Source of the DNA: Melioribacteraceae bacterium
GTDB taxonomy: Bacteria > Bacteroidota > Ignavibacteria > Ignavibacteriales > Melioribacteraceae
Assembly: GCA_015493615.1 (NCBI GenBank)
Contig: WGCV01000012.1
Coordinates: 1-59,824, forward strand
Reading direction: 5' to 3'
Length of the DNA: 59,824 nt
Positions 1-59,824 of this stretch are shown one piece after another. Both the position numbers and the translations under genes were made by a program. The first letter of the stretch is position 1. Every line of letters starts with the position of its first letter. Under the pieces are notes generated by a model. That model saw nothing but the letters and a program-made list of their open reading frames with translations, had not been told where the DNA came from and searched no databases.

Positions 1-1250
1 CTGTTTATCTTATTAAAATAGATAGAGAAATCAGCGGCGGACTTGTTCCTTATGTAAAAAGGGGAATAGAAGAAGCCGAAAAAAATAACGCCGATGCAAT
101 TCTTTTTGAAATAAATACTTTCGGCGGAAGGGTTGACGCCGCCACACAGCTTAAAGATTTAATTGTAAATGCAAAGCTTCCTACAATTGCTTTTGTCAAC
201 AAGCGGGCAATTTCAGCAGGTTCGTTAATTACTCTTTCGGCTAAAAAGATTGTAATGGCGCCGGGTTCATCAATAGGCGCAACTACCGTTGTTGATCAAT
301 CCGGGAAGAAACAATCCGAAAAGTATCAATCTTATATGCGTTCCGAGATGCGCGCCACTGCAGAGGAAAACGGACGCCCGAAAAATATTGCCGAAGGAAT
401 GGTTGACGAAAGAGTTGTTGTGCCGGGATTGGTGGACAGCACGAAGTTAATTACCCTTACAGCCGAAGAAGCCGTTCAATACGGGATTGCGGATACGGTT
501 CTTCCGGATGTTAAAAGCGCGCTTGCGTGGGCTGGTTATCCTGATGCAAACATAGTTGAAATTAATGAAAATGCGGGAGAGGAAATTGTAAGTTTTCTGA
601 ATCATCCGATTGTTGTTTCTCTGCTGCTGATGGTTGGTATGGTTGGAATGTTTGTGGAAATAAAAACTCCCGGTTGGGGAATTGCCGGAACGCTTTCCCT
701 GATAGCGTTCTTTCTCTTCTTTGGTTCGGGCTTGATTTTGGAATTTGTCTCGGCTCTTGATATAATTTTGTTTATTGTCGGCGTAGTCGCCCTTATTCTG
801 GAGATTTTTGTAATTCCCGGCTTTGGGGTTTTCGGAATCGTTGGGATTGTTTCAATTATTGCTTCTCTTTTCCTCGGACTTATGCCGAGCGCTGATTTTC
901 TCACGCCCGAAGCGATTCAGCTTGCCATTTGGGAGTTGACCGGGGCGCTTGTCGCTACGATTATTTTTTCTTATTTTCTACTTAAAATTTTACCGAAATC
1001 AAAAATGTTTAATAAATTGATTCTTAAAGATCATATTGCCGCCGCTTCGGGATATACGGTTAAAGAAAATGTTCGTAAACTTCTCGGAAAAGAAGGAAGA
1101 GCTATTTCCGATTTGCGACCTGCAGGGATAGGGGAGTTTGACGGAAATCGTATTGACGTAGTTACCGAAGGGGATTATATCGAAAACGGTGAGAAGATTA
1201 TAGTTATCGCCGAGGAAGGGTCAAAAGTAGTTGTCAAAAAAATTTCATAA
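1..1250 (+). CDS. NfeD-family membrane-bound serine protease (5' partial)
   Basis: The reading frame is open from base 3 to the stop at 1250, so the gene begins before the window. The first ~150 residues visible resemble the ClpP-class protease half of long NfeD proteins; SAGS at 213-224 holds the likely nucleophile serine. Then come four or five hydrophobic segments (about bases 600-990) and a soluble C-terminal domain of about 80 residues that fits the NfeD OB-fold. Family members cleave membrane-linked substrates such as stomatin-type proteins, often encoded next door; no stomatin gene is visible here, but it could lie upstream. The gene ends 15 bases before the next ATG, so the two may be co-transcribed. 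Internal ATGs such as 255 are not starts, because the catalytic serine lies upstream of them. Confidence 0.88.
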   Translation, partial: VYLIKIDREISGGLVPYVKRGIEEAEKNNADAILFEINTFGGRVDAATQLKDLIVNAKLPTIAFVNKRAISAGSLITLSAKKIVMAPGSSIGATTVVDQSGKKQSEKYQSYMRSEMRATAEENGRPKNIAEGMVDERVVVPGLVDSTKLITLTAEEAVQYGIADTVLPDVKSALAWAGYPDANIVEINENAGEEIVSFLNHPIVVSLLLMVGMVGMFVEIKTPGWGIAGTLSLIAFFLFFGSGLILEFVSALDIILFIVGVVALILEIFVIPGFGVFGIVGIVSIIASLFLGLMPSADFLTPEAIQLAIWELTGALVATIIFSYFLLKILPKSKMFNKLILKDHIAAASGYTVKENVRKLLGKEGRAISDLRPAGIGEFDGNRIDVVTEGDYIENGEKIIVIAEEGSKVVVKKIS

Positions 1251-1265
1251 AATAATGGAGTATTT

Positions 1266-4136
1266 ATGTTTCGTTTTATCTTAATTCTATTTTCTTTATT
1301 TTTTGCCGGAACAAGTTTTGCGCAGATTACTTACAGCGGACCGGCTGAAGGTTCCGTAGAGACCGGAGTTACCGTATCGACGGAAAACTTTGCTAAAAGC
1401 GTAAATTCATCTCCGAGAATAAAACTTTTTTATCTCAATGATGATTATGAATTGCCTGATTATTTGCAGGATCCGAATATCCCAAGCGGAAGTGAAGGTT
1501 CGAATGTTATAAGACTAAAAAATTCGTTACAAAAAGGGATATTCGACAGCTTAATTGTCTTTCAGAGTTATAAAGGATATACTCAGCGTAACAGTATTCC
1601 TCCGGACCCTTATATTGCCGTTGGACCCGACTATATTATGCAGGTCGTTAATAGCAGATTTATGATTGCGGATAAAGAAGGGAACGTTTTGAAAAGTATT
1701 TCAGCAGACGGCTGGTTTTCCAGCGCATTGCAGGGAGCAAGCACTTTTGATCCTAAGGTTATTTACGACCATTTTGATCATCGCTGGGTAATGGTCTGGC
1801 TGCATCAGAATAATAATACAAGCGAATCTTACTATTTAATATCTGTTTCCGACGACGATAATCCGCTAGGCACGTGGTTTAACTGGGCGTTGCCTTCAAA
1901 CGTTAACGGGAATACAAACTCCGGGAATTGGGGCGATTACGAAGGTATTGGATTTGACGATAAAGCAATTTATTTAACTTCAAATCAGTTTTCTTTTTCA
2001 GGAAGTTATGCTTACACTAAAATAAGAATTATTGATAAATCCTCCTTATATGTAGATTCCGATCCGGGCACTGTAACGTGGCAGGATATTTGGAATATAA
2101 AATATCCCGGCTCAAGTTATTCATGTTTCGGATTACGTCCGGCTAGAATGCAGACGGCTTCCGACAAATATTATTTTGCCGTCGGCTCGCCTTATTCAAC
2201 CGGAAACAGCGTTGGAGTTTACACATTATCCGATCCGATTTCCAATCCGACTTTAGACGGAGCGGCGGTATCTGTAGTGTCTTATTCCAATCCTCCTAAT
2301 CCGAATCAGCTCGGCGGCGGATCGCCGAGAATCGATGGAGGCGGAAAAAATTTAAGAAACGAACCGCTTTATAAAGATGGTTATTTGTATATGGTTCACG
2401 CCGTTAAGGACGGCTCATATTCCGGCGTAAGTTTTGTGCAGGTTGATGTTTCCTCAATGACAGCAACGCAGGACTTTGTTTTCGGAGATGGGGAACATTA
2501 TCACTCTTATCCTGCGATTGCTATTGACGGAAGCGATAACTCATTTGTAACATACAGCCGTTCCGCAGACGATGAATATATGGGAGCTTTTTTCTCCGTT
2601 ATTTCTCCGGACGCTGCATTTGTAACGGAAGACAAGGTAATAGCCCCTGGACAGGACAATTATGTTGTTACGTACGGCGGTTCGAGAAATCGCTGGGGAG
2701 ATTACAGTGGAGCTTGGGTTGACCCTTCTGATTCTAATAATATATTTTTCTCTACTGAATTTGTAAATGCAAAAAATAATTGGGGCGTTTGGATCGCTGG
2801 CGTCAGGGTGCGTCCGTACCAGAATGCTACTGTTAATCTTTTGACCAAAAGTCTGGATTTTGGAGAGATTGAAGTTGGGAACGAAAGTAAGGAGCAATCC
2901 GTTAAAATTACAAACTTGGGAAGGGAACCGCTTGAAATTTCTTCGATTTCAACGTCAAATCCTGATTTTACAATGTTGGACCCGTTTACTCCGACTTCCT
3001 TAAATGCTTTTGATACGCTTACGGTAAGACTAAAATTTGTCCCAACGATTGACAGCGTACGCTCCGACACGCTTTATATTAGAAATAACGATAAGGATCA
3101 GTATGTTATTCTTAACGGCGAAGGATATATTATTCAGCAAGTTTACAAAGATAATATGTATGCCACTTCCGGTAGATCTGCCGGCGGGATTTTGGTCACG
3201 TTAAATCTCCAGACCGGAGAAGCGGCTCGAATCGGAAGTTCAGGTTACAAACCTCTTCGTTCCTGTACGATTAATCCCCAGACAAATGAGCTTTACGCTA
3301 TTGCAGGAACTTCCCAGGACTCGTCGTTAATTTTACGTGTTAGTTCGGCTGACGGAAACGGATTCCCGATTCATTTCACGGGATTCCCAGGCCCAATGTA
3401 TAATGTTCCGATGGATGCGATGGCTTTTGATAACGACGGCGTTTTATACGGATTATCTACCGAGCCGAAGTTATATACTATTGACATAATCACCGGAGAG
3501 GAAACATACGTCGCTGATTTACCGATGAGAATGGCTGCCGCGACTTTTAATCCGACAACTCACGAGTTATACGCTTCATCTCGTTCGGCATCCGACAGAG
3601 ATTTAATTTTGAAGATTAACGTAACAACCGGAGATACGACTCAAGTTGGTAAGACCGGATTGAACAAGGCAATTTGGGGATTAGCGTTTGACAAGGACGG
3701 AAATTTGTTTGGAGTTCAAGGAACAGAATATCAGACGAGTAAATTGATTGCGATTAATTCCGAAACTGGCGAAGGTACGTTGGTCGGTTCAACGGGAATA
3801 AAAGGATTGCAGGGATTGGCGTTTGCATACGACGGACTGGTTGGAGTTAATGATGAAATTACCAATCAACCGACTAAATTTGAGCTTTCTCAAAATTATC
3901 CGAATCCGTTTAATCCTACAACGATTATAAGTTATGCGCTTCCGCGCGCCGCTAATGTTACGCTAAAAGTTTACAACGCGCTCGGTCAGCAAGTTGCCGT
4001 TTTGGAAAATTCATTTAAACAAGCCGGAGTTTATAAAGTAAACTTTGACGCTTCGAAACTTTCGAGCGGCGTTTACATTTACACGCTTCGCGCCGGCGAA
4101 TTTGTTTCATCTAAAAAGATGGCGCTTGTTCGTTAA
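1266..4136 (+). CDS. Secreted T9SS sorting-domain protein with HYDIN-like and beta-propeller regions
   Basis: A 956-residue protein with a clear signal peptide (MFRFILILFSLFFAGTSFAQ). Residues ~90-520 form a long beta-rich region of unknown family. Residues ~525-620 look like a choice-of-anchor D / ASPM-SPD-2-Hydin immunoglobulin-like domain (SLDFGEIEVGNES, then ITNLGREPL). Residues ~625-860 contain propeller-like repeats built on phrases such as AFDKDGNLFG and INSETGEGTLVG. The last ~80 residues are a type A T9SS sorting domain (NYPNPFNPTT ... LGQQVAVLE ... LSSGVYIYTL). The protein is expected to cross the outer membrane by T9SS and be anchored or released at the surface. Its substrate is unknown. 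A strong terminator follows at 4164-4192. Confidence 0.85.
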   Translation: MFRFILILFSLFFAGTSFAQITYSGPAEGSVETGVTVSTENFAKSVNSSPRIKLFYLNDDYELPDYLQDPNIPSGSEGSNVIRLKNSLQKGIFDSLIVFQSYKGYTQRNSIPPDPYIAVGPDYIMQVVNSRFMIADKEGNVLKSISADGWFSSALQGASTFDPKVIYDHFDHRWVMVWLHQNNNTSESYYLISVSDDDNPLGTWFNWALPSNVNGNTNSGNWGDYEGIGFDDKAIYLTSNQFSFSGSYAYTKIRIIDKSSLYVDSDPGTVTWQDIWNIKYPGSSYSCFGLRPARMQTASDKYYFAVGSPYSTGNSVGVYTLSDPISNPTLDGAAVSVVSYSNPPNPNQLGGGSPRIDGGGKNLRNEPLYKDGYLYMVHAVKDGSYSGVSFVQVDVSSMTATQDFVFGDGEHYHSYPAIAIDGSDNSFVTYSRSADDEYMGAFFSVISPDAAFVTEDKVIAPGQDNYVVTYGGSRNRWGDYSGAWVDPSDSNNIFFSTEFVNAKNNWGVWIAGVRVRPYQNATVNLLTKSLDFGEIEVGNESKEQSVKITNLGREPLEISSISTSNPDFTMLDPFTPTSLNAFDTLTVRLKFVPTIDSVRSDTLYIRNNDKDQYVILNGEGYIIQQVYKDNMYATSGRSAGGILVTLNLQTGEAARIGSSGYKPLRSCTINPQTNELYAIAGTSQDSSLILRVSSADGNGFPIHFTGFPGPMYNVPMDAMAFDNDGVLYGLSTEPKLYTIDIITGEETYVADLPMRMAAATFNPTTHELYASSRSASDRDLILKINVTTGDTTQVGKTGLNKAIWGLAFDKDGNLFGVQGTEYQTSKLIAINSETGEGTLVGSTGIKGLQGLAFAYDGLVGVNDEITNQPTKFELSQNYPNPFNPTTIISYALPRAANVTLKVYNALGQQVAVLENSFKQAGVYKVNFDASKLSSGVYIYTLRAGEFVSSKKMALVR

Positions 4137-4163
4137 CGACAAGAATTTATTTGGTTATTATTG

Positions 4164-4192
4164 CCGGATTAACATTGTTAATCCGGTTTTTT
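4164..4192 (+). terminator. Rho-independent terminator after the T9SS gene
   Basis: Perfect 10-bp stem, CCGGATTAAC (4164-4173) with GTTAATCCGG (4177-4186), a 3-base loop and six T residues. It lies 28 bases after the stop of the large T9SS gene. The rest of 4137-4344 holds no gene that I can support. Confidence 0.9.
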
Positions 4193-4344
4193 ATTTTAAT
4201 TTTAAAAGGATATTTATTTGTAGATTATTTCTGTTTGACAAGGGCATCTTAGAGAAATTTAACCCGCTATTAGCAGATTGGAACTTTCCGCATTGAGTGT
4301 AGTAATTAATAACGATCGATGTCTCTCTGTAATAAACAAACGAA

Positions 4345-5667
4345 ATGATTATATTGGCAGATAAAAAAAACATTATGAAGTTTACTGAAAAAAAGAACAT
4401 ACATGAGTATTTTGTAGAACAATCAGCCATTTGGTATAAACTGGTTATTGTGTTTTTCGCGCTTGGCTATATCATAGATATTATTTCCCACATAGATACA
4501 ATCCCAACCGTAATCTTATGGGCGGATTTAATTACGCTATTTATTGTTATTCTGTTTTTATTGCTTTTTATCAAGAAGGTGATTTCGCAAAAAACATCAT
4601 TCCTTGTGATAGTCTATTCCGCAATGGCTGCGCTATTTATTTCGTATTATTATCTTCTGTTGGATAATTCGTTTAATTATGGAAATATTATACAGGATTT
4701 GATAACGATTCCGGTGGTAATTTTCTCGGTGGGTTTTTTGGCGAGCAAAAGGCACATGATAATAGTAGGCGTTATTTTTTCAATATTTTATCCTTTGGCA
4801 ATGTTGTTGTCGGGAGATAATTTGATGATTGACAGCGCGGCATTTGTTGCGGTAATGATTTTAGGCGCTACAGCCGGATTTGTTATTCTAATTCGTACGC
4901 TTGAAAATGCGATGAAGCTTAAGGAAGAAGCAACGATCGAACTGATTAATCAGAGAGATGAATTGCTTAAACTTAACGAAGAACGAACAAAACTCTTTGC
5001 GATTATTTCTCATGATTTGCGCAATCCCGTTGGGAACGCAAGAAACGTAAGCAAGATGCTGCTTCATGAAAAGTTAGACGATAGCGAACGAAGGGAATTG
5101 ACCGAAGCGTTAAATAGAATGACTACGCGCGCCTACGCTCTTTTGGAGGATTTACTTAATTGGTCGCAAAGTGAATCGGGAATGTTTGCTTACAATCCGG
5201 AGGTTGTAAATCTTCGTTCTGTTGTTGAGGAAGCAATCGAATTTTTCTCTCCGAACATTAAGGAAAAATCTTTATCGGTTCTGAATTTAATAAAGAAGAA
5301 CACTTATGTTTACAGCGATAAAAAAATACTTGAAACTATAATCCGCAACTTATTTTCCAACGCGATTAAGTTTACGTACAAGGGAGGTGAAATTGTTTTT
5401 TCCACAATTGATACGGCGGATAAGCTGACATTTGTCATTAAAGATAATGGAATCGGAATGGACATAGATTTGATCGACGATGTTTTTTCAAGGGATAAAA
5501 TAATTTCGACATTCGGTACAAATAACGAAAAAGGAACCGGACTCGGATTGCAGTTGGTAAAAAATCTTGTTGAGAAGAACAAAGGGGAAATTTCAGTCGA
5601 GAGTATTCCTAACAAAGGCACTTCATTCTTAGTTACGATTCCATATCCTCCTAAGGAAAAAGAATAG
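4345..5667 (+). CDS. Membrane sensor histidine kinase (orphan)
   Basis: A 440-residue kinase. Six hydrophobic helices fill residues ~32-185 with only short loops, so the sensor is probably the membrane domain itself. A short coiled linker (~187-215) leads to the HisKA dimerisation domain with the phospho-acceptor His223 in ISHDLRNP. The HATPase domain has the N box (NLFSNAIKF), G1 box (DNGIGM) and G2 box (GTGLGLQLVKN). No response regulator gene lies beside it; the gene stands alone between a terminator and a convergent gene. ATG 4345 is used, but ATG 4375 (MKFTEKKN) is equally possible because neither has a clear ribosome binding site. The signal is unknown. Confidence 0.87.
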   Translation: MIILADKKNIMKFTEKKNIHEYFVEQSAIWYKLVIVFFALGYIIDIISHIDTIPTVILWADLITLFIVILFLLLFIKKVISQKTSFLVIVYSAMAALFISYYYLLLDNSFNYGNIIQDLITIPVVIFSVGFLASKRHMIIVGVIFSIFYPLAMLLSGDNLMIDSAAFVAVMILGATAGFVILIRTLENAMKLKEEATIELINQRDELLKLNEERTKLFAIISHDLRNPVGNARNVSKMLLHEKLDDSERRELTEALNRMTTRAYALLEDLLNWSQSESGMFAYNPEVVNLRSVVEEAIEFFSPNIKEKSLSVLNLIKKNTYVYSDKKILETIIRNLFSNAIKFTYKGGEIVFSTIDTADKLTFVIKDNGIGMDIDLIDDVFSRDKIISTFGTNNEKGTGLGLQLVKNLVEKNKGEISVESIPNKGTSFLVTIPYPPKEKE

Positions 5668-5701
5668 CCGGTTTCAATAAATAGGGAGTAATAAATCTTT
5701 C

Positions 5702-6538
5702 TTATTTATTGACTCTTAAAGTATTAATAATCTCAATCGGAGAAATTCCGTTTTTCTCCGCAATTTGTTTAAGTTCGGCGTCTTCCGTAACATTAATATT
5801 TGCCTTTTTTAATTTAGCGATTCCTTCTTGCCACATAATATTAAGTTCCTTAAAAATTGCCGAAAGTTTTTTCCTTCCGAATCCCGAGCCGGGCGTAAAA
5901 GCGGTTTTAACTGCCGTTTTTGTTTCTCCTTTAATGATATTATAAATATCGTTCGGTTGAAGATTATTCGCTTTAGCCAAATCTTCGATTGTCATCGAGG
6001 TATCGGAAGCGTCAATTCCGCTACTTTTTAACAGAGATTGCATTTTAGCCAAATCTATATTTATTGTTTTGGAAAACTCTCCAACGCTTAATATTTCGGC
6101 GTGGGGAATCGGGGGTGTATTTTCCGGCGTTTCCCAAGAATCGGTTATGTAGTTCCCCAAATCCATAAATGAGCTGAAAGGGGGAATTTCAAGATATGTC
6201 ATGAAAAAGAAAATTATGACGGTTGCGGTTACATAAGTAAATTCTTTTCTTATTTTTCTCCCGGCATGCGCTTTTTCTTTCATGTAATTAATAAGGGGTT
6301 TCCAATTAAAAATTACATGAAAAGTTCCTGAAATCACAAATAGGAAAGAAAAGATTGTATGAAGCGCCTGCCATTCTGTTTTTGTAAATCCGAGAAAAAC
6401 CCAATTAGACCAATGAGCAATTCTTCCCGGAGGAGCAATATAAAGGACAATTCCGGTAATTGTCATTAAAAGCAATGAATATCCCATATAGAGACTTGTG
6501 TATGCGCGCCAGTTTATTCCGTATTTTTTCGTTTTCAT
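5702..6538 (-). CDS. DUF4405-type cytochrome b-like membrane protein with C-terminal helical repeats
   Basis: 278 residues. The N-terminal half has about four transmembrane helices, with histidines in ALHTIFSF and GTFHVIFNW spaced as in DUF4405 / cytochrome b561-like proteins, where such histidines bind haem. The C-terminal half is soluble and holds two copies of a short helical module: one around TIEDLAKANNLQPNDIYNII and one around ELKQIAEKNGISPIEIINTL. This resembles the repeat module that accompanies DUF4405 in other anaerobes. A role in membrane electron transfer is inferred from the family. No redox partner gene is adjacent. Converges on the histidine kinase gene with 34 bases between stops. 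Confidence 0.72.
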   Translation of the reverse strand: MKTKKYGINWRAYTSLYMGYSLLLMTITGIVLYIAPPGRIAHWSNWVFLGFTKTEWQALHTIFSFLFVISGTFHVIFNWKPLINYMKEKAHAGRKIRKEFTYVTATVIIFFFMTYLEIPPFSSFMDLGNYITDSWETPENTPPIPHAEILSVGEFSKTINIDLAKMQSLLKSSGIDASDTSMTIEDLAKANNLQPNDIYNIIKGETKTAVKTAFTPGSGFGRKKLSAIFKELNIMWQEGIAKLKKANINVTEDAELKQIAEKNGISPIEIINTLRVNK

Positions 6539-6722
6539 AATCTTCTCTTAAAACTAAAAGTCAATAATTTTTTTGAATCTGTAAAAATACAATTAGTTGT
6601 CAGTATATCAAAGTTTTATAATTCCGGTTTAAACGGCTAAAAAAACAGAACTTTTTGTCCTCTATGAAGACTAATTACCATAAATTCCTTATCTTTTTGT
6701 TTTTAGAAAAAACATTTTAATT

Positions 6723-7880
6723 ATGAGCGAACTAAAGAAATTACGAGAAGAAATAAACGGAATAGATGAAAAGATTATTACTCTGCTTGGCGAAAGAAGA
6801 AAACTGAGCAAGGAAGTAATCGAGATAAAAGAGCGGTATGATTTTCCGCTTCGCGATAAAAAGAGGGAAGCCGAGCTTCTCGGGAAATTGGTTGCACTGG
6901 GGAAAAAGCGCGGTGTGGATTCCACTTTAATCAAGAAAATCTATTCTGAAATTATTGATGATTCCGTAAAACTGCAGCAGAATTATCTTTACAAAATCAG
7001 CGAGCAGAATGAGCTTGTTGACGGAAAGATTGTCGTTGCGATTCAGGGAATTAAAGGTTCGTACAGTTATTTAAGCTCGAAAAAGTTTTTCAAGGAAAGC
7101 GGGAAAAAATTAGAATTTTTAAGCTACAAACGATTCGACGAGGTTGTTCACTCCGTAGAAAAAGGGGAAGCCGATTACGCCGTTCTTCCGATTGAAAACA
7201 CAACTTCCGGCGGAATAAACGAAGTTTACGATTTGCTTCTTCACATGACGCTTTCTATTGTTGGGGAAGAGAGGTATGAAGTCCGCCATTGCCTGGCGGC
7301 AACGGAGGAAACGGCTCCGGACAAAATTAAAAAAGTTTTTGCTCATTATCAGGCGGCGGCGCAGTGCAGCAATTATCTTGCGACTTTGCCCGATGTTTCG
7401 TTGGAATATTACGCAGATACGGCGATGTCGGTTCAGAAAATAAAGGAGGAGAATAATCCTTTTTACGCCGCAATTGCAAGCGAGGATGCGGCAAAATTAT
7501 TCGGCGTAAAAATTCTGCGGCGAAACATTGCCAATCAGGTTAACAACATTACGCGTTTTTTAATTTGCGCCCGTAAACCGGTAGAGCTGGATTTGCGAAT
7601 CGAAAGCAAAACTTCGCTGGTTATTTCCACTTCGCATACGCCCGGCTCGCTTGCGGAAGTTCTTAATATTTTCAAAAAGTATGATTTAAATCTTACAAAA
7701 TTGGAATCGCGTCCGATAATCGGAAATCCTTGGGAGGAGATGTTTTATCTTGATTTTGAGGGAAATATTGCGGATAGAAAAGTTATGAGAGCTATCGAAG
7801 AGCTTAATCCGCATACGAGATTTGTTAAAATTTTAGGTTCTTATCCGAAGAATGAGATTCAGATTTTAACGAACGAGTAA
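6723..7880 (+). CDS. pheA: Bifunctional chorismate mutase / prephenate dehydratase
   Basis: Converts chorismate to prephenate and then to phenylpyruvate, the committed steps of phenylalanine synthesis, in the cytoplasm. Residues 1-90 are an AroQ-type chorismate mutase (LREEINGIDEKIITLLGERR with conserved Arg/Lys/Glu). Residues ~105-285 are prephenate dehydratase: GIKGSYSYLSSKKFF, PIENTTSGGINEVYDLL and the TRF motif (ITRFLICAR). Residues ~295-380 are the regulatory ACT domain, with LTKLESRP, the usual phenylalanine-binding ESRP signature, so feedback inhibition by phenylalanine is expected. At 385 residues the length is normal for the fusion. The 3' end overlaps the convergent neighbour by 22 bases. 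No other aromatic pathway gene is nearby. Confidence 0.95.
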   Translation: MSELKKLREEINGIDEKIITLLGERRKLSKEVIEIKERYDFPLRDKKREAELLGKLVALGKKRGVDSTLIKKIYSEIIDDSVKLQQNYLYKISEQNELVDGKIVVAIQGIKGSYSYLSSKKFFKESGKKLEFLSYKRFDEVVHSVEKGEADYAVLPIENTTSGGINEVYDLLLHMTLSIVGEERYEVRHCLAATEETAPDKIKKVFAHYQAAAQCSNYLATLPDVSLEYYADTAMSVQKIKEENNPFYAAIASEDAAKLFGVKILRRNIANQVNNITRFLICARKPVELDLRIESKTSLVISTSHTPGSLAEVLNIFKKYDLNLTKLESRPIIGNPWEEMFYLDFEGNIADRKVMRAIEELNPHTRFVKILGSYPKNEIQILTNE

Positions 7881-8401
7881 TTCACTTTCAGATAAAAATC
7901 TCCGAAGTTTGGTCTGTTCCCGGTGAATGTTAATCCGTAATTAAATCCGGCGGAAAACCAAAGAGGCGAAGTTTTTTTCATAAAACCGATTTCAGCCGAA
8001 AATGTTATTCCGTGCGCCCAATTGTCCAATCCTTCGAAAACTGCGTCGTCAACAAGAGCGTAAGCAAAATATTCGGAAAAGCAAACATAATCGCCGACGT
8101 TTTGGAAAAGTTCCGCGCCGAAATTTATTATCTGCAAATATGAATAGTAAAGTTTTGTTGTCTCGCTCATTGGCAGAAAATATTCCGGATCCCGTTGATA
8201 GGTATAATTTGCTTTTAATCTGAACGGTAGAAAATCGAGTTGTTGAGATAAAGAAAGGTGAAAAGCCGCCGCGCCGATTTCAGGCGAATTGGAAGCAATT
8301 GAACCGTAACCTATTCCGCCCGAGACTATTGTTTCGTGACTATCTTGTCCGAAGGAGGCGGAAGCGAAAATCAAAAAAAACAGAATAAATAATTTTTTCA
8401 T
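7859..8401 (-). CDS. Small outer-membrane beta-barrel-like protein, unknown function
   Basis: A 180-residue protein with a signal peptide (MKKLFILFFLIFASASFGQ, cleavage expected near AFG/SFGQ). The rest alternates polar and hydrophobic residues and is rich in Tyr, Phe and Gly (FHLSLSQQLDFLPFRLKANY, then FSAGFNYGLTF). The C-terminal strand ends in NYSFVKI. This pattern fits a small 8-strand outer-membrane barrel. I do not recognise a specific family. It overlaps the end of pheA by 22 bases on the opposite strand and is divergent from the nuclease gene, with 51 bases between the starts. Confidence 0.65.
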   Translation of the reverse strand: MKKLFILFFLIFASASFGQDSHETIVSGGIGYGSIASNSPEIGAAAFHLSLSQQLDFLPFRLKANYTYQRDPEYFLPMSETTKLYYSYLQIINFGAELFQNVGDYVCFSEYFAYALVDDAVFEGLDNWAHGITFSAEIGFMKKTSPLWFSAGFNYGLTFTGNRPNFGDFYLKVNYSFVKI

Positions 8402-8452
8402 TTGAAATAATTCTCATATATTTTAACATAATATAATGAAGAAGGGGGAAAG

Positions 8453-8809
8453 ATGAAAAACAAACTCTATTTTTATCGCGCCGAAGTCGTCAGCGTTTAT
8501 GACGGCGATACTTGCCATGTAAATATTGACTTGGGATTTAACACAAAGCTGATGAACGAAAAAATCAGATTAAGCGGAATTAACGCGCCGGAATTAAGGG
8601 GAGCGGAAAGGGAAAAAGGATTGGAATCGCGGGATTTTCTCCGGAGCAAAATCTTAAATAAAAAGATTTTTCTTGAAACTGAAAAAGACAGAAAAGGGAA
8701 GTACGGAAGATATCTCGGGACAATTTGGCTTCAAAATGAAGAAGGAGAATATGAAAATATTAACGCGCTTTTAGTTGAAAAAGGTTTTGCGGTTTATAAA
8801 AAATATTAG
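8453..8809 (+). CDS. Thermonuclease (SNase-like) domain protein
   Basis: 118 residues matching the staphylococcal nuclease fold: VYDGDTCHVNIDLGF (metal-binding Asp), KIRLSGINAPE (the Arg and Glu that match Arg35 and Glu43), and GKYGRYLG (the Arg that matches Arg87). The position of the second metal-binding Asp (Asp40 of the Staphylococcus enzyme) is Asn here, as in a number of SNase-like homologues. There is no signal peptide, so it would act in the cytoplasm unless the start lies upstream. GGGGGAAAG just before the ATG is a good ribosome binding site. Nucleic acid cleavage is a family-based inference. Confidence 0.85.
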   Translation: MKNKLYFYRAEVVSVYDGDTCHVNIDLGFNTKLMNEKIRLSGINAPELRGAEREKGLESRDFLRSKILNKKIFLETEKDRKGKYGRYLGTIWLQNEEGEYENINALLVEKGFAVYKKY

Positions 8810-8850
8810 ATTTTCAATACAAATTTTAAAAAGTTAATAATCATAAAACA

Positions 8851-9675
8851 ATGGAGATTGAGGTGGAACAAATTATTGAACAAGCTAAAATCATACTGAT
8901 GCAGTACGGACTGAAAATTGTAGGCGCTTTGGTAATATTAATTGTCGGGTTTTGGGCTTCAAAGAAAATTAAGAAAATTACAGTTAAGCTTTTAAAGAAA
9001 ACAACAATAGATGTAACAATTATCAATTACATTGCCAACATTGCTTACGCCACTTTAATTACTTTTGTCGTAATCTTTTCTTTGCAGAATCTCGGCGTTG
9101 ATACAACATCCTTTATGGCTGTTTTAGGCGCCGCCGGTTTGGCTATCGGCTTGGCTCTGAAAGATTCCCTTTCCAACTTTGCAGCCGGCGTGCTTCTCCT
9201 TATCTTCAGATATTTCAAACTGGGTGATTTTATTGAGGTCGGCGGGACTTCCGGAATCGTGGATGAAATAAGCATTTTCTACACAAAGTTAAAAACTCCC
9301 GACAACAAAGTAATTTATGTTCCCAACTCCGGTTTACTTTCAGGCAATCTTACAAATTATTCCGCCGAAGATAAGCGCCGCGTTGATTTGGTTTTCGGGA
9401 TCGGATATGATGATGACATTGATAAAGCTAAACAAGCTATTTGGGATGAAATTAATAAAAATGATAAGATTTTGAAAGACCCCGCTCCCGTTGTCGCGTT
9501 AATCGAACTTGCCGACAGCAGCGTTAATTTTAACGTTCGTCCCTGGTGCAGAACCTCCGATTACTGGGCCGTTTATTCCGACCTGACCGAAGCACTTAAA
9601 AAACGTTTTGACGCCGAAGGAATTAATATTCCTTATCCTCAAACAGATGTTCATCTGCATCAAGTAGGCGCTTGA
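8851..9675 (+). CDS. MscS-family small-conductance mechanosensitive channel
   Basis: 274 residues, about the length of E. coli MscS. Two N-terminal helices are followed by the pore helix TM3, a Gly/Ala-rich segment (AVLGAAGLAIGLALKDSL) and SNFAAGVLLLIFRYFKLGDFI, the most conserved part of the family. Then comes the beta domain (VDEISIFYTKLKTPDNKVIYVPN) and the cytoplasmic alpha/beta cage (RRVDLVFGIGYDDDIDKAK). It releases solutes on osmotic down-shock in the inner membrane. The stop overlaps the TTG start of the next gene (TTGA), so the two are probably translated together. Confidence 0.92.
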   Translation: MEIEVEQIIEQAKIILMQYGLKIVGALVILIVGFWASKKIKKITVKLLKKTTIDVTIINYIANIAYATLITFVVIFSLQNLGVDTTSFMAVLGAAGLAIGLALKDSLSNFAAGVLLLIFRYFKLGDFIEVGGTSGIVDEISIFYTKLKTPDNKVIYVPNSGLLSGNLTNYSAEDKRRVDLVFGIGYDDDIDKAKQAIWDEINKNDKILKDPAPVVALIELADSSVNFNVRPWCRTSDYWAVYSDLTEALKKRFDAEGINIPYPQTDVHLHQVGA

Positions 9676-10283
9676 ATAATTTAATTTTTATAGCGGTTTA
9701 TTTAATTGCCGCAGTTTTGGCAGTACGGAGCGGAGAGCTTAAAAGTTCTTCGTTCCGTTACCTCAAACCGGCACCGTTAGCGCTTCTTATAATTTATTCT
9801 CTGTTTGCTCCTTTTAACATTTTTCTCATTTTGGCTTTAATTTTTTCGGTAACAGGTGATATTTTTCTGCTGAACAAGGAAAAATATTTTACTTACGGTT
9901 TACCCGCTTTTTTGATTGCGCATCTGTTTTATATTTATTTGTTTTATTCGCTTGCTTCTTCGCCGAATCCATTAATCGGTCTGGCGATATTTGCGGTTAT
10001 CGATTTCATATTTTTTACCGTAAGGAAATCGTTAAAAAAGTATTTGCGCCCCGTATTATTCTATATGCTTGTGATTTCGTTTATGGTTTATTTTTCTCTC
10101 GGGTTTTCCGAAAATGGAGGCGTATTAATCGGAATCGGCGGAATTTTGTTTTTTATTTCCGATGGAGTTTTGGCGTTGAATAAGTTTCACAAGAAAATAA
10201 AGTTTTCGGAAATCATTATTCTCTCAACATATTATGCCGCCCAGCTTCTGATTGTTTTGGGAATTAAGAGTTTATATGTTTAG
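9672..10283 (+). CDS. YhhN / lysoplasmalogenase-family membrane protein
   Basis: 203 residues with about eight hydrophobic helices. The family signature can be seen in FRYLKPAPLALLIIY and IFSVTGDIFLLN, with a further acidic site near FISDGVLALNKF, as in YhhN/TMEM86 proteins. Human TMEM86B hydrolyses lysoplasmalogens; the bacterial function is less certain, so the substrate is inferred. The start is TTG at 9672, overlapping the MscS stop by four bases (TTGA). No alternative ATG keeps the first helix. After the stop, 10284-10368 holds no gene. Confidence 0.8.
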   Translation: MNNLIFIAVYLIAAVLAVRSGELKSSSFRYLKPAPLALLIIYSLFAPFNIFLILALIFSVTGDIFLLNKEKYFTYGLPAFLIAHLFYIYLFYSLASSPNPLIGLAIFAVIDFIFFTVRKSLKKYLRPVLFYMLVISFMVYFSLGFSENGGVLIGIGGILFFISDGVLALNKFHKKIKFSEIIILSTYYAAQLLIVLGIKSLYV

Positions 10284-10368
10284 CAAATGCACAATTTAAG
10301 TGAAGATAGGAAGGGACTAAAGATTTTGACCTGGCTACAAACCTTGAGGTTTAGCATTTTAACAGAGA

Positions 10369-11274
10369 TTACTTATTAATAGTTTCGGACACAGAAGATA
10401 AATCCAACTCTCTCTCATATTCTATTTTAGGTTCACTCAATAAGTTTAATTCCAATTGTTTGGTTTCTTTAAATCCGTGTAATTTAGTACGATATTTATG
10501 GAAAATTCTTTCGTTTTCAATTTCTAATTTTCTTCGCAAACTTATTTCCAAATACTCTTCTTCAATGTCTATCCCAAGAAATCTTCTGTTTAATAAGTTG
10601 GCGGCTATACCGGTTGTACTGCTTCCCGTGAAAGGATCTAAAATCCAAGCTCCTTGCTTTGTGGATGCAAGAATAATTCTTGTTAAAACGGAAAGCGGCT
10701 TTTGTGTGGGGTGTTTTCCGCAAGACTTTTCCCATTTGGAGATTGCCGGTAAAGCCCAAACATCTTTCATCTGTTTGTTGTCGTTAATCTCTTTCATCAA
10801 TTCATAATTGAAATAATGGGGAACTTTTGCATTTTTTCTTGCCCAAATAATTTGCTCGGTTGAATGTGTAAAATAGCGACAGGAAAAATTAGGTGGTGGA
10901 TTTGTTTTTTGCCAAGTAACAATATTAAGTATTTTAAAATCCAATTCAGTTAAAATCTGTCCGATACTAAAAATGTTGTGCATAGTGCCACTTATCCAAA
11001 TAGTTGCATCTTCCTTCATCTTATCACGAACAAGTTTAAGCCATTTACGGTTAAAATCATTTATGTATTCAAAGCCTTTTGATTTATCCCATTTGCCTTT
11101 GTTTACACTTGTTATTTTTCCGTTTTTTATGGTTAACCCATCGTTTGATAAAAAATAAGGCGGATCAGCAAAAACCATATCAAATTTAAAATCGAATTGT
11201 GGCAACAACTCGAAGACATCACCTTGTAATAAAGTAAATGCTTTGTCTTTTGATTTGAAGTAGGGTTTAAGCAT
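10369..11274 (-). CDS. DpnA-like beta-class DNA adenine methyltransferase
   Basis: 301 residues with beta-class motif order: catalytic motif IV DPPYF near residue 38 and SAM-binding motif I DPFTGSSTTG near residue 215. Between them lie NIFSIGQ, WQKTNPPPNFSCRYFTHSTE, WARKN, MKDVW and GKHPTQKP. This text is very close to the second methylase (DpnA) of the DpnII system, which methylates adenine in GATC and can act on single-stranded DNA. It is the last gene of a three-gene cassette, starting 3 bases after the nuclease stop. The C-terminal ~50 residues are an extra tail of no known domain. GATC specificity is inferred from similarity. Confidence 0.88.
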   Translation of the reverse strand: MLKPYFKSKDKAFTLLQGDVFELLPQFDFKFDMVFADPPYFLSNDGLTIKNGKITSVNKGKWDKSKGFEYINDFNRKWLKLVRDKMKEDATIWISGTMHNIFSIGQILTELDFKILNIVTWQKTNPPPNFSCRYFTHSTEQIIWARKNAKVPHYFNYELMKEINDNKQMKDVWALPAISKWEKSCGKHPTQKPLSVLTRIILASTKQGAWILDPFTGSSTTGIAANLLNRRFLGIDIEEEYLEISLRRKLEIENERIFHKYRTKLHGFKETKQLELNLLSEPKIEYERELDLSSVSETINK

Positions 11275-11277
11275 TTT

Positions 11278-11811
11278 TTACTCTGGTAATCCTAACCATT
11301 TTAATGGTATTCTATTAAATAGATAATGGCAGTTCATACTATTTATATAGTCTAAAGTATCTTTATATTGGTCATGTTTAAACCAATCATTCAAAACATA
11401 CACATATTCAACTTTCCAATCCAAACTTTGAACAAGTTTGGAATACTGTTTTCTTTTAAAATCACATGTTTGCAGTTTTTCGTCTACTGAACCAGCAACT
11501 TTTTGAAATTTTATTTCAATAATAAATAGTGTGTCTCTAACAATTACAAACAACCCATTGTCTGGCAATAGTTGTTTTGAAAGATACTTTTTCCAGTTAA
11601 TATTATATTCACCCAAGAATCTATAAAATTCGTGTTTTTTAAAACATCTTGCAATTTCTTTTCCTTGATAATAAATTCTTGAACCAGCGTTATTGTCCGT
11701 TTTTATAACTGTATAACCTTCAATTTTTTCAAAAAGAGAAATCAGATCAACTCTCTCTTCAAATAACAATCCCGTTTTAGTGTTAGCTCCACCTTGACCG
11801 TTTTCAATCAT
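11278..11811 (-). CDS. Putative type II restriction endonuclease (PD-(D/E)XK)
   Basis: A 177-residue protein between two adenine methylases, the place of the endonuclease in DpnII-type systems. A nuclease core is visible: Pro83-Asp84 in LLPDNG and Glu99-Ile-Lys101 in FIIEIKFQ, followed by GSVDEKLQTCDFKRKQY. The N-terminus is a Gly/Asn-rich motif (GGANTKTGLLFEE). It does not read like DpnII or MboI themselves, which are longer. It is therefore a different nuclease paired with DpnM/DpnA-like methylases, and cleavage at GATC is inferred only from those partners. A good ribosome binding site (GAGG) lies upstream of the ATG. Confidence 0.68.
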   Translation of the reverse strand: MIENGQGGANTKTGLLFEERVDLISLFEKIEGYTVIKTDNNAGSRIYYQGKEIARCFKKHEFYRFLGEYNINWKKYLSKQLLPDNGLFVIVRDTLFIIEIKFQKVAGSVDEKLQTCDFKRKQYSKLVQSLDWKVEYVYVLNDWFKHDQYKDTLDYINSMNCHYLFNRIPLKWLGLPE

Positions 11812-11823
11812 AATTTCCTCTTT

Positions 11824-12753
11824 TTATCTAGCAAATGATATAATTTTTTCATAAGCATTATTTGTAATTAACAATTCTGTTAACTCTCCTCTTTTATTTG
11901 GATTAGAATTTATATTTCTCCTTGCTAACACTCTTTTAATATTAAAATCACGATACAATTCATCAAAAAAATTATCGTTAGGATTTTTCCCTTTCACATC
12001 GGAATTGCTTAAAATCCAATTAAAACCCAATAGATCGATTTGTTCGCAGAACTTCGCAAGTCTGATTTGTTCGTTATCGTCGAATTCATCTTTTGCATAA
12101 GAATTGAAACTTGAAGTTTCGCTCAATGGTTTATAGGGCGGATCAAAATAAAACAAGGTATTTTGTGTGGTATAGCTTAAAGTTTCTTCGAAATCACCAT
12201 TCAAAATGGTTACCTTTTGCAAAACTTGGTTTACAGCTCTTAAATTGTTTTCATCGCAAATCATAGGTGTTTTATAACTACCAATGGGGACATTAAATTC
12301 GTTTTTGCGGTTTACACGGTAAAGTCCATTAAAGCAAGTCCGGTTTAAAAAAATAAACAAAGCTGTTTGAGTTGTTTTATCGGAAGTTCTGCTATTAAAT
12401 AGTTTTCTTTTTGAATAGTAATACTCTTTTTTAATATCCGGTATATCTTTTAATGAATGATATTCTTTTTCCCATTCTTGTAATATCGAAATTAAGTCTT
12501 CAACATTTTCTTTTATTGTTTGATATGAGTTTGTCAAATCTGTATTAATATCGTTAATTACGGCTTGTTCAATGTCAGGATATTTTTGTAAAATCCAAAA
12601 CAATACGGCGCCACCGCCAACAAATGGTTCGATGTATGTAAATCTGTCTTGTTTAATATTGTCAGGAATAGCATTGTCGATTTCACTTAATAGCTGCGAT
12701 TTCCCTCCAGCCCATTTTACAAAAGGTTTTGCTATTTTATTTGTTTTATTCAT
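11824..12753 (-). CDS. Dam/DpnM-like alpha-class DNA adenine methyltransferase
   Basis: 309 residues with alpha-class motif order: motif I FVKWAGGKSQLL (residues ~12-23), then YIEPFVGGGAVLFW, a target-recognition region around FLNRTCFNGLYRVN, and catalytic motif IV YFDPPYKPL near residue 200. These match the Dam/DpnM family, which methylates the adenine of GATC. It is the first gene of the cassette, 12 bases ahead of the nuclease gene. The cassette is AT-rich and uses many AAA, ATT and TTA codons, unlike dxs and the oxidoreductase beside it. It was probably acquired horizontally. Confidence 0.9.
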   Translation of the reverse strand: MNKTNKIAKPFVKWAGGKSQLLSEIDNAIPDNIKQDRFTYIEPFVGGGAVLFWILQKYPDIEQAVINDINTDLTNSYQTIKENVEDLISILQEWEKEYHSLKDIPDIKKEYYYSKRKLFNSRTSDKTTQTALFIFLNRTCFNGLYRVNRKNEFNVPIGSYKTPMICDENNLRAVNQVLQKVTILNGDFEETLSYTTQNTLFYFDPPYKPLSETSSFNSYAKDEFDDNEQIRLAKFCEQIDLLGFNWILSNSDVKGKNPNDNFFDELYRDFNIKRVLARRNINSNPNKRGELTELLITNNAYEKIISFAR

Positions 12754-12845
12754 TATTTATATTTTGGTTATCTCTACTGTGCGTGACAGATTTTATATAT
12801 TTAACTGTTTTTCAGAAACAACAAGGAAAACAGATAAAGATTTAC

Positions 12846-13856
12846 CTAACCCTTAACCTCAATCTCTCGCTTCTCATTTGCAGATTGGTAAAGAATGTCC
12901 ATCATTTTCATTCTGTGCAGAGCGCCGTCTATTGAGGAAACCACGCCGATTCCGTTTCTGATGGAAGCTACAAAATGCTTAATTTCATTCTCAAAGGATT
13001 TGTTGTAGAAGTTACGCGGATTAAGCGAATTACCAAGAGGCGAAACGTAAACTTTTTCATCTCCGAGGAGTTTGTAAGCGTTCAAAGGGAAAAGATGCGC
13101 CGTGCCGTGAGTCCCGAAGAAATCGAGAATAAGTTTATCTTTCTGTTCGGTTAAAGACCAGCTTACTTCAAAGCTCATTGCCAAATCATTCCCGAAACGG
13201 ATAAATCCGGCGGAGGAATCTTCCACGTCTTTGGTGCGGTGATTAAAATTAATTACCGATGCGCGCGTAATATCGGGATAATCAAGCAGCCAGATTCCCA
13301 AATCAAGTAGGAGAAGACCCAAATCCATTAAAGCTCCGCCGCCCGACTTCAAAGTTTCGTTGCTCCAAGTTTTGGTTGTGCTTCGTTTTCTTGCCCAGCT
13401 TGCGCGCACGTAATAGACATCCCCAATCTCTTTGCTTCCGAGGAAACTTTTCAGAAGCATTGCGTCAGGGCGGAAACGCAGGTTCATTCCAACCATCACA
13501 ATTTTATCATTTTTTACGGCGGCGGCTTTTATTTCCTTTGCCTCGTCGTAATTGCGTGAAGCCGGTTTTTCAATCAGAATATGTTTCCCCGCGTTTAGCG
13601 CGTCAATTGCAATTTGTTTGTGAGTATCAGTCGGGGTTGCAATAATAACAGCTTCCACATCGCTCTTTTTCAGAAGTTCGCGGTAATCCGCATAGCGTTC
13701 GCCGATGTTAAATTTATCGGCAACGTTTTTAAGCTGATTTTTCTTGATGTCGGCAACGGCTGATATTTCAGCGGTTTTAAGTTTACCGATAATGGGAAGG
13801 TAAACTAATTGGGCAATTCCCCCCAATCCGATTATCCCGATTTTAGTTTTCTCCAT
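12846..13856 (-). CDS. Gfo/Idh/MocA-family NAD(P)-dependent oxidoreductase
   Basis: 336 residues. Rossmann motif IGLGGIAQLVYLPII (Gly-rich, residues ~9-23), VADIKK at the end of strand 2, then IIATPTDTH and the family hallmark EKPASRNYDEA (the catalytic Lys in EKP). The C-terminal half fits the GFO_IDH_MocA beta-sheet domain. Such enzymes oxidise or reduce sugars, inositols or related polyols; the substrate cannot be read from the sequence. The ATG follows the dxs stop directly, with no spacer, so it is translated in the same operon. The 92 bases after it lead into the restriction-modification cassette. Confidence 0.88.
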   Translation of the reverse strand: MEKTKIGIIGLGGIAQLVYLPIIGKLKTAEISAVADIKKNQLKNVADKFNIGERYADYRELLKKSDVEAVIIATPTDTHKQIAIDALNAGKHILIEKPASRNYDEAKEIKAAAVKNDKIVMVGMNLRFRPDAMLLKSFLGSKEIGDVYYVRASWARKRSTTKTWSNETLKSGGGALMDLGLLLLDLGIWLLDYPDITRASVINFNHRTKDVEDSSAGFIRFGNDLAMSFEVSWSLTEQKDKLILDFFGTHGTAHLFPLNAYKLLGDEKVYVSPLGNSLNPRNFYNKSFENEIKHFVASIRNGIGVVSSIDGALHRMKMMDILYQSANEKREIEVKG

Positions 13857-15773
13857 TTATCCCGCCTTTGTTTTGCTCACTTTTTTCGCAAGGAAAGAAG
13901 TTACTCTCTCTTTAATTCCCTGCGGATCAATTTTCAGTAACTCGTGAAGTTCCTTCTGCGTACCGTGCTCGACAAATTCATCGGGCAATCCAATCCTCAA
14001 AACCTCGTTCTTGTAGCTTTTATCTTCAAAGTATTCTATAACCCCGCTTCCGAATCCGCCTACAATGGAATTTTCTTCAAGCGTTACAACTTTGTCAAAT
14101 TTAGATGCGATATAATCGAGCGTCTCGGTATCTAACGGTTTTATGAAACGCATGTTTATAAGTTCGGCGGAAATATTTTCCGCTCTCAGCATATTCACGG
14201 CTGTAGCGGCGTAATTAACCATCAAGCCGACTGCGAGCAGAGCGACATCTTTTCCTTCCGAAATTTTTTCCGCTTCGCCAATTTTTATTGTGTGAAGTTC
14301 ATCGTCAAGCGGAACTCCCACTCCCGAACCGCGCGGGTAGCGGATTGCAATCGGACCTTCTTCATATTTGTCGGCGGTGTAAAGCATGTGGCGAAATTCG
14401 TTTTCATCCTTCGGCGCCATAACTACCATGTGAGGCATCATTCTTAAATAGGTTAAATCGAAAACTCCGTGATGCGTCGGACCGTCCGCGCCTACAAGTC
14501 CGCCTCTGTCCAAAGCCAAAATAACGTTCAATTTTTGAAGCGCAATATCGTGAACAATCTGATCGATTGCGCGCTGCATAAACGTGGAATAAATGGCGAC
14601 GACCGGCTTGATGTTTTGAGTCGCAAGTCCGGCGGCAAAAGTAACGGCGTGTTCTTCCGCGATTCCGACGTCGAAATACCTGTCCGGAAACGCTTTCTGA
14701 ACGATGCTCATCCCCGTTCCGTCGGGCATTGCCGCGGTAATGCCAACAAGGCGTTTATCTTGTTCCATCAGCTTCACAAGAGTATTCCCGAAAACCGAAG
14801 TGTAAGATGGCGCGCCCGGCTTTTTGGGAAGAGTTTTGCCTGTAATTTTATCAAAGGGGGAAATACCGTGGAACTCCGTTGTGTGATCTTCGGCGGGTTT
14901 ATATCCTTTCCCTTTTTTTGTGTTTATGTGAACCAGAATGGGACCTGTGTAATCTTTAATATTTTCAAAAGTCTGAATCAGTTTGGGCAGATTGTGTCCG
15001 TTAAAAGGTCCGAAGTACCGGAATCCGAGAGATTCAAAAAGCATTCCCGGAGTAATAATGGACTTGATTCCGCTTTCCAAACGCGCCGCTGTTTTTCTTA
15101 AACGGTCGCCGAATTGATCTAATTTTCCGGTAAGTTCCCAGATTGCCCCCTTGAACCGATTGTATTCGGGATGCGCGGTGATGTTTGTAAAATAGTTTGA
15201 GATTTGCCAGACGTTAGGCGAAATCGACATTTGATTGTCATTTAGAACAACGATTAAATTTTTCTTCAGCATTCCGGAATTGTTCATCGCTTCGTATGCC
15301 ATTCCGTTTGTCATTGCTCCGTCGCCGATAACGGCGATCACTTTTTTATCTTCGTTGTTTAAGTCCGCCGCCGTCGCCATTCCGAGCGCAGCCGAAAGGG
15401 AAGTTGCCGCGTGTCCGGCGCCAAAAGTATCATACTCGCTTTCGTTCCGTTTCAGAAATCCGCTGAGTCCGTTAAGCTGGCGGATTGTGTGCATTTTGTC
15501 TCGGCGTCCGGTAAGTATTTTATGCGGATAAGCCTGATGTCCCGTATCCCAAACAATTAAGTCGTTGGGAGTGTCAAAAACTTTGTGGAGCGCAATTGTA
15601 AGCTCCACAACTCCGAGACTTCCGGCAAAATGTCCGCCGGTTTGACTGATTGTATCAATCAGAAATTTTCTGATTTCGTCGGCGAGTTCAACTAATTCGG
15701 TTTTGCTCATCGAGCGTATATCGGCTGGGCTATCTATTTTATACAGATATTTATATGATTCTTGATTATTCAT
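13857..15773 (-). CDS. dxs: 1-deoxy-D-xylulose-5-phosphate synthase
   Basis: 638 residues, the usual length. Condenses pyruvate and glyceraldehyde-3-phosphate with thiamine diphosphate, the first step of the MEP isoprenoid pathway. Signatures: GHQAYPHKILTGR, AATSLSAALGMA, the TPP-binding GDGAMTNGMAYEAMNN, GADGPTHHGVFDLTYLR, and the transketolase C-terminal domain (TLEENSIVGGFGSGV). It lies between xseB (13 bases upstream) and the oxidoreductase (0 bases). An xseA-xseB-dxs order is common in bacteria. ispD, a later step of the same pathway, is at 40172-40864. Confidence 0.97.
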   Translation of the reverse strand: MNNQESYKYLYKIDSPADIRSMSKTELVELADEIRKFLIDTISQTGGHFAGSLGVVELTIALHKVFDTPNDLIVWDTGHQAYPHKILTGRRDKMHTIRQLNGLSGFLKRNESEYDTFGAGHAATSLSAALGMATAADLNNEDKKVIAVIGDGAMTNGMAYEAMNNSGMLKKNLIVVLNDNQMSISPNVWQISNYFTNITAHPEYNRFKGAIWELTGKLDQFGDRLRKTAARLESGIKSIITPGMLFESLGFRYFGPFNGHNLPKLIQTFENIKDYTGPILVHINTKKGKGYKPAEDHTTEFHGISPFDKITGKTLPKKPGAPSYTSVFGNTLVKLMEQDKRLVGITAAMPDGTGMSIVQKAFPDRYFDVGIAEEHAVTFAAGLATQNIKPVVAIYSTFMQRAIDQIVHDIALQKLNVILALDRGGLVGADGPTHHGVFDLTYLRMMPHMVVMAPKDENEFRHMLYTADKYEEGPIAIRYPRGSGVGVPLDDELHTIKIGEAEKISEGKDVALLAVGLMVNYAATAVNMLRAENISAELINMRFIKPLDTETLDYIASKFDKVVTLEENSIVGGFGSGVIEYFEDKSYKNEVLRIGLPDEFVEHGTQKELHELLKIDPQGIKERVTSFLAKKVSKTKAG

Positions 15774-15786
15774 TTCTGCCTTTCTA

Positions 15787-15990
15787 TTAATTTTCTTCCA
15801 ATTCTTCGTCTAATTTTTTAATCTTAAGCTCGGCTTCTTTTAATTTTGTCTGGCAAATTTTAGTCAGCTTTATTCCTTCTTCGTAAAGTTTTAACACTTC
15901 GTCAAGGGGGACGTTCTCGTCTTCAAGAAGAGACGAAATCTCTTCGAGGCGCGCCAGCGCTTCTTCAAATTTTAATTTTTTTGTCGCCAT
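15787..15990 (-). CDS. xseB: Exodeoxyribonuclease VII small subunit
   Basis: A 67-residue acidic helical protein: FEEALARLEEISSLLEDENV, then LDEVLKLYEEGIKLTKICQ, the XseB signature. Several copies bind one XseA to form exonuclease VII, which degrades single-stranded DNA into oligonucleotides. The ATG lies inside the 3' end of xseA (19-base overlap), the usual coupled arrangement. Confidence 0.94.
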   Translation of the reverse strand: MATKKLKFEEALARLEEISSLLEDENVPLDEVLKLYEEGIKLTKICQTKLKEAELKIKKLDEELEEN

Positions 15991-17165
15991 TTTTCCAGTT
16001 CTATTTTATCGTCGTAAAATTCAATATTAATATTTTTATCCTGCAAAATTTTCTTCGCCGAATTGATTATTTTCTCATTTTGCCTAACAATCGAGTAACC
16101 TTTTTTTAGATTTTTCTTAACGTCGGCAGCTTCAATCGTTTTGTTGGCAAGATTTATTTTGTAATTCCAATTCTGTGTTTTTCTGTTTACGGAATTTTTA
16201 AGTCCGGTAAATAAATTATCAACAAATTGAACGCGGTTATAAACGGAATCGATATTTTTCCGGAATCCGTAAGAGCTTAATATTTGTTCTATTGTCGATT
16301 TCTTACTATTTAAGTAGTCATTGATTTTAATCTGAGAAGTATATAAAAAATCATTTAGATATGCAAAAATATCATCGCTGTTGGGAGTAGCCAATTCCAT
16401 CGCGGCGGTCGGGGTGGGCGCGCGTAAATCGGAAACAAAATCGGCTATTGTAAAATCAACCTCGTGTCCAACTCCGCTTATTACGGGAATTTTTGATGCG
16501 AAAATAGTCCGGGCGACAATCTCTTCGTTAAACGCCCAAAGGTCTTCGAGTGAACCTCCTCCTCTTGCTACAATGATTACGTCAACCTTTCCGTAGCGGT
16601 TCAGCTTTTCAATTGCCGCTACGATTTCTTCAGCGGCGCCTTCTCCCTGTACTTTAGCCGGAGCGTGGATTAGCTCGGCGAGCGGATATCGTCTTGTCGC
16701 CACGCTTATTAAGTCTCTTAATGCGGCTGCGCCGTCGGCGGTAACTATTCCAATTTTCCGAGGGAAACGGGGTATCGGCTTTTTTAATTCTTCTCTGAAA
16801 AGTCCCTCTTCGGCGAGCCTTCTTTTCAGACGCTCAAAAGCGGCTTGCAATTCGCCTTCGCCCGCAGGCGTCATTACTTTTGTGTTTATTTGGTAGCTTC
16901 CGCGCGGCGGGTAAACATTAACGCTTCCCGTTACAATAACTTTCATTCCGTCCTGAGGTTTGAAGAAAACTCCTCTGTTATAGCTTTTCCACATTGTGCA
17001 GCTTATCTGCGCATTGGAATCTTTAAGCGTAAAATACCAGTGCCCCGAGTAATGCGCAGTGAAGTTCGAAATTTCTCCAATTACACTAACCCGCCCGAAA
17101 TTATTTTCGAGCGTAAATTTTATTTCGTCTGTTATTTCGCTTACCGACTGAATTTGTTCGTTCAT
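15972..17165 (-). CDS. xseA: Exodeoxyribonuclease VII large subunit
   Basis: Catalytic subunit of the single-strand exonuclease VII. An N-terminal OB fold (VIGEISNFTAHYSGHWYFTL, then SYQINTKVMTPAGEGELQ) precedes the catalytic core: RKIGIVTADGAAALRD, VDVIIVARGGGSLEDLWAFN and ISGVGHEVDFTIADFVSDLR, ending in a coiled region. I place the start at ATG 17165 (MNEQIQSVSE), giving 397 residues, rather than at an upstream ATG at 17216. AGGAAAGAAGT sits just before 17165, and that ATG overlaps the methyltransferase stop as ATGA, a translational coupling junction. Confidence 0.95.
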   Translation of the reverse strand: MNEQIQSVSEITDEIKFTLENNFGRVSVIGEISNFTAHYSGHWYFTLKDSNAQISCTMWKSYNRGVFFKPQDGMKVIVTGSVNVYPPRGSYQINTKVMTPAGEGELQAAFERLKRRLAEEGLFREELKKPIPRFPRKIGIVTADGAAALRDLISVATRRYPLAELIHAPAKVQGEGAAEEIVAAIEKLNRYGKVDVIIVARGGGSLEDLWAFNEEIVARTIFASKIPVISGVGHEVDFTIADFVSDLRAPTPTAAMELATPNSDDIFAYLNDFLYTSQIKINDYLNSKKSTIEQILSSYGFRKNIDSVYNRVQFVDNLFTGLKNSVNRKTQNWNYKINLANKTIEAADVKKNLKKGYSIVRQNEKIINSAKKILQDKNINIEFYDDKIELEKWRQKN

Positions 17166-18040
17166 ACTTCTTTCCTGAATATTAGGCAGTACTGATGATG
17201 ACGGTTGCCGACCCACGCATTATTAACTCCGAGCGGAAGTAAGGGCTTGTCATTCTGAAGCCAGATTTTTTCATCTTTCAGCGTCCAGCTTTTTTCTCCT
17301 CGTTTTGTTAAACTTACGGCGGTGTCAAAAGCAAGCGGATAAAGCCGGCTATTAAAATAAACATTATTGGTAATGATTGTTAAATAGCCGCCCGGTTTAA
17401 TAATATCAAAAATCTCGTCAAAAATTTGAGCTTGTTTTTCGATAAAATCATCATACTCTTTTATGTTGCCGATGTCTTCTTTCTTTTTCGAGTAGCGCGT
17501 GTCGAGTCCGTTTTCTTTACGGGATTTTTGCCGGATGTTGTTTCGTTCAAGTTGATTCCAGTAGGGAGGAGAAGTAATTACATAATCTATTTCTTTTTCT
17601 CCGAGATATTTCTTCAGAAGAGATTTTAACTTTAAAGAGTTTCCCAATACCGGAATTATTTCCGATTCAAAATTTTTCTCATCAATCCTTTTTTTTGCGG
17701 TATCAAAATATTTTTTCATCAGTTCGATTCCGATGCCGTTGCGTCCCATATTTCCTGCGGCGATTAGGGCGCTTCCCGTTCCGAGAAAAGGGTCGAAAAT
17801 CCAATCTCCCTCTTTGGAAAAAAATGAGATAAACTCTTCAACAAGCGATTCAGGGTATTTAGCCGGATGAAGAATTTCGTTCTCTTTTCTTCTTCTCGGG
17901 GTATGAATAAACCATGACTTTGTGAACTTTATCCATTCCTTTCCGGTTAAGTTATTCAGCTTATTTTTTGTGTTGTATTTCCCTCTGCCGGGTATTTCGA
18001 TATACTTATTCTTATTATTCACAGGAAACCGAATGCTCAA
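17162..18040 (-). CDS. Solitary DNA methyltransferase (N4/N6 type, SPPYW)
   Basis: 292 residues. SAM-binding motif I is DPFLGTGSALIAA near residue 83, and the catalytic motif is TSPPYWNQLER near residue 155, with PGGYLTIITNN further on. SPPY(W) is most common in N4-cytosine methylases, so m4C is more likely than m6A, but this is not certain. HPAKYPESLVEEF before motif I is typical of the family. No endonuclease gene accompanies it. It leads the xseA-xseB-dxs operon and couples to xseA through ATGA. A regulatory, non-restriction role is possible. The target sequence is unknown. Confidence 0.82.
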   Translation of the reverse strand: MSIRFPVNNKNKYIEIPGRGKYNTKNKLNNLTGKEWIKFTKSWFIHTPRRRKENEILHPAKYPESLVEEFISFFSKEGDWIFDPFLGTGSALIAAGNMGRNGIGIELMKKYFDTAKKRIDEKNFESEIIPVLGNSLKLKSLLKKYLGEKEIDYVITSPPYWNQLERNNIRQKSRKENGLDTRYSKKKEDIGNIKEYDDFIEKQAQIFDEIFDIIKPGGYLTIITNNVYFNSRLYPLAFDTAVSLTKRGEKSWTLKDEKIWLQNDKPLLPLGVNNAWVGNRHHQYCLIFRKEV

Positions 18041-18111
18041 TTTTAATTAATTTACTAATTTAAGTATATTTAAAATAATATTCGAGAAATTTAGTGAAGA
18101 AAGGTGATTAA

Positions 18112-18867
18112 TTGAAAATTTTGGTTGTTAACGATGATGGGATTCACTCGCGGGGAATAGCCTCTTTAGCGAAAGCGTTAGAAGAAATTGCGGAAGTTTT
18201 TGTTGTAGCTCCATTGACCGAACAAAGCGCGGTCGGTCATTCGATTACTATGAAAATTCCTTTGAGAGTCCACAGATATTACAAGGGAGATGAGTTTTTC
18301 GGCTATGCTGTGGAAGGGACTCCCGCAGATTGCGTGAAAATGGGAATCAGAAATATTCTTAAATATAATCCCGATTTGGTTGTCAGCGGAATAAACAACG
18401 GCTCGAACGCGGCAATAAATTTAATCTATTCGGGCACGGTTTCGGCTGCGCGCGAAGCGGCGATAATGAACATCCCGTCGTTTGCGGTTTCGGTTGATTC
18501 TCATAACGTTGACGATTTTACATACGCCGGCAAAGTCGCTAAGAAGTTTGCCGAATTAGTCGCAAAGGAAGGTCTGCCGAAAGGAACTTTGCTTAACATT
18601 AATGTGCCCGATCTTCCCGAATCAGAGATAAAAGGAATAAAAGTTACCCGCCAAAGTATGACGCGCTGGGACGATTCCTATGAGGAAAGGATTGATCCTT
18701 ACGGAAGAAAATATTACTGGCTGCAAGGTACAATGCAGGAAGAAGAGGGCGAGGACAGCAGTTACGATTATTTTGCGGTCAAGGAAGGATATGTATCCGT
18801 AACTCCAGTTCATTTTGACCTAACGGATTTCGGAGCATACGAGAAATATAAAAACTGGAACTTTTAG
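18112..18867 (+). CDS. surE: 5'/3'-nucleotidase SurE (nucleoside monophosphate phosphatase)
   Basis: 251 residues. Starts with the SurE signature ILVVNDDGIHSRGI (metal-binding Asp-Asp), then PLTEQSAVGHSITM, VEGTPADCVKMGI, VVSGINNGSNAAINLIYSGTVSAAREA and TPVHFDLTD. SurE removes phosphate from nucleoside monophosphates and is linked to stationary-phase survival. The start is TTG at 18112, preceded by AGGTGATT. It is divergent from the methyltransferase operon, with 71 bases between the starts, so both promoters must lie there. The next gene begins 7 bases after its stop. Confidence 0.96.
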   Translation: MKILVVNDDGIHSRGIASLAKALEEIAEVFVVAPLTEQSAVGHSITMKIPLRVHRYYKGDEFFGYAVEGTPADCVKMGIRNILKYNPDLVVSGINNGSNAAINLIYSGTVSAAREAAIMNIPSFAVSVDSHNVDDFTYAGKVAKKFAELVAKEGLPKGTLLNINVPDLPESEIKGIKVTRQSMTRWDDSYEERIDPYGRKYYWLQGTMQEEEGEDSSYDYFAVKEGYVSVTPVHFDLTDFGAYEKYKNWNF

Positions 18868-18874
18868 GCTGCTT

Positions 18875-21001
18875 ATGTTTGGAGCCGGGAATTTTTCTCT
18901 GTCATTCTCTTCGGGATCAGGTTGGATAATTCTCGGCGTTTTGATTCTTCTGGCGTTTTCTGTTTTTTATTACAGATTTACAATTCCTCCGCTTGCAAAT
19001 AAATCTAAATATACGCTGATTTTATTGAGGTTCACAGGCATTGCGCTAATTTTTGTCCTCCTTTTTGCGCCGGAATTATCTTATGTTAAAACGGTAAAAG
19101 TAAAACCGGTTAATATAGTTTTTATTGATAATTCAAACTCAATGGTCAGAGCCGATAGCGTTAAGAGGCGGAAAGAAATCATTAAGCTGATTAAGGATTT
19201 TCACGAAAGCGGAAAATTTAACTCAAAGTTTTTTCTTTTCGATAAATCTTTACGCGCGTTAAATCCGCTCGCTCCCGATTCGCTTACTTTCGCGGGAAGA
19301 GCGACTAATTATGAACTTCTGTTCAATAAAATCAAAGATTTTGAAGAGAACGCTTCCAACGTTGTGATTATTTCGGATGGAAATCCCACGGAAGGGGTTG
19401 TTCCGAATGATTTTTCGGAGAATATTTCCGTACCCGTTTACGCTGTCGGAGTCGGGGAAAGCGCTTTGGCGCCGAATGTTGAAGTCGGGCGCGTGATTAC
19501 CAACCGCACCGTTTATAAAGGAGAAAAGTCGTCTGTGGAAATCGCCGTTTTGTCATCGGGAATTGAAAGCGGCGCAAGTGCGGTCTCGCTTTTCTTAAAC
19601 GGGCGTCTTGCCGGCAGAAAAAAGATTATTCTTAATTCATCCGGAATTATCAAAACAAGGTTAAGCTTTACGCCGAAAAAAATCGGGATAAACCGGCTGA
19701 CAGTTGTTGTCCGGAAGTTGAAAGCGGAAAAGAATATTGCGGATAACCGGAAGCTGATTTATGTAAATGTTTTGAAAAAGAAGAAGAAAATTTTTCTTGC
19801 AACTTCATCGCCGAGTTCTGATTTTGAATTTATTAAAAGAGCGTTAATATCCGACAGCAACTTTGTCGTAAGGGATTTTGTCGAGTATTCAAATGAGGAA
19901 CAAATCAGTTACGGAACTTTTAAGCGTGAGACGGATTCCTCCGAAGTCCTCTTCCTTCTTAATTTCCCGACGGCAGAGACTTCGCCGAAACTGTGGAGTA
20001 TCGTTTCCTCCGCAATCAAAAACGGAAAGCCCTTTTATCTACAGATTACAGCTCAAACCGATTTGAGAAGATTGAACGCAATCAGTGAAGAATTACCTTT
20101 TAAATTCAAAAGTTATTCCAAATCATATTTGGATGTTCAGCCGTCTCCGTCGGGGAATTCGGCTCTGATCAACGAACTTTCCGGAACTACTTTTGAAGGA
20201 TTTTGGGAAAAACTTCCTCCGGCGGAATATGTAAAAACGAATTTGTTCATTTCTCCCGCCGCCGGAATTTTATTGTACATTAAAAAGGGGAACGAAAAGT
20301 TAAATTTTCCGCTGATGATTTCCGCCGGTTCTCCCGTTAAGTCCCTCGTTTTGTTTGCAGATGGAATTTGGAAATGGAAACTTAAAGTCGATTTAAATAG
20401 CTCAATGTTTTTTAACTCGTTTTTTATTAATTCGGCAAAATGGCTCGGCAACAATAAAAATGAAGGTCGAGTGAAAGTTTATCTTTCAAAAAGCGCTTAT
20501 AAGAAAAATGAAAAAGTTTACATAACGGCGGAAGTTTTTGATAAGCTATACAATCACGCTGAAAACGCCGCCGTTACAGGATTGATTTCAGACGGGGAAC
20601 AGAAATTTAACGTTGTTTTTCAAAAAGAAAAAGCGGGTCTTTATGCCGCGGATATTTCCGGATTACCTGCGGGAAAATTTACTGTTTCGGTGAAAGCGAA
20701 AATCGGAGAGGATGTTGTCTCGGGAAAAGGGAAATTTACGGTAGAAAAATTTGACGCCGAAAAAATTGATGTTCCGATGAACCAAAATTATCTCACACGT
20801 ATTTCCAAAGAAACCGGCGGAAAGTTTATTCCCCTTGCAAACGGCGTTAAATTAGCGGATTTACTGAATCGAAAATCAAAAATAATAATTTTGAAAAAAA
20901 AGGAAGGGATTAATTTATTTCCTTCCGAATATCTCTTAATTTTTATTATTTTTACTTTTTCAGCAGAATGGTTTTTGCGTAAAAGAAAAAGTTTAATATA
21001 A
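18875..21001 (+). CDS. VWA-domain membrane protein of unknown function
   Basis: 708 residues. Two N-terminal transmembrane helices (~15-32 and ~48-66) are followed by a von Willebrand A-like domain with the metal site DNSNSM (DxSxS form, residue ~80) and VVIISDGNPTEG (~165). A long periplasmic beta-rich region follows, with Ig-like segments (~565-640), and one C-terminal helix ends in FLRKRKS. The topology resembles the BatA/BatB-like or CARDB/glutamine-amidotransferase-like membrane proteins of Bacteroidetes, but the usual MoxR ATPase partner is absent nearby. It may sense or bind a ligand in the periplasm; no enzyme function is visible. Confidence 0.7.
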   Translation: MFGAGNFSLSFSSGSGWIILGVLILLAFSVFYYRFTIPPLANKSKYTLILLRFTGIALIFVLLFAPELSYVKTVKVKPVNIVFIDNSNSMVRADSVKRRKEIIKLIKDFHESGKFNSKFFLFDKSLRALNPLAPDSLTFAGRATNYELLFNKIKDFEENASNVVIISDGNPTEGVVPNDFSENISVPVYAVGVGESALAPNVEVGRVITNRTVYKGEKSSVEIAVLSSGIESGASAVSLFLNGRLAGRKKIILNSSGIIKTRLSFTPKKIGINRLTVVVRKLKAEKNIADNRKLIYVNVLKKKKKIFLATSSPSSDFEFIKRALISDSNFVVRDFVEYSNEEQISYGTFKRETDSSEVLFLLNFPTAETSPKLWSIVSSAIKNGKPFYLQITAQTDLRRLNAISEELPFKFKSYSKSYLDVQPSPSGNSALINELSGTTFEGFWEKLPPAEYVKTNLFISPAAGILLYIKKGNEKLNFPLMISAGSPVKSLVLFADGIWKWKLKVDLNSSMFFNSFFINSAKWLGNNKNEGRVKVYLSKSAYKKNEKVYITAEVFDKLYNHAENAAVTGLISDGEQKFNVVFQKEKAGLYAADISGLPAGKFTVSVKAKIGEDVVSGKGKFTVEKFDAEKIDVPMNQNYLTRISKETGGKFIPLANGVKLADLLNRKSKIIILKKKEGINLFPSEYLLIFIIFTFSAEWFLRKRKSLI

Positions 21002-21015
21002 ATTCAGAGGTGAAA

Positions 21016-21420
21016 ATGAGCTTTTTAGAATGGGGCGACGAATATATAACGGGTATTGAGTCCGTCGATAATGAACATAAGGGCGCAGTGGAAATCATCA
21101 ATCAGCTGTATGAATTATCCGGTACAAACGAACGTTCACATATCTCGGAATTGCTCGGAAAATTTTACGATGAAACTAAAGCTCATTTTGAAAATGAAGA
21201 GCGGCTTATGAAAGAATATAAGATATTTAATTATTTTTCTCATAAGGCGCAGCATGACAGATTACTCAGAATATTAAGAGAATTTATTTCGGAGTTCGAT
21301 AATAATCATAAAGAACTCACTCCGCAATTCCTTAATTTACTGCATGATTGGATGATAAATCATTTTAAATTTCATGATGGAAAAATGGGGCGGGAATTAG
21401 TAGAGAAAGGAGCCAAATAG
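21016..21420 (+). CDS. Bacteriohaemerythrin
   Basis: A single-domain four-helix di-iron protein of 134 residues. The ligand set is visible: His in SVDNEHKGA, His and Glu in HFENEERLM, two His in SHKAQHDRLL, and His and Asp in MINHFKFHD. Such proteins bind O2 reversibly and store, carry or sense it. I use ATG 21016 (MSFLEWGDEYITGI) rather than GTG 21010, because AGAGG at 21006-21010 would serve 21016 well but lies on top of the GTG. The stop TAG overlaps the proposed ATA start of comF. Confidence 0.93.
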   Translation: MSFLEWGDEYITGIESVDNEHKGAVEIINQLYELSGTNERSHISELLGKFYDETKAHFENEERLMKEYKIFNYFSHKAQHDRLLRILREFISEFDNNHKELTPQFLNLLHDWMINHFKFHDGKMGRELVEKGAK

Positions 21421-22106
21421 GGACTTTTTTTCTTGATTTTGCAGATTTAATTTTACCAAGAAAATGCGCAAACTGCGGCAAATTGCTTTTGCCTGAAGAA
21501 GAAGCGGTTTGCTCCGAATGCCTCTCGACGTTAACCAAAACCACTCACATTCAAATCAGGAAAGAATACGAACGAAAATTTTTATCTTCGAAAATCATCG
21601 ATGAGTTTTTGCCTCTTTATGTTTTTGAAAAAGGGGAAACAATTCAAAATTTACTACACAACTTAAAATACAATAACGCATTCAAAATAGGAAAGTTTTT
21701 CGGGAAGCGGATTGCAGAGGAATACCGGATTCAACTACGCGAGTTTAATTCCGATTCGATAATCCCCGTACCGCTTCACAGATTAAAAAAAGCCGAGCGA
21801 GGTTACAATCAATCGTTCTGGATTGCCAAAGGAATTGCTTCCGAATTGCGAATCGAAATAGCTGATAAAGTAGTTAAGAGGAGAAAATATACCGAATCCC
21901 AGACCGCGTTTGACAAGTCGGAAAGGAGCCGGAATATATCTGGAGCTTTTCGTGTTGTTAAATCTGACCGGATAAAAGGGAAGAGAATAATAATTATAGA
22001 TGATGTGGTTACTACCGGCGCAACTGCTTCCGAGTTAGCCGCCGCGCTTAAAAATGCGGGAGCGGAGAAAATTCTCCTTGCTTCGGTTGCGGTTCCGTTA
22101 TTGTGA
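21417..22106 (+). CDS. comF: ComF-family phosphoribosyltransferase with apparent ATA start
   Basis: The C-terminal half is a type I PRTase: YNQSFWIAKGIA and the PRPP loop IIIDDVVTTGATASE. The zinc-ribbon CxxC pair (KCANCGK, then CSECL) begins upstream of the first TTG at 21483, so the gene must start earlier. The frame is open back to a stop at 21375, but no ATG, GTG or TTG exists between 21378 and 21483. AAAGGAG (21406-21411 region) sits five bases before ATA 21417, which overlaps the haemerythrin stop as ATAG. Starting there gives 229 residues and the normal ComF N-terminus (FLDFADLILPRKCANCG). ComF is tied to DNA uptake; the start assignment is inferred. Confidence 0.85.
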   Translation: MGTFFLDFADLILPRKCANCGKLLLPEEEAVCSECLSTLTKTTHIQIRKEYERKFLSSKIIDEFLPLYVFEKGETIQNLLHNLKYNNAFKIGKFFGKRIAEEYRIQLREFNSDSIIPVPLHRLKKAERGYNQSFWIAKGIASELRIEIADKVVKRRKYTESQTAFDKSERSRNISGAFRVVKSDRIKGKRIIIIDDVVTTGATASELAAALKNAGAEKILLASVAVPLL

Positions 22107-22363
22107 GGACTGTATGGTCATTTAACTTTAAGTGTCATTGCGAAGGAGGACGAAGGACGACTGAAGCTCCGCCTTGGCGGACTCACTAATAAACACGCCA
22201 ATGCCGAATTTTCAAAACCTGATTAACTGCTGAAGTTGAATTCCAGTGAGATTGCCACGCCCCGATAAAAACATCGGGACTCGCAATGACCGTGATTTTA
22301 TTAATAAAAAAAGGATACTTGTTCACCGAGACGAAATGCGAGTAGTCTTGAACTATGATTGCA

Positions 22364-22603
22364 AGTTCGCCAAGGCGGAACTTCAGTTGTCGTAATTTTT
22401 ATCTTTACTCCGATGCTGCTTGCGTTGATTATTCCTACCCCGACGCCGCTAACGCGCCGCCACCCCTTCCAAAGGAAGGGGAATTCGTCGCGAAGAAAAA
22501 ATCATAGTTCAAGACAATCAACGCAATTTCCGAATTATCGGTAGCGCAGCAATTTTATACTTCTGCTCCGTAGGAGCGATACAAAACAAATACGAATAGC
22601 ATA
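22364..22603 (+). repeat. Long direct repeat A, copy 1
   Basis: Begins AGTTCGCCAAGGCGG and ends near AATAGCATA. It matches copy 2 exactly 390 bases downstream (22754-22993) with only scattered substitutions and no length change. It includes CCCCTTCCAAAGGAAGGGG (a near palindrome) and CTCCGTAGGAG. Confidence 0.92.
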
Positions 22604-22604
22604 C

Positions 22605-22773
22605 GCATTGTGAAGTGTCGCACCTACGGAGCTAAAACATAATAGCTCGTTTCTTTTTTACAAAGGTACCACTCCTACGGAGTTTTTCGCTTTGCCTTTG
22701 TGCTTAGCCGTTAGACCATATAAGAACATTCAGCTTTAGTATGTTCCCCGGTGAGTTCGCCAAGGCGGGGCTT
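22605..22773 (+). repeat. Direct repeat B, copy 1
   Basis: Begins GCATTGTGAAGTGTCGCACC and ends in GCCAAGGCGGGGCTTC. Almost identical to 23271-23440. Contains the pair CACCTACGGAG and CACTCCTACGGAG, pieces of a widespread CTCCGTAGGAG-type repeat. Confidence 0.9.
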
Positions 22774-22993
22774 CAGTCGTCGTAATTTTTGTTTTTACTC
22801 CGACGCTGTTTGCGTTGATTATTCCTACCCCGACGCCGCTGACGCGCCGCCACCCCTTCCAAAGGAAGGGGAATTCGTCGCGAAGAAAAAATCATAGTTT
22901 AAGACAATTAACTCAATTCTCGAATTATCGGTAGCGCAGCAATTTTATACTTCTGCTCCGTAGGAGCGATACAAAACAAATACGGATAGCATA
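22754..22993 (+). repeat. Long direct repeat A, copy 2
   Basis: Second copy of the 240-base unit, offset exactly 390 bases from copy 1. A third, shorter copy is at 25245-25380. Confidence 0.92.
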
Positions 22994-23270
22994 TCGCGGC
23001 AAACCGCAATTTAATTAAGAATTAAGAATGAAGAATGATAAAAGCGTTTATAAGTTTAGATTGTTTATCGTTTAGGAACAAAAGAGCGTTCTGATGTAGT
23101 TTTAATAAGCGTAGCGAAAAAGGTTAAAAGGAAAAGAGGTAAATACTTATGAACCTCTGCGCCTTTGAACCTTGATTTTTTTACGAAAATGAACCGGTTA
23201 TTAAAATCTTAACATAAAAAACACGTGTCCCGCTCTTTTTGCGGGAAGAATTTAAATTGTAATACTATCG

Positions 23271-23440
23271 GCATTGTGAAGTGTCGCACCTACGGAGCTA
23301 AAACATAATAGCTCGCTTCTTTTTTACAAAGTTACCACTCCTACGGAGTTTTTCGCTTTACCTTTGTGCTTAGTCGTTGGACCATATAAGAACATTCGGC
23401 TTTAGTATGTTCCCCGGTGAGTCCGCCAAGGCGGGGCTTC
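23271..23440 (+). repeat. Direct repeat B, copy 2
   Basis: Second copy of repeat B, beginning GCATTGTGAAGTGTCGCACC and ending GCCAAGGCGGGGCTTC. A and B units are thus shuffled as A-B-A ... B, as expected from duplication of a composite repeat. Confidence 0.9.
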
Positions 23441-23631
23441 CCCCGCATTCTGCGAGAGCGTGACTAATCAATCTGCGCTAAAATGCGGGTGCAAAAAAAA
23501 TTGTTGCCTGCTTGAATTTTTATTCGAATATTATTAAAATGAAAACGTAATTATTACTTTTTCACCGCATACTAAAAATTCTCCGCGGATAGGGCAAAGG
23601 TTAATAAAAAATATTTAACAAAGCGGTTGAA

Positions 23632-24894
23632 ATGAAAAAGATTTTAACAATTCTTAACCACTCCTTAACATTACTAATAATGCTGTTTTTATTTTATTCT
23701 TTTCTTTTACCTAAAAATACAAATGCGCAAATTCAACCAGGAGATGACCTTAGAAAACTCGGGCTTGTTCCGTTTTCTCAACCAGATATGGGCCCTAAAC
23801 TTGCAATAAATAAATATGATTATTATGGAAGCGGTGATGTAAATAATGATGGTGTAATTGATTTTAATGATGTTTCTGCAATGCAAAATGGAGAAACAAA
23901 TGACAGAGCAGATATTGACGGAGATGGAACTCCATCAACTGAAAATGACCAACAAATTTTAATGAATTATTTAAATGGAAATATAAGATATTTACCAAGT
24001 CATTGGAATTATTTAAATGGAATTGAAAAAAGAAATTGGGTTCAAAAAATGCTTGCAATTGATAGTGTAAATTATAATCCTTATATTCCAGATGGAGATA
24101 GCATTTATACTTGCGTAGAATTTTCAAAGGAGATGTTAATTAATAATTTCGGGGTTGATAGTTTAATTAATTATATTGGCTATTGGAAATTTTTAAATCA
24201 TGGAGATGAAAATGCAAGATTTAATATTCCTGTTTATATGGTTTTTACTAAAATACAAGTTCAATCAGAAAATCCAACTGGGCATGTTATTAGTGGTGTT
24301 TTAGTTGGACCAAATGATACAACACATTTTCAAGAAAATCCTCTTAATTTTAATGAATGGTATTTTTTTGAACCAGAAGATGATGGAGAAGTTCACCCAG
24401 GAGACCCTGAAATGAATAAAAATTTTCCAGTTAAAATAAAATGGTGGGGATGGGATTTTGCACTTCCCCCTCCAGATCATCCAGATTTTTCATATAGAGG
24501 GCTCGTTGAATTTAATTTAAATAATGGTGAAGCAAGTGTTAATTGGTATAATCCTTATTTAGTTCTTTCAAATCCAAATGATACATTAGTTAGTGTTGAA
24601 AATCAAGGGGGATTAGAAAATAAAGTTAATGACTTTGAATTAGGAAATGCTTATCCAAATCCTACAAATGGTTTTGTAAATATTCCATATAAAACTAATA
24701 AATTTGGAAAAGTTACATTTGAAATTTACAATGAACTCGGACAATTGGTAGAAAGAGTAACCGGCAAAGGAGTAACGGCGGGTAAGCATAATTTCGCGTA
24801 TAATTTAACTAAATTGCCGAGCGGAGTTTACTTAATACGCGCGCAAACGGACAGAGGCAATTTCAGCTCGGTAAAAGTAATAAATATGAAGTAA
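23632..24894 (+). CDS. Secreted dockerin-like / T9SS sorting-domain protein with possible Cys-His-Glu site
   Basis: 420 residues. Signal peptide ~1-32 (ending NTNAQ). Residues ~66-115 are a dockerin type I-like pair of calcium loops: DVNNDGVIDFND and DIDGDGTPSTENDQ. The middle (~120-330) contains YTCVEFSKEM (Cys161), PTGHVISG (His218) and WYFFEPEDD (Glu247). That spacing recalls papain/transglutaminase-like hydrolases, but this is only my inference. Residues ~335-420 are a T9SS type A sorting domain (NAYPNPTNGF ... LPSGVYLIRA). Proline codons before ~24735 are nearly all CCA or CCT, whereas CCG dominates neighbours and reappears after the break, so the passenger part looks foreign. Confidence 0.8.
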   Translation: MKKILTILNHSLTLLIMLFLFYSFLLPKNTNAQIQPGDDLRKLGLVPFSQPDMGPKLAINKYDYYGSGDVNNDGVIDFNDVSAMQNGETNDRADIDGDGTPSTENDQQILMNYLNGNIRYLPSHWNYLNGIEKRNWVQKMLAIDSVNYNPYIPDGDSIYTCVEFSKEMLINNFGVDSLINYIGYWKFLNHGDENARFNIPVYMVFTKIQVQSENPTGHVISGVLVGPNDTTHFQENPLNFNEWYFFEPEDDGEVHPGDPEMNKNFPVKIKWWGWDFALPPPDHPDFSYRGLVEFNLNNGEASVNWYNPYLVLSNPNDTLVSVENQGGLENKVNDFELGNAYPNPTNGFVNIPYKTNKFGKVTFEIYNELGQLVERVTGKGVTAGKHNFAYNLTKLPSGVYLIRAQTDRGNFSSVKVINMK

Positions 24895-24917
24895 AGAAAA
24901 TAAAACCGTTCCCCGCC

Positions 24918-24945
24918 GTAGAGACGCCCAAATGGGCGTCTCTAC
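24918..24945 (+). repeat. Perfect 12-bp inverted repeat (GTAGAGACGCCC)
   Basis: GTAGAGACGCCC (24918-24929) and GGGCGTCTCTAC (24934-24945) with a 4-base loop. It lies 24 bases after the T9SS/dockerin stop and could stop transcription, although no T tract follows. This sequence type is a well-known dispersed palindrome in several phyla. Confidence 0.88.
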
Positions 24946-25061
24946 AATATTAAACAACAACAAAAAACAAACGTCCGCCGTGGCAATCTATTGAATATTC
25001 AGCAAGCGCTTACTAACCCGACAATCCGCCCCGGGCGGAGCTTCGGCGCTTATCACGTATT

Positions 25062-25136
25062 CCTTCAACGTACTCGTTCGTTGAAGGTAGTAAACAGAGT
25101 TTCTCACTACCTTCGAGGAAACAAGTACCTCGAAGG
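25062..25136 (+). other. Three mutually exclusive hairpins
   Basis: Stem 1: CCTTCAACG (25062-25070) with CGTTGAAGG (25079-25087). Stem 2: GAAGGTAGT (25083-25091) with ACTACCTTC (25106-25114). Stem 3: CCTTCGAGG (25110-25118) with CCTCGAAGG (25128-25136). Stem 2 shares bases with both others, so it competes with stems 1 and 3. The loop of stem 1 (GTACT, 25070-25074) can pair with AGTAC (25124-25128) in the loop of stem 3. All arms are perfect. Function is unknown. Confidence 0.6.
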
Positions 25137-25244
25137 AAATTTTGCTTACAAAACTAACAGTCCGCCTTAGGCGGAGCCGCGTCGCTCCGCTTCTCGCAAT
25201 CCGTATAAGGCGGATAAGACGGCGTAAAGAACAAACCGTCATGG

Positions 25245-25380
25245 ACTATGATTGCAAGTTCGCCAAGGCGGGGCTTCAGTCGTCGCAATTTTTGTTTTTA
25301 CTCCGACGCTGTTTGCGTTGATTATTCCTACCCCGACGCCGCTAACGCGCCGCCACCCCTTCCAAAGGAAGGGGAATTCG
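25245..25380 (+). repeat. Direct repeat A, partial copy 3
   Basis: Matches the first ~135 bases of repeat A, including the upstream CTATGATTGCAAGTTCGCC seen before copy 1, and stops at GGGGAATTCG, where the following text becomes another palindrome (CCTTGGCGCA). Confidence 0.88.
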
Positions 25381-26012
25381 CCTTGGCGCATTGCGAACCC
25401 GCTAAAAACAAACCGTCATTGCGAGACAATTCGCAAAAGCGAATTGGCGCGGCAATCTCCTGAATATTCAATCTTAGCAATTGAACCGTTTCTGAACATT
25501 CAGCAACTATGTGTTTTGTGATGATTCGCCAAGGCGAAGTGGGGGTTCCGACGTAAAGCAGTGAAGTCGGAAAACGGGGTGTGGCAATCTCACCAGAATT
25601 CAATCCCAGCTGTCAAAACGCTTTTGAATATTCGTCAATAGCGTGTTTCCCGGTGAGATTGACAAAGTCGTCGCAAGCTCCTCCTTCGCAATGACGCTAA
25701 ATATTAAAAAAACAGGCGTCCTCTTCGGGCGGATTGCGAGCGGAACGCAGTGGGACAAGTGCGTCGCTCCGCTTTTCGCAATAACGTTAAAATTTAATAA
25801 ACAAACCGTCCGCTCTGGCGACTTTAATTACTGACTATGATTTTTTCAATTTCCCAATTGCCTTTTAACCTTTGCGCTTCTGAACCTTTGAACCTTTGTT
25901 CGTCTTCTTTTACCGTTAATCTGTTTATTTACAATAAGTTATGGCTTGCTATGGCTCGATTTATTTCGTATCTTAAAAATTTGAATTTTAAAAAATTAGG
26001 TAAAATCCCGTA

Positions 26013-28514
26013 ATGAAATTTCTGAAATTTTTCTCTTTAATATTTCTTCTGCTATTTGCCCAAAATAACTTTGCAACAGTTAAAATAAAATCACTTTCCG
26101 GCGATTTCCCGTCGTTTAACAACGGAAGGAAAACTATTGATTTTACTCGCGGTTGGAAGGTTTATGTCCCATTCGATAAGGAAGCGGAAACCAGTGTCGA
26201 TTTGCCTGTTATCTTTACAGAGGCGGATGAATTGATTTTTGAGAAGAATCTGAACCTCACTCAAGACGAACTCGATAATTATAATATTTATTTGAATATC
26301 GACGGAGTTAATTACACTTCGGAATTTTTTATCAACGACCAGAGTTTTCTGAAATATCCCTACGGCGGCGTTCCTCTTAAAGTTCTTTTGCCGGAGGAGC
26401 TTTTATCGGATAACAGCGACAATGTAATTAAGATAAAAGTTAACGCACAGTTGGACGCTACAGAAACAATCCCGACAAAACAGCGTTTTCTTTTCCCCGA
26501 TAATTTTGCGGGAATATACGGGAATGTCTTTTTAAGTCTGGTTCCGAAAGAAGGAATTGATTTTGTAAATATCGGCAGAAAGTTTTCTTACGGGAAAAAA
26601 TATGTTACAGTAAATCTTGCTTTTAATGTTAATCTTATTCCAGGAATAAAGAGAAAAAATAAATCGATAACGCTTTCTCTTCTCGGCGATTCTTCAAGCA
26701 TAATTTTTTCAAAAACGATTAAAGTTTCCGAGAAAAAAAATATTTTTAATGTTAAGCTCAAAAATCCCCGACTTTTTTCTCCCGCGTCCCCGTTTTCCTA
26801 TAAGTTGATGGTTGAGTTGAAATCGGGCGGCGTTGTTTTGGATAGTTACAGCGAGAGTTTGCCTCTTTATGATTTGGCTGAGAAATCCGGAAAATTTTTC
26901 TTGAACGGGAAACAGTTTATTTTTAACGGGGTTGACTATACTCCTTTCTCTTCATTGTCCAACGAAACGTTTTCTTACAAGAGGATTTCAGCCGATCTTG
27001 ACATAGCCAGGGAATTGGGATTTAATACAATCCGCTTCGCTCACGAAATCCCAAATCAAGCGATATTGTCCCTTCTACGCGAAAAAGGTTTTTTTGCATT
27101 TGTTGAAATTCCCGATAATTTTATTCCTTCCTCCTTACTCGGTGAAAATAACTTCGGCAGACGCATCAGAGGATATTCCGATAACTTTATTAATTTCTTT
27201 TCTCAATTTCCGGTTGTCGCAGCGCTTGGAGGAGGAAGCATGCTTCGCAATGATTCTCCCGAAGTTAATAACTTCATTGCCGATTTTGCGGGGAAAGTTC
27301 ATCGGCAGAATAAACTGAGTTACGCCGTGTTTCTGACAATTCCCGGAAATATTAAGCCGCTCGATCTTATCGGCGTAGAGCTTTTTTCGCAGTTGCCATC
27401 CGGGAAATCTCTTGAGTTTATGAACGGCGAACTGAAATCAAAACTTTTCTTCACGGGAACATATCCCGCATTTGAGGGCAACCGCGAAGGTTATCTCTAC
27501 GAAAACTCTTTTGACGCACAAGGGAAGTTTTTCCGCGACTTATTCAAAATTAGAAAAAAACTTTCTCTCAACGGTTTGTTTTTTAACACTCTCGTTGATT
27601 ACTCCGGCGAATACGCTTCTCTTTACTCTTCTTTCAACAGCGACTTTTTATATCAATTCGGAATTGTAGGCGTCGGCAGAAAAGCAAGTCGCGCCGGCTA
27701 TAAAGTGATTTCCGAAAAACTGAAATACGGGAAAAACGTTTCTCTCCCATTAGGAAAAGATGAAAAAAAAGTTCCTCTTTTCTTTATTATTATGCCTCTG
27801 TTTCTTGCCGTTCTTGTTGGCGGTTTGCTGAACTCCAGACGGAAGTTCCGTGAGGACGCTAAAAGAGCGTTGTTCCGTTCGTACAACTTTTTCGCCGATA
27901 TTCGCGATCAACGTCTGCTTTCGGGATTTCACTCATATTTTATGATGATAATTTCTTCCGGAACTATTTCGTTATTGATCGTGAACATGTTGTTTTTCTT
28001 GCGCGGAAATATTGCGTTGGAAAGAATTTTTCTTTCATTCGGAAATTTTTCACTCATTACAAAAATTTCCTATTTGGCTTGGCATCCGGTAAACGCTTTT
28101 TTGATTTTATGGATAGCGATAATGTTCATTCTCTTGGCTATCGGATTTCTTGTGAAATTTTTCTCTGTTTTTAACAGAACGAGAGTTCTATTCGCAAATA
28201 TTTTTTATACGATAACTTGGGCGATTATGCCCGTTACTCTTTTGCTGGCTCTTGAACTTCTTTATCTTAAAATTCTTTATATGAATCAGTTCAACGTTTT
28301 GATTTATATTTTTACGGCTGTTTATCTTTTGTGGCTGCTTCTCCGCATGCTGAAAGGGTTTTATGTTATTTTTGACGTTCGTCCTTCCACTGTTTATATT
28401 TTCGCTCTCGGCGTAATCATATTTTTTGCCGGCGGATTTTTTCTCTACTATCAAATCACAGCCGATGTTTTTGTTTATCTGAAAGATGCTTTGGCTGAAA
28501 TTAAATATTTTTAG
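26013..28514 (+). CDS. Glycoside hydrolase family 2-like pseudoenzyme fused to a multi-pass membrane domain
   Basis: 833 residues with a signal peptide (1-22). Residues ~40-180 resemble the GH2 sugar-binding jelly roll, ~190-280 an Ig-like domain, and ~285-560 a TIM barrel (FFLNGKQFIFNGVDYTPFSS, then ARELGFNTIRFAHEI). Where GH2 enzymes carry the acid/base Asn-Glu there is VVAALGGGSMLRND (~400), and where the nucleophile Glu lies there is FFTGTYPAFEGN (~478); both catalytic Glu seem lost. Residues ~585-833 hold about six membrane helices with a Yip1-like look. It may bind a glycan at the membrane. smc begins 9 bases after the stop. Confidence 0.65.
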   Translation: MKFLKFFSLIFLLLFAQNNFATVKIKSLSGDFPSFNNGRKTIDFTRGWKVYVPFDKEAETSVDLPVIFTEADELIFEKNLNLTQDELDNYNIYLNIDGVNYTSEFFINDQSFLKYPYGGVPLKVLLPEELLSDNSDNVIKIKVNAQLDATETIPTKQRFLFPDNFAGIYGNVFLSLVPKEGIDFVNIGRKFSYGKKYVTVNLAFNVNLIPGIKRKNKSITLSLLGDSSSIIFSKTIKVSEKKNIFNVKLKNPRLFSPASPFSYKLMVELKSGGVVLDSYSESLPLYDLAEKSGKFFLNGKQFIFNGVDYTPFSSLSNETFSYKRISADLDIARELGFNTIRFAHEIPNQAILSLLREKGFFAFVEIPDNFIPSSLLGENNFGRRIRGYSDNFINFFSQFPVVAALGGGSMLRNDSPEVNNFIADFAGKVHRQNKLSYAVFLTIPGNIKPLDLIGVELFSQLPSGKSLEFMNGELKSKLFFTGTYPAFEGNREGYLYENSFDAQGKFFRDLFKIRKKLSLNGLFFNTLVDYSGEYASLYSSFNSDFLYQFGIVGVGRKASRAGYKVISEKLKYGKNVSLPLGKDEKKVPLFFIIMPLFLAVLVGGLLNSRRKFREDAKRALFRSYNFFADIRDQRLLSGFHSYFMMIISSGTISLLIVNMLFFLRGNIALERIFLSFGNFSLITKISYLAWHPVNAFLILWIAIMFILLAIGFLVKFFSVFNRTRVLFANIFYTITWAIMPVTLLLALELLYLKILYMNQFNVLIYIFTAVYLLWLLLRMLKGFYVIFDVRPSTVYIFALGVIIFFAGGFFLYYQITADVFVYLKDALAEIKYF

Positions 28515-28522
28515 GAGTTACG

Positions 28523-31500
28523 TTGTATATATCTAAACTGGAATTATTCGGATTTAAATCTTTTGCAAATAAAACAGTTCTCAAGTTCGACAAGGGAATT
28601 ACGGGAATCGTAGGTCCTAACGGATGCGGAAAAACTAACACGGTGGACGCTATCCGCTGGGTGCTTGGGGAGCAGAAAAGCAGCACGCTTCGCAGCGACA
28701 AGATGGAAAGCGTAATTTTTAACGGCACAAAAAATAAGAAGCCGCTGGGAATGTCCGAAGTATCGATTACGTTTGTCAATGACGATAACTCCCTTCCTAC
28801 CGATTATTCCGAAGTTACGATTACGCGTAGAATCTTCCGCTCAGGGGAAAGCGAATATCTTTTGAATAAAAACGTCTGTCGTCTGAAAGATATTACGAAC
28901 CTCTTTATGGATACGGGAATGGCGACAAACGCTTACTCCGTGATTGAATTAAAGATGATTGAAGGAATTCTGAATGATAAAACCGGCGAGCGGCGCAAAA
29001 TGTTTGAAGAAGCCGCCGGAGTAAATAAATACAAACACAGAAGAAGACTGGCGTTAAAGAAGTTAGACGATGTTAAAAGCGATTTAACTCGCGTTAACGA
29101 TATTGTTTCGGAGGTCGAGAAAAATGTGCGCTCTTTGGAACGCCAGGCAAAGCGCGCCGACAAATACAATGTGCTTCAAGCGGAACTGCGCGAGAAGGAG
29201 CTTGATTACGCCGAAAGAAGATTTTCAATTTTAATTTCTAAGTTGACAGAGTTTTCCGAAGAACTGGAGCGACTTAAAACTTCCCGCTCGGAAACCGACG
29301 CTGAAATCAGAGAAATTGAGACTGAGTTAATCGGCATAAGAAACAATGTGCTTGAAACAGAACGGAAGCTGAGAGTTAAGCATCAGGACATCGGGCGCAT
29401 AAGAGAAAAAATGCACGAAGCCCAGAAGAATATTTCCGTCGCGGAAGAACGGGATTCGTCGCTGGAAAGAAATATTGAACGCTATAAATCCGAAATTGAA
29501 GAACTGCAGGCGCAGATTGAAGAAACCAATTTCGACATTGACGAAACGAGAATCGATATCAACGAGCTTCAGACCGAGATACAATTTAAGAAGGAAGAAA
29601 TTGAAACAAATAAAGACGCGCTCGCCGAAAAGTCCGAAGCTTTGAAAAAAGCTAAAGAAGAGCTGGCGGAAAAGGAGAAGTATCTACGGAATATTGAGAT
29701 TTCATTCAATCAAAAAAAGAACGCTATCGATTCGATTCATAAATCAATTGAAGAGGCGAATAACAGAATTGAACAGAGCAACTCCAAAATCAGAAACTGG
29801 ACAAATCAAATTGCCAAGACGGTAGGGTTTATCGAACAGCTTGAAGGGGAGAAGGCGGAAACGGAAAAACTGCTTAAAGAATCGGAAGAAGAATTAGCAA
29901 GTAAGAATGAGGAGAAAGCGTCTCTCGAGAAAAAAATCAGGGAGTTGCAGAAGAAGGAGCTTGAAGAAAAAAGCGCCTTTACTTCTCTCGAGGATAAAAT
30001 TGAATTTCTCCAAACTCTGATTACAAATCTCGAAGGCGTTTCCAAAGGTTCAAAGTTTTTAATTGAAAACCCCTCATGGACGGAGAAGGAAAAAACTCTT
30101 TTTGCCGACGTTGGGAACGCCGACGAAGATTACCGTTTTGCGCTTGAGGCGGCTCTTAAGAATGTGCTTAACAATCTTTTGGTGGAAGATTACAAAACCT
30201 TAACAGAAGCCGTTGAGTATTTAAAGAGCAACGATTTGGGAAAAGCTTCGTTTTATCTTCTTGATAATTTGGCTGAAGTTAAGAAAACATTTTTCGGTAA
30301 AATCGACGATATGCTTCGTTCGAGAAAACTTAAAAAACTTGAACTTGAAGAAGGTTTTGCCGGCTGGACTTACGAGCATGTAAAATCGAGCGAAAAATGG
30401 CGTCCCTATTTCGAAAAGATTTTGTTCCACACCGCGATAGCAAAAGACCTTGACAACGCCCTTGAACTGATAAAAAAATATCCTGAAATTACTTTCGTAA
30501 CGATCAACGGCGATATCATTCACCCGAACGGTATTGTGGAAGCCGGTTCGCTTCCTAAGTTGGACGAAACGCTTTTCGGAAGAAAACAGCTTATTGAAAA
30601 TTTGAAAAAGGAGAGGGAAGAACGAAAGGCAAAGTTGGAAGCGCTTGCGCTTGAAATAAATTCCGCAGAAGAGAAATTTGATAAAATTGATTTGGAAGGG
30701 CTTTCGGAAAAAGGGAAACGTTTTTACAACGAGTTGAATAATCTCGAAAAGCAAATCTCCAAAATGGAAGCCGAACAGGAAAGATTTAACGAGCAGATTG
30801 CCGAATCGCATGAAGAGATAAACCGCGAAGTGGCTGCGGTTAACGAAGCGGAAGAAAAGATTGCGGAGCTTGAAAAAGAATTGGACGAAATTGTGAGTCT
30901 CAGAGAAAGCGAGGAAGAAAAACTTTCCGAAGAAAGAAAGCGTCTGGAGGAATTGGAGAACGCTTATCAGGAGTTTGCATCGGAGCAGAATAAAAGAATG
31001 GTTGAGCTTGAGCGTTTAAGCGGGCGTTATCAGAGCAAAATCAATCATCTTGCGCAGACGGAAAAACAGCTTGCGACAATTAAAGAGACTATCGTTAAAA
31101 GGGAAGACGCAATCGAGAAAAGCCGGGATGAAATTGTCGCGGTAAAAGAAATTATCGAAGAAAATCAGTTGGGATTGGACGACGCCAATTATGAACTGGA
31201 AAAACTTTTATCAGAACGGAAAGAGATAGAAGCGGGATTAAGTTCGATTAAAGAGAAATCGGCTGAGCTGGAGAAGCGGCTGAACGTGTTGAGGAATATG
31301 AGAGCGGAAGCTTCGGATAAAATTCACGAAATCGATATGTCGATGAGCAAACTCGGATTTGAGAAAGAGAGTCTGGAAAAACATATCGGGGAAGAATATT
31401 CGATTAAGCTGGAGCGGAAAGAATTTGAGGATAACGAAGATTTTGATTTTGAGAAAACGCAGAATGAAGTTCACGTCCTAAAAGAGAAAATCAGAAACCT

Positions 31501-32116
31501 CGGACCGATTAACTCCCTTGCTTACACCGAGTATGAAGAAGAAAAAGAGCGGTTGGATTTTCTCCTGACCCAGAGAAACGATTTAACCGAGTCGGAGAAA
31601 GATTTGGTTCAATCCATTAAAGAAATTAATGAAACGGCGCAACGGCAGTTTCTTGAAACGTTTGAAATTATCAGAGAGAATTTTAAGATTAATTTCCGGA
31701 CGCTTTTTGACCCGGGCGACGAAGCCGATTTGGTAATGGAAGAAAACGACGATCCGCTTGAAGCAAAAATTGAAATTGTCGCCAAGCCGAAAGGGAAGCG
31801 TCCCACAACAATTGATCTTCTTTCGCAAGGGGAAAAAACGCTTACGGCAACAGCGCTTCTTTTTGCGTTTTATCTTGTTAAGCCGTCGCCGTTTTGTATC
31901 CTCGACGAAGTTGACGCGCCTCTTGACGATGCTAATGTGGACCGTTTTACTCGGCTTATCCGCAAGTTCTCAAATAATACGCAGTTCATTATTGTTACGC
32001 ATAACAAACGGACAATGGAAGCGGCTGACGCAATGTACGGCGTAACGATGGTTGACGAAGGAATTTCAAAACTTGCGGGGATAAAATTTAATGAAGAAAT
32101 CGGTGTGGAAAATTGA
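28523..32116 (+). CDS. smc: Chromosome segregation ATPase SMC
   Basis: 1,197 residues, full length. N-terminal ATPase half: YISKLELFGFKSFANKT and Walker A GPNGCGKTNTVDAIRWVLGE (~32-50). Long coiled coils (~165-500 and ~670-1010) flank the hinge (~505-650). The C-terminal half has the ABC signature LLSQGEKTLTATALL (~1098) and Walker B FCILDEVDAPLDD (~1122). SMC organises and condenses the nucleoid with ScpA/ScpB, which are not in this window. The start is TTG at 28523 with AGGAG ten bases upstream. The stop overlaps the TTG start of the next gene (TTGA). Confidence 0.97.
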   Translation: MYISKLELFGFKSFANKTVLKFDKGITGIVGPNGCGKTNTVDAIRWVLGEQKSSTLRSDKMESVIFNGTKNKKPLGMSEVSITFVNDDNSLPTDYSEVTITRRIFRSGESEYLLNKNVCRLKDITNLFMDTGMATNAYSVIELKMIEGILNDKTGERRKMFEEAAGVNKYKHRRRLALKKLDDVKSDLTRVNDIVSEVEKNVRSLERQAKRADKYNVLQAELREKELDYAERRFSILISKLTEFSEELERLKTSRSETDAEIREIETELIGIRNNVLETERKLRVKHQDIGRIREKMHEAQKNISVAEERDSSLERNIERYKSEIEELQAQIEETNFDIDETRIDINELQTEIQFKKEEIETNKDALAEKSEALKKAKEELAEKEKYLRNIEISFNQKKNAIDSIHKSIEEANNRIEQSNSKIRNWTNQIAKTVGFIEQLEGEKAETEKLLKESEEELASKNEEKASLEKKIRELQKKELEEKSAFTSLEDKIEFLQTLITNLEGVSKGSKFLIENPSWTEKEKTLFADVGNADEDYRFALEAALKNVLNNLLVEDYKTLTEAVEYLKSNDLGKASFYLLDNLAEVKKTFFGKIDDMLRSRKLKKLELEEGFAGWTYEHVKSSEKWRPYFEKILFHTAIAKDLDNALELIKKYPEITFVTINGDIIHPNGIVEAGSLPKLDETLFGRKQLIENLKKEREERKAKLEALALEINSAEEKFDKIDLEGLSEKGKRFYNELNNLEKQISKMEAEQERFNEQIAESHEEINREVAAVNEAEEKIAELEKELDEIVSLRESEEEKLSEERKRLEELENAYQEFASEQNKRMVELERLSGRYQSKINHLAQTEKQLATIKETIVKREDAIEKSRDEIVAVKEIIEENQLGLDDANYELEKLLSERKEIEAGLSSIKEKSAELEKRLNVLRNMRAEASDKIHEIDMSMSKLGFEKESLEKHIGEEYSIKLERKEFEDNEDFDFEKTQNEVHVLKEKIRNLGPINSLAYTEYEEEKERLDFLLTQRNDLTESEKDLVQSIKEINETAQRQFLETFEIIRENFKINFRTLFDPGDEADLVMEENDDPLEAKIEIVAKPKGKRPTTIDLLSQGEKTLTATALLFAFYLVKPSPFCILDEVDAPLDDANVDRFTRLIRKFSNNTQFIIVTHNKRTMEAADAMYGVTMVDEGISKLAGIKFNEEIGVEN

Positions 32117-32841
32117 TACAAAGGGAAGGGAGAACATATAAAGTCTTTATTGATTTTGACGGAACGATTACCACAAAGGATGTCGGAGAGGAATTTATTC
32201 TGAAGTTCGGGGATAAAGTTAAAGCGTATGAAATTATTAAGCTTTGGCTCGACGGGGAAATTACTTCAATCCAAACATGGGAAAGACTTTGCGAAACCGT
32301 TAAGAATCCCGATTTGTCGGAAGTGGATAAGTTTATCGAAAGAATTGAGATTGACCCGTATTTACATGAGTTTATTGATTTTTGCAAGAAGAAAGAGATT
32401 GAAATTGTTGTCCTCAGCGACGGACTTGATTATTACATCGATAAAATAATGAAAAAGAATAATTTGGATAAACTCAAAGTTTATTCAAACCATGTGGAAT
32501 TTAAGAATGGAAAATGTATCCCGACTTTCCCCTACACGGACGAGGAATGCAAGCTGTGCGCAAACTGTAAAAGAAACCATGTGATAAACCACAGCAGCGA
32601 TGACGATTTTACGATTTACATCGGCGATGGTTACTCGGACGCCTGTCCGGTGCAGTATGTCGATTTTGTCTTCGCTAAAAAATCTCTCTTAAAATATTGT
32701 GAAAAAAACAGAATAACTTATTTCCCGTTCAAAGATTTTTCGGATGTACTGAAACGTGTTGAAGAACTGATAAATAAGAAGAAATTAAAGAAAAGACATC
32801 AGGCTGTACTGAAAAGATTAGAAGTTTATAAACAAGGATGA
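32113..32841 (+). CDS. HAD-IB / MtnX-like phosphatase
   Basis: 242 residues. HAD motif I FIDFDGTITTKD (nucleophile Asp and general acid Asp), motif II VVLSDGLDYY, motif IV YIGDGYSDACPV. A Cys cluster (CKLCANCK, ~145-152) lies before motif IV, as in MtnX-type and related phosphatases. MtnX acts in methionine salvage, but no other salvage gene is near, so the substrate is open; phosphoserine phosphatase-like activity is an alternative. The TTG start overlaps the smc stop by four bases, and the methyltransferase-like gene follows 3 bases later. Confidence 0.82.
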   Translation: MIQREGRTYKVFIDFDGTITTKDVGEEFILKFGDKVKAYEIIKLWLDGEITSIQTWERLCETVKNPDLSEVDKFIERIEIDPYLHEFIDFCKKKEIEIVVLSDGLDYYIDKIMKKNNLDKLKVYSNHVEFKNGKCIPTFPYTDEECKLCANCKRNHVINHSSDDDFTIYIGDGYSDACPVQYVDFVFAKKSLLKYCEKNRITYFPFKDFSDVLKRVEELINKKKLKKRHQAVLKRLEVYKQG

Positions 32842-32844
32842 GAA

Positions 32845-33429
32845 ATGGAAAAATTATCAAAATTTATTTTTAAATACAGAAGCTACACTCCGATACCGTT
32901 TTTATTGGTGATGCTTTATTTTCAAGAAGCGACTCCGTTAAGTTTGGTGATCGGGTTTTTTGTTAGTCTTGTCGGAGAGTTCTTCAGGCTTTGGGGCGTC
33001 AGCGTTGCCGGAAGCGAAACAAGAACCACAGGCGATCCGGGCGGGACTTATCTTGTAGTGTCGGGCGCGTTTGCTCATGTGCGTAATCCGCTTTACCTCG
33101 GCAACATTCTGCTTTATACCGGAATCGGAATTATGTCGATGGCGCTTTTTCCCTATCTGCAGATTGTAGCTTTTGTTTACTTTTACTTTCAATACAGAGT
33201 TATCATCTGGGGAGAAGAAAAATATTTGCGCAAAACCTTCGGTAAAGATTTTGAGGATTATGTCAAAAACGTCCCGAGATTTATTCCGCGTCTTTCTTCC
33301 TACAAAAACAAAAATGTGGTTCAGCCGGAGTTTGATATAGCTAAAGGATTGAAGTCGGAAAAAGATTCGTTGCTTGCGTTTTTTTCAGTTACTGTAATTT
33401 TAATGTTATTTTATTTTTTGAGCAGATAA
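32845..33429 (+). CDS. Isoprenylcysteine/phospholipid methyltransferase-like membrane protein
   Basis: 194 residues with four or five hydrophobic helices. The family hallmark reads GAFAHVRNPLYLGNILLYTG (substrate/SAM site, Arg-Asn-Pro and Tyr), followed by WGEEKYLRKTFGKDFEDY near residues 125-142, which matches the ICMT/PEMT Glu-Glu motif. Such proteins methylate small membrane substrates, e.g. phosphatidylethanolamine or isoprenyl groups. The neighbours are lipid A genes, so a lipid substrate is plausible but not shown. Confidence 0.8.
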   Translation: MEKLSKFIFKYRSYTPIPFLLVMLYFQEATPLSLVIGFFVSLVGEFFRLWGVSVAGSETRTTGDPGGTYLVVSGAFAHVRNPLYLGNILLYTGIGIMSMALFPYLQIVAFVYFYFQYRVIIWGEEKYLRKTFGKDFEDYVKNVPRFIPRLSSYKNKNVVQPEFDIAKGLKSEKDSLLAFFSVTVILMLFYFLSR

Positions 33430-33430
33430 T

Positions 33431-34567
33431 TTGAGCAAGGAAATTTTAATAATAGCGGGCGAAGTTTCGGGCGATATGCACGGAGCGGAATTAATTAAGA
33501 AGTTGAAACTTTTTGAGCCGGATATTCGCGTTTCCGGAGTCGGGGGCGATTTAATGATCGCCGCCGGAATGGAAGCGTTTTACCATATTAAGGATTTTTC
33601 CTTTCTCGGGATAACGGAAGTGCTGAAGCATTTGCCCTTTATTTTTAGGGTTCAAAAGGAGCTGCTTGCACAAATTGAAGAGAGAAAAATAAAAACTGTT
33701 ATCCTGATTGATTATCCCGGATTCAATCTTAACTTTGCAAAAAAATTAAAGAAACGAAAAATTAAAGTTTTGTACTACATATCTCCGCAGCTTTGGGCTT
33801 GGGGAAAACACAGAGTTAAGAAGATGAAAAAATTGATTGATCGTCTTTTTGTGGTTTTTCCTTTTGAAGTAGATTTTTTTAAGTCGCACGGAATCAAAGC
33901 GGAATTTGTCGGGCATCCTCTTGTGGAAAGAATTGATAATTATAATTTCCTTTCGAGAGAAGATTTTTTTAAGGAGAATTTTCTCGAGCCGGATAAAGAA
34001 ATACTTTTGATTATGCCGGGCAGCCGCGAGCATGAAGTTAAACTGATGCTGCCGGAATTAACGAAGGCGGGAATGAATTTATCCGAAGAATTTAATTTGC
34101 AGGTTGTTATTTCAGCGACGGAAAATCTAAGTTTGGATTTTTACAAATCGGTAGTCCCCGGTTTGGAAGTTAGAATTGTTGTCGGAAGAAACTACGAGCT
34201 GATGAAATATTCTAAGTTCGGTATAATCAAATCGGGAACGTCAACATTGGAAGCGGGTTTGTTTAATCTTCCTTTTATTGTCGTTTATAAAACAAGTCGC
34301 CTGACTTACTTAATAGCGAAAAAATTAGTGAGTCTTCACTCCCTTTCGCTTGTTAATATTGTTACGGATAAAAAAATTGTTGAAGAACTGATTCAAGATG
34401 AAGTAAACGCCGAAAAGATTTACACTGTTGTTGCAAATTATCTTCGGGATGATGAGAAAATTTTCAAACTTAAGGAAGAATTGAAAAGCGTGAAAAAAAC
34501 GCTTGGCGAAAATGAATCGAAAGTTGATTTGGCGGCAAATATTTTGTCGGAAATAAATGCGGCTTAA
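33431..34567 (+). CDS. lpxB: Lipid-A-disaccharide synthase
   Basis: 378 residues, normal length. Joins UDP-2,3-diacylglucosamine and lipid X to form the lipid A disaccharide at the inner membrane. Signatures: IAGEVSGDMHGAELI at the N-terminus, GVGGDLMIAAGME, YYISPQLWAWGKHRVKKMK, FVGHPLVERI, LIMPGSREHEV and KSGTSTLEAGLFNLPFIVVY. The start is TTG at 33431, one base after the previous stop. It overlaps the next gene by 11 bases. With DUF374 and lpxK it forms a lipid A operon. Confidence 0.96.
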   Translation: MSKEILIIAGEVSGDMHGAELIKKLKLFEPDIRVSGVGGDLMIAAGMEAFYHIKDFSFLGITEVLKHLPFIFRVQKELLAQIEERKIKTVILIDYPGFNLNFAKKLKKRKIKVLYYISPQLWAWGKHRVKKMKKLIDRLFVVFPFEVDFFKSHGIKAEFVGHPLVERIDNYNFLSREDFFKENFLEPDKEILLIMPGSREHEVKLMLPELTKAGMNLSEEFNLQVVISATENLSLDFYKSVVPGLEVRIVVGRNYELMKYSKFGIIKSGTSTLEAGLFNLPFIVVYKTSRLTYLIAKKLVSLHSLSLVNIVTDKKIVEELIQDEVNAEKIYTVVANYLRDDEKIFKLKEELKSVKKTLGENESKVDLAANILSEINAA

Positions 34568-35216
34568 AGAGATTAAAAAAAAAATATTACATAAACTCGG
34601 GAATCTTTTACTCCCGAAAGTTATATCTGTTCTTTGTTATAGCGTTAAAATTGAATTGGTGAATGAAAAACCGGTTAAAGATTTGCTCGAATCGAAGCGG
34701 AATTTTATTGCGGCTTTCTGGCACGGAAAGATGCTGATACCTTGGAACTATTTCGGAAACAAAAATTTTGCCGCTTTGGTAAGCAGAAGCAAGGACGGCG
34801 AGATTCTGACAAGAGTTCTGCAATCGTGGAAATATAATGTCGTTCGCGGTTCGAGCCATATCGGCGGCAAAGAAGCGTTGCGGCTTATGCATCGGAAAAT
34901 TGAAGAAGGCTATTCAATTGCGATTACTCCCGACGGACCGACAGGCCCGCCGGAAAAAATGAAAGCCGGCGCGGTTGTCCTTGCTAAGAAAACCGGCATC
35001 CCGCTGGTACTTGTGGCGGTTTGTTATGAAAAGAAAAAGGTTTTTTCGAGCTGGGATAAATTTGAATTGCCGCTTCCGTTTTCAAAAGTTGTTCTGCGAT
35101 TTTCGGAACCGATTACGGTGAAAAATAATCTAACGTTTGACGAAACAAATTTATTGATTAAGGAAACGGAGAAGAAGTTGAAAGAATTACAGAGAGAGGT
35201 TGAAACAAATTGCTGA
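34557..35216 (+). CDS. DUF374 lysophospholipid acyltransferase-like protein
   Basis: 219 residues. FWHGKMLIPWNYF (an HxxxxxPW variant of the acyltransferase HX4D box), VSRSKDGEILTRVLQSWKY, GSSHIGGKEALRLM and ITPDGPTGPPEKMKAGAVVL are typical of DUF374. These proteins lie beside lipid A genes in many bacteria and may add a secondary acyl chain. That role is inferred from position between lpxB (11-base overlap) and lpxK (7-base overlap). Confidence 0.87.
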   Translation: MRLKEIKKKILHKLGNLLLPKVISVLCYSVKIELVNEKPVKDLLESKRNFIAAFWHGKMLIPWNYFGNKNFAALVSRSKDGEILTRVLQSWKYNVVRGSSHIGGKEALRLMHRKIEEGYSIAITPDGPTGPPEKMKAGAVVLAKKTGIPLVLVAVCYEKKKVFSSWDKFELPLPFSKVVLRFSEPITVKNNLTFDETNLLIKETEKKLKELQREVETNC

Positions 35217-36256
35217 AACTCTTGAGAATATTGCTTTTACCTTTTTCGCCTCTTTTCGGAGTCGTTGCGCGGTTCCGCAATTTGCTTTATGATAAAGGAA
35301 TCTTAAAAAATGTTGATGTGCCGGTTAAAGTAATTTCTGTCGGGAATGTAACCGTAGGAGGAACCGGAAAAACACCGACTGTTATTTATTTGGCTAATTT
35401 GCTTAAACGTTTGGGAATGAAGCCGGGCATATTGAGCCGCGGCTACGGACGGAAATCGAAAGGATTTAAACTTGTTTTCGACGGGAGCGTTTTTAATTGC
35501 GACGTGGGCAATTGCGGAGATGAGATTATACTTGAAGTGCATAATACCAAAGTACCGGCTGCGGTTTGCGAAGATAGAGTGGAAGGCGCGTTAAAACTTA
35601 TTGAAGCTGCGGAGATTGACGCGATTGTTCTTGACGACGCTTTTCAGCACAGAAGAATCAGGAGGAATTTAGATATTGTTCTGCTCGACCAGGATTTTTT
35701 GCTAAACGCTTCGCCGCTTGATAAACTTCCGCTTCCGTCGGGATTGTTTCGCGAATCGATTTCATCGTTGAAAAGAGCCGACGCGATAATCATCAACAGA
35801 AAGTTTTCCGTTGAGAAAAAGATTCCTGAAAACGTAAGGAAGATTCTCGCCGGGAAAAAAGTTTTTTACGCCCATTACGAAATCGAAGGATTGTTCGACG
35901 TTAAGGATTACAAATATTTTCCGGTTGAAGAATTCACCGGACAGAAGAGTTTGGTGGTTGCCGGAATTGCAAAACCGGAGTCATTTCTATCTACGCTCAA
36001 GAGCGTGGGAATTGACGTTACAAACAGACTGATTTTTAAGGACCATAAATTTTATAAAAATAAGGACGTTCAAAAAATCAGAAAACAGTTTTACGAAACA
36101 AACGCTTACTCGGTTATCACAACTGAAAAAGACGCTGTGAAACTAATTAATTTTTCAAAAGAACTGGATGATATCGACATATATTTTATAAGGATTAAAC
36201 TTGTTCTGAAGGATGAGAATGAGTTTGTGGAATTTTTACAATTAAACATTAATTAA
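35210..36256 (+). CDS. lpxK: Tetraacyldisaccharide 4'-kinase
   Basis: 348 residues. Phosphorylates the 4' position of the lipid A precursor at the inner membrane. The Walker A motif is SVGNVTVGGTGKTPTVIYLA (~44-63); SRGYGRKSKG, GDEIILEV, DDAFQHRRIRRNLDIVLLD and HKFYKNKDV follow in the usual order. The start is TTG at 35210, inside the DUF374 gene, giving a hydrophobic N-terminus (LLRILLLPFSPLFG) as in other LpxK proteins. Confidence 0.95.
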   Translation: MLKLLRILLLPFSPLFGVVARFRNLLYDKGILKNVDVPVKVISVGNVTVGGTGKTPTVIYLANLLKRLGMKPGILSRGYGRKSKGFKLVFDGSVFNCDVGNCGDEIILEVHNTKVPAAVCEDRVEGALKLIEAAEIDAIVLDDAFQHRRIRRNLDIVLLDQDFLLNASPLDKLPLPSGLFRESISSLKRADAIIINRKFSVEKKIPENVRKILAGKKVFYAHYEIEGLFDVKDYKYFPVEEFTGQKSLVVAGIAKPESFLSTLKSVGIDVTNRLIFKDHKFYKNKDVQKIRKQFYETNAYSVITTEKDAVKLINFSKELDDIDIYFIRIKLVLKDENEFVEFLQLNIN

Positions 36257-36272
36257 TAATGGAGGTCAGATA

Positions 36273-39053
36273 ATGGCTACTAAAAAAGCTACACCCAAGA
36301 AAAGTACAAAGGCGAAAAAAGCTAAGGCGCCGAAGTACGTTTATTTATTCGGGAATAAAAAAGCCGAAGGAAAAGCTTCAATGAAAAATCTTCTCGGCGG
36401 CAAAGGGGCAAACCTCGCAGAGATGAACAGAATCGGCGTTCCCGTTCCTCCCGGATTTACGATTACAACCGAAGTTTGCAATAAATATTATGGTTTGGGC
36501 GACGCAAAAACTAAAGCAATGATTGAGCCTGAAGTAATTAAAGGCGTTGCGCACGTTGAAAAAATTATGAAAATGAAATTCGGAGACATGGAAAATCCGC
36601 TCCTTGTATCTGTTCGTTCCGGCGCAAGAGCGTCAATGCCGGGAATGATGGACACGGTACTTAATCTCGGATTGAACGATAAAGTTGTTTTGGGTTTGGC
36701 GAAGAAAACGAATAACGAAAGATTCGCTTGGGACTCATACCGCCGTTTCATTCAGATGTACGGCGATGTTGTAATGGGAATGAAACCTGAAAATAAAGAA
36801 GACCACGATCCGTTTGAAGAGATTATCGACGACTTGAAAAAGGAGAGAGGAATTTCTCTCGATACGGAATTTACGGTTGACGACCTTAAGGAAATGGTTG
36901 TCCGCTTTAAAGCGATTATCAAGAAAAAAACCAAGAAAGCTTTCCCGACCGATCCTTGGAAGCAGCTTTGGGGAGCAATTCTTGCAGTCTTTGACAGCTG
37001 GAACAACGACAGAGCTATTCTCTATCGCAAGATGAACAATATTCCCGATGAATGGGGAACGGCAGTAAACGTACAAGCGATGGTGTTCGGAAACATGGGC
37101 GATGATTCAGCTACAGGCGTTGCGTTTACAAGAGACGCCGCAACAGGCGAAAACCTTTTCAACGGCGAGTATCTTGTAAATGCTCAGGGCGAAGATGTGG
37201 TTGCCGGTATTCGCACCCCGCAGCAGATTACTCTTGTCGGTTCGCGCCGCTGGGCAAAGGCGCAGGGCATCTCCGAAAAAGAGAGAAAAACAAAATATCC
37301 TTCTTTGGAAGAAACAATGCCGGAAGTTTATAAAGAACTTGACGCCGTTCAGGATAAACTGGAAAAGCATTACAAAGATATGCAGGACATGGAGTTTACA
37401 ATCCAGAACGGAAAACTCTGGCTGCTGCAAACGCGTAACGGAAAACGCACGGGCGCCGCAATGGTTAAAATTGCAATGGATATGCTGAAAGAAAAATTAA
37501 TTGATGAAGACACTGCGTTAATCAGAGTCGAGCCGGAAAGGTTGGATGAATTACTCCATCCGGTTTTTGACGATAAAGAACTTAAAAAAGCTAAAGTGAT
37601 TACCAAAGGTTTGCCGGCATCGCCCGGAGCCGCAACGGGACGAATTGTTTTCCATGCCGACGACGCTGAAGAGTGGGCTGCAAAAGGGGAATATGTAATC
37701 CTTGTTCGTCTTGAAACTTCTCCGGAAGATTTGAAAGGAATGAACGCCGCCGAAGGCATCTTGACCGCAAGAGGCGGAATGACTTCACACGCCGCCGTTG
37801 TTGCGCGCGGAATGGGCAAATGCGCGGTAACCGGCGCCGGAGCTTTGAAAATCGATTACAAAAAGAAAACGGCAACTGTTGACAGCAAAGTATATAAAGA
37901 AGGAGATTGGATTTCTCTGAACGGTTCAACCGGTATGGTTTACGAAGGAAAAGTTAAAACCAAAGAAGCGTTGTTAAGCGGCGATTTTGCTAAATTGATG
38001 TCGCTTGCGGATAAACGCGCAAAATTAAAAGTGCGTACAAACGCCGACACGCCGCATGATTCAAAAGTTGCGCGCGAGTTTGGCGCAAAAGGAATCGGCT
38101 TATGCAGAACCGAACATATGTTCTTCGGCGGAGATAAAATTCTTGCCGTACGCGAGATGATTTTGGCGGACGACGAAGCGGGAAGAAGAGAGGCGCTTAA
38201 GAAATTATTGCCTATCCAAAGGAAAGACTTCGAAGGCATTTTTAGAGAGATGAAAGGATTGCCTGTAACGATTCGTTTGCTGGATCCGCCTCTGCACGAA
38301 TTCCTTCCGAAGGAAGATGCCGAGCAAAAAGAGATGGCAAAAATTATGAATGTGCCTGTAGCCAAGATTAAGCAAAAAGTTGAAGAACTTGCCGAAGTTA
38401 ATCCCATGCTCGGACACCGCGGCTGCCGTCTCGGAACGACTTACCCTGAAATTACCGAAATGCAGACACAAGCTATTCTGGAAGCTGCATTGAATATGGC
38501 GGGTAAGAAGATTAAAGTGCTTCCTGAGATTATGGTTCCCCTTGTTTCGACGAAAAAAGAACTTGAATATCAAAAAGCAATTATTGAAAAAACAGCTGAG
38601 ACCGTATTTAAGAGACGCAAGAAACGTATTAAATTCTTAATCGGAACAATGATTGAAACTCCGAGAGCCGCAGTTACAGCCGGTTCAATCGCGGAAGAAG
38701 CTCAGTTCTTCAGTTTCGGGACAAACGATTTAACCCAGATGAGTTTCGGATTTTCACGCGACGACATCGGTTCGTTTTTACCGGAATATTTGGAAAAACA
38801 TATTCTTGAAGTCGATCCTTTCCAAGTGCTTGATCAGGAAGGCGTTGGGCAATTGGTTAAAATGGCTGTGGAAAACGGCAAGAAAACCAGACCTGACATC
38901 AAAGTCGGAATCTGCGGCGAACACGGCGGCGAACCTTCATCTGTTGAATTCTGCCACAGAGTAGGATTGAACTATGTAAGCTGTTCGCCTTACAGAGTGC
39001 CGATTGCAAGACTTGCAGCGGCAAGAGCGGCTGTTAAAGATACGATGAAATAG
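36273..39053 (+). CDS. ppdK: Pyruvate, phosphate dikinase
   Basis: 926 residues. Interconverts pyruvate + ATP + phosphate with PEP + AMP + PPi; central in gluconeogenesis or PPi-linked glycolysis. N-terminal ATP-grasp domain (GGKGANLAEMNRIGVPVPPG; SVRSGARASMPGMMDTVLNL), swivelling domain with phospho-His in GGMTSHAAVVARGMGK (~500-515), and PEP-binding barrel (GTNDLTQMSFGFSRDD; catalytic Cys in YVSCSPYRVP near 905). It carries an extra N-terminal tail of ~24 residues that is almost all Lys, Ala, Thr and Pro. GGAGGT precedes the ATG. A terminator follows at 39070-39102. Confidence 0.97.
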   Translation: MATKKATPKKSTKAKKAKAPKYVYLFGNKKAEGKASMKNLLGGKGANLAEMNRIGVPVPPGFTITTEVCNKYYGLGDAKTKAMIEPEVIKGVAHVEKIMKMKFGDMENPLLVSVRSGARASMPGMMDTVLNLGLNDKVVLGLAKKTNNERFAWDSYRRFIQMYGDVVMGMKPENKEDHDPFEEIIDDLKKERGISLDTEFTVDDLKEMVVRFKAIIKKKTKKAFPTDPWKQLWGAILAVFDSWNNDRAILYRKMNNIPDEWGTAVNVQAMVFGNMGDDSATGVAFTRDAATGENLFNGEYLVNAQGEDVVAGIRTPQQITLVGSRRWAKAQGISEKERKTKYPSLEETMPEVYKELDAVQDKLEKHYKDMQDMEFTIQNGKLWLLQTRNGKRTGAAMVKIAMDMLKEKLIDEDTALIRVEPERLDELLHPVFDDKELKKAKVITKGLPASPGAATGRIVFHADDAEEWAAKGEYVILVRLETSPEDLKGMNAAEGILTARGGMTSHAAVVARGMGKCAVTGAGALKIDYKKKTATVDSKVYKEGDWISLNGSTGMVYEGKVKTKEALLSGDFAKLMSLADKRAKLKVRTNADTPHDSKVAREFGAKGIGLCRTEHMFFGGDKILAVREMILADDEAGRREALKKLLPIQRKDFEGIFREMKGLPVTIRLLDPPLHEFLPKEDAEQKEMAKIMNVPVAKIKQKVEELAEVNPMLGHRGCRLGTTYPEITEMQTQAILEAALNMAGKKIKVLPEIMVPLVSTKKELEYQKAIIEKTAETVFKRRKKRIKFLIGTMIETPRAAVTAGSIAEEAQFFSFGTNDLTQMSFGFSRDDIGSFLPEYLEKHILEVDPFQVLDQEGVGQLVKMAVENGKKTRPDIKVGICGEHGGEPSSVEFCHRVGLNYVSCSPYRVPIARLAAARAAVKDTMK

Positions 39054-39069
39054 AAAAAGTAATTAACGC

Positions 39070-39102
39070 GGGGCGGAAATTTTTCCGCTCCGTAGTTTTT
39101 TA
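39070..39102 (+). terminator. Rho-independent terminator after ppdK
   Basis: GGGGCGGAAA pairs with TTTCCGCTCC (one G-T pair) across 39070-39091, followed by GTAG and seven T residues ending at 39102. It lies 17 bases after the ppdK stop and separates it from queA. Confidence 0.85.
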
Positions 39103-39134
39103 TTGATGATGAATATTAAGAGATAGGAGAATAA

Positions 39135-40172
39135 ATGAAATTATCGGATTTTAAGTTTAACTTACCGAAAACGCTGATTGCAAAATTTCCTCTTGAGGAA
39201 AGGGACCAAGCCAGATTGATGGTTTTGAACCGCGAAACTCAGGAAATTGAAGAGAAGAAATTTGCCAATGTTATTGATTATATGTCCAAGGGCGACGTTT
39301 TGGTAGTAAACGAATCGCGCGTTATTCAAGCGCGTTTATACGGAACTAAGGAAAGAACAAACGCTAAAATAGAAGTTTTTGTTCTTAGAGAATTGAATAA
39401 AAAAGATAACATTTGGGATGTGATAGTTGATCCGGCTAGGAAAGTAAGAATCGGGAACCGAATTTACTTTACGGATAAAATCTGGTGCGAAGTAATTGAT
39501 AACACAACTTCGCGCGGGCGTACGGTCCGCTTTAACGAAGAAGCCGGGGATATTTTCAAAGCGATTGAAAATATCGGACAAACTCCGCTTCCTCCTTACA
39601 TCAAAAGAGAAGCCGTTCCCGAAGATAAAGTTAACTATCAAACGGTTTATGCTAATCAGGACGGTTCGGTTGCGGCTCCGACTGCGGGACTGCATTTTAC
39701 AAAAGAACTTCTTTCCAAGATTAAGAAAAAGGGAATTAAAGTTGTGCCTGTAATTCTTCATATCGGACTCGGAACATTTCGTCCCGTGGAGGTTGAAGAT
39801 TTAACCAAGCACAGAATGGATTCTGAATTTTTCGAAATTCCCGAAGACACTGCGAGAATCGTAACCGAAGCGCTGAAGAAAAAGAAGAACGTATTTGCTG
39901 TGGGAACAAGCGCCACAAGAGCTTTGGAAAGCAGCGTTACGGCGGAAGGATTTTTGAAGCCGAATTACGGGTGGACAGATAAATTCATCTTCCCTCCTTA
40001 TGAATTTAAGGTTGTAAAAAAACTGATTACGAATTTCCATCAACCTGAATCAACTTTGATTATGCTTGTTGCGGCATTTGCCGGATATGATTTTACGATG
40101 AAAGCATATAAAAAAGCAATCAAGGAAAAATACAGATTTCTCAGTTACGGCGACGCAATGTTAATCCTTTGA
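39135..40172 (+). CDS. queA: S-adenosylmethionine:tRNA ribosyltransferase-isomerase
   Basis: 345 residues. Transfers and rearranges the ribose of SAM onto 7-aminomethyl-deazaguanine in tRNA, giving epoxyqueuosine. Signatures: FNLPKTLIAKFPLEERDQAR, DVLVVNESRVIQARLYG, GQTPLPPYIKRE, YQTVYANQDGSVAAPTAGLH and ITNFHQPESTLIMLVAAFAG. AGGAGAATAA precedes the ATG. Its stop overlaps the ispD start (TGATG). Confidence 0.97.
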   Translation: MKLSDFKFNLPKTLIAKFPLEERDQARLMVLNRETQEIEEKKFANVIDYMSKGDVLVVNESRVIQARLYGTKERTNAKIEVFVLRELNKKDNIWDVIVDPARKVRIGNRIYFTDKIWCEVIDNTTSRGRTVRFNEEAGDIFKAIENIGQTPLPPYIKREAVPEDKVNYQTVYANQDGSVAAPTAGLHFTKELLSKIKKKGIKVVPVILHIGLGTFRPVEVEDLTKHRMDSEFFEIPEDTARIVTEALKKKKNVFAVGTSATRALESSVTAEGFLKPNYGWTDKFIFPPYEFKVVKKLITNFHQPESTLIMLVAAFAGYDFTMKAYKKAIKEKYRFLSYGDAMLIL

Positions 40173-40864
40173 TGAAAAGGTACGCAATCATACCGGCCGG
40201 AGGAGTAGGCAAGAGAATCGGAGGTAATATTCCGAAACAATTTATTCAGATTAACTCCAAAGAGATTATCGCTTACACTCTTTCGGTTTTTGATAATTGC
40301 AAACTTATTGATGAGATTGCGGTTGCTGTATCAAGAGAATATTTTTCTTTGATGAAAAAAATAGTCGAAGAAAATTTATTCACTAAAAATATTATTATCG
40401 CGGAAGGCGGAAAAACCAGACAGGATTCTGTTTTTTCCGCTATCGCTTCCGTTTCCCCTGGTACTGAAGATTTTATCTGTGTGCACGATGCCGCGCGTCC
40501 GTTTCTTTCGCTTGAGATTTTACAACGAGCGCTTCTCGAAGCCGAGAGCAAGGGAAATGCCGTTGTGGCAATTAAAGCGCGCGATACGTTAGCCGCGATT
40601 AATTCCGATAGCGAAGAAGATACGATTGTTGCGGATTATCCCGAGAGGGAGAAGATTTTTTACATTCAAACTCCTCAAATTTTCAGATTTGATTTTTTTA
40701 GTAAAGCAATGGATTATCTTTCATCAAGCGGTTTTCAGGGAACAGATGAATCTATGTTGGCGTTTAATCTTGGAGAAAAAATTAATTTAGTGGAAGGAGA
40801 GCTTAAAAACTTTAAGATTACTACTAAGGAAGATTTGGATTTCGCGGCTGAAATATTAAAGTAA
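40172..40864 (+). CDS. ispD: 2-C-methyl-D-erythritol 4-phosphate cytidylyltransferase
   Basis: 230 residues from ATG 40172. Third step of the MEP isoprenoid pathway, making CDP-methylerythritol. Signatures: IIPAGGVGKRIGGNIPKQF (CTP binding), VHDAARPFLS, AIKARDTLA, YIQTPQIFRFD and GTDESML. I prefer ATG 40172 (MKRYAIIPAGG) to TTG 40169 because it gives the standard N-terminus and a TGATG junction with queA. dxs of the same pathway lies on the other strand at 13857-15773. Confidence 0.96.
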   Translation: MKRYAIIPAGGVGKRIGGNIPKQFIQINSKEIIAYTLSVFDNCKLIDEIAVAVSREYFSLMKKIVEENLFTKNIIIAEGGKTRQDSVFSAIASVSPGTEDFICVHDAARPFLSLEILQRALLEAESKGNAVVAIKARDTLAAINSDSEEDTIVADYPEREKIFYIQTPQIFRFDFFSKAMDYLSSSGFQGTDESMLAFNLGEKINLVEGELKNFKITTKEDLDFAAEILK

Positions 40865-40923
40865 ATTTGGGAAACGCCGATATTATTAATATATTTTTAA
40901 ATTAAATTAGGCTGAGGTTTTTT

Positions 40924-41589
40924 ATGTTGAATTTGCTTCTCGTTTTAGTCCTTTCATATTTGGTCGGTTCAATCCCGACGAGCATTATTGTTACCAAGCT
41001 GGTAAAAGGCGTCGATATTCGCGACTACGGAAGCGGGAACGCCGGAGGGACTAACACGATAAGAGTTTTAGGTTGGAAATACGGACTCGGCGTAATTTTC
41101 TTCGATGCATTTAAGGGGGCGTTTGCGGTTATTGTAATCGCAAGGTTATTTTATGGCAGCTTTCCGGTAGCGAATAATACGCCGTTTGACGATTTTACAT
41201 TAGTGCAAATACTCGCCGGAATTTCGGCTGTGCTCGGACACATTTGGACAATCTTTGCCGGATTTAAAGGCGGAAAAGGAATAGCAACCGCGCTTGGCTT
41301 TATGCTGGTACTGGTTACAACCGATATGCTTTTGGCTTTAGTCGTTTTCGGGGTTGTAGTTTATTCTACGCGTTATGTTTCGCTCGGTTCAATCTCCGCC
41401 GCTTTGTCACTTCCTATTATTATTTTTATCCGTGAGAATGTTTTCGGAGTTAACATCCCCGGGTATCATATAATTTTGCCTTTTGTAATTATAATTGCTT
41501 CACTTTTAATATTTAAGCACAAACACAATATCGTGCGGATTATTCACGGAGAAGAAAGTAAAGTTTCATTCAATAAAGGGAAGAAGTAA
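40924..41589 (+). CDS. plsY: Acyl-phosphate:glycerol-3-phosphate acyltransferase
   Basis: 221 residues with five or six membrane helices. Transfers the acyl group from acyl phosphate to glycerol-3-phosphate, the first step of phosphatidic acid synthesis. Signatures: YLVGSIPTSIIVTKL, DIRDYGSGNAGGTNTIRVLG, GHIWTIFAGFKGGKGIATALG and FKHKHNIVRIIHGEE. The next gene, gpsA, which makes its substrate, begins at the very next base. Confidence 0.97.
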   Translation: MLNLLLVLVLSYLVGSIPTSIIVTKLVKGVDIRDYGSGNAGGTNTIRVLGWKYGLGVIFFDAFKGAFAVIVIARLFYGSFPVANNTPFDDFTLVQILAGISAVLGHIWTIFAGFKGGKGIATALGFMLVLVTTDMLLALVVFGVVVYSTRYVSLGSISAALSLPIIIFIRENVFGVNIPGYHIILPFVIIIASLLIFKHKHNIVRIIHGEESKVSFNKGKK

Positions 41590-42588
41590 ATGAACGTATC
41601 GGTTTTAGGAGCGGGAAGCTGGGGAACGACTTTAGCGATTGTTTTGGATAACAACGGGCACAACACTACATTGTGGGAGTACAAACGCTCGTATGCAAAG
41701 AAGCTGCAGAAAACCAGAGTTAACGATATTTATCTTCCGAAAGTTAAATTATCCGAAAGTATTAAGATTACTCATTCGATTGACGAAGCTGTTAACAACC
41801 AACATCTTATCGTTATTGCCGTTCCGACACAGTTTGTACGAAGCGTGTTAATGAAGATAAAAAACGCAGACCTAAGAAATACTATTCTTGTAAGTGTTTC
41901 AAAGGGGATAGAAGTCGGAACTCTGTTAACGGTTTCGGGGATAATTAAAGATGTGCTAAAAAATATTAATAAATCAAATGTCGGAGTTCTTTCAGGTCCG
42001 AGTCATGCGGAAGAAGTCAGCAGAAAGTTACCGACGGCTGTAGTTTCGGCTTCCGAAGAGTTAAAAACCGCTGAAATGATTCAGGCGGCGTTTACTAATT
42101 CGTATTTCAGAGTTTACGCTTCCGATGATTTAATCGGCGTTGAACTTGGCGGAGCTTTTAAGAATGTAATTGCAATCGGAGCGGGAATAATAGACGGAGC
42201 GGATTTCGGAGATAATACCAAAGCCGCAATTATGACGCGCGCGATTGTGGAGATAAGTCGTCTGGGAATTGCCATGGGAGCGAAAAGGGAAACCTTCGCG
42301 GGACTTTCAGGCATGGGCGATTTAATCGTTACCTGCATGAGCCGCCATAGCCGCAACAGATATGTCGGGGAGCAAATCGGTAAAGGGAAAAAGTTGAAGG
42401 ATGTTATTAAATCAATGGATATGGTTGCCGAAGGAGTTGAAACCTGTAAGTCGGTTAACAAATTAGCCGAAAAATATAAGGTTGATGTTCCTATTTCAAA
42501 TTCCGTTTATAAAATCTTATTCGGTAAAGCGGATCCGCAAATGGTTACCTACGAATTGATGACAAGAGAAGTCGGAACTGAGTATTAA
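41590..42588 (+). CDS. gpsA: NAD(P)-dependent glycerol-3-phosphate dehydrogenase
   Basis: 332 residues. Makes sn-glycerol-3-phosphate from dihydroxyacetone phosphate, supplying PlsY. Signatures: VSVLGAGSWGTTLAIVL (Rossmann), SVSKGIEVGTL, GVLSGPSHAEEV, GVELGGAFKNVIAIGAGI (with the catalytic Lys) and GLSGMGDLIVTCMSRHSRNR. Adjacent to plsY with no spacer, a common pairing. After its stop 42589-42951 is noncoding. Confidence 0.97.
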   Translation: MNVSVLGAGSWGTTLAIVLDNNGHNTTLWEYKRSYAKKLQKTRVNDIYLPKVKLSESIKITHSIDEAVNNQHLIVIAVPTQFVRSVLMKIKNADLRNTILVSVSKGIEVGTLLTVSGIIKDVLKNINKSNVGVLSGPSHAEEVSRKLPTAVVSASEELKTAEMIQAAFTNSYFRVYASDDLIGVELGGAFKNVIAIGAGIIDGADFGDNTKAAIMTRAIVEISRLGIAMGAKRETFAGLSGMGDLIVTCMSRHSRNRYVGEQIGKGKKLKDVIKSMDMVAEGVETCKSVNKLAEKYKVDVPISNSVYKILFGKADPQMVTYELMTREVGTEY

Positions 42589-42951
42589 TATGGTGAAAAT
42601 ATCTCTTTGTCATTAATTTTTAGTTAAGATATGCCCTGATAGATAATATTCTAAACACAAAATGTTTTTCGGTAAACCTGTCGAGGTTTTAACTATTCAA
42701 CAAATATTGAAAATTTATTTCATGTATTATAAATAGCGAATTTCTAAATAATTCAGTTAAACCTCGAAGGTTAATCAATTACTGAATTGCGAAAATAAAT
42801 TTGTTTTAAGTCTATTTAATGATTGTCTCATTAATACAAATGTAAAAAACAATTTTGTCGAATTCAGTTTTGAGTTGGTATCCTAAAATTCAAGGTTTGA
42901 AAATAGCTTCAAGAAGAAAACGAATAAGCTAAATATTAAAAACAAAAGATT
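42589..42951 (+). other. AT-rich intergenic region with a dispersed inverted repeat
   Basis: 363 bases with no gene. It holds AACCTGTCGAGGTTTTAAC (around 42675-42693) and, inverted, GTTAAACCTCGAAGGTT (around 42757-42773). The arms match with a one-base insertion and are ~65 bases apart. These CCTGTC(G)AGGTTT-like sequences are dispersed repeats in this phylum. The recG promoter must lie here, but I cannot point to it with confidence. Confidence 0.55.
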
Positions 42952-45129
42952 ATGAAAAGCGCTGAGACACCGATTCAATATCTTAAAACTATCGGTCCGA
43001 AAAGGGCGGTTGCATTCGAGAAAATCGGTATTAAAACGGTGTTAGATTTACTTTTTTACTTTCCGACTCAATATCTCGACAGGTCCAAAATTTTATCGAG
43101 CAACGATGCTTATTTCCATGTGGCGAACGGTTACGAGGAAGAAATAACAATTGTAGGTGAAGTTGTAAATAAGGAGATAATTCATTCCTACAAAAGAAAA
43201 TTCTTAAAAGTTACATTTCGCGATTCCAAAGGTTTTTTTGACGGAGTGTGGTTTAACGGAATAAAGTTTTTCAAAGGTTATTTTAATGAGGGAGACTTTT
43301 TTGCAATTTCGGCAAAGCCTGCAATTACGCGTTACGGGCATCTTCAGTTTGTTCATCCCGATTTTGATAAGCTGGAAGGAAGCGAATCGGATGATTTTCT
43401 GAATACAGGGAAAATTATTCCGTTTTACCGAATACCAAAAAATCTCAAGGAAAAGAATGTAGGCGAGTTCAGTTTCAGGAAACTGATAAAACTTGCCGTC
43501 GAGGAATATGCGGATTCCGTTAAAGAAACTTTACCGGAAGCTATTGTCGCCGGGAAAAATCTTCTTCCGATTCAAGAGGCGCTTAAGGCAATTCATCTTC
43601 CTACAAGTCAGAATGAATTAAACAAGGCGTGGAATCGAGTTAAGTTTGAAGAGTTTTTCTACTTCGAATTGCTTGTCGCTTTGAAGAAATCGTTTATAAA
43701 AAATGATATTAAAGGGAACAAAGTTGAGGTTAATTCCAAACTGCTGAAAAGGTTTCTAGATTCGCTTCCGTTTGAATTAACAGAAGACCAGCTTTCCGTC
43801 CTTCATGAAATCAGGTTGGATATGGAAAGTTCGAAGCCGATGAACAGACTGCTGCAGGGCGACGTCGGCAGCGGAAAAACAATCGTAGCGCTGATTTCGA
43901 TGCTGATGGCGGTTTTCTCCGGCTATCAAGCGGCGCTTATGGCGCCTACCGAAATTTTGGCTAATCAGCATTTTGCCGGAATAACCAAAATGACGGAAAA
44001 GTTCGGCTTAAAAATCGGAGTTGTTTTGGGCAGCCAGAAAAAGAAGGAGCGCGAACGAATTGAATCTGAAATTGCTTCGGGTGAAGTTGACATTGTTATA
44101 GGAACGCATGCGCTTTTTCAGGATAATATAAATTTTAAGAAGCTGGGGATTGTAATCATTGACGAGCAGCATCGTTTCGGCGTTGAACAACGTGCAAAAC
44201 TGATTGACAAGGGAAGAAGTCCGGATGTTCTTATCATGACTGCCACGCCCATTCCCCGAACGCTTTCTATGACGCTATACGGCGACTTGGATGTTTCAGT
44301 AATAAAAAAACCGCCGGCGTCAAGAAAGGAAATTAAAACTTATCTTTCTTCCGAAAATAAGTTGGACGAGATTTACGAATTTGTTAAAAAGAAAATTAAC
44401 GAGGAGCGTTATCAGGCGTTTATTGTTTATCCTCTCGTTGAAAAATCTGAGAAGCTGGAATTCAAGTCCGCGATTGAACATTTTGAAAAGCTGAAGGAAA
44501 GTTATTTGACCGATTACCGAGTAGGTTTAATTCACGGAAAAATGAAGTGGGACGAAAAAGAAGAGATGATGCGTAAGTTTTTGTCTCACGAGTTTGACGC
44601 CCTCGTTGCGACGACGGTAATTGAAGTCGGAATTGACATCCCGAACGCCAACATCATAATTATTAACGATGCTAACCGGTTCGGACTTTCGCAGCTGCAT
44701 CAGTTGCGAGGACGCGTAGGACGAAGCGATAAACAAGCGTACTGCATTCTTGTTACAAAAGAAGATTACAAGCACAAAGGAACAAACAATAAGTTCAGTT
44801 TTGAATTTATGTCGCAAGCGGAAATCGAGAGAAACAAAACCGCTATTCGGCTGAATGCGTTAGCGGAAACTTCGGATGGATTTAAACTTTCTGAAATTGA
44901 CTTAAAACTTCGCGGTCCCGGAGATATTTTCGGAACAAGGCAAAGCGGACTTCCGGAATTAAAATACGGTAATATTGTTGAAGACGCCGAAATTCTTTTC
45001 TCTGCTAAAGAATCGGCTTTCGGTGTTGTTGAATTAGATCCGCGTCTAACTTCCGCCGGGAATCAAGTTTTGCGCAAAACAATCCGGCAGAGATTCAGGA
45101 ATCACTTCAAGTTTCTGAAAATCGGGTAA
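42952..45129 (+). CDS. recG: ATP-dependent DNA helicase RecG
   Basis: 725 residues. Branch-migrates stalled forks and Holliday junctions. An N-terminal wedge/OB domain (PIQYLKTIGPKRAVAFEKIG; DVLVVN-like OB strands to ~190) is followed by helicase motifs: Walker A LLQGDVGSGKTIVALISMLM (~300), APTEILANQHF, IIDEQHRFGVEQR (DEQH box), MTATPIPRTLSMTLYGDLDV, VATTVIEVGIDIPNANI and QLHQLRGRVGRSDKQAYCIL. The TRG motif region DGFKLSEIDLKLRGPGDIFGT is intact. Confidence 0.97.
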   Translation: MKSAETPIQYLKTIGPKRAVAFEKIGIKTVLDLLFYFPTQYLDRSKILSSNDAYFHVANGYEEEITIVGEVVNKEIIHSYKRKFLKVTFRDSKGFFDGVWFNGIKFFKGYFNEGDFFAISAKPAITRYGHLQFVHPDFDKLEGSESDDFLNTGKIIPFYRIPKNLKEKNVGEFSFRKLIKLAVEEYADSVKETLPEAIVAGKNLLPIQEALKAIHLPTSQNELNKAWNRVKFEEFFYFELLVALKKSFIKNDIKGNKVEVNSKLLKRFLDSLPFELTEDQLSVLHEIRLDMESSKPMNRLLQGDVGSGKTIVALISMLMAVFSGYQAALMAPTEILANQHFAGITKMTEKFGLKIGVVLGSQKKKERERIESEIASGEVDIVIGTHALFQDNINFKKLGIVIIDEQHRFGVEQRAKLIDKGRSPDVLIMTATPIPRTLSMTLYGDLDVSVIKKPPASRKEIKTYLSSENKLDEIYEFVKKKINEERYQAFIVYPLVEKSEKLEFKSAIEHFEKLKESYLTDYRVGLIHGKMKWDEKEEMMRKFLSHEFDALVATTVIEVGIDIPNANIIIINDANRFGLSQLHQLRGRVGRSDKQAYCILVTKEDYKHKGTNNKFSFEFMSQAEIERNKTAIRLNALAETSDGFKLSEIDLKLRGPGDIFGTRQSGLPELKYGNIVEDAEILFSAKESAFGVVELDPRLTSAGNQVLRKTIRQRFRNHFKFLKIG

Positions 45130-45217
45130 GCGTTTTGGGGGCAGTACAATTTTTCATCTTTGAAATTAATTAGTTTCCTTATATTTAATGATAAAATGAA
45201 ACTAATTTGGAACGGTG

Positions 45218-46561
45218 ATGAAAAGAATAATTGTTGTCGGGGGGAATGCCGCGGGGCCTGCGGCTGCCGCAAAAGCTAAAAGAATTGATCGTAATTCGGA
45301 AGTTATTTTATTCGAGGCGACTGAGTTCATCTCCACCGGAACTTGTGAAATGCCTTTTGTCCTGAGCGGTAAAATTGAGGATTATAAGAAGGTGGTTTTC
45401 TTCGACGAAGAATCTTTCTACAATAAAAAGGGAGTAAAAGTTTATACAAAACACCTTGTGGAAAGTATTAACCGTAAAGAAAAAACTGTTGTTGTTCGCA
45501 ATTTAACCACGAACCAAACAATTGATTTTCAATATGATAAATTAATTCTAACTACTGGAGCGAAGGTTAAGAAAATTCCTCCTCTTGCCCCAGGATTTGA
45601 TAATCTGTTTTATCTTAAATCAATTCCCGATTTAATTAAAATTCAGAGTTTTATTTCTTCACATTCTGTGAAAAATGTATTAATCATCGGAGCAGGTTAT
45701 ATTGGATTGGAATCGGCGGAATCGTTTGTGAAACTTGGAATGCAGGTTACAATCGTTGAGCTTGAATCGCTACCACTTCCGGGTGCGGAAAGTGAGATAA
45801 GAAATCTTGCCGTCGAAGAAATTAAGAAAAACGGAGTTACATTTCTCGGAGTGGTTCCGTACGAATTTATTTTTGACGGAAATAGGATTAGGGGAATAAA
45901 GGCGGAAGGGAGAATTATGGATTTCGAGCTTGTCCTTTCCGCTGTCGGATTTTCTCCTAACAGCTCGCTTGCCGAGGCGGCAGGTTTGGAATTAGGAAAA
46001 TTCGGAGGGGTTAAAGTTGATAAGAAACAGAAGACTTCCGATTCGAATATTTTTGCCGCCGGAGATAATACCGAGATAATTAACGCCGTCACCGGAAAAG
46101 CGGATTATATCCCGATTGCAACAACGGCATATTCTCAAAGTCATGTAGCGGGAGAAAACGCAGCCGGTGGAAATAAATTTTCACTTCCCGTTATAAAAAA
46201 TATTGCCGTTAAAATTTTTGATAAAACTTATGCTTCCGTCGGTATAACGGAGGAGCAAGCCCGTGAGTATTTTTTCCGGAGCACGTCTGTTTCGGCAATC
46301 GGGTACAGCTTAATTCATGTTATGCCGGAAAGCGAAAAAGTATTTGGAAAGCTGGTTTTTGATAAGGAAAGCAAGCGTATTTTGGGAGCATCTTTTTGGG
46401 GAGCATCGCAGTCGGCTTATTATGCAGACACAATTTCAGCTTTGATAAGAGCAAAATCTCCCTACTCAATTTTGGAGGAGATTAATTTTAATTATACTCC
46501 TCCGGTTTCTCCTTTTATAAATATTTTAACCATCTTAGGGAAAAAAACAAATGATAAATAA
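45218..46561 (+). CDS. CoA-disulfide-reductase-like FAD/NAD oxidoreductase
   Basis: 447 residues from ATG 45218. FAD-binding VVGGNAAGPAAAAKAKR, NAD-binding VLIIGAGYIGLESAESFVKLG, FAAGDNTEIINAV, and the C-terminal dimerisation domain. From this start the single redox Cys (STGTCEMPF) is residue 43, exactly as in CoA-disulfide reductases, and there is no CxxxxC pair. CoADR, NADH oxidase and polysulfide reductase relatives share this layout, so the true substrate (CoA disulfide, O2 or polysulfide) is open. It overlaps upp by 11 bases. Confidence 0.83.
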   Translation: MKRIIVVGGNAAGPAAAAKAKRIDRNSEVILFEATEFISTGTCEMPFVLSGKIEDYKKVVFFDEESFYNKKGVKVYTKHLVESINRKEKTVVVRNLTTNQTIDFQYDKLILTTGAKVKKIPPLAPGFDNLFYLKSIPDLIKIQSFISSHSVKNVLIIGAGYIGLESAESFVKLGMQVTIVELESLPLPGAESEIRNLAVEEIKKNGVTFLGVVPYEFIFDGNRIRGIKAEGRIMDFELVLSAVGFSPNSSLAEAAGLELGKFGGVKVDKKQKTSDSNIFAAGDNTEIINAVTGKADYIPIATTAYSQSHVAGENAAGGNKFSLPVIKNIAVKIFDKTYASVGITEEQAREYFFRSTSVSAIGYSLIHVMPESEKVFGKLVFDKESKRILGASFWGASQSAYYADTISALIRAKSPYSILEEINFNYTPPVSPFINILTILGKKTNDK

Positions 46562-47183
46562 AAATTTAACTGTTGTCGATAACCCATTGGTTTTAAGGGA
46601 CTTAACTATTTTGCGCGATAAAAACACAGGGGTCAGAGAATTCAGGGACGCCCTGCGCAGAGTTTCCTATTCCCTGGCGATTGAGGTTAGCAAACTCTTT
46701 CCGACTCGCTCCGTAAAAGTAGAAACGCCTCTAACGGAAACCGAAGGAATCGAGTTTCAAAAGGATGTTATTCTGGTGCCTGTTCTCAGGGCGGGATTAA
46801 GTATGGTAAACTCCTTTCTGGAGCTGCTCCCTGAGGCAAAAGTCGGGCATATCGGATTACAGAGGAACGAAGAGACTCTTCAGCCGGTCGAATATTATTA
46901 TAAAACGCCGAAAACTTTGTCGTCGTCCAAAGTAATAGTTCTTGACCCGATGTTGGCTACGGGCGGAAGCGCTTCCGCCGCGTTTACATTTCTGAAAAAT
47001 AAAGGAGCATCAGATATTACGTTGGCTTGTCTGATTGCCGCTCCGGAAGGCGTTAGGAAAATTGAATCGGAGCACGCCGATATTAAAGTAATTTCCGCTT
47101 CTTTGGATGAAAAGTTAAACGAGCACGGGTATATTGTACCGGGATTAGGAGACGCGGGAGACAGAACTTTTGGTACGCTTTAG
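46551..47183 (+). CDS. upp: Uracil phosphoribosyltransferase
   Basis: 210 residues. Salvages uracil to UMP with PRPP. Signatures: VPVLRAGLSMVNSFLELLPE, GHIGLQRNEETLQPVEYY, the PRPP loop VLDPMLATGGSASAAF, and the uracil-binding C-terminal end YIVPGLGDAGDRTFGT. Overlaps the flavoprotein gene by 11 bases and the next gene by 14, so the three are probably one operon. Confidence 0.96.
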   Translation: MINKNLTVVDNPLVLRDLTILRDKNTGVREFRDALRRVSYSLAIEVSKLFPTRSVKVETPLTETEGIEFQKDVILVPVLRAGLSMVNSFLELLPEAKVGHIGLQRNEETLQPVEYYYKTPKTLSSSKVIVLDPMLATGGSASAAFTFLKNKGASDITLACLIAAPEGVRKIESEHADIKVISASLDEKLNEHGYIVPGLGDAGDRTFGTL

Positions 47184-48174
47184 TTTTATTTTTCTATTGT
47201 TGTTTTATAATACGGTTTTTTCTCAGAGTTATCCTAATCCGAGAATTGACAGTTTTATTCGTCGAATTATCACAAAAATTACTGAAGAAAATTATGTTTC
47301 GGCTGATAGTTTAGCGCGTGTTTTTAAGTCGGAATATCCAAATATCACATTCCCATATATTTACGACGCGGCTAATGAAATATCCAATGATTTTAATAAC
47401 AATCTAAAATTAAATAACAAAAGGATTTACGGGGCATTATCTCAAGCCGAAGAAATAGCCGATTCTTTGTTTGAGGCGGATAGCGTCAACATCTGGAATA
47501 GTTATCAAAAGGGATTGGTTAACGGATATTGGGCTTACTACGAAGGACTGAAAGGAAATTATTTTTCCGCTTATGATTACGGGACCAATGCTTTGCATTA
47601 TTTTGACAAATGTCTTTCCCGGGATTCCACTTTTTCCGATGCTTTGATTGCCGAAGGAACTTATGAATATTGGATTTCCGAAAAGCTTGGCTGGCTTCCT
47701 TTTATTCCCGATGATCGGGAGCACGCAATCAGATTGATTTACAGAGGAATCGCCTCAAATTCCTACTTGCACAATATTGGCGTAACATCGCTTTTTTGGA
47801 TTTTAAAGAATGAGAAAAGATACGACGAAGCAAAGAATTTAATAATAAATGAATATAAAAAATATCCTACAAACCGGTATATTATTTCAGCTTACGCCAA
47901 TATCGAAAAGGAATTTAATAAACGAAGTTCCGTAGTTTTATATAAAAAAGCTCTTGAAATTACTCTTAATAGGAACGAGAAAAACAGAATTAACGAAATT
48001 ATTTTAAGGCATAAAATTGCAATGCTTCTTTCTGATTTGGGAAAAAAGAAGGAAGCAATTGCCGAATGCAAAAAAATTCTTGATATAAGAAATCTTACGC
48101 CTTGGGAATCGGAAAAATTAGACTGGAGATTGGAAAAAGTTAGGGAACTATATTTAAAATTAAGAGTTAAGTAA
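47170..48174 (+). CDS. Exported TPR-like protein, unknown function
   Basis: 334 residues. Signal peptide MVRFSFIFLLLFYNTVFSQ. The rest is helical with tetratricopeptide-like spacing: YKKALEITLNRNEKN, HKIAMLLSDLGKKKEAIAECKKIL and YDEAKNLIINEYKKYPTN. I recognise no catalytic motif. It probably stays in the periplasm or at the outer membrane as a scaffold. The only start that keeps the signal peptide is TTG 47170, inside the end of upp. No cell-envelope partner gene lies next to it. Confidence 0.72.
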   Translation: MVRFSFIFLLLFYNTVFSQSYPNPRIDSFIRRIITKITEENYVSADSLARVFKSEYPNITFPYIYDAANEISNDFNNNLKLNNKRIYGALSQAEEIADSLFEADSVNIWNSYQKGLVNGYWAYYEGLKGNYFSAYDYGTNALHYFDKCLSRDSTFSDALIAEGTYEYWISEKLGWLPFIPDDREHAIRLIYRGIASNSYLHNIGVTSLFWILKNEKRYDEAKNLIINEYKKYPTNRYIISAYANIEKEFNKRSSVVLYKKALEITLNRNEKNRINEIILRHKIAMLLSDLGKKKEAIAECKKILDIRNLTPWESEKLDWRLEKVRELYLKLRVK

Positions 48175-48186
48175 AATAATAGAGAC

Positions 48187-48333
48187 CTTTGCAAAACCTA
48201 AATTTGTCATATTGAGGACGGTGTAAGCCATCCGAAATATCTCTAAATTCGGTATAATTACCGGTTTTGAGATTCTTCTCCCGCTCCGCCTTGGCGGAGG
48301 ATCAGAATGACATATAAATTAGGTTATGCAAAG
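48187..48333 (+). repeat. MITE-like element with terminal inverted repeats (copy 1, intact)
   Basis: 147 bases between two genes. The left arm CTTTGCAAAACCTAAATTTG (48187-48206, then TCAT) is matched in inverted form by the right arm ending GGTTATGCAAAG (48307-48333); 14 of the first 15 bases agree. The interior has a short inverted pair (CCGAAAT ... ATTCGG, then ACCGGT) and a GAGATTCTTCTC ... CTCCGCCTTGGCGGAG ... CAGAATGACA unit of the common REP-like type. A second copy that lacks the right arm is at 58174-58313. No coding capacity, so it would need a transposase supplied elsewhere. Confidence 0.75.
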
Positions 48334-48381
48334 CTTTCTAATAGCTATTGACTTTTTCTTTACTTTTATCTATTTACCGAT

Positions 48382-50565
48382 ATGCAAACACAAATTACTG
48401 AAATAAAATATAATCAGCTGTTAAATGAGCTTCTCGAAAGTTGCCGGACTCACATTCACTCGGTCAATGAAGACTTAATCAGGAGAAGTTTCAGAACAAG
48501 TTTTGAAGCTCATAAAAACGATTACAGAGCTTCGGGCGAACCATATTTTCTTCATCCGTACGCGGTGGCAAAAATTGTCGCTGAAGAAATTAGTTTGGAT
48601 GATTATTCGGTTGCCGCCGCCTTGCTCCACGACGTTGTTGAAGATACTGAGATCAGTCTTGATTTTATTGCCAAAGAATTCGGTAAGACAGTCGCCGAAA
48701 TTGTTGACGGCGTTACTAAAATCGGGGGAGTTTTTAAAGGGCACGAAATAAACCAAGCTGAGAATTACAGAAAGTTGCTTCTTTCGATGGTGCGCGATTT
48801 GCGGGTTATTTTAGTAAAATTTGCCGACAGACTTCATAACATGAGAACTCTTCAATATATGCGCCCCGAAAAGCAGAGGAGAATTGCAAGAGAAACGCTT
48901 GAAATATATGCTCCCTTTGCAAACAGATTTGGTCTCGGTAAAGTTAAATGGGAATTGGAAGATTTATCTTTTAAATATCTTAACAAAGAAGCATACGCCG
49001 AATTGGCGAAGAAAGTTAGCGAGAAAAGAAATCAGAGAGAAAAATATATTCAGAAGTTCATTCAGCCGCTTAAGGATAAACTTAAGCAGGAGGGAATAAA
49101 GTTTGAAATAGCCGGAAGAGCAAAGCATCTTTACAGCATATACCGTAAAATGATAAAACTGAATACGACTTTTGAAAATATATATGATTTGCTTGCAATC
49201 AGAATTATTATCGAAGATGATAATCCTAACCTGTGCTACACGGTTCTGGGAATTATCAATCAGATGTATAAACCTATCGACAGATTCAAGGATTATATTT
49301 CCATACCGAAAAAGAATAATTATCAATCTTTGCATAACACTGTGTTAGGTCCCGAAGGGAAGGTCGTGGAAATTCAAATCCGTACGCGAAAAATGCATGA
49401 AATAGCCGAACGCGGAGTTGCTGCTCATTGGAAATATAAAGAAGCTTCTTTTACATCTGATAAGGAGATGGAAGAGTGGGTGAATTGGATTCGTGATGTT
49501 TTTGAAACGGCGAGCAAAGATGAAGCGACAAAGGAAATACTTGCCAGTTTCAAAATGAATCTTTATCAGGAGGAAATTTATATTTTTACTCCGCGCGGTG
49601 ATTTACTCCGGCTTCCCGTCGGCTCCACTCCGGTTGATTTTGCATACAATATTCATTCGAATATCGGGGAGCATTGTATCGGAGCAAAGGTTAACGGAAA
49701 AATTGTGCCGCTGAACAGTTTGCTCAGAAGCGGCGATCAGGTGGAAATTATCACCTCCAAAAATCAGCATCCGAATGAAAGCTGGCTGCAGTTTGTGAAA
49801 ACTCACAAGGCGAAAAACCAAATCAGAAAGTTTATAAATCGCCAGGATGATAAGATAGTTGAACAAGGAAAACAGATTTGGGATAAAAAGCTGAAAAAGC
49901 TTAAGTTGATTTTTACCGACGACGATATTCAGAAGTTATCCAACAAATTGAAATTTAACAGTCCTCGTGATTTTTTTAAGGCTATCGGGGAAGGAGAGTT
50001 AAATCCGGATGAAATAATCGCTCCCAAAGTCGAAAAACAGGAAGAAAAAAATGAACTGAAAATCGATAAATTTGTTAATCACGCTCGTCAAGGCGCGGGT
50101 GGAGTTTTGGTAGAAGGGGAGCACAAGGGGTTTGATATTCATTACGCGAAATGCTGTAACCCGATTCCGGGCGATCCTGTGATCGGATTTGTAACTATCG
50201 GAAAAGGAATTACCATTCACCGGAAGGATTGTAAGAATTTGATTACTCTTGCCAAGAACAGTCCGGACAGATTAGTTCCGGTAGATTGGCAGAATCTTAA
50301 AGGAAAGGAATTTATCGCGGCGATTTCCATTAAAGGGGAAGACAATCCCGGTATTTTAAAAGATGTTTCAAACAGCATAACCAATTATAAAGACACTAAT
50401 ATTTATTCGGTTAATATCAACACGAAAGAGGGAATTTTCCATGGTGTAATCACAGTTTACGTTAATGATTTGGCACATCTGGAGCATCTGATTTCAAGAC
50501 TGAAAAAAGTTAAGGGCGTATTTTTAGCCGAAAGAATGGTTACCGGAAAATCGCATGACAGATGA
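48382..50565 (+). CDS. rsh: Bifunctional (p)ppGpp synthetase/hydrolase (RelA/SpoT, Rsh)
   Basis: 727 residues with full domain set. HD hydrolase (YFLHPYAVAKIVAEE; LLHDVVEDTEI with intact His-Asp and Glu-Asp, ~80-87), synthetase (YKPIDRFKDYISIPKKNNYQ; KVVEIQIRTRKMHEIAERG, ~295-345), TGS (IFTPRGDLLRLPVGSTPVDF, ~395-455), a zinc-finger-like region with YAKCCNPIPGDPVIGF (~590) and a C-terminal ACT domain. Because the HD residues are intact it should both make and degrade the alarmone, as the single long Rsh of most bacteria does. It overlaps ruvX by 11 bases. Confidence 0.96.
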   Translation: MQTQITEIKYNQLLNELLESCRTHIHSVNEDLIRRSFRTSFEAHKNDYRASGEPYFLHPYAVAKIVAEEISLDDYSVAAALLHDVVEDTEISLDFIAKEFGKTVAEIVDGVTKIGGVFKGHEINQAENYRKLLLSMVRDLRVILVKFADRLHNMRTLQYMRPEKQRRIARETLEIYAPFANRFGLGKVKWELEDLSFKYLNKEAYAELAKKVSEKRNQREKYIQKFIQPLKDKLKQEGIKFEIAGRAKHLYSIYRKMIKLNTTFENIYDLLAIRIIIEDDNPNLCYTVLGIINQMYKPIDRFKDYISIPKKNNYQSLHNTVLGPEGKVVEIQIRTRKMHEIAERGVAAHWKYKEASFTSDKEMEEWVNWIRDVFETASKDEATKEILASFKMNLYQEEIYIFTPRGDLLRLPVGSTPVDFAYNIHSNIGEHCIGAKVNGKIVPLNSLLRSGDQVEIITSKNQHPNESWLQFVKTHKAKNQIRKFINRQDDKIVEQGKQIWDKKLKKLKLIFTDDDIQKLSNKLKFNSPRDFFKAIGEGELNPDEIIAPKVEKQEEKNELKIDKFVNHARQGAGGVLVEGEHKGFDIHYAKCCNPIPGDPVIGFVTIGKGITIHRKDCKNLITLAKNSPDRLVPVDWQNLKGKEFIAAISIKGEDNPGILKDVSNSITNYKDTNIYSVNINTKEGIFHGVITVYVNDLAHLEHLISRLKKVKGVFLAERMVTGKSHDR

Positions 50566-50986
50566 AAAACGTTTTGTAGGAATTGATTTCGGGACCAAAA
50601 GAATCGGCGTAGCCGTTAGCGATCCGCTCGGGTGGTTTGCCACTCCGCTTGCCACAATTCCCAACAATCCGGATTTTTGGAAAAAATTTTTTAATCTGCT
50701 CCGGGATTACAAAATTGAAGCGTTCGTTGTCGGGTATCCTCTAAAGGAAAGCGGCGAGGTTTCCGCCATAATTGAGGAAGTCGATAAGTTTATTGAGCGA
50801 TTGGAAAAGAAATTCAGACTTCCGGTTATCAAAGTTGACGAAAGGTATTCTTCCTCTATTGCCGAGCGACAGATTTTGGAATCGGTTAAATCTAAGAAAA
50901 AAAGAAGAGATAAAGGATTGATTGATAGGAGCGCCGCCGCCATAATTCTGAAGGATTTTCTTGAAGAAAGGGAGCACAGTAAATAA
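50555..50986 (+). CDS. ruvX: Holliday junction resolvase-like RuvX/YqgF
   Basis: 143 residues with an RNase H-like fold. GIDFGTKRIGVAVSDPLGWF (first catalytic Asp), VVGYPLKESGEVS, and VDERYSSSIAERQ (Glu), followed by KGLIDRSAAAIILKDFLE (last Asp). The family is involved in pre-16S rRNA end processing and recombination. The ATG lies inside the end of rsh. The next 73 bases lead to the shell genes with a promoter-like sequence. Confidence 0.93.
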   Translation: MTDEKRFVGIDFGTKRIGVAVSDPLGWFATPLATIPNNPDFWKKFFNLLRDYKIEAFVVGYPLKESGEVSAIIEEVDKFIERLEKKFRLPVIKVDERYSSSIAERQILESVKSKKKRRDKGLIDRSAAAIILKDFLEEREHSK

Positions 50987-50995
50987 AATTATAAT

Positions 50996-51024
50996 TTGAC
51001 TTTGAAGTCATTAAAAATTATTTT
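50996..51024 (+). promoter_or_regulatory. Candidate sigma70-type promoter for the shell genes
   Basis: TTGACT (50996-51001), a 17-base spacer and TATTTT (51019-51024), 36 bases before ATG 51060. The ribosome binding site AGGAG is at 51048-51052. The -35 box matches five of six consensus bases and the -10 box four of six. This is the only gap upstream of the two shell genes, so they can be transcribed apart from rsh-ruvX. Confidence 0.4.
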
Positions 51025-51059
51025 TTGTAATAAATTAACTAAAAAATAGGAGCAACATA

Positions 51060-51338
51060 ATGGCACTTGATGCTTTAGGAATGGTAGAAACAAAAGGTTT
51101 GGTCGGTTCGGTTGAAGCTGCCGATGCTATGGTGAAGGCTGCAAAAGTAGAACTGATTGGAAAAGAAACAATCGGCGGCGGTTATGTAACGGTAATGGTT
51201 CGCGGCGATGTCGGAGCCGTAAAAGCGGCAACGGACGCCGGAGCGGCAGCTGCACAGCGCGTTGGCGAATTGGTTTCGGTTCACGTCATTCCTCGTCCTC
51301 ATGCAGATGTTGAAATGATTCTTCCGAAAAAAGGATAA
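51060..51338 (+). CDS. Bacterial microcompartment shell protein (BMC-H)
   Basis: 92 residues, a single BMC domain of the hexamer-forming type: [73 protein letters not shown] and [13 protein letters not shown]. It will form flat hexagonal tiles of a protein shell. Pore-loop residues are near IGGGYV, so the pore is probably small and Gly-rich. No enzyme of a known metabolosome or carboxysome is encoded within the window. The second shell gene follows 9 bases later. Confidence 0.95.
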
Positions 51339-51347
51339 TTACGCTTT

Positions 51348-52064
51348 ATGCAATTAGCTTTAGGCTTAGTTGAAACAAAAGGTCTTGTAGGCTCGATTGA
51401 AGCCGCCGACGCAATGTTGAAAGCGGCAAATGTTAAGCTGATAGGAAAGGAAATTGTTACCGGCGGAATGGTCGCCATAAAAATTGTAGGCGACGTTGCC
51501 GCCGTTAAATCTTCCGTGGACGCAGGAGCGGCTGCGGCTCAGAGAGTAGGGCAGCTTGTTTCGATTCACGTTATTCCCCGTCCCGATGATCAATTGGAAA
51601 GTATTCTCTATTCGGATTCAAAGTCATCGCGTCCCCGCCGTAAAAGAAAAAAGAAAGAAGTTCAAAGTGAAAAAACGGAAGATTTGTTTTCGGTAATTGA
51701 AGAGCCGGAGGCAATTGAAAAAACGGAGACCGAAGAAACTTTAACCGCTGAAGACAAAATCAAACCGGTTGAAAAAAATGAAGAAGAAACAGATCCGGAA
51801 AAAGAGGATAATCCAACGGAAGTTATTTCCGAAGAAAGCGCTGAGATAATCCAAGATGAGGAAGAGTCTTCTACAGAAGATGAGACTGAAACTGAAATTA
51901 GCGAAAGTCCCCTTATTCCGCCGTTGGACGAACTTGAAGGAATGAATGTTCACCAACTGCGTCATTTGGCAAGGCAGTTCTCCGATTTTCCGATAAAAGG
52001 AAGAGAAATTTCCAGAGCTAACAGACAGGCTTTAATAGATCTTTTTGAGAAATTAAGAAAATAA
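51348..52064 (+). CDS. BMC shell protein with long acidic linker and C-terminal helical domain
   Basis: 238 residues. Residues 1-~88 are a BMC domain very close to its neighbour ([49 protein letters not shown]). A basic patch (RPRRKRKKK, ~98-106), a ~85-residue Glu/Thr/Asp-rich linker, and a C-terminal module of ~45 residues follow (LEGMNVHQLRHLARQF ... SRANRQALIDLFEKL). This tail resembles small SAP/Rho-N or EutK-like nucleic-acid-binding domains, but that is a judgement by eye. A tethering or recruiting role is likely, with the tail on one face of the shell. Confidence 0.88.
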   Translation: MQLALGLVETKGLVGSIEAADAMLKAANVKLIGKEIVTGGMVAIKIVGDVAAVKSSVDAGAAAAQRVGQLVSIHVIPRPDDQLESILYSDSKSSRPRRKRKKKEVQSEKTEDLFSVIEEPEAIEKTETEETLTAEDKIKPVEKNEEETDPEKEDNPTEVISEESAEIIQDEEESSTEDETETEISESPLIPPLDELEGMNVHQLRHLARQFSDFPIKGREISRANRQALIDLFEKLRK

Positions 52065-52169
52065 ATTTCTTTTAAACTGCTCTAAGATTTGCAATATGTT
52101 TTATATTTCGATATTAATTTATCGAGTTAGTTAGTTAATCTTGCGAATCTTAGAGACAGTTTTTTTTAT

Positions 52170-53081
52170 ATGAAAAAAAATTGGTTTCACATATCGATTA
52201 TTGTTTTGTTTTCAATTGTTGTTTGGACGATTGTTACGCTCTCCGATAATTTTTACACGAATGTTTATCTTCCTGTCAGAGTTAAAGTTGATAACCCCAA
52301 ATATGCGCTTAGTTATGTTTCCGATAAATTTGTAATCGTCGGTGTACAGGGGGAAGGTTGGGTTTTGTCATCGTATTATTGGGGCGCTAATCGCTATTTT
52401 GATGTAACCTTAAATGGGAAGAAAAAGGAAACGCTTATTTCCACTCGCGACTTGATTAAGAAAAATCATGTTTTTACTTCGAATGTAAATGTAGTTTCCG
52501 TAAATCCCGAGATACTTAAAATAGACGTTGATAAAAAAATCGAGAAAGAAGTTTTTGTTAAGCCGGAGTACGATTTGAATTTGAAAGGGGATTACGGTTT
52601 AATCGAATCGCCCAAAGTTACCCCGATAAAAATCGAAATTTCGGGGCCCGCGTCAATTGTTCGGAATACCGATTCAATTAAAACCGATAAAATAGTTCTT
52701 GTCAAAGCCGACGATAGTTTATCGGTTAAAGCCGGTTTGGAGCTTCCGGAATTCACTTCGTCTAAAACGGAGAAGGTAACCGTAACATTTAACATACAGA
52801 AAATTGTAGATAAAAGGATTGATAATGTCCCTATTAAAATTATCGGCGCGGGAAAGAATAATTCAAAATTATTGATTTTTCCGGACAAACTTAGCGTAGT
52901 TGTGAGAGGCGGAATCGGGATAGTCGGGAGAATGGAAGCCGATGATATTTCCGCTTATATTTTGTTTAAAGATGCGCTGCGCGATACGACAGCTTCTCTT
53001 GCTCCGCATTTAAGTTTGCCGCAGAATGTAAAATTAGTTACTTTCACTCCCGAAAAAATTGATTATATAATAAAGAAGTAG
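52170..53081 (+). CDS. YbbR-like domain membrane protein
   Basis: 303 residues. One N-terminal transmembrane helix (ISIIVLFSIVVWTIVTL) with a large outside region of YbbR-like beta repeats: VYLPVRVKVDNP, VNPEILKIDVDKK, KIEISGPASIVRNTDSI, and IDNVPIKIIGAGKN followed by PDKLSVVVRGG. YbbR proteins are often encoded with the cyclic-di-AMP synthase DisA/CdaA, which is not seen here. tmk follows 3 bases later. The function in this clade is unknown. Confidence 0.75.
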   Translation: MKKNWFHISIIVLFSIVVWTIVTLSDNFYTNVYLPVRVKVDNPKYALSYVSDKFVIVGVQGEGWVLSSYYWGANRYFDVTLNGKKKETLISTRDLIKKNHVFTSNVNVVSVNPEILKIDVDKKIEKEVFVKPEYDLNLKGDYGLIESPKVTPIKIEISGPASIVRNTDSIKTDKIVLVKADDSLSVKAGLELPEFTSSKTEKVTVTFNIQKIVDKRIDNVPIKIIGAGKNNSKLLIFPDKLSVVVRGGIGIVGRMEADDISAYILFKDALRDTTASLAPHLSLPQNVKLVTFTPEKIDYIIKK

Positions 53082-53084
53082 TCT

Positions 53085-53708
53085 ATGTTTATCTCATTTG
53101 AAGGTCTCGATTTTTCCGGTAAGTCCACACAAGTTTCTTTACTAAAAAATTTTCTCGAGGAGAATAAAAAATCGGTTTATCTTATCAGAGAGCCGGGCGG
53201 AACTGCAATCTCGGAGAAAATTCGTCAGTTACTACTCGACAGAAAAAATTTCGAAATGCAATCCGAAACGGAACTGCTTCTGTTTTATTCAAGCCGGGCG
53301 CAGTTAATCAGGGAAGTTATTCGCCCGAAATTGGGGGAGGGAATTTTTGTTTTGTCCGACAGATTTCACGATTCTTCCACTGCGTACCAGGGTTACGGAA
53401 GAGGTTTGGATTTGGATTTTATTAAAAGCTTAAACAAGTTCGTTCTCGGGGAAACTGTTCCCGATATTACTTTTTTTATCGATGTCTCATTATCTGAAAT
53501 TGAAAAAAGAAAGAAACTCAATTCGGAAATTGAACTCGACCGGATTGAATCCTCGAATGATGAGTTTTACAGAAGAGTAAGAAACGGTTATTTGAAACTA
53601 TCCGAAACCGAAAAAAGATTCAAACGGATTGACGGCAACAGAAGCATTGACTCCATATTCGAAGAAATATTGTCAATTTTAAAAAAGCATCCAAAGTTCA
53701 GAGGATAG
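53085..53708 (+). CDS. tmk: Thymidylate kinase
   Basis: 207 residues. Phosphorylates dTMP to dTDP. P-loop FEGLDFSGKSTQVSLL (Walker A), REPGGTAISEKIRQLLLD (substrate site), LSDRFHDSSTAYQGYGRGLD (DRF/DRY motif) and a C-terminal RIDGNRSIDSIFEEI. The length and motif order are normal. It lies between a YbbR-like gene (3 bases upstream) and an S41 protease (1 base downstream), which is typical only in this group. Confidence 0.96.
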   Translation: MFISFEGLDFSGKSTQVSLLKNFLEENKKSVYLIREPGGTAISEKIRQLLLDRKNFEMQSETELLLFYSSRAQLIREVIRPKLGEGIFVLSDRFHDSSTAYQGYGRGLDLDFIKSLNKFVLGETVPDITFFIDVSLSEIEKRKKLNSEIELDRIESSNDEFYRRVRNGYLKLSETEKRFKRIDGNRSIDSIFEEILSILKKHPKFRG

Positions 53709-53709
53709 A

Positions 53710-55356
53710 ATGAAGTATAAATATAAATTTAAGATTAAGTTTTTCCTCCCGTTTTTACTGATAGTTTTATTCGCCGGATTTTTAAGAAGCGACGGAGATA
53801 TTTATTACAGAATGTCCAAAAGCGTCGATGTTTTCGGCGAAGTTTTCAGGCAGGCCGTCCTTAATTATGTTGATCCGATTAACCCGGAAAAATTTATTGA
53901 ATCGGGAATCAAAGGGATGCTTAATTCCCTTGATCCTTATACGGTTTTTTACAACAAGGATTTGCAAAAGGACGTTGAAGTTTTGACCCGCGGGCGTTAC
54001 GGCGGCATCGGAGCGACAATCGGACTACGGGATGATAAAATCACGATTATCAGCTTAATGGACGGCTACTCCGCGCAGCGGCAGGGACTCCGAATCGGCG
54101 ATATGATTTTGCAGATTGACAGCGTTAAAATGGGACCTGATAATTACGATTTGCTCGGCGCAAATCTAAAAGGAAAACCGGGTACAATGGTACATCTGAC
54201 TATTTTGCGCGAAGGCGTGCCGGATACGCTCCGGTTTAATTTGGTCAGAGAAGAAATTGAAATTAAAAATGTGGTTTATGCCGACTTCTGGCCTGCAAAC
54301 AGCAATAATGTTTTTATCAAACTGACCGGGTTTTCAAGAACCGCCGGAGACGAGATTAAAAACGCTCTTGAAAAGTTGGGGAAAAAGAAAAAGATAAATT
54401 CCGTGATTTTGGATTTGCGAGGAAATCCCGGTGGATTGTTAGACGCCGCGATTGACGTTTCGGAAAAGTTTTTGCCGCCAAAAAGTTTGATTGTTTCTAT
54501 CATCGGGCGTGATTCGATAAAAACGAAAAAGTTTTATTCCAAAGAGAACCCTTTGGCGGGAAAAGCTAAGTTGTGCGTTCTTATTAACGGCGGTTCGGCG
54601 TCTGCGTCGGAGATTGTAACCGGCGCAATTCAGGACCACGACCGCGGCGTTGTGCTCGGCACTCGCTCTTTCGGGAAAGGACTGGTGCAGACTGTAATTC
54701 CATTGCCGTACGACAACACCATGAAAATTACTACCGCACGGTATTACACTCCGAGCGGCAGATGCATACAAAAGCTGGATTATTCCAAAAAGGTTTTGGA
54801 TAAACCGGTTGATTATGTCCAGAAGAAGTTTTACACGGACGACCATCGACCCGTATTTTCTGCGGGCGGGATATTACCCGACACTGTAGTCCGGAATGAA
54901 AAACTGCCGGAAGTTATCGGTAATCTTCTGTCGAAAGGAATGTTTTTTAGATTTGCTTCGTACTATTACAATAAGAATGAGAAAAAAGAAAAACTGAATA
55001 ATTTAAATATGAATCGTCTTTTTAATGAATTCATCAAATATCTTGATGAAAATAAATTTAATTTTGAATCGGAAGAAGATAAGCTGGTTAAGGTGCTGAA
55101 AGAATCTGAAATAATTTCATCAAATCCGGATTTGACGGATAAAATGAATAGATTCTCTAAGCTCCTTTCGGACGCTCAGAAGTTGGAAATAGTTAAAAAT
55201 AAATCAAAAGTTCTTGAAATATTGAAATGGGAACTTGCGGCGCGCGAAGAGGGAATTCGCGGGAGAGTTGCCGAAATGCTGAAGGATGATAAACAAGCTA
55301 AAACAGCGTATAATATTTTGATGTCGGACTCTGTTTATTACGAAATTTTGAGATAG
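53710..55356 (+). CDS. S41-family C-terminal processing protease
   Basis: 548 residues. N-terminal signal/anchor (FFLPFLLIVLFAGFLRSDG), a PDZ domain (GGIGATIGLRDDKITI; GDMILQIDSVKMGP; ~95-180) and the S41 core: VILDLRGNPGGLLDAAIDVS, INGGSASASEIVTGAIQDHD (catalytic Ser in GSASASE) and GTRSFGKGLVQTVIPLPY (catalytic Lys). A helical tail of ~150 residues follows. It acts in the periplasm on C-termini of exported proteins. Long C-terminal tails are seen in other Bacteroidetes/Chlorobi homologues. Confidence 0.93.
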   Translation: MKYKYKFKIKFFLPFLLIVLFAGFLRSDGDIYYRMSKSVDVFGEVFRQAVLNYVDPINPEKFIESGIKGMLNSLDPYTVFYNKDLQKDVEVLTRGRYGGIGATIGLRDDKITIISLMDGYSAQRQGLRIGDMILQIDSVKMGPDNYDLLGANLKGKPGTMVHLTILREGVPDTLRFNLVREEIEIKNVVYADFWPANSNNVFIKLTGFSRTAGDEIKNALEKLGKKKKINSVILDLRGNPGGLLDAAIDVSEKFLPPKSLIVSIIGRDSIKTKKFYSKENPLAGKAKLCVLINGGSASASEIVTGAIQDHDRGVVLGTRSFGKGLVQTVIPLPYDNTMKITTARYYTPSGRCIQKLDYSKKVLDKPVDYVQKKFYTDDHRPVFSAGGILPDTVVRNEKLPEVIGNLLSKGMFFRFASYYYNKNEKKEKLNNLNMNRLFNEFIKYLDENKFNFESEEDKLVKVLKESEIISSNPDLTDKMNRFSKLLSDAQKLEIVKNKSKVLEILKWELAAREEGIRGRVAEMLKDDKQAKTAYNILMSDSVYYEILR

Positions 55357-55546
55357 AGCTAAGCTATTTTGATTTTTTGTTTTGTAACGCTTTGCATAAT
55401 TTAATAATGTGTTGCCCGAATGGAGGTAAGCGTAATTCGCTACAGCGGGAAGAATCTATTAGTCTTTAATTATTAGTAATTTTTATCCGGTTAATAGTTA
55501 TTTTTATATCTCATTTATTTTAATATTTGCTCAAGAGAGTAGGAAA

Positions 55547-55837
55547 ATGAAATCTCCTAAAATTGTGTTTAGAAAGAATCCTGAGTTTACTAAATGCCCT
55601 TCGTGCGGCGAGTTTGCCACGCTTCGTAAATCAAAAGCGCGAACGCCGTGGGAGCAATTTGTAAAAAAATATACTCCATTTAAATATTACAGATGTAAAA
55701 ATTGCGGCTGGAGGGGAACAATTTTTACTTACAAAGTTACAAAGACTTCGATAAAAAACTTAGCCGGATACCTTTTTGTCGCGCTGTTAGCCGCTTATAT
55801 TATTCGGATAATTTTAAAGAGGTTTATCATCAAATAA
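55547..55837 (+). CDS. Small zinc-ribbon membrane protein, unknown function
   Basis: 96 residues. Two CxxC pairs form a zinc ribbon (KCPSCGEF at ~18 and RCKNCGWRG at ~51). One C-terminal hydrophobic helix (NLAGYLFVALLAAYIIRIIL) anchors it in the membrane, with KRFIIK at the end. AGTAGGAAA precedes the ATG. I know no specific function. 55357-55546 upstream has no gene. Confidence 0.7.
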   Translation: MKSPKIVFRKNPEFTKCPSCGEFATLRKSKARTPWEQFVKKYTPFKYYRCKNCGWRGTIFTYKVTKTSIKNLAGYLFVALLAAYIIRIILKRFIIK

Positions 55838-55883
55838 AATATTTTTTGAAAATTTGATTTTATGAAAATATCAGGAGGAAAAA

Positions 55884-57788
55884 ATGACTAAAAAGAAGAG
55901 CTATGAATTTAAAGCGGAAATAAAACAATTACTTGATATTTTAGTTCACTCGCTCTACACGAATAAAGAAATTTTTGTGCGCGAGCTTGTCTCAAATGCT
56001 TCCGATGCGTTGGACAAACTAAGATTTGAGGTTACCAAGGGAACGGACGTTAAGGATTCCGACTTGCCTTTGGAGATAAATATTAGGACTGATTCCAAGA
56101 AAAATATCTTAACTATTTCCGATACCGGAATCGGTATGACGCAGGAAGAATTGGTAAACAATATCGGTACAATCGCCAAATCGGGGACGGGGGAATTCCT
56201 TAAAAAGTTATCCGAAAGTAAGGAAGATGCATCAACATTAATCGGAAAATTCGGCGTGGGATTTTATTCTGTTTTTATGGTAGCCGAAAAAGTTGTAATT
56301 AAATCCCGTTCATTTAAGAAAGACGCAGTTCCGGTTAAGTGGATTTCAGACGGTTCCGGAAGTTATGAAATTGAAGAACTCGAGGATGACTTAAAGCGCG
56401 GAACAGAAATTGAAATTCATCTTAAAGAGGATGAGAAGGAATTTGCCGAAGAATATAGAATTGAAAATATTATTAAAACGCATTCAAACTTTATTTCATT
56501 CCCGATTAAATTAAACGGTAAACAGATTAACACAATCTCTGCAATCTGGCGGGAACCGAAATCTTCAATTAAAAAAGAAGATTATATTGAGTTTTATAAA
56601 TTCCTAACCTACGATACCGAAGAGCCAATGGAAATCATTCATAATTCCGTTGATGCTCCCATTCAGTTTACAAGTCTGCTTTTTATTCCGAAGAAAAGTT
56701 TTGACCTTTTCGGTTTGTCCAAAGATGATTACGGATTGGATTTGTATGTACGTCGGGTTTTAATCCAGCATAAAAATAAAGATTTGCTGCCGGAATATTT
56801 GGGATTTGTTAAAGGCGTTGTGGAATCGGAAGATTTGCCGCTTAACATTTCCCGCGAGACTTTGCAGCAGAATGTGATTTTTTCTAAAATATCCAACAGC
56901 GTTACAGCAAATATTCTTAACCATCTGAAGAAGATGGCGGAAGAACGCCCGGATGACTACGCAGCTTTCTGGAAAGAACACGGACGAGTTTTTGCGCTCG
57001 GTTACAGCGATTTTGCGAATATGGAAAAGTGGATTGAGCTTTACCGGTTCAATTCTTCAGCTCTTGATGATGAGAAAAAACTGACTTCATTCGCCGAATA
57101 TGTTGAACGAATGAAAGATAAACAGAAGGAAATTTATTATATTTTCGGACCTTCCCGCGAAGCCGTTAAAAACGACCCGCATACGGAAATATTTAAGAAA
57201 AAAGGGATTGAAATCATTTATCTCTTTGATCCTGTTGATGAATTTGCTCTTAACTCCGTTCGTAAATATAAAGATTACGAGATTAAATCTGTTGACCAGG
57301 CAGACTTATCGAAAATTGAAAAGCTGGAAAACGTTGAAGAGGACAAAGAGGATAAAAAGGAAGAACTTTCCAAAGACGATAAGCTGCAAATGGCAAGCTT
57401 GCTTGCAAAGATGAAAGAAATTCTCGGCGATAAAGTTACACAAGTTCGCGAAAGTAAACGCCTTAGCGACAGCCCTTCGGTACTCGTAAATCCCGATGAT
57501 TCACTTTCATCCTCAATGCAGAAAATTCTGCAGATTACGAACAATGATAATTCCATCCCGAAGCGGATTATGGAAATCAATTCGGATCATCCGTTAATTC
57601 GCAACTTGCTGAAAGTTTTTAAGAATGATTCGCATGATGAATATATCAAGGAAGTTACGGAACAACTTTACCAGACGGCGCTTTTGCTTGAAGGTTATTT
57701 GAAGGATCCGCATAAATTGGTGAAAGATATTAATAAAATTCTTGAGAAATCCAGCGAGTGGTACGCTAAGATTAAGAATCTGGATTAA
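55884..57788 (+). CDS. htpG: Molecular chaperone HtpG (Hsp90)
   Basis: 634 residues, normal length. ATPase domain: [67 protein letters not shown]. Middle domain with [20 protein letters not shown] and [20 protein letters not shown]. The C-terminal dimerisation part contains [26 protein letters not shown] precedes the ATG. A terminator follows at 57808-57853. Confidence 0.97.
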
Positions 57789-57807
57789 TTTATTCGGACT
57801 GTTTTTT

Positions 57808-57853
57808 AAGGCTGTTTCGCTGCGTGAAATTTCGCTTGAGGAACAGCTTTTTT
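57808..57853 (+). terminator. Rho-independent terminator after htpG
   Basis: GGCTGTTT (57810-57817 region) pairs with GAACAGCT, with an inner GCG/CGC arm, followed by about ten T residues (57849-57858). It lies 20 bases after the htpG stop. Confidence 0.75.
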
Positions 57854-58173
57854 TTTTTAACTCCCGGCGAGACTTGAATTTAGTCTGTAATATTAATTTG
57901 AATCTGCAGTACGCGAATAAGTTTAAGGCGATTGCAGTATGGTATTACATTAACTTCTTTCTGCAAAAAGCGGGAGAGGAGCATTTTTTGTAAGAGGTAA
58001 AAAGTCAGTAATCCTCGGGGCAGAGGAAAATGAAGAACTAAGATATTCGCGTATTTGCATTGAAAAAATAGAACACGGATTAAGCGGATTATCGCTATAG
58101 TACCTTATTGGTGATATTTTGTTTTTTGGGCAAAGTATGTTCTCAAATTCTCTAAAGTATTTTAGTAGAAACC

Positions 58174-58313
58174 TTTGCATAACCTAAAATTGTCATATTA
58201 AGTCCGCCAATCCGCTAAGGCGGAGGAGGAGTGGAAGCCGTCCGAAATATCTCTAAATTCGGTACTATTACCGGTTTTGAGATTTTTCTCCCGCCAAGGC
58301 GGGATCAGAGATT
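58174..58313 (+). repeat. MITE-like element, copy 2, right arm missing
   Basis: CTTTGCATAACCTAAAATTG (58174-58193) is the left arm. The interior matches copy 1 (CCGAAATATCTCTAAATTCG; then ACCGGTTTTGAGATT; then CCGCCAAGGCGGGATCAGA). Copy 1 continues after GATCAGA with ATGACATATAAATTAGG, but here the text changes to GATTGTATGTTTAAAA. The right arm is therefore absent, at the left boundary of the IS. Confidence 0.78.
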
Positions 58314-58342
58314 GTATGTTTAAAAATAAAAAAGTAAAAAAA

Positions 58343-58353
58343 AGTTGTCCCCC
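58343..58353 (+). repeat. IS left subterminal inverted repeat
   Basis: AGTTGTCCCCC, pairing with 59783-59794 on the other side of the transposase. Confidence 0.6.
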
Positions 58354-58422
58354 GCTGCAAAATTGAAAATAATCAATTTATTATTATCTTATAAGATATA
58401 ACTAACAGTCGGAGGACAACAA

Positions 58423-59490
58423 ATGAAAAATAAGAACTTAGACTTTAAGGGACAAGAAATTTATAATGGCATTGACACTCACAAAAATCATTGGGATGTA
58501 ACAATAATGCTTCATGGTATGCAAGTAGCAAAAATAAGTCTTGACCCGAAACCGATAGCACTGGCCAAGTATTTAAGGAAAAACTATCCTGGAGGAATTT
58601 ATTACTCAGTTTACGAAGCTGGCTTCAGTGGATTTTGGGCACATAGAGAGTTGTTGGAGTTAGGAATAAAAAACATAATAGTCAATCCCGCCGACGTTCC
58701 AACAAAGAGTAAAGAGCGACGAAGAAAAAGCGATAGAATAGATTCGGCAAAATTAGCCCGAGAATTAAGCGTAGGTAACTTAGAGGGTATTTATGTCCCC
58801 ACGGTCGAAGAAGAGTCTTTCCGTAATTTAGTACGTCTGCGGGAGCAATTTAAGAAAGACCAAACCCGGCAAAAGAATAGGATAAAATCGCTGTTGAATT
58901 TCGTAGGAGCAAAACTGCCGGAAGATATCGATCAAAAGCATTGGAGCAAACGCTACATAACAGCATTGCGTCAGTTGCCTATTGAGCAGCCGGAGACAAA
59001 ACAAACTCTAAATGAACTGCTCGACAGTTTAGAAAACATACGTGGACAGATATTAAGAATTGTTAGACAATTAAGGAAAAATGTCAATTCAAAAGAGGAC
59101 TCAAAACAGATAATAGAATTATTGTTAAGCGTACCGGGAGTTGGGTTTATAACTGCAATTACCCTTTATTCTGAAATAATAGATATGAATCGTTTTAAGA
59201 AACTTGAAGAATTAGCCGCTTATGTCGGATTAGCCCCGGCGGTTTATTCTTCCGGAGAAAAAGAAAAAACACTTGGGTTAAGTAAGCAAAGGAATAAATA
59301 TTTGAGGAATCTGATAATTGAAGGCACTTGGACAGCCATTAGGAAAGATCCGGCTTTACAGATGGCATATGGTAAGTTGCTCAATAGGATGTCGTCACAA
59401 AAAGCGATTATAAGAATGAGCAAAAAATTATTAGGAAGAATTCGTCATGTCTGGAGTAAAAAAGAAAAATATGTTCTATCGGTAGTTTAG
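58423..59490 (+). CDS. IS110-family transposase (DEDD)
   Basis: 355 residues, intact. The N-terminal RuvC-like domain has YNGIDTHKNHWDVT (first Asp), SVYEAGFSGFWAHRE (Glu) and KSDRIDSAKLAREL (Asp-x-x-Asp). A coiled middle region follows. The C-terminal Tnp20 domain reads LLLSVPGVGFITAITLYSEI, LAAYVGLAPAVYSSGEKEK (catalytic Ser in YSSG) and SKQRNKYLRNLIIEG. IS110 transposases recombine via Holliday-like strand exchange guided by a bridge/seek RNA and leave no target duplication. GGAGGA at 58411-58416 precedes the ATG. The element looks active. Confidence 0.95.
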   Translation: MKNKNLDFKGQEIYNGIDTHKNHWDVTIMLHGMQVAKISLDPKPIALAKYLRKNYPGGIYYSVYEAGFSGFWAHRELLELGIKNIIVNPADVPTKSKERRRKSDRIDSAKLARELSVGNLEGIYVPTVEEESFRNLVRLREQFKKDQTRQKNRIKSLLNFVGAKLPEDIDQKHWSKRYITALRQLPIEQPETKQTLNELLDSLENIRGQILRIVRQLRKNVNSKEDSKQIIELLLSVPGVGFITAITLYSEIIDMNRFKKLEELAAYVGLAPAVYSSGEKEKTLGLSKQRNKYLRNLIIEGTWTAIRKDPALQMAYGKLLNRMSSQKAIIRMSKKLLGRIRHVWSKKEKYVLSVV

Positions 59491-59782
59491 AAGAACATCA
59501 AAAAACAATAAATAACAAAAAAGGTAAAATTAGTTCTTTCAATATATTGTTTCTGATATCGACCGTTTTTTTGTCATTGCAAACCTTAAGAGAAATCAAA
59601 CGGGTATTGTTTTTCAGAGTTTGCGGCGATACTCTAATTTTTAATATAAATCTTGCAGCGCCTCGTAGAATATTCAAGAGAGGAAGACTGTTTATAACAG
59701 TATGAAATAATTTTATTAGAAAGAACTTAAAAGGTTATATGGTGAAATATTTTATGTGATAATTGTAATTATATATTGCTGT
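59491..59782 (+). ncRNA. Candidate seek/bridge RNA region of the IS
   Basis: About 290 noncoding bases between the transposase stop and the right subterminal repeat; no gene-like frame. It has small hairpins (AGAGT ... ACTCT near 59617-59636, ACTGTT ... AACAGT near 59689-59703), which suits a structured guide RNA. IS1111-type elements encode theirs here. The exact RNA ends are not visible. TGTCAT (59572-59577) is complementary to ATGACA of the expected target, but six bases may be chance. Confidence 0.4.
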
Positions 59783-59794
59783 GGGTGGACAATT
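59783..59794 (-). repeat. IS right subterminal inverted repeat
   Basis: GGGTGGACAATT, inverse match to 58343-58353 (GTTGTCC core). Confidence 0.6.
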
Positions 59795-59824
59795 TTCTCA
59801 CCTTACTTGATTTTTAACATAACA

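What the first reader, a model, noticed from the sequence alone, without database searches (positions are those of the whole stretch)
58174..59824. IS1111-like element apparently inserted into a REP/MITE-like repeat
The intact MITE copy at 48187-48333 continues past GATCAGA into a right terminal arm. The copy at 58174 matches it up to GATCAGA and then breaks exactly where the IS left end should be. Some IS110/IS1111 elements are known to target REP palindromes. The prediction is precise: just beyond the IS right end the lost arm (beginning ATGACATATAAATTAGG) should resume. That would show the target site and core bases of a guide-RNA-directed recombinase.
Basis: partly seen in the sequence, partly recalled or inferred. 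Interest (0 to 1): 0.68.

Follow-up and report, generated by a model that had tools for sequence, protein, structure and literature searches.

The report
RNA-guided IS1111 element in MITE arm
A small mobile DNA element sits exactly inside one of a bacterium's many copies of a short repeat, and its own guide-RNA region carries letters matching both sides of that site, which is how a known family of RNA-guided elements picks targets.

Summary
The window is all of contig C12; its last 131 bases equal the end of contig C42 of the same genome, and C42 reads on past the IS into the missing MITE arm: ...AACATAAC|AATGACAAATTTCGGGGTTATGCAAAG. Gene order in a congener supports the join. The IS is 58309-59823 (1515 bp), has IS1111 anatomy (7-bp and 3-bp extensions outside subterminal inverted repeats, no duplication) and splits GATCAG|AATGACA. 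Its downstream non-coding region holds a predicted hairpin RNA: TTTGTCATT pairs with the right side (9 nt) and TCAG(A) equals the left side, in the order published for seekRNAs. Across relatives, guides follow their own flanks (0 of 1000 shuffles, n=23), the outer stem covaries, and the four others tested also sit just before AATGACA in repeats. A second segment matches the IS's own joined ends and changes with them, like a bridge-RNA donor loop. The kind is known (ISPa11 and IS621 in REPs, IS4321/IS5075 in Tn21-family ends). New are host group, target, and a series with constant right and changing left guide. Function is inferred, not shown.

The parts
48187..48333 (+).
58168..58308 (+). Left part of the interrupted MITE, ending GGGATCAG
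   Evidence: start (after a TA) set by eye
58309..59823 (+). IS1111-family insertion sequence, 1515 bp
   Evidence: ends set by the uninterrupted MITE site and the C42 flank
58309..58315 (+). 7-bp left extension AGATTGT
   Evidence: rule from PMC11187229
58316..58327 (+). Left subterminal inverted repeat ATGTTTAAAAAT
58423..59490 (+). Transposase/recombinase gene, 355 aa (PF01548 + PF02371; GLAPAVYSSG motif)
59491..59823 (+). Downstream non-coding region, 333 nt
59555..59634 (+). Predicted target-reading hairpin (seekRNA-like): outer stem, two guides, apical stem
59570..59578 (+). Right-side guide TTTGTCATT, complement of the right flank AATGACAAA
59614..59617 (+). Left-side guide TCAG (followed by AG), identical to the left flank
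59649..59653 (+). AATCT, complement of the start of the left extension AGATT (possible donor guide, weaker half)
59694..59700 (+). ATAACAG, identical to the joined IS ends ATAAC|AG (possible donor guide)
59810..59820 (+). Right subterminal inverted repeat ATTTTTAACAT (one base shorter than the left one)
59821..59823 (+). 3-bp right extension AAC
59824..59824 (+). First base of the right flank; the arm goes on in C42 (143543 downwards, reverse strand): AATGACAAATTTCGGGGTTATGCAAAG

Best explanation
This is an IS1111-family insertion sequence that inserted by RNA-guided, duplication-free recombination at TCAG|AATGACA, the inner edge of the right arm of a high-copy MITE, and so cut that copy's right arm from its body. 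The excised circle would join right end to left end and create a promoter for the transposase gene and the downstream non-coding region. The RNA of that region has a target loop: TTTGTCATT pairs with the top strand on the right, TCAG(A) with the bottom strand on the left. It probably also has a donor loop that reads the joined IS ends. Shown by sequence: both junctions, uninterrupted sites, guide letters, change of guides with flanks and of stem arms with each other across relatives, conserved ends. Inferred from characterised relatives: expression of the RNA, its binding by the transposase, circle formation, and the recombination itself.
For: Right junction and arm; uninterrupted sites; contig join by gene order; family matches; end anatomy in 29 relatives; guides fit own flanks: T 160 against 84.8 and B 160 against 87.8 on shuffling, 0 of 2000 each, n = 29; stricter joint test 232 against 155.4, 0 of 1000, n = 23; outer stem 78 of 96 paired against 54.8, 0 of 5000, n = 16; five of five members tested lie before AATGACA in repeats; joined-end promoter-like spacing in 27 of 29; donor segment 104 against 72.1, 0 of 2000, n = 15.
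Against: One copy only in this genome and no experiment. The left guide matches this target over 4-5 nt only. The folding energy of the RNA is not better than that of shuffles (z -1.33, 21 of 200 fold as well). Own flank was the sole best for 11 of 23, and the two guides were found at the expected order and spacing automatically in 17 of 28. Shuffles do not model relatedness. No Rfam match.
Confidence: 0.93

Rival explanations
1. The C12-C42 link is accidental: C42 begins after a different copy of the IS, so the left flank in the window and the right flank in C42 come from two insertions into two MITEs.
For: The contigs break exactly at the IS end, so more than one path left the IS in the assembly.
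Against: HtpG-like and RecQ-like genes are direct neighbours in congener G004; here the first lies next to the IS on C12 and the second (97% identical) next to the end of C42 in fitting orientation. No second copy was found in the genome. Even if true, both junctions would still be MITE junctions.
Confidence: 0.05
2. Target choice is made by the transposase protein, or the AATGAC flank is part of the IS; the guide matches are coincidence or common descent.
For: The right flank starts AATGA in 7 of 29 elements, which are related to each other; short matches can arise by chance.
Against: Uninterrupted repeats without the IS carry AATGACA. Elements with other right flanks carry other guides with matches of 7-10 nt, for example L103, L107, L118, L122 and L123. 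Left guides differ within the AATGAC group in step with left flanks.
Confidence: 0.03
3. The RNA reads the target only (seekRNA view); the second segment resembling the joined ends has another role, such as RNA processing or transposase binding.
For: PMC11187229 reports that an 82-nt seekRNA suffices for ISEc11 movement. The complement half of the donor segment is weaker: 8 of 2000 and 1 of 3000 shuffles reach the observed value in two scorings. End types follow relatedness, which shuffles ignore.
Against: 26 of 28 elements carry at least 7 nt identical to their own joined end, and the AAC, AGA, AAG and AAA types change together. L098, whose left end begins GGG instead of AG, scored low but its RNA region reads ATAACGGGTTG, identical to its own joined ends. 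PMC11208160 predicted donor-binding nucleotides in many IS1111 RNAs (passages).
Confidence: 0.3

Closest known systems
ISPa11 (IS1111 family; REPs of Pseudomonas aeruginosa; seekRNA shown) - PMC11187229 (parts 1-3 of 9 and passages read), PMC1525189 (abstract and passages)
   Same: IS1111 anatomy, downstream non-coding region, insertion at one point and in one orientation of a high-copy repeat, no direct repeats, top-strand complement before bottom-strand match
   Different: Host is a Melioribacteraceae-related bacterium; the target is a MITE-like repeat with site TCAG|AATGACA; RNA predicted, not purified
IS4321/IS5075 (IS1111 family; [quoted passage not shown]
   Same: IS1111 element inserting in the terminal arm of another mobile element
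   Different: Here the victim is a non-autonomous high-copy MITE, split at the inner edge of its right arm
IS621 (IS110 group; E. coli REP; bridge RNA) - PMC11208160 (passages)
   Same: REP target; RNA with target and donor segments; related transposase (PDB 8wt6)
   Different: IS621 belongs to the group with the RNA in the left end; here it is downstream, with long subterminal repeats and reversed guide order
ISEc11/ISXne4 natural re-direction - PMC11187229
   Same: Related elements whose guides and targets changed together
   Different: Here a series in which the right guide stays on AATGAC while the left guide differs with the repeat family

Membership tests
IS1111 family | DEDD (RuvC-like) transposase with C-terminal PF02371 domain | tested here: met
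   PF01548 6e-14 and PF02371 1.4e-24; NCBIfam NF033542, 230 bits, cut-off 140
IS1111 family | GL-P----S(T)G motif in the C-terminal part | tested here: met
   GLAPAVYSSG at residue 269; motif as given in PMC11187229
IS1111 family | Subterminal inverted repeats of about 11-13 bp, 7 bp outside on the left and 3 bp on the right | tested here: met
   ATGTTTAAAAAT / ATTTTTAACAT with a one-base difference in length; AGATTGT and AAC outside
IS1111 family | Long non-coding region downstream of the transposase gene | tested here: met
   333 nt downstream against about 114 nt upstream within the IS
IS1111 family | No target duplication; uninterrupted site equals the two flanks joined | tested here: met
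   GATCAG + AATGACA = MITE site
IS1111 family | Circular form with joined ends carrying a promoter | tested here: inconclusive
   Joined ends give TTGATT-17-TATGTT, as TTG-N20-TATGTT in 27 of 29 elements; circle itself not seen
seekRNA / bridge RNA system | RNA with a complement of the target top strand, then a match to the bottom strand | tested here: met
   TTTGTCATT then TCAG; guide-flank tests; sequence prediction only
seekRNA / bridge RNA system | RNA made, bound by the transposase and needed for movement | not testable with these tools
   needs expression and transposition assays
Bridge RNA (target and donor loops) | Second loop that reads the joined IS ends | tested here: inconclusive
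   Identity half well supported, complement half weak
MITE (the interrupted repeat) | Inverted terminal arms and short target duplication | tested here: inconclusive
   Arms CCTTTGCATAACCTAAATTTGTCAT / ATGACAAATTTAGGTTATGCAAAG and flanking TA seen by eye; not counted
MITE (the interrupted repeat) | An autonomous element with the same ends | not tested
   The one pattern search was mis-spaced

The most novel reading that the evidence does not exclude
A clade of IS1111 elements lives on REP/MITE-type repeats by keeping one guide half fixed on the shared arm (AATGACA) and changing only the other half as repeat families turn over, so that guide evolution tracks repeat evolution. Its RNA is a full two-loop bridge RNA, and the donor-guide copy in the element's own DNA (ATAAC|AG) is itself an occasional recombination site, which would explain a 125-bp duplication of the right end implied by the contig breaks.
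Probability: 0.12. Interest if true: 0.65.

Novelty: new member of a known kind. Interest (0 to 1): 0.42.

Why it matters
A precise prediction made from raw sequence alone held to the base. It yields a natural series of guides and targets for IS1111 recombinases in a bacterial group for which my literature searches listed no such report. The donor-segment data bear on an open point, whether IS1111 RNAs read the donor as well as the target, and the series suggests that such elements can change target one half at a time.

Tried and rejected
Fixed-k assembly overlap as the reason for the 131 shared bases: not supported, because other contig ends of the genome share 150 b. A generic 12-bp inverted-repeat scan for the IS ends missed them because the two repeats differ by one base in length; a motif scan found them. 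Folding energy alone as evidence for the RNA: not significant; covariation was used instead. Alignments A1 and A2 served only to see conserved letters. The pattern search for a full-length partner of the MITE had one N too few, so its zero means nothing. Viral contigs gave one truncated relative, plasmids three hits at 31-33% identity at E <= 1e-40, Rfam nothing at E <= 1.

Rows dropped. Of 95 loci with a transposase match, 33 gave a candidate end pair. I dropped L065 and L066 (same elements as L094 and L096) and L106 and L160 (doubtful pairing), leaving 29. L135 was dropped from then on (non-coding region under 120 nt), leaving 28. One search used 23 of these 28, one per close group by my choice. 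One search was given 18 elements and used 16 (L112 and L133 did not fit the arm rule); by my reading the rule misplaced the 5' arm in L069 and L107, which lowers the score. One search used 28 elements and 15 representatives, one per distinct left extension; the same 15. Guide positions were set by me, by judgement where the automatic best hit lay elsewhere (for example L096, L069, L098, L109, L103, L126, L074).

Full report
What was claimed and what is there. The sequence is as described. The window is the whole of contig C12 of a 3.15-Mb genome in 67 contigs. Its last 131 bases are identical to the last 131 bases of C42 in reverse. Read in that direction C42 gives ...TTGATTTTTAACATAAC|AATGACAAATTTCGGGGTTATGCAAAGCCTTCTAATATG, a MITE right arm. 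Uninterrupted copies commonly read GATCAGAATGACA, others ATTCAGAATGACA and a few variants. The ends are therefore set: IS 58309-59823, flanks GATCAG and AATGACA, no duplicated bases.

Is the contig join real? In the congener G004 an HtpG-like gene is followed directly by a RecQ-like gene (gene names by eye). In the window's genome the HtpG-like gene is the last long open frame before the IS on C12, and the RecQ counterpart (97% identical) lies near the end of C42 in fitting orientation, behind a Fic-like gene. So C12 and C42 are very likely neighbours, with MITE, IS and Fic-like gene between the two. No Fic-like match was found in the four congener loci examined. No read across the junction is available here.

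What the element is. The 355-aa product matches PF01548 and PF02371 and NCBIfam 'IS110 family RNA-guided transposase' and has the GL-P----SG motif that PMC11187229 gives for IS1111 transposases (parts 1-3 of 9 of its text read, and passages). The only solved relatives found by sequence are the ISCro4 and IS621 transposases. The ends follow the IS1111 rule: subterminal repeats with 7 bp outside on the left and 3 bp on the right. Joined ends give TTGnnn-N17-TATGTT in 27 of 29 elements. The host is probably of the family Melioribacteraceae: the congener G004 holds the same element and position as public record JALWEC010000446.1, a Melioribacteraceae MAG.

The guide. In the 333-nt downstream region TTTGTCATT (59570-59578) is the complement of AATGACAAA, the right flank, and TCAG (59614-59617), followed by AG, equals the left flank plus the first IS bases. 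The order, top-strand complement first, is the one reported for IS1111 seekRNAs. In 29 elements with defined ends, guides match their own flanks better than shuffled flanks: T total 160 against 84.8 (highest shuffle 122), B total 160 against 87.8 (highest 120), 0 of 2000 each. A stricter test with one member per close group, no IS bases counted and restricted spacing gives 232 against 155.4 (highest 185), 0 of 1000, n = 23; the own flank was the sole best for 11 of 23. Left to the best single hits, guides appear in the expected order 22-41 nt apart in 17 of 28; the other 11 were off, several of them distant relatives. Shuffles do not model relatedness. Of 16 folds made, 14 by my reading put both guides between an outer stem and an apical hairpin (L098 and L113 do not), though guide letters partly pair with each other in several. 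The outer stem covaries: 78 of 96 positions paired against 54.8 after shuffling arms (highest 71), 0 of 5000, n = 16. The folding energy of the window RNA is unremarkable, z -1.33.

A series of targets. L094 has a 97% identical transposase and the same guides but sits in another repeat...CCTTCAG|AATGA (contig end). Of the ten related places examined in its genome G004, two (L164, L172) read exactly CCTTCAG|AATGACA; the others vary. L096 sits at ATCGA|AATGACA; of 11 loci examined in its genome G022, L174, L177, L178, L179 (and L183, the same place as L179) read exactly that; the alignments of the others stop short. L070 sits at TTCGA|AATGACA; 9 of 11 loci examined in its genome G053 reach the junction and all 9 read |AATGACA, some of them overlapping. 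L067 sits at GTCGA|AATGACAAC; in its own genome G057 the one copy reaching the junction reads GTCGA|AGGACAAC, while 14 loci from congeners G053 and G056 read GTCGA|AATGACA, some of them the same place. With the window this makes five of five members tested that lie just before AATGACA in repeats, four within their own genome and one by congeners. L095 (ACAG|AATGACGG) and L097 (TGCGG|AATGACAA) share the right half; their repeats were not searched. The right guide ends in GTCATT in this group, while the left guide differs (TCAG, TCGA, TGCGG before AG) in step with the flanks; L095 fits the left flank only with a wobble pair.

A donor loop. Further downstream ATAACAG (59694-59700) is identical to the joined ends ATAAC|AG. 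Where relatives end in AGA, AAG or AAA, their RNA region reads ATAGAAG, ATAAGAG or ATAAAAG; 26 of 28 have 7 nt or more (192 against 138.6, 0 of 1000), and 15 representatives give 104 against 72.1 (highest 94), 0 of 2000. The two that scored low are L095 and L098; L098 has a left end beginning GGG, and its region reads ATAACGGGTTG, identical to its own joined ends. The complement of the left extension, expected upstream, is weaker: 52 against 43.3, 8 of 2000, or 66 against 55.5, 1 of 3000, in a looser scoring. End types follow relatedness, so these shuffles overstate the case. The pattern agrees with donor-binding nucleotides predicted for IS1111 RNAs in PMC11208160 (passages only) and stands beside the report that an 82-nt seekRNA suffices for ISEc11.

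Known or new. REP targeting by elements of this group is well documented (PMC1525189, abstract and passages; PMC11187229; PMC11208160). Insertion of IS4321/IS5075 in transposon ends is known to me from a title in a reference list. Natural re-direction of guides is published for ISEc11/ISXne4. My literature searches listed no report on such elements in Ignavibacteria or Melioribacter; the library lacks most subscription journals and preprints. I file it as a new member of a known kind; host, target and the half-fixed guide series are the new parts.

Loose end. The shared 131 bases start at ATAACA, the donor-guide copy, and end at ATAACA, the IS end plus one target base. A border of six or more bases occurs in 60 of 59,693 windows of that size. 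A tandem duplication of a 125-bp unit at the right end in the sampled population would explain both contig ends. It cannot be tested without reads.

Noticed in passing
window 59694-59824 and G000:C42:143543-143673: The 131 bases shared by the two contig ends begin and end with ATAACA (border of 6; such borders in 60 of 59,693 windows of that size), as if the IS right end were duplicated in tandem (125-bp unit) in the sampled population.
   Followed up: partly
whole genome G000; e.g. C3:34019-34585: TCAGAATGACA occurs 228 times, at C3:34019-34585 five times at about 130-160 b spacing, so the guide's target exists in large excess and mostly unoccupied by this IS.
   Followed up: no
L098:3036 region (non-coding region printed): The only one of the 29 elements whose left extension begins GG instead of AG carries ATAACGGGTTG in its RNA region, identical to its own joined ends over 11 nt.
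   Followed up: no
joined ends of L103, L107, L109, L118 and similar elements: Their left repeat reads TATGTTTG, which fits the Bacteroidota promoter motif TAnnTTTG (recalled, no call), so the circle promoter may be adapted to the host sigma factor.
   Followed up: no
window 58352-58364 and 59648-59659: Left-end stretch GCTGCAAAATT and its near-complement AATCTTGCAGC downstream of the guide hairpin pair at 11-12 of 12 positions in L094, L095, L096 and L097; role unknown, part may be the donor guide.
   Followed up: no
L132:2401 (69% identical transposase, contig ends inside the gene): Its left flank reads GCTCCTCGC|AGATTGT, which would predict a guide ending CTCGC before AG; the non-coding region is missing.
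   Followed up: no
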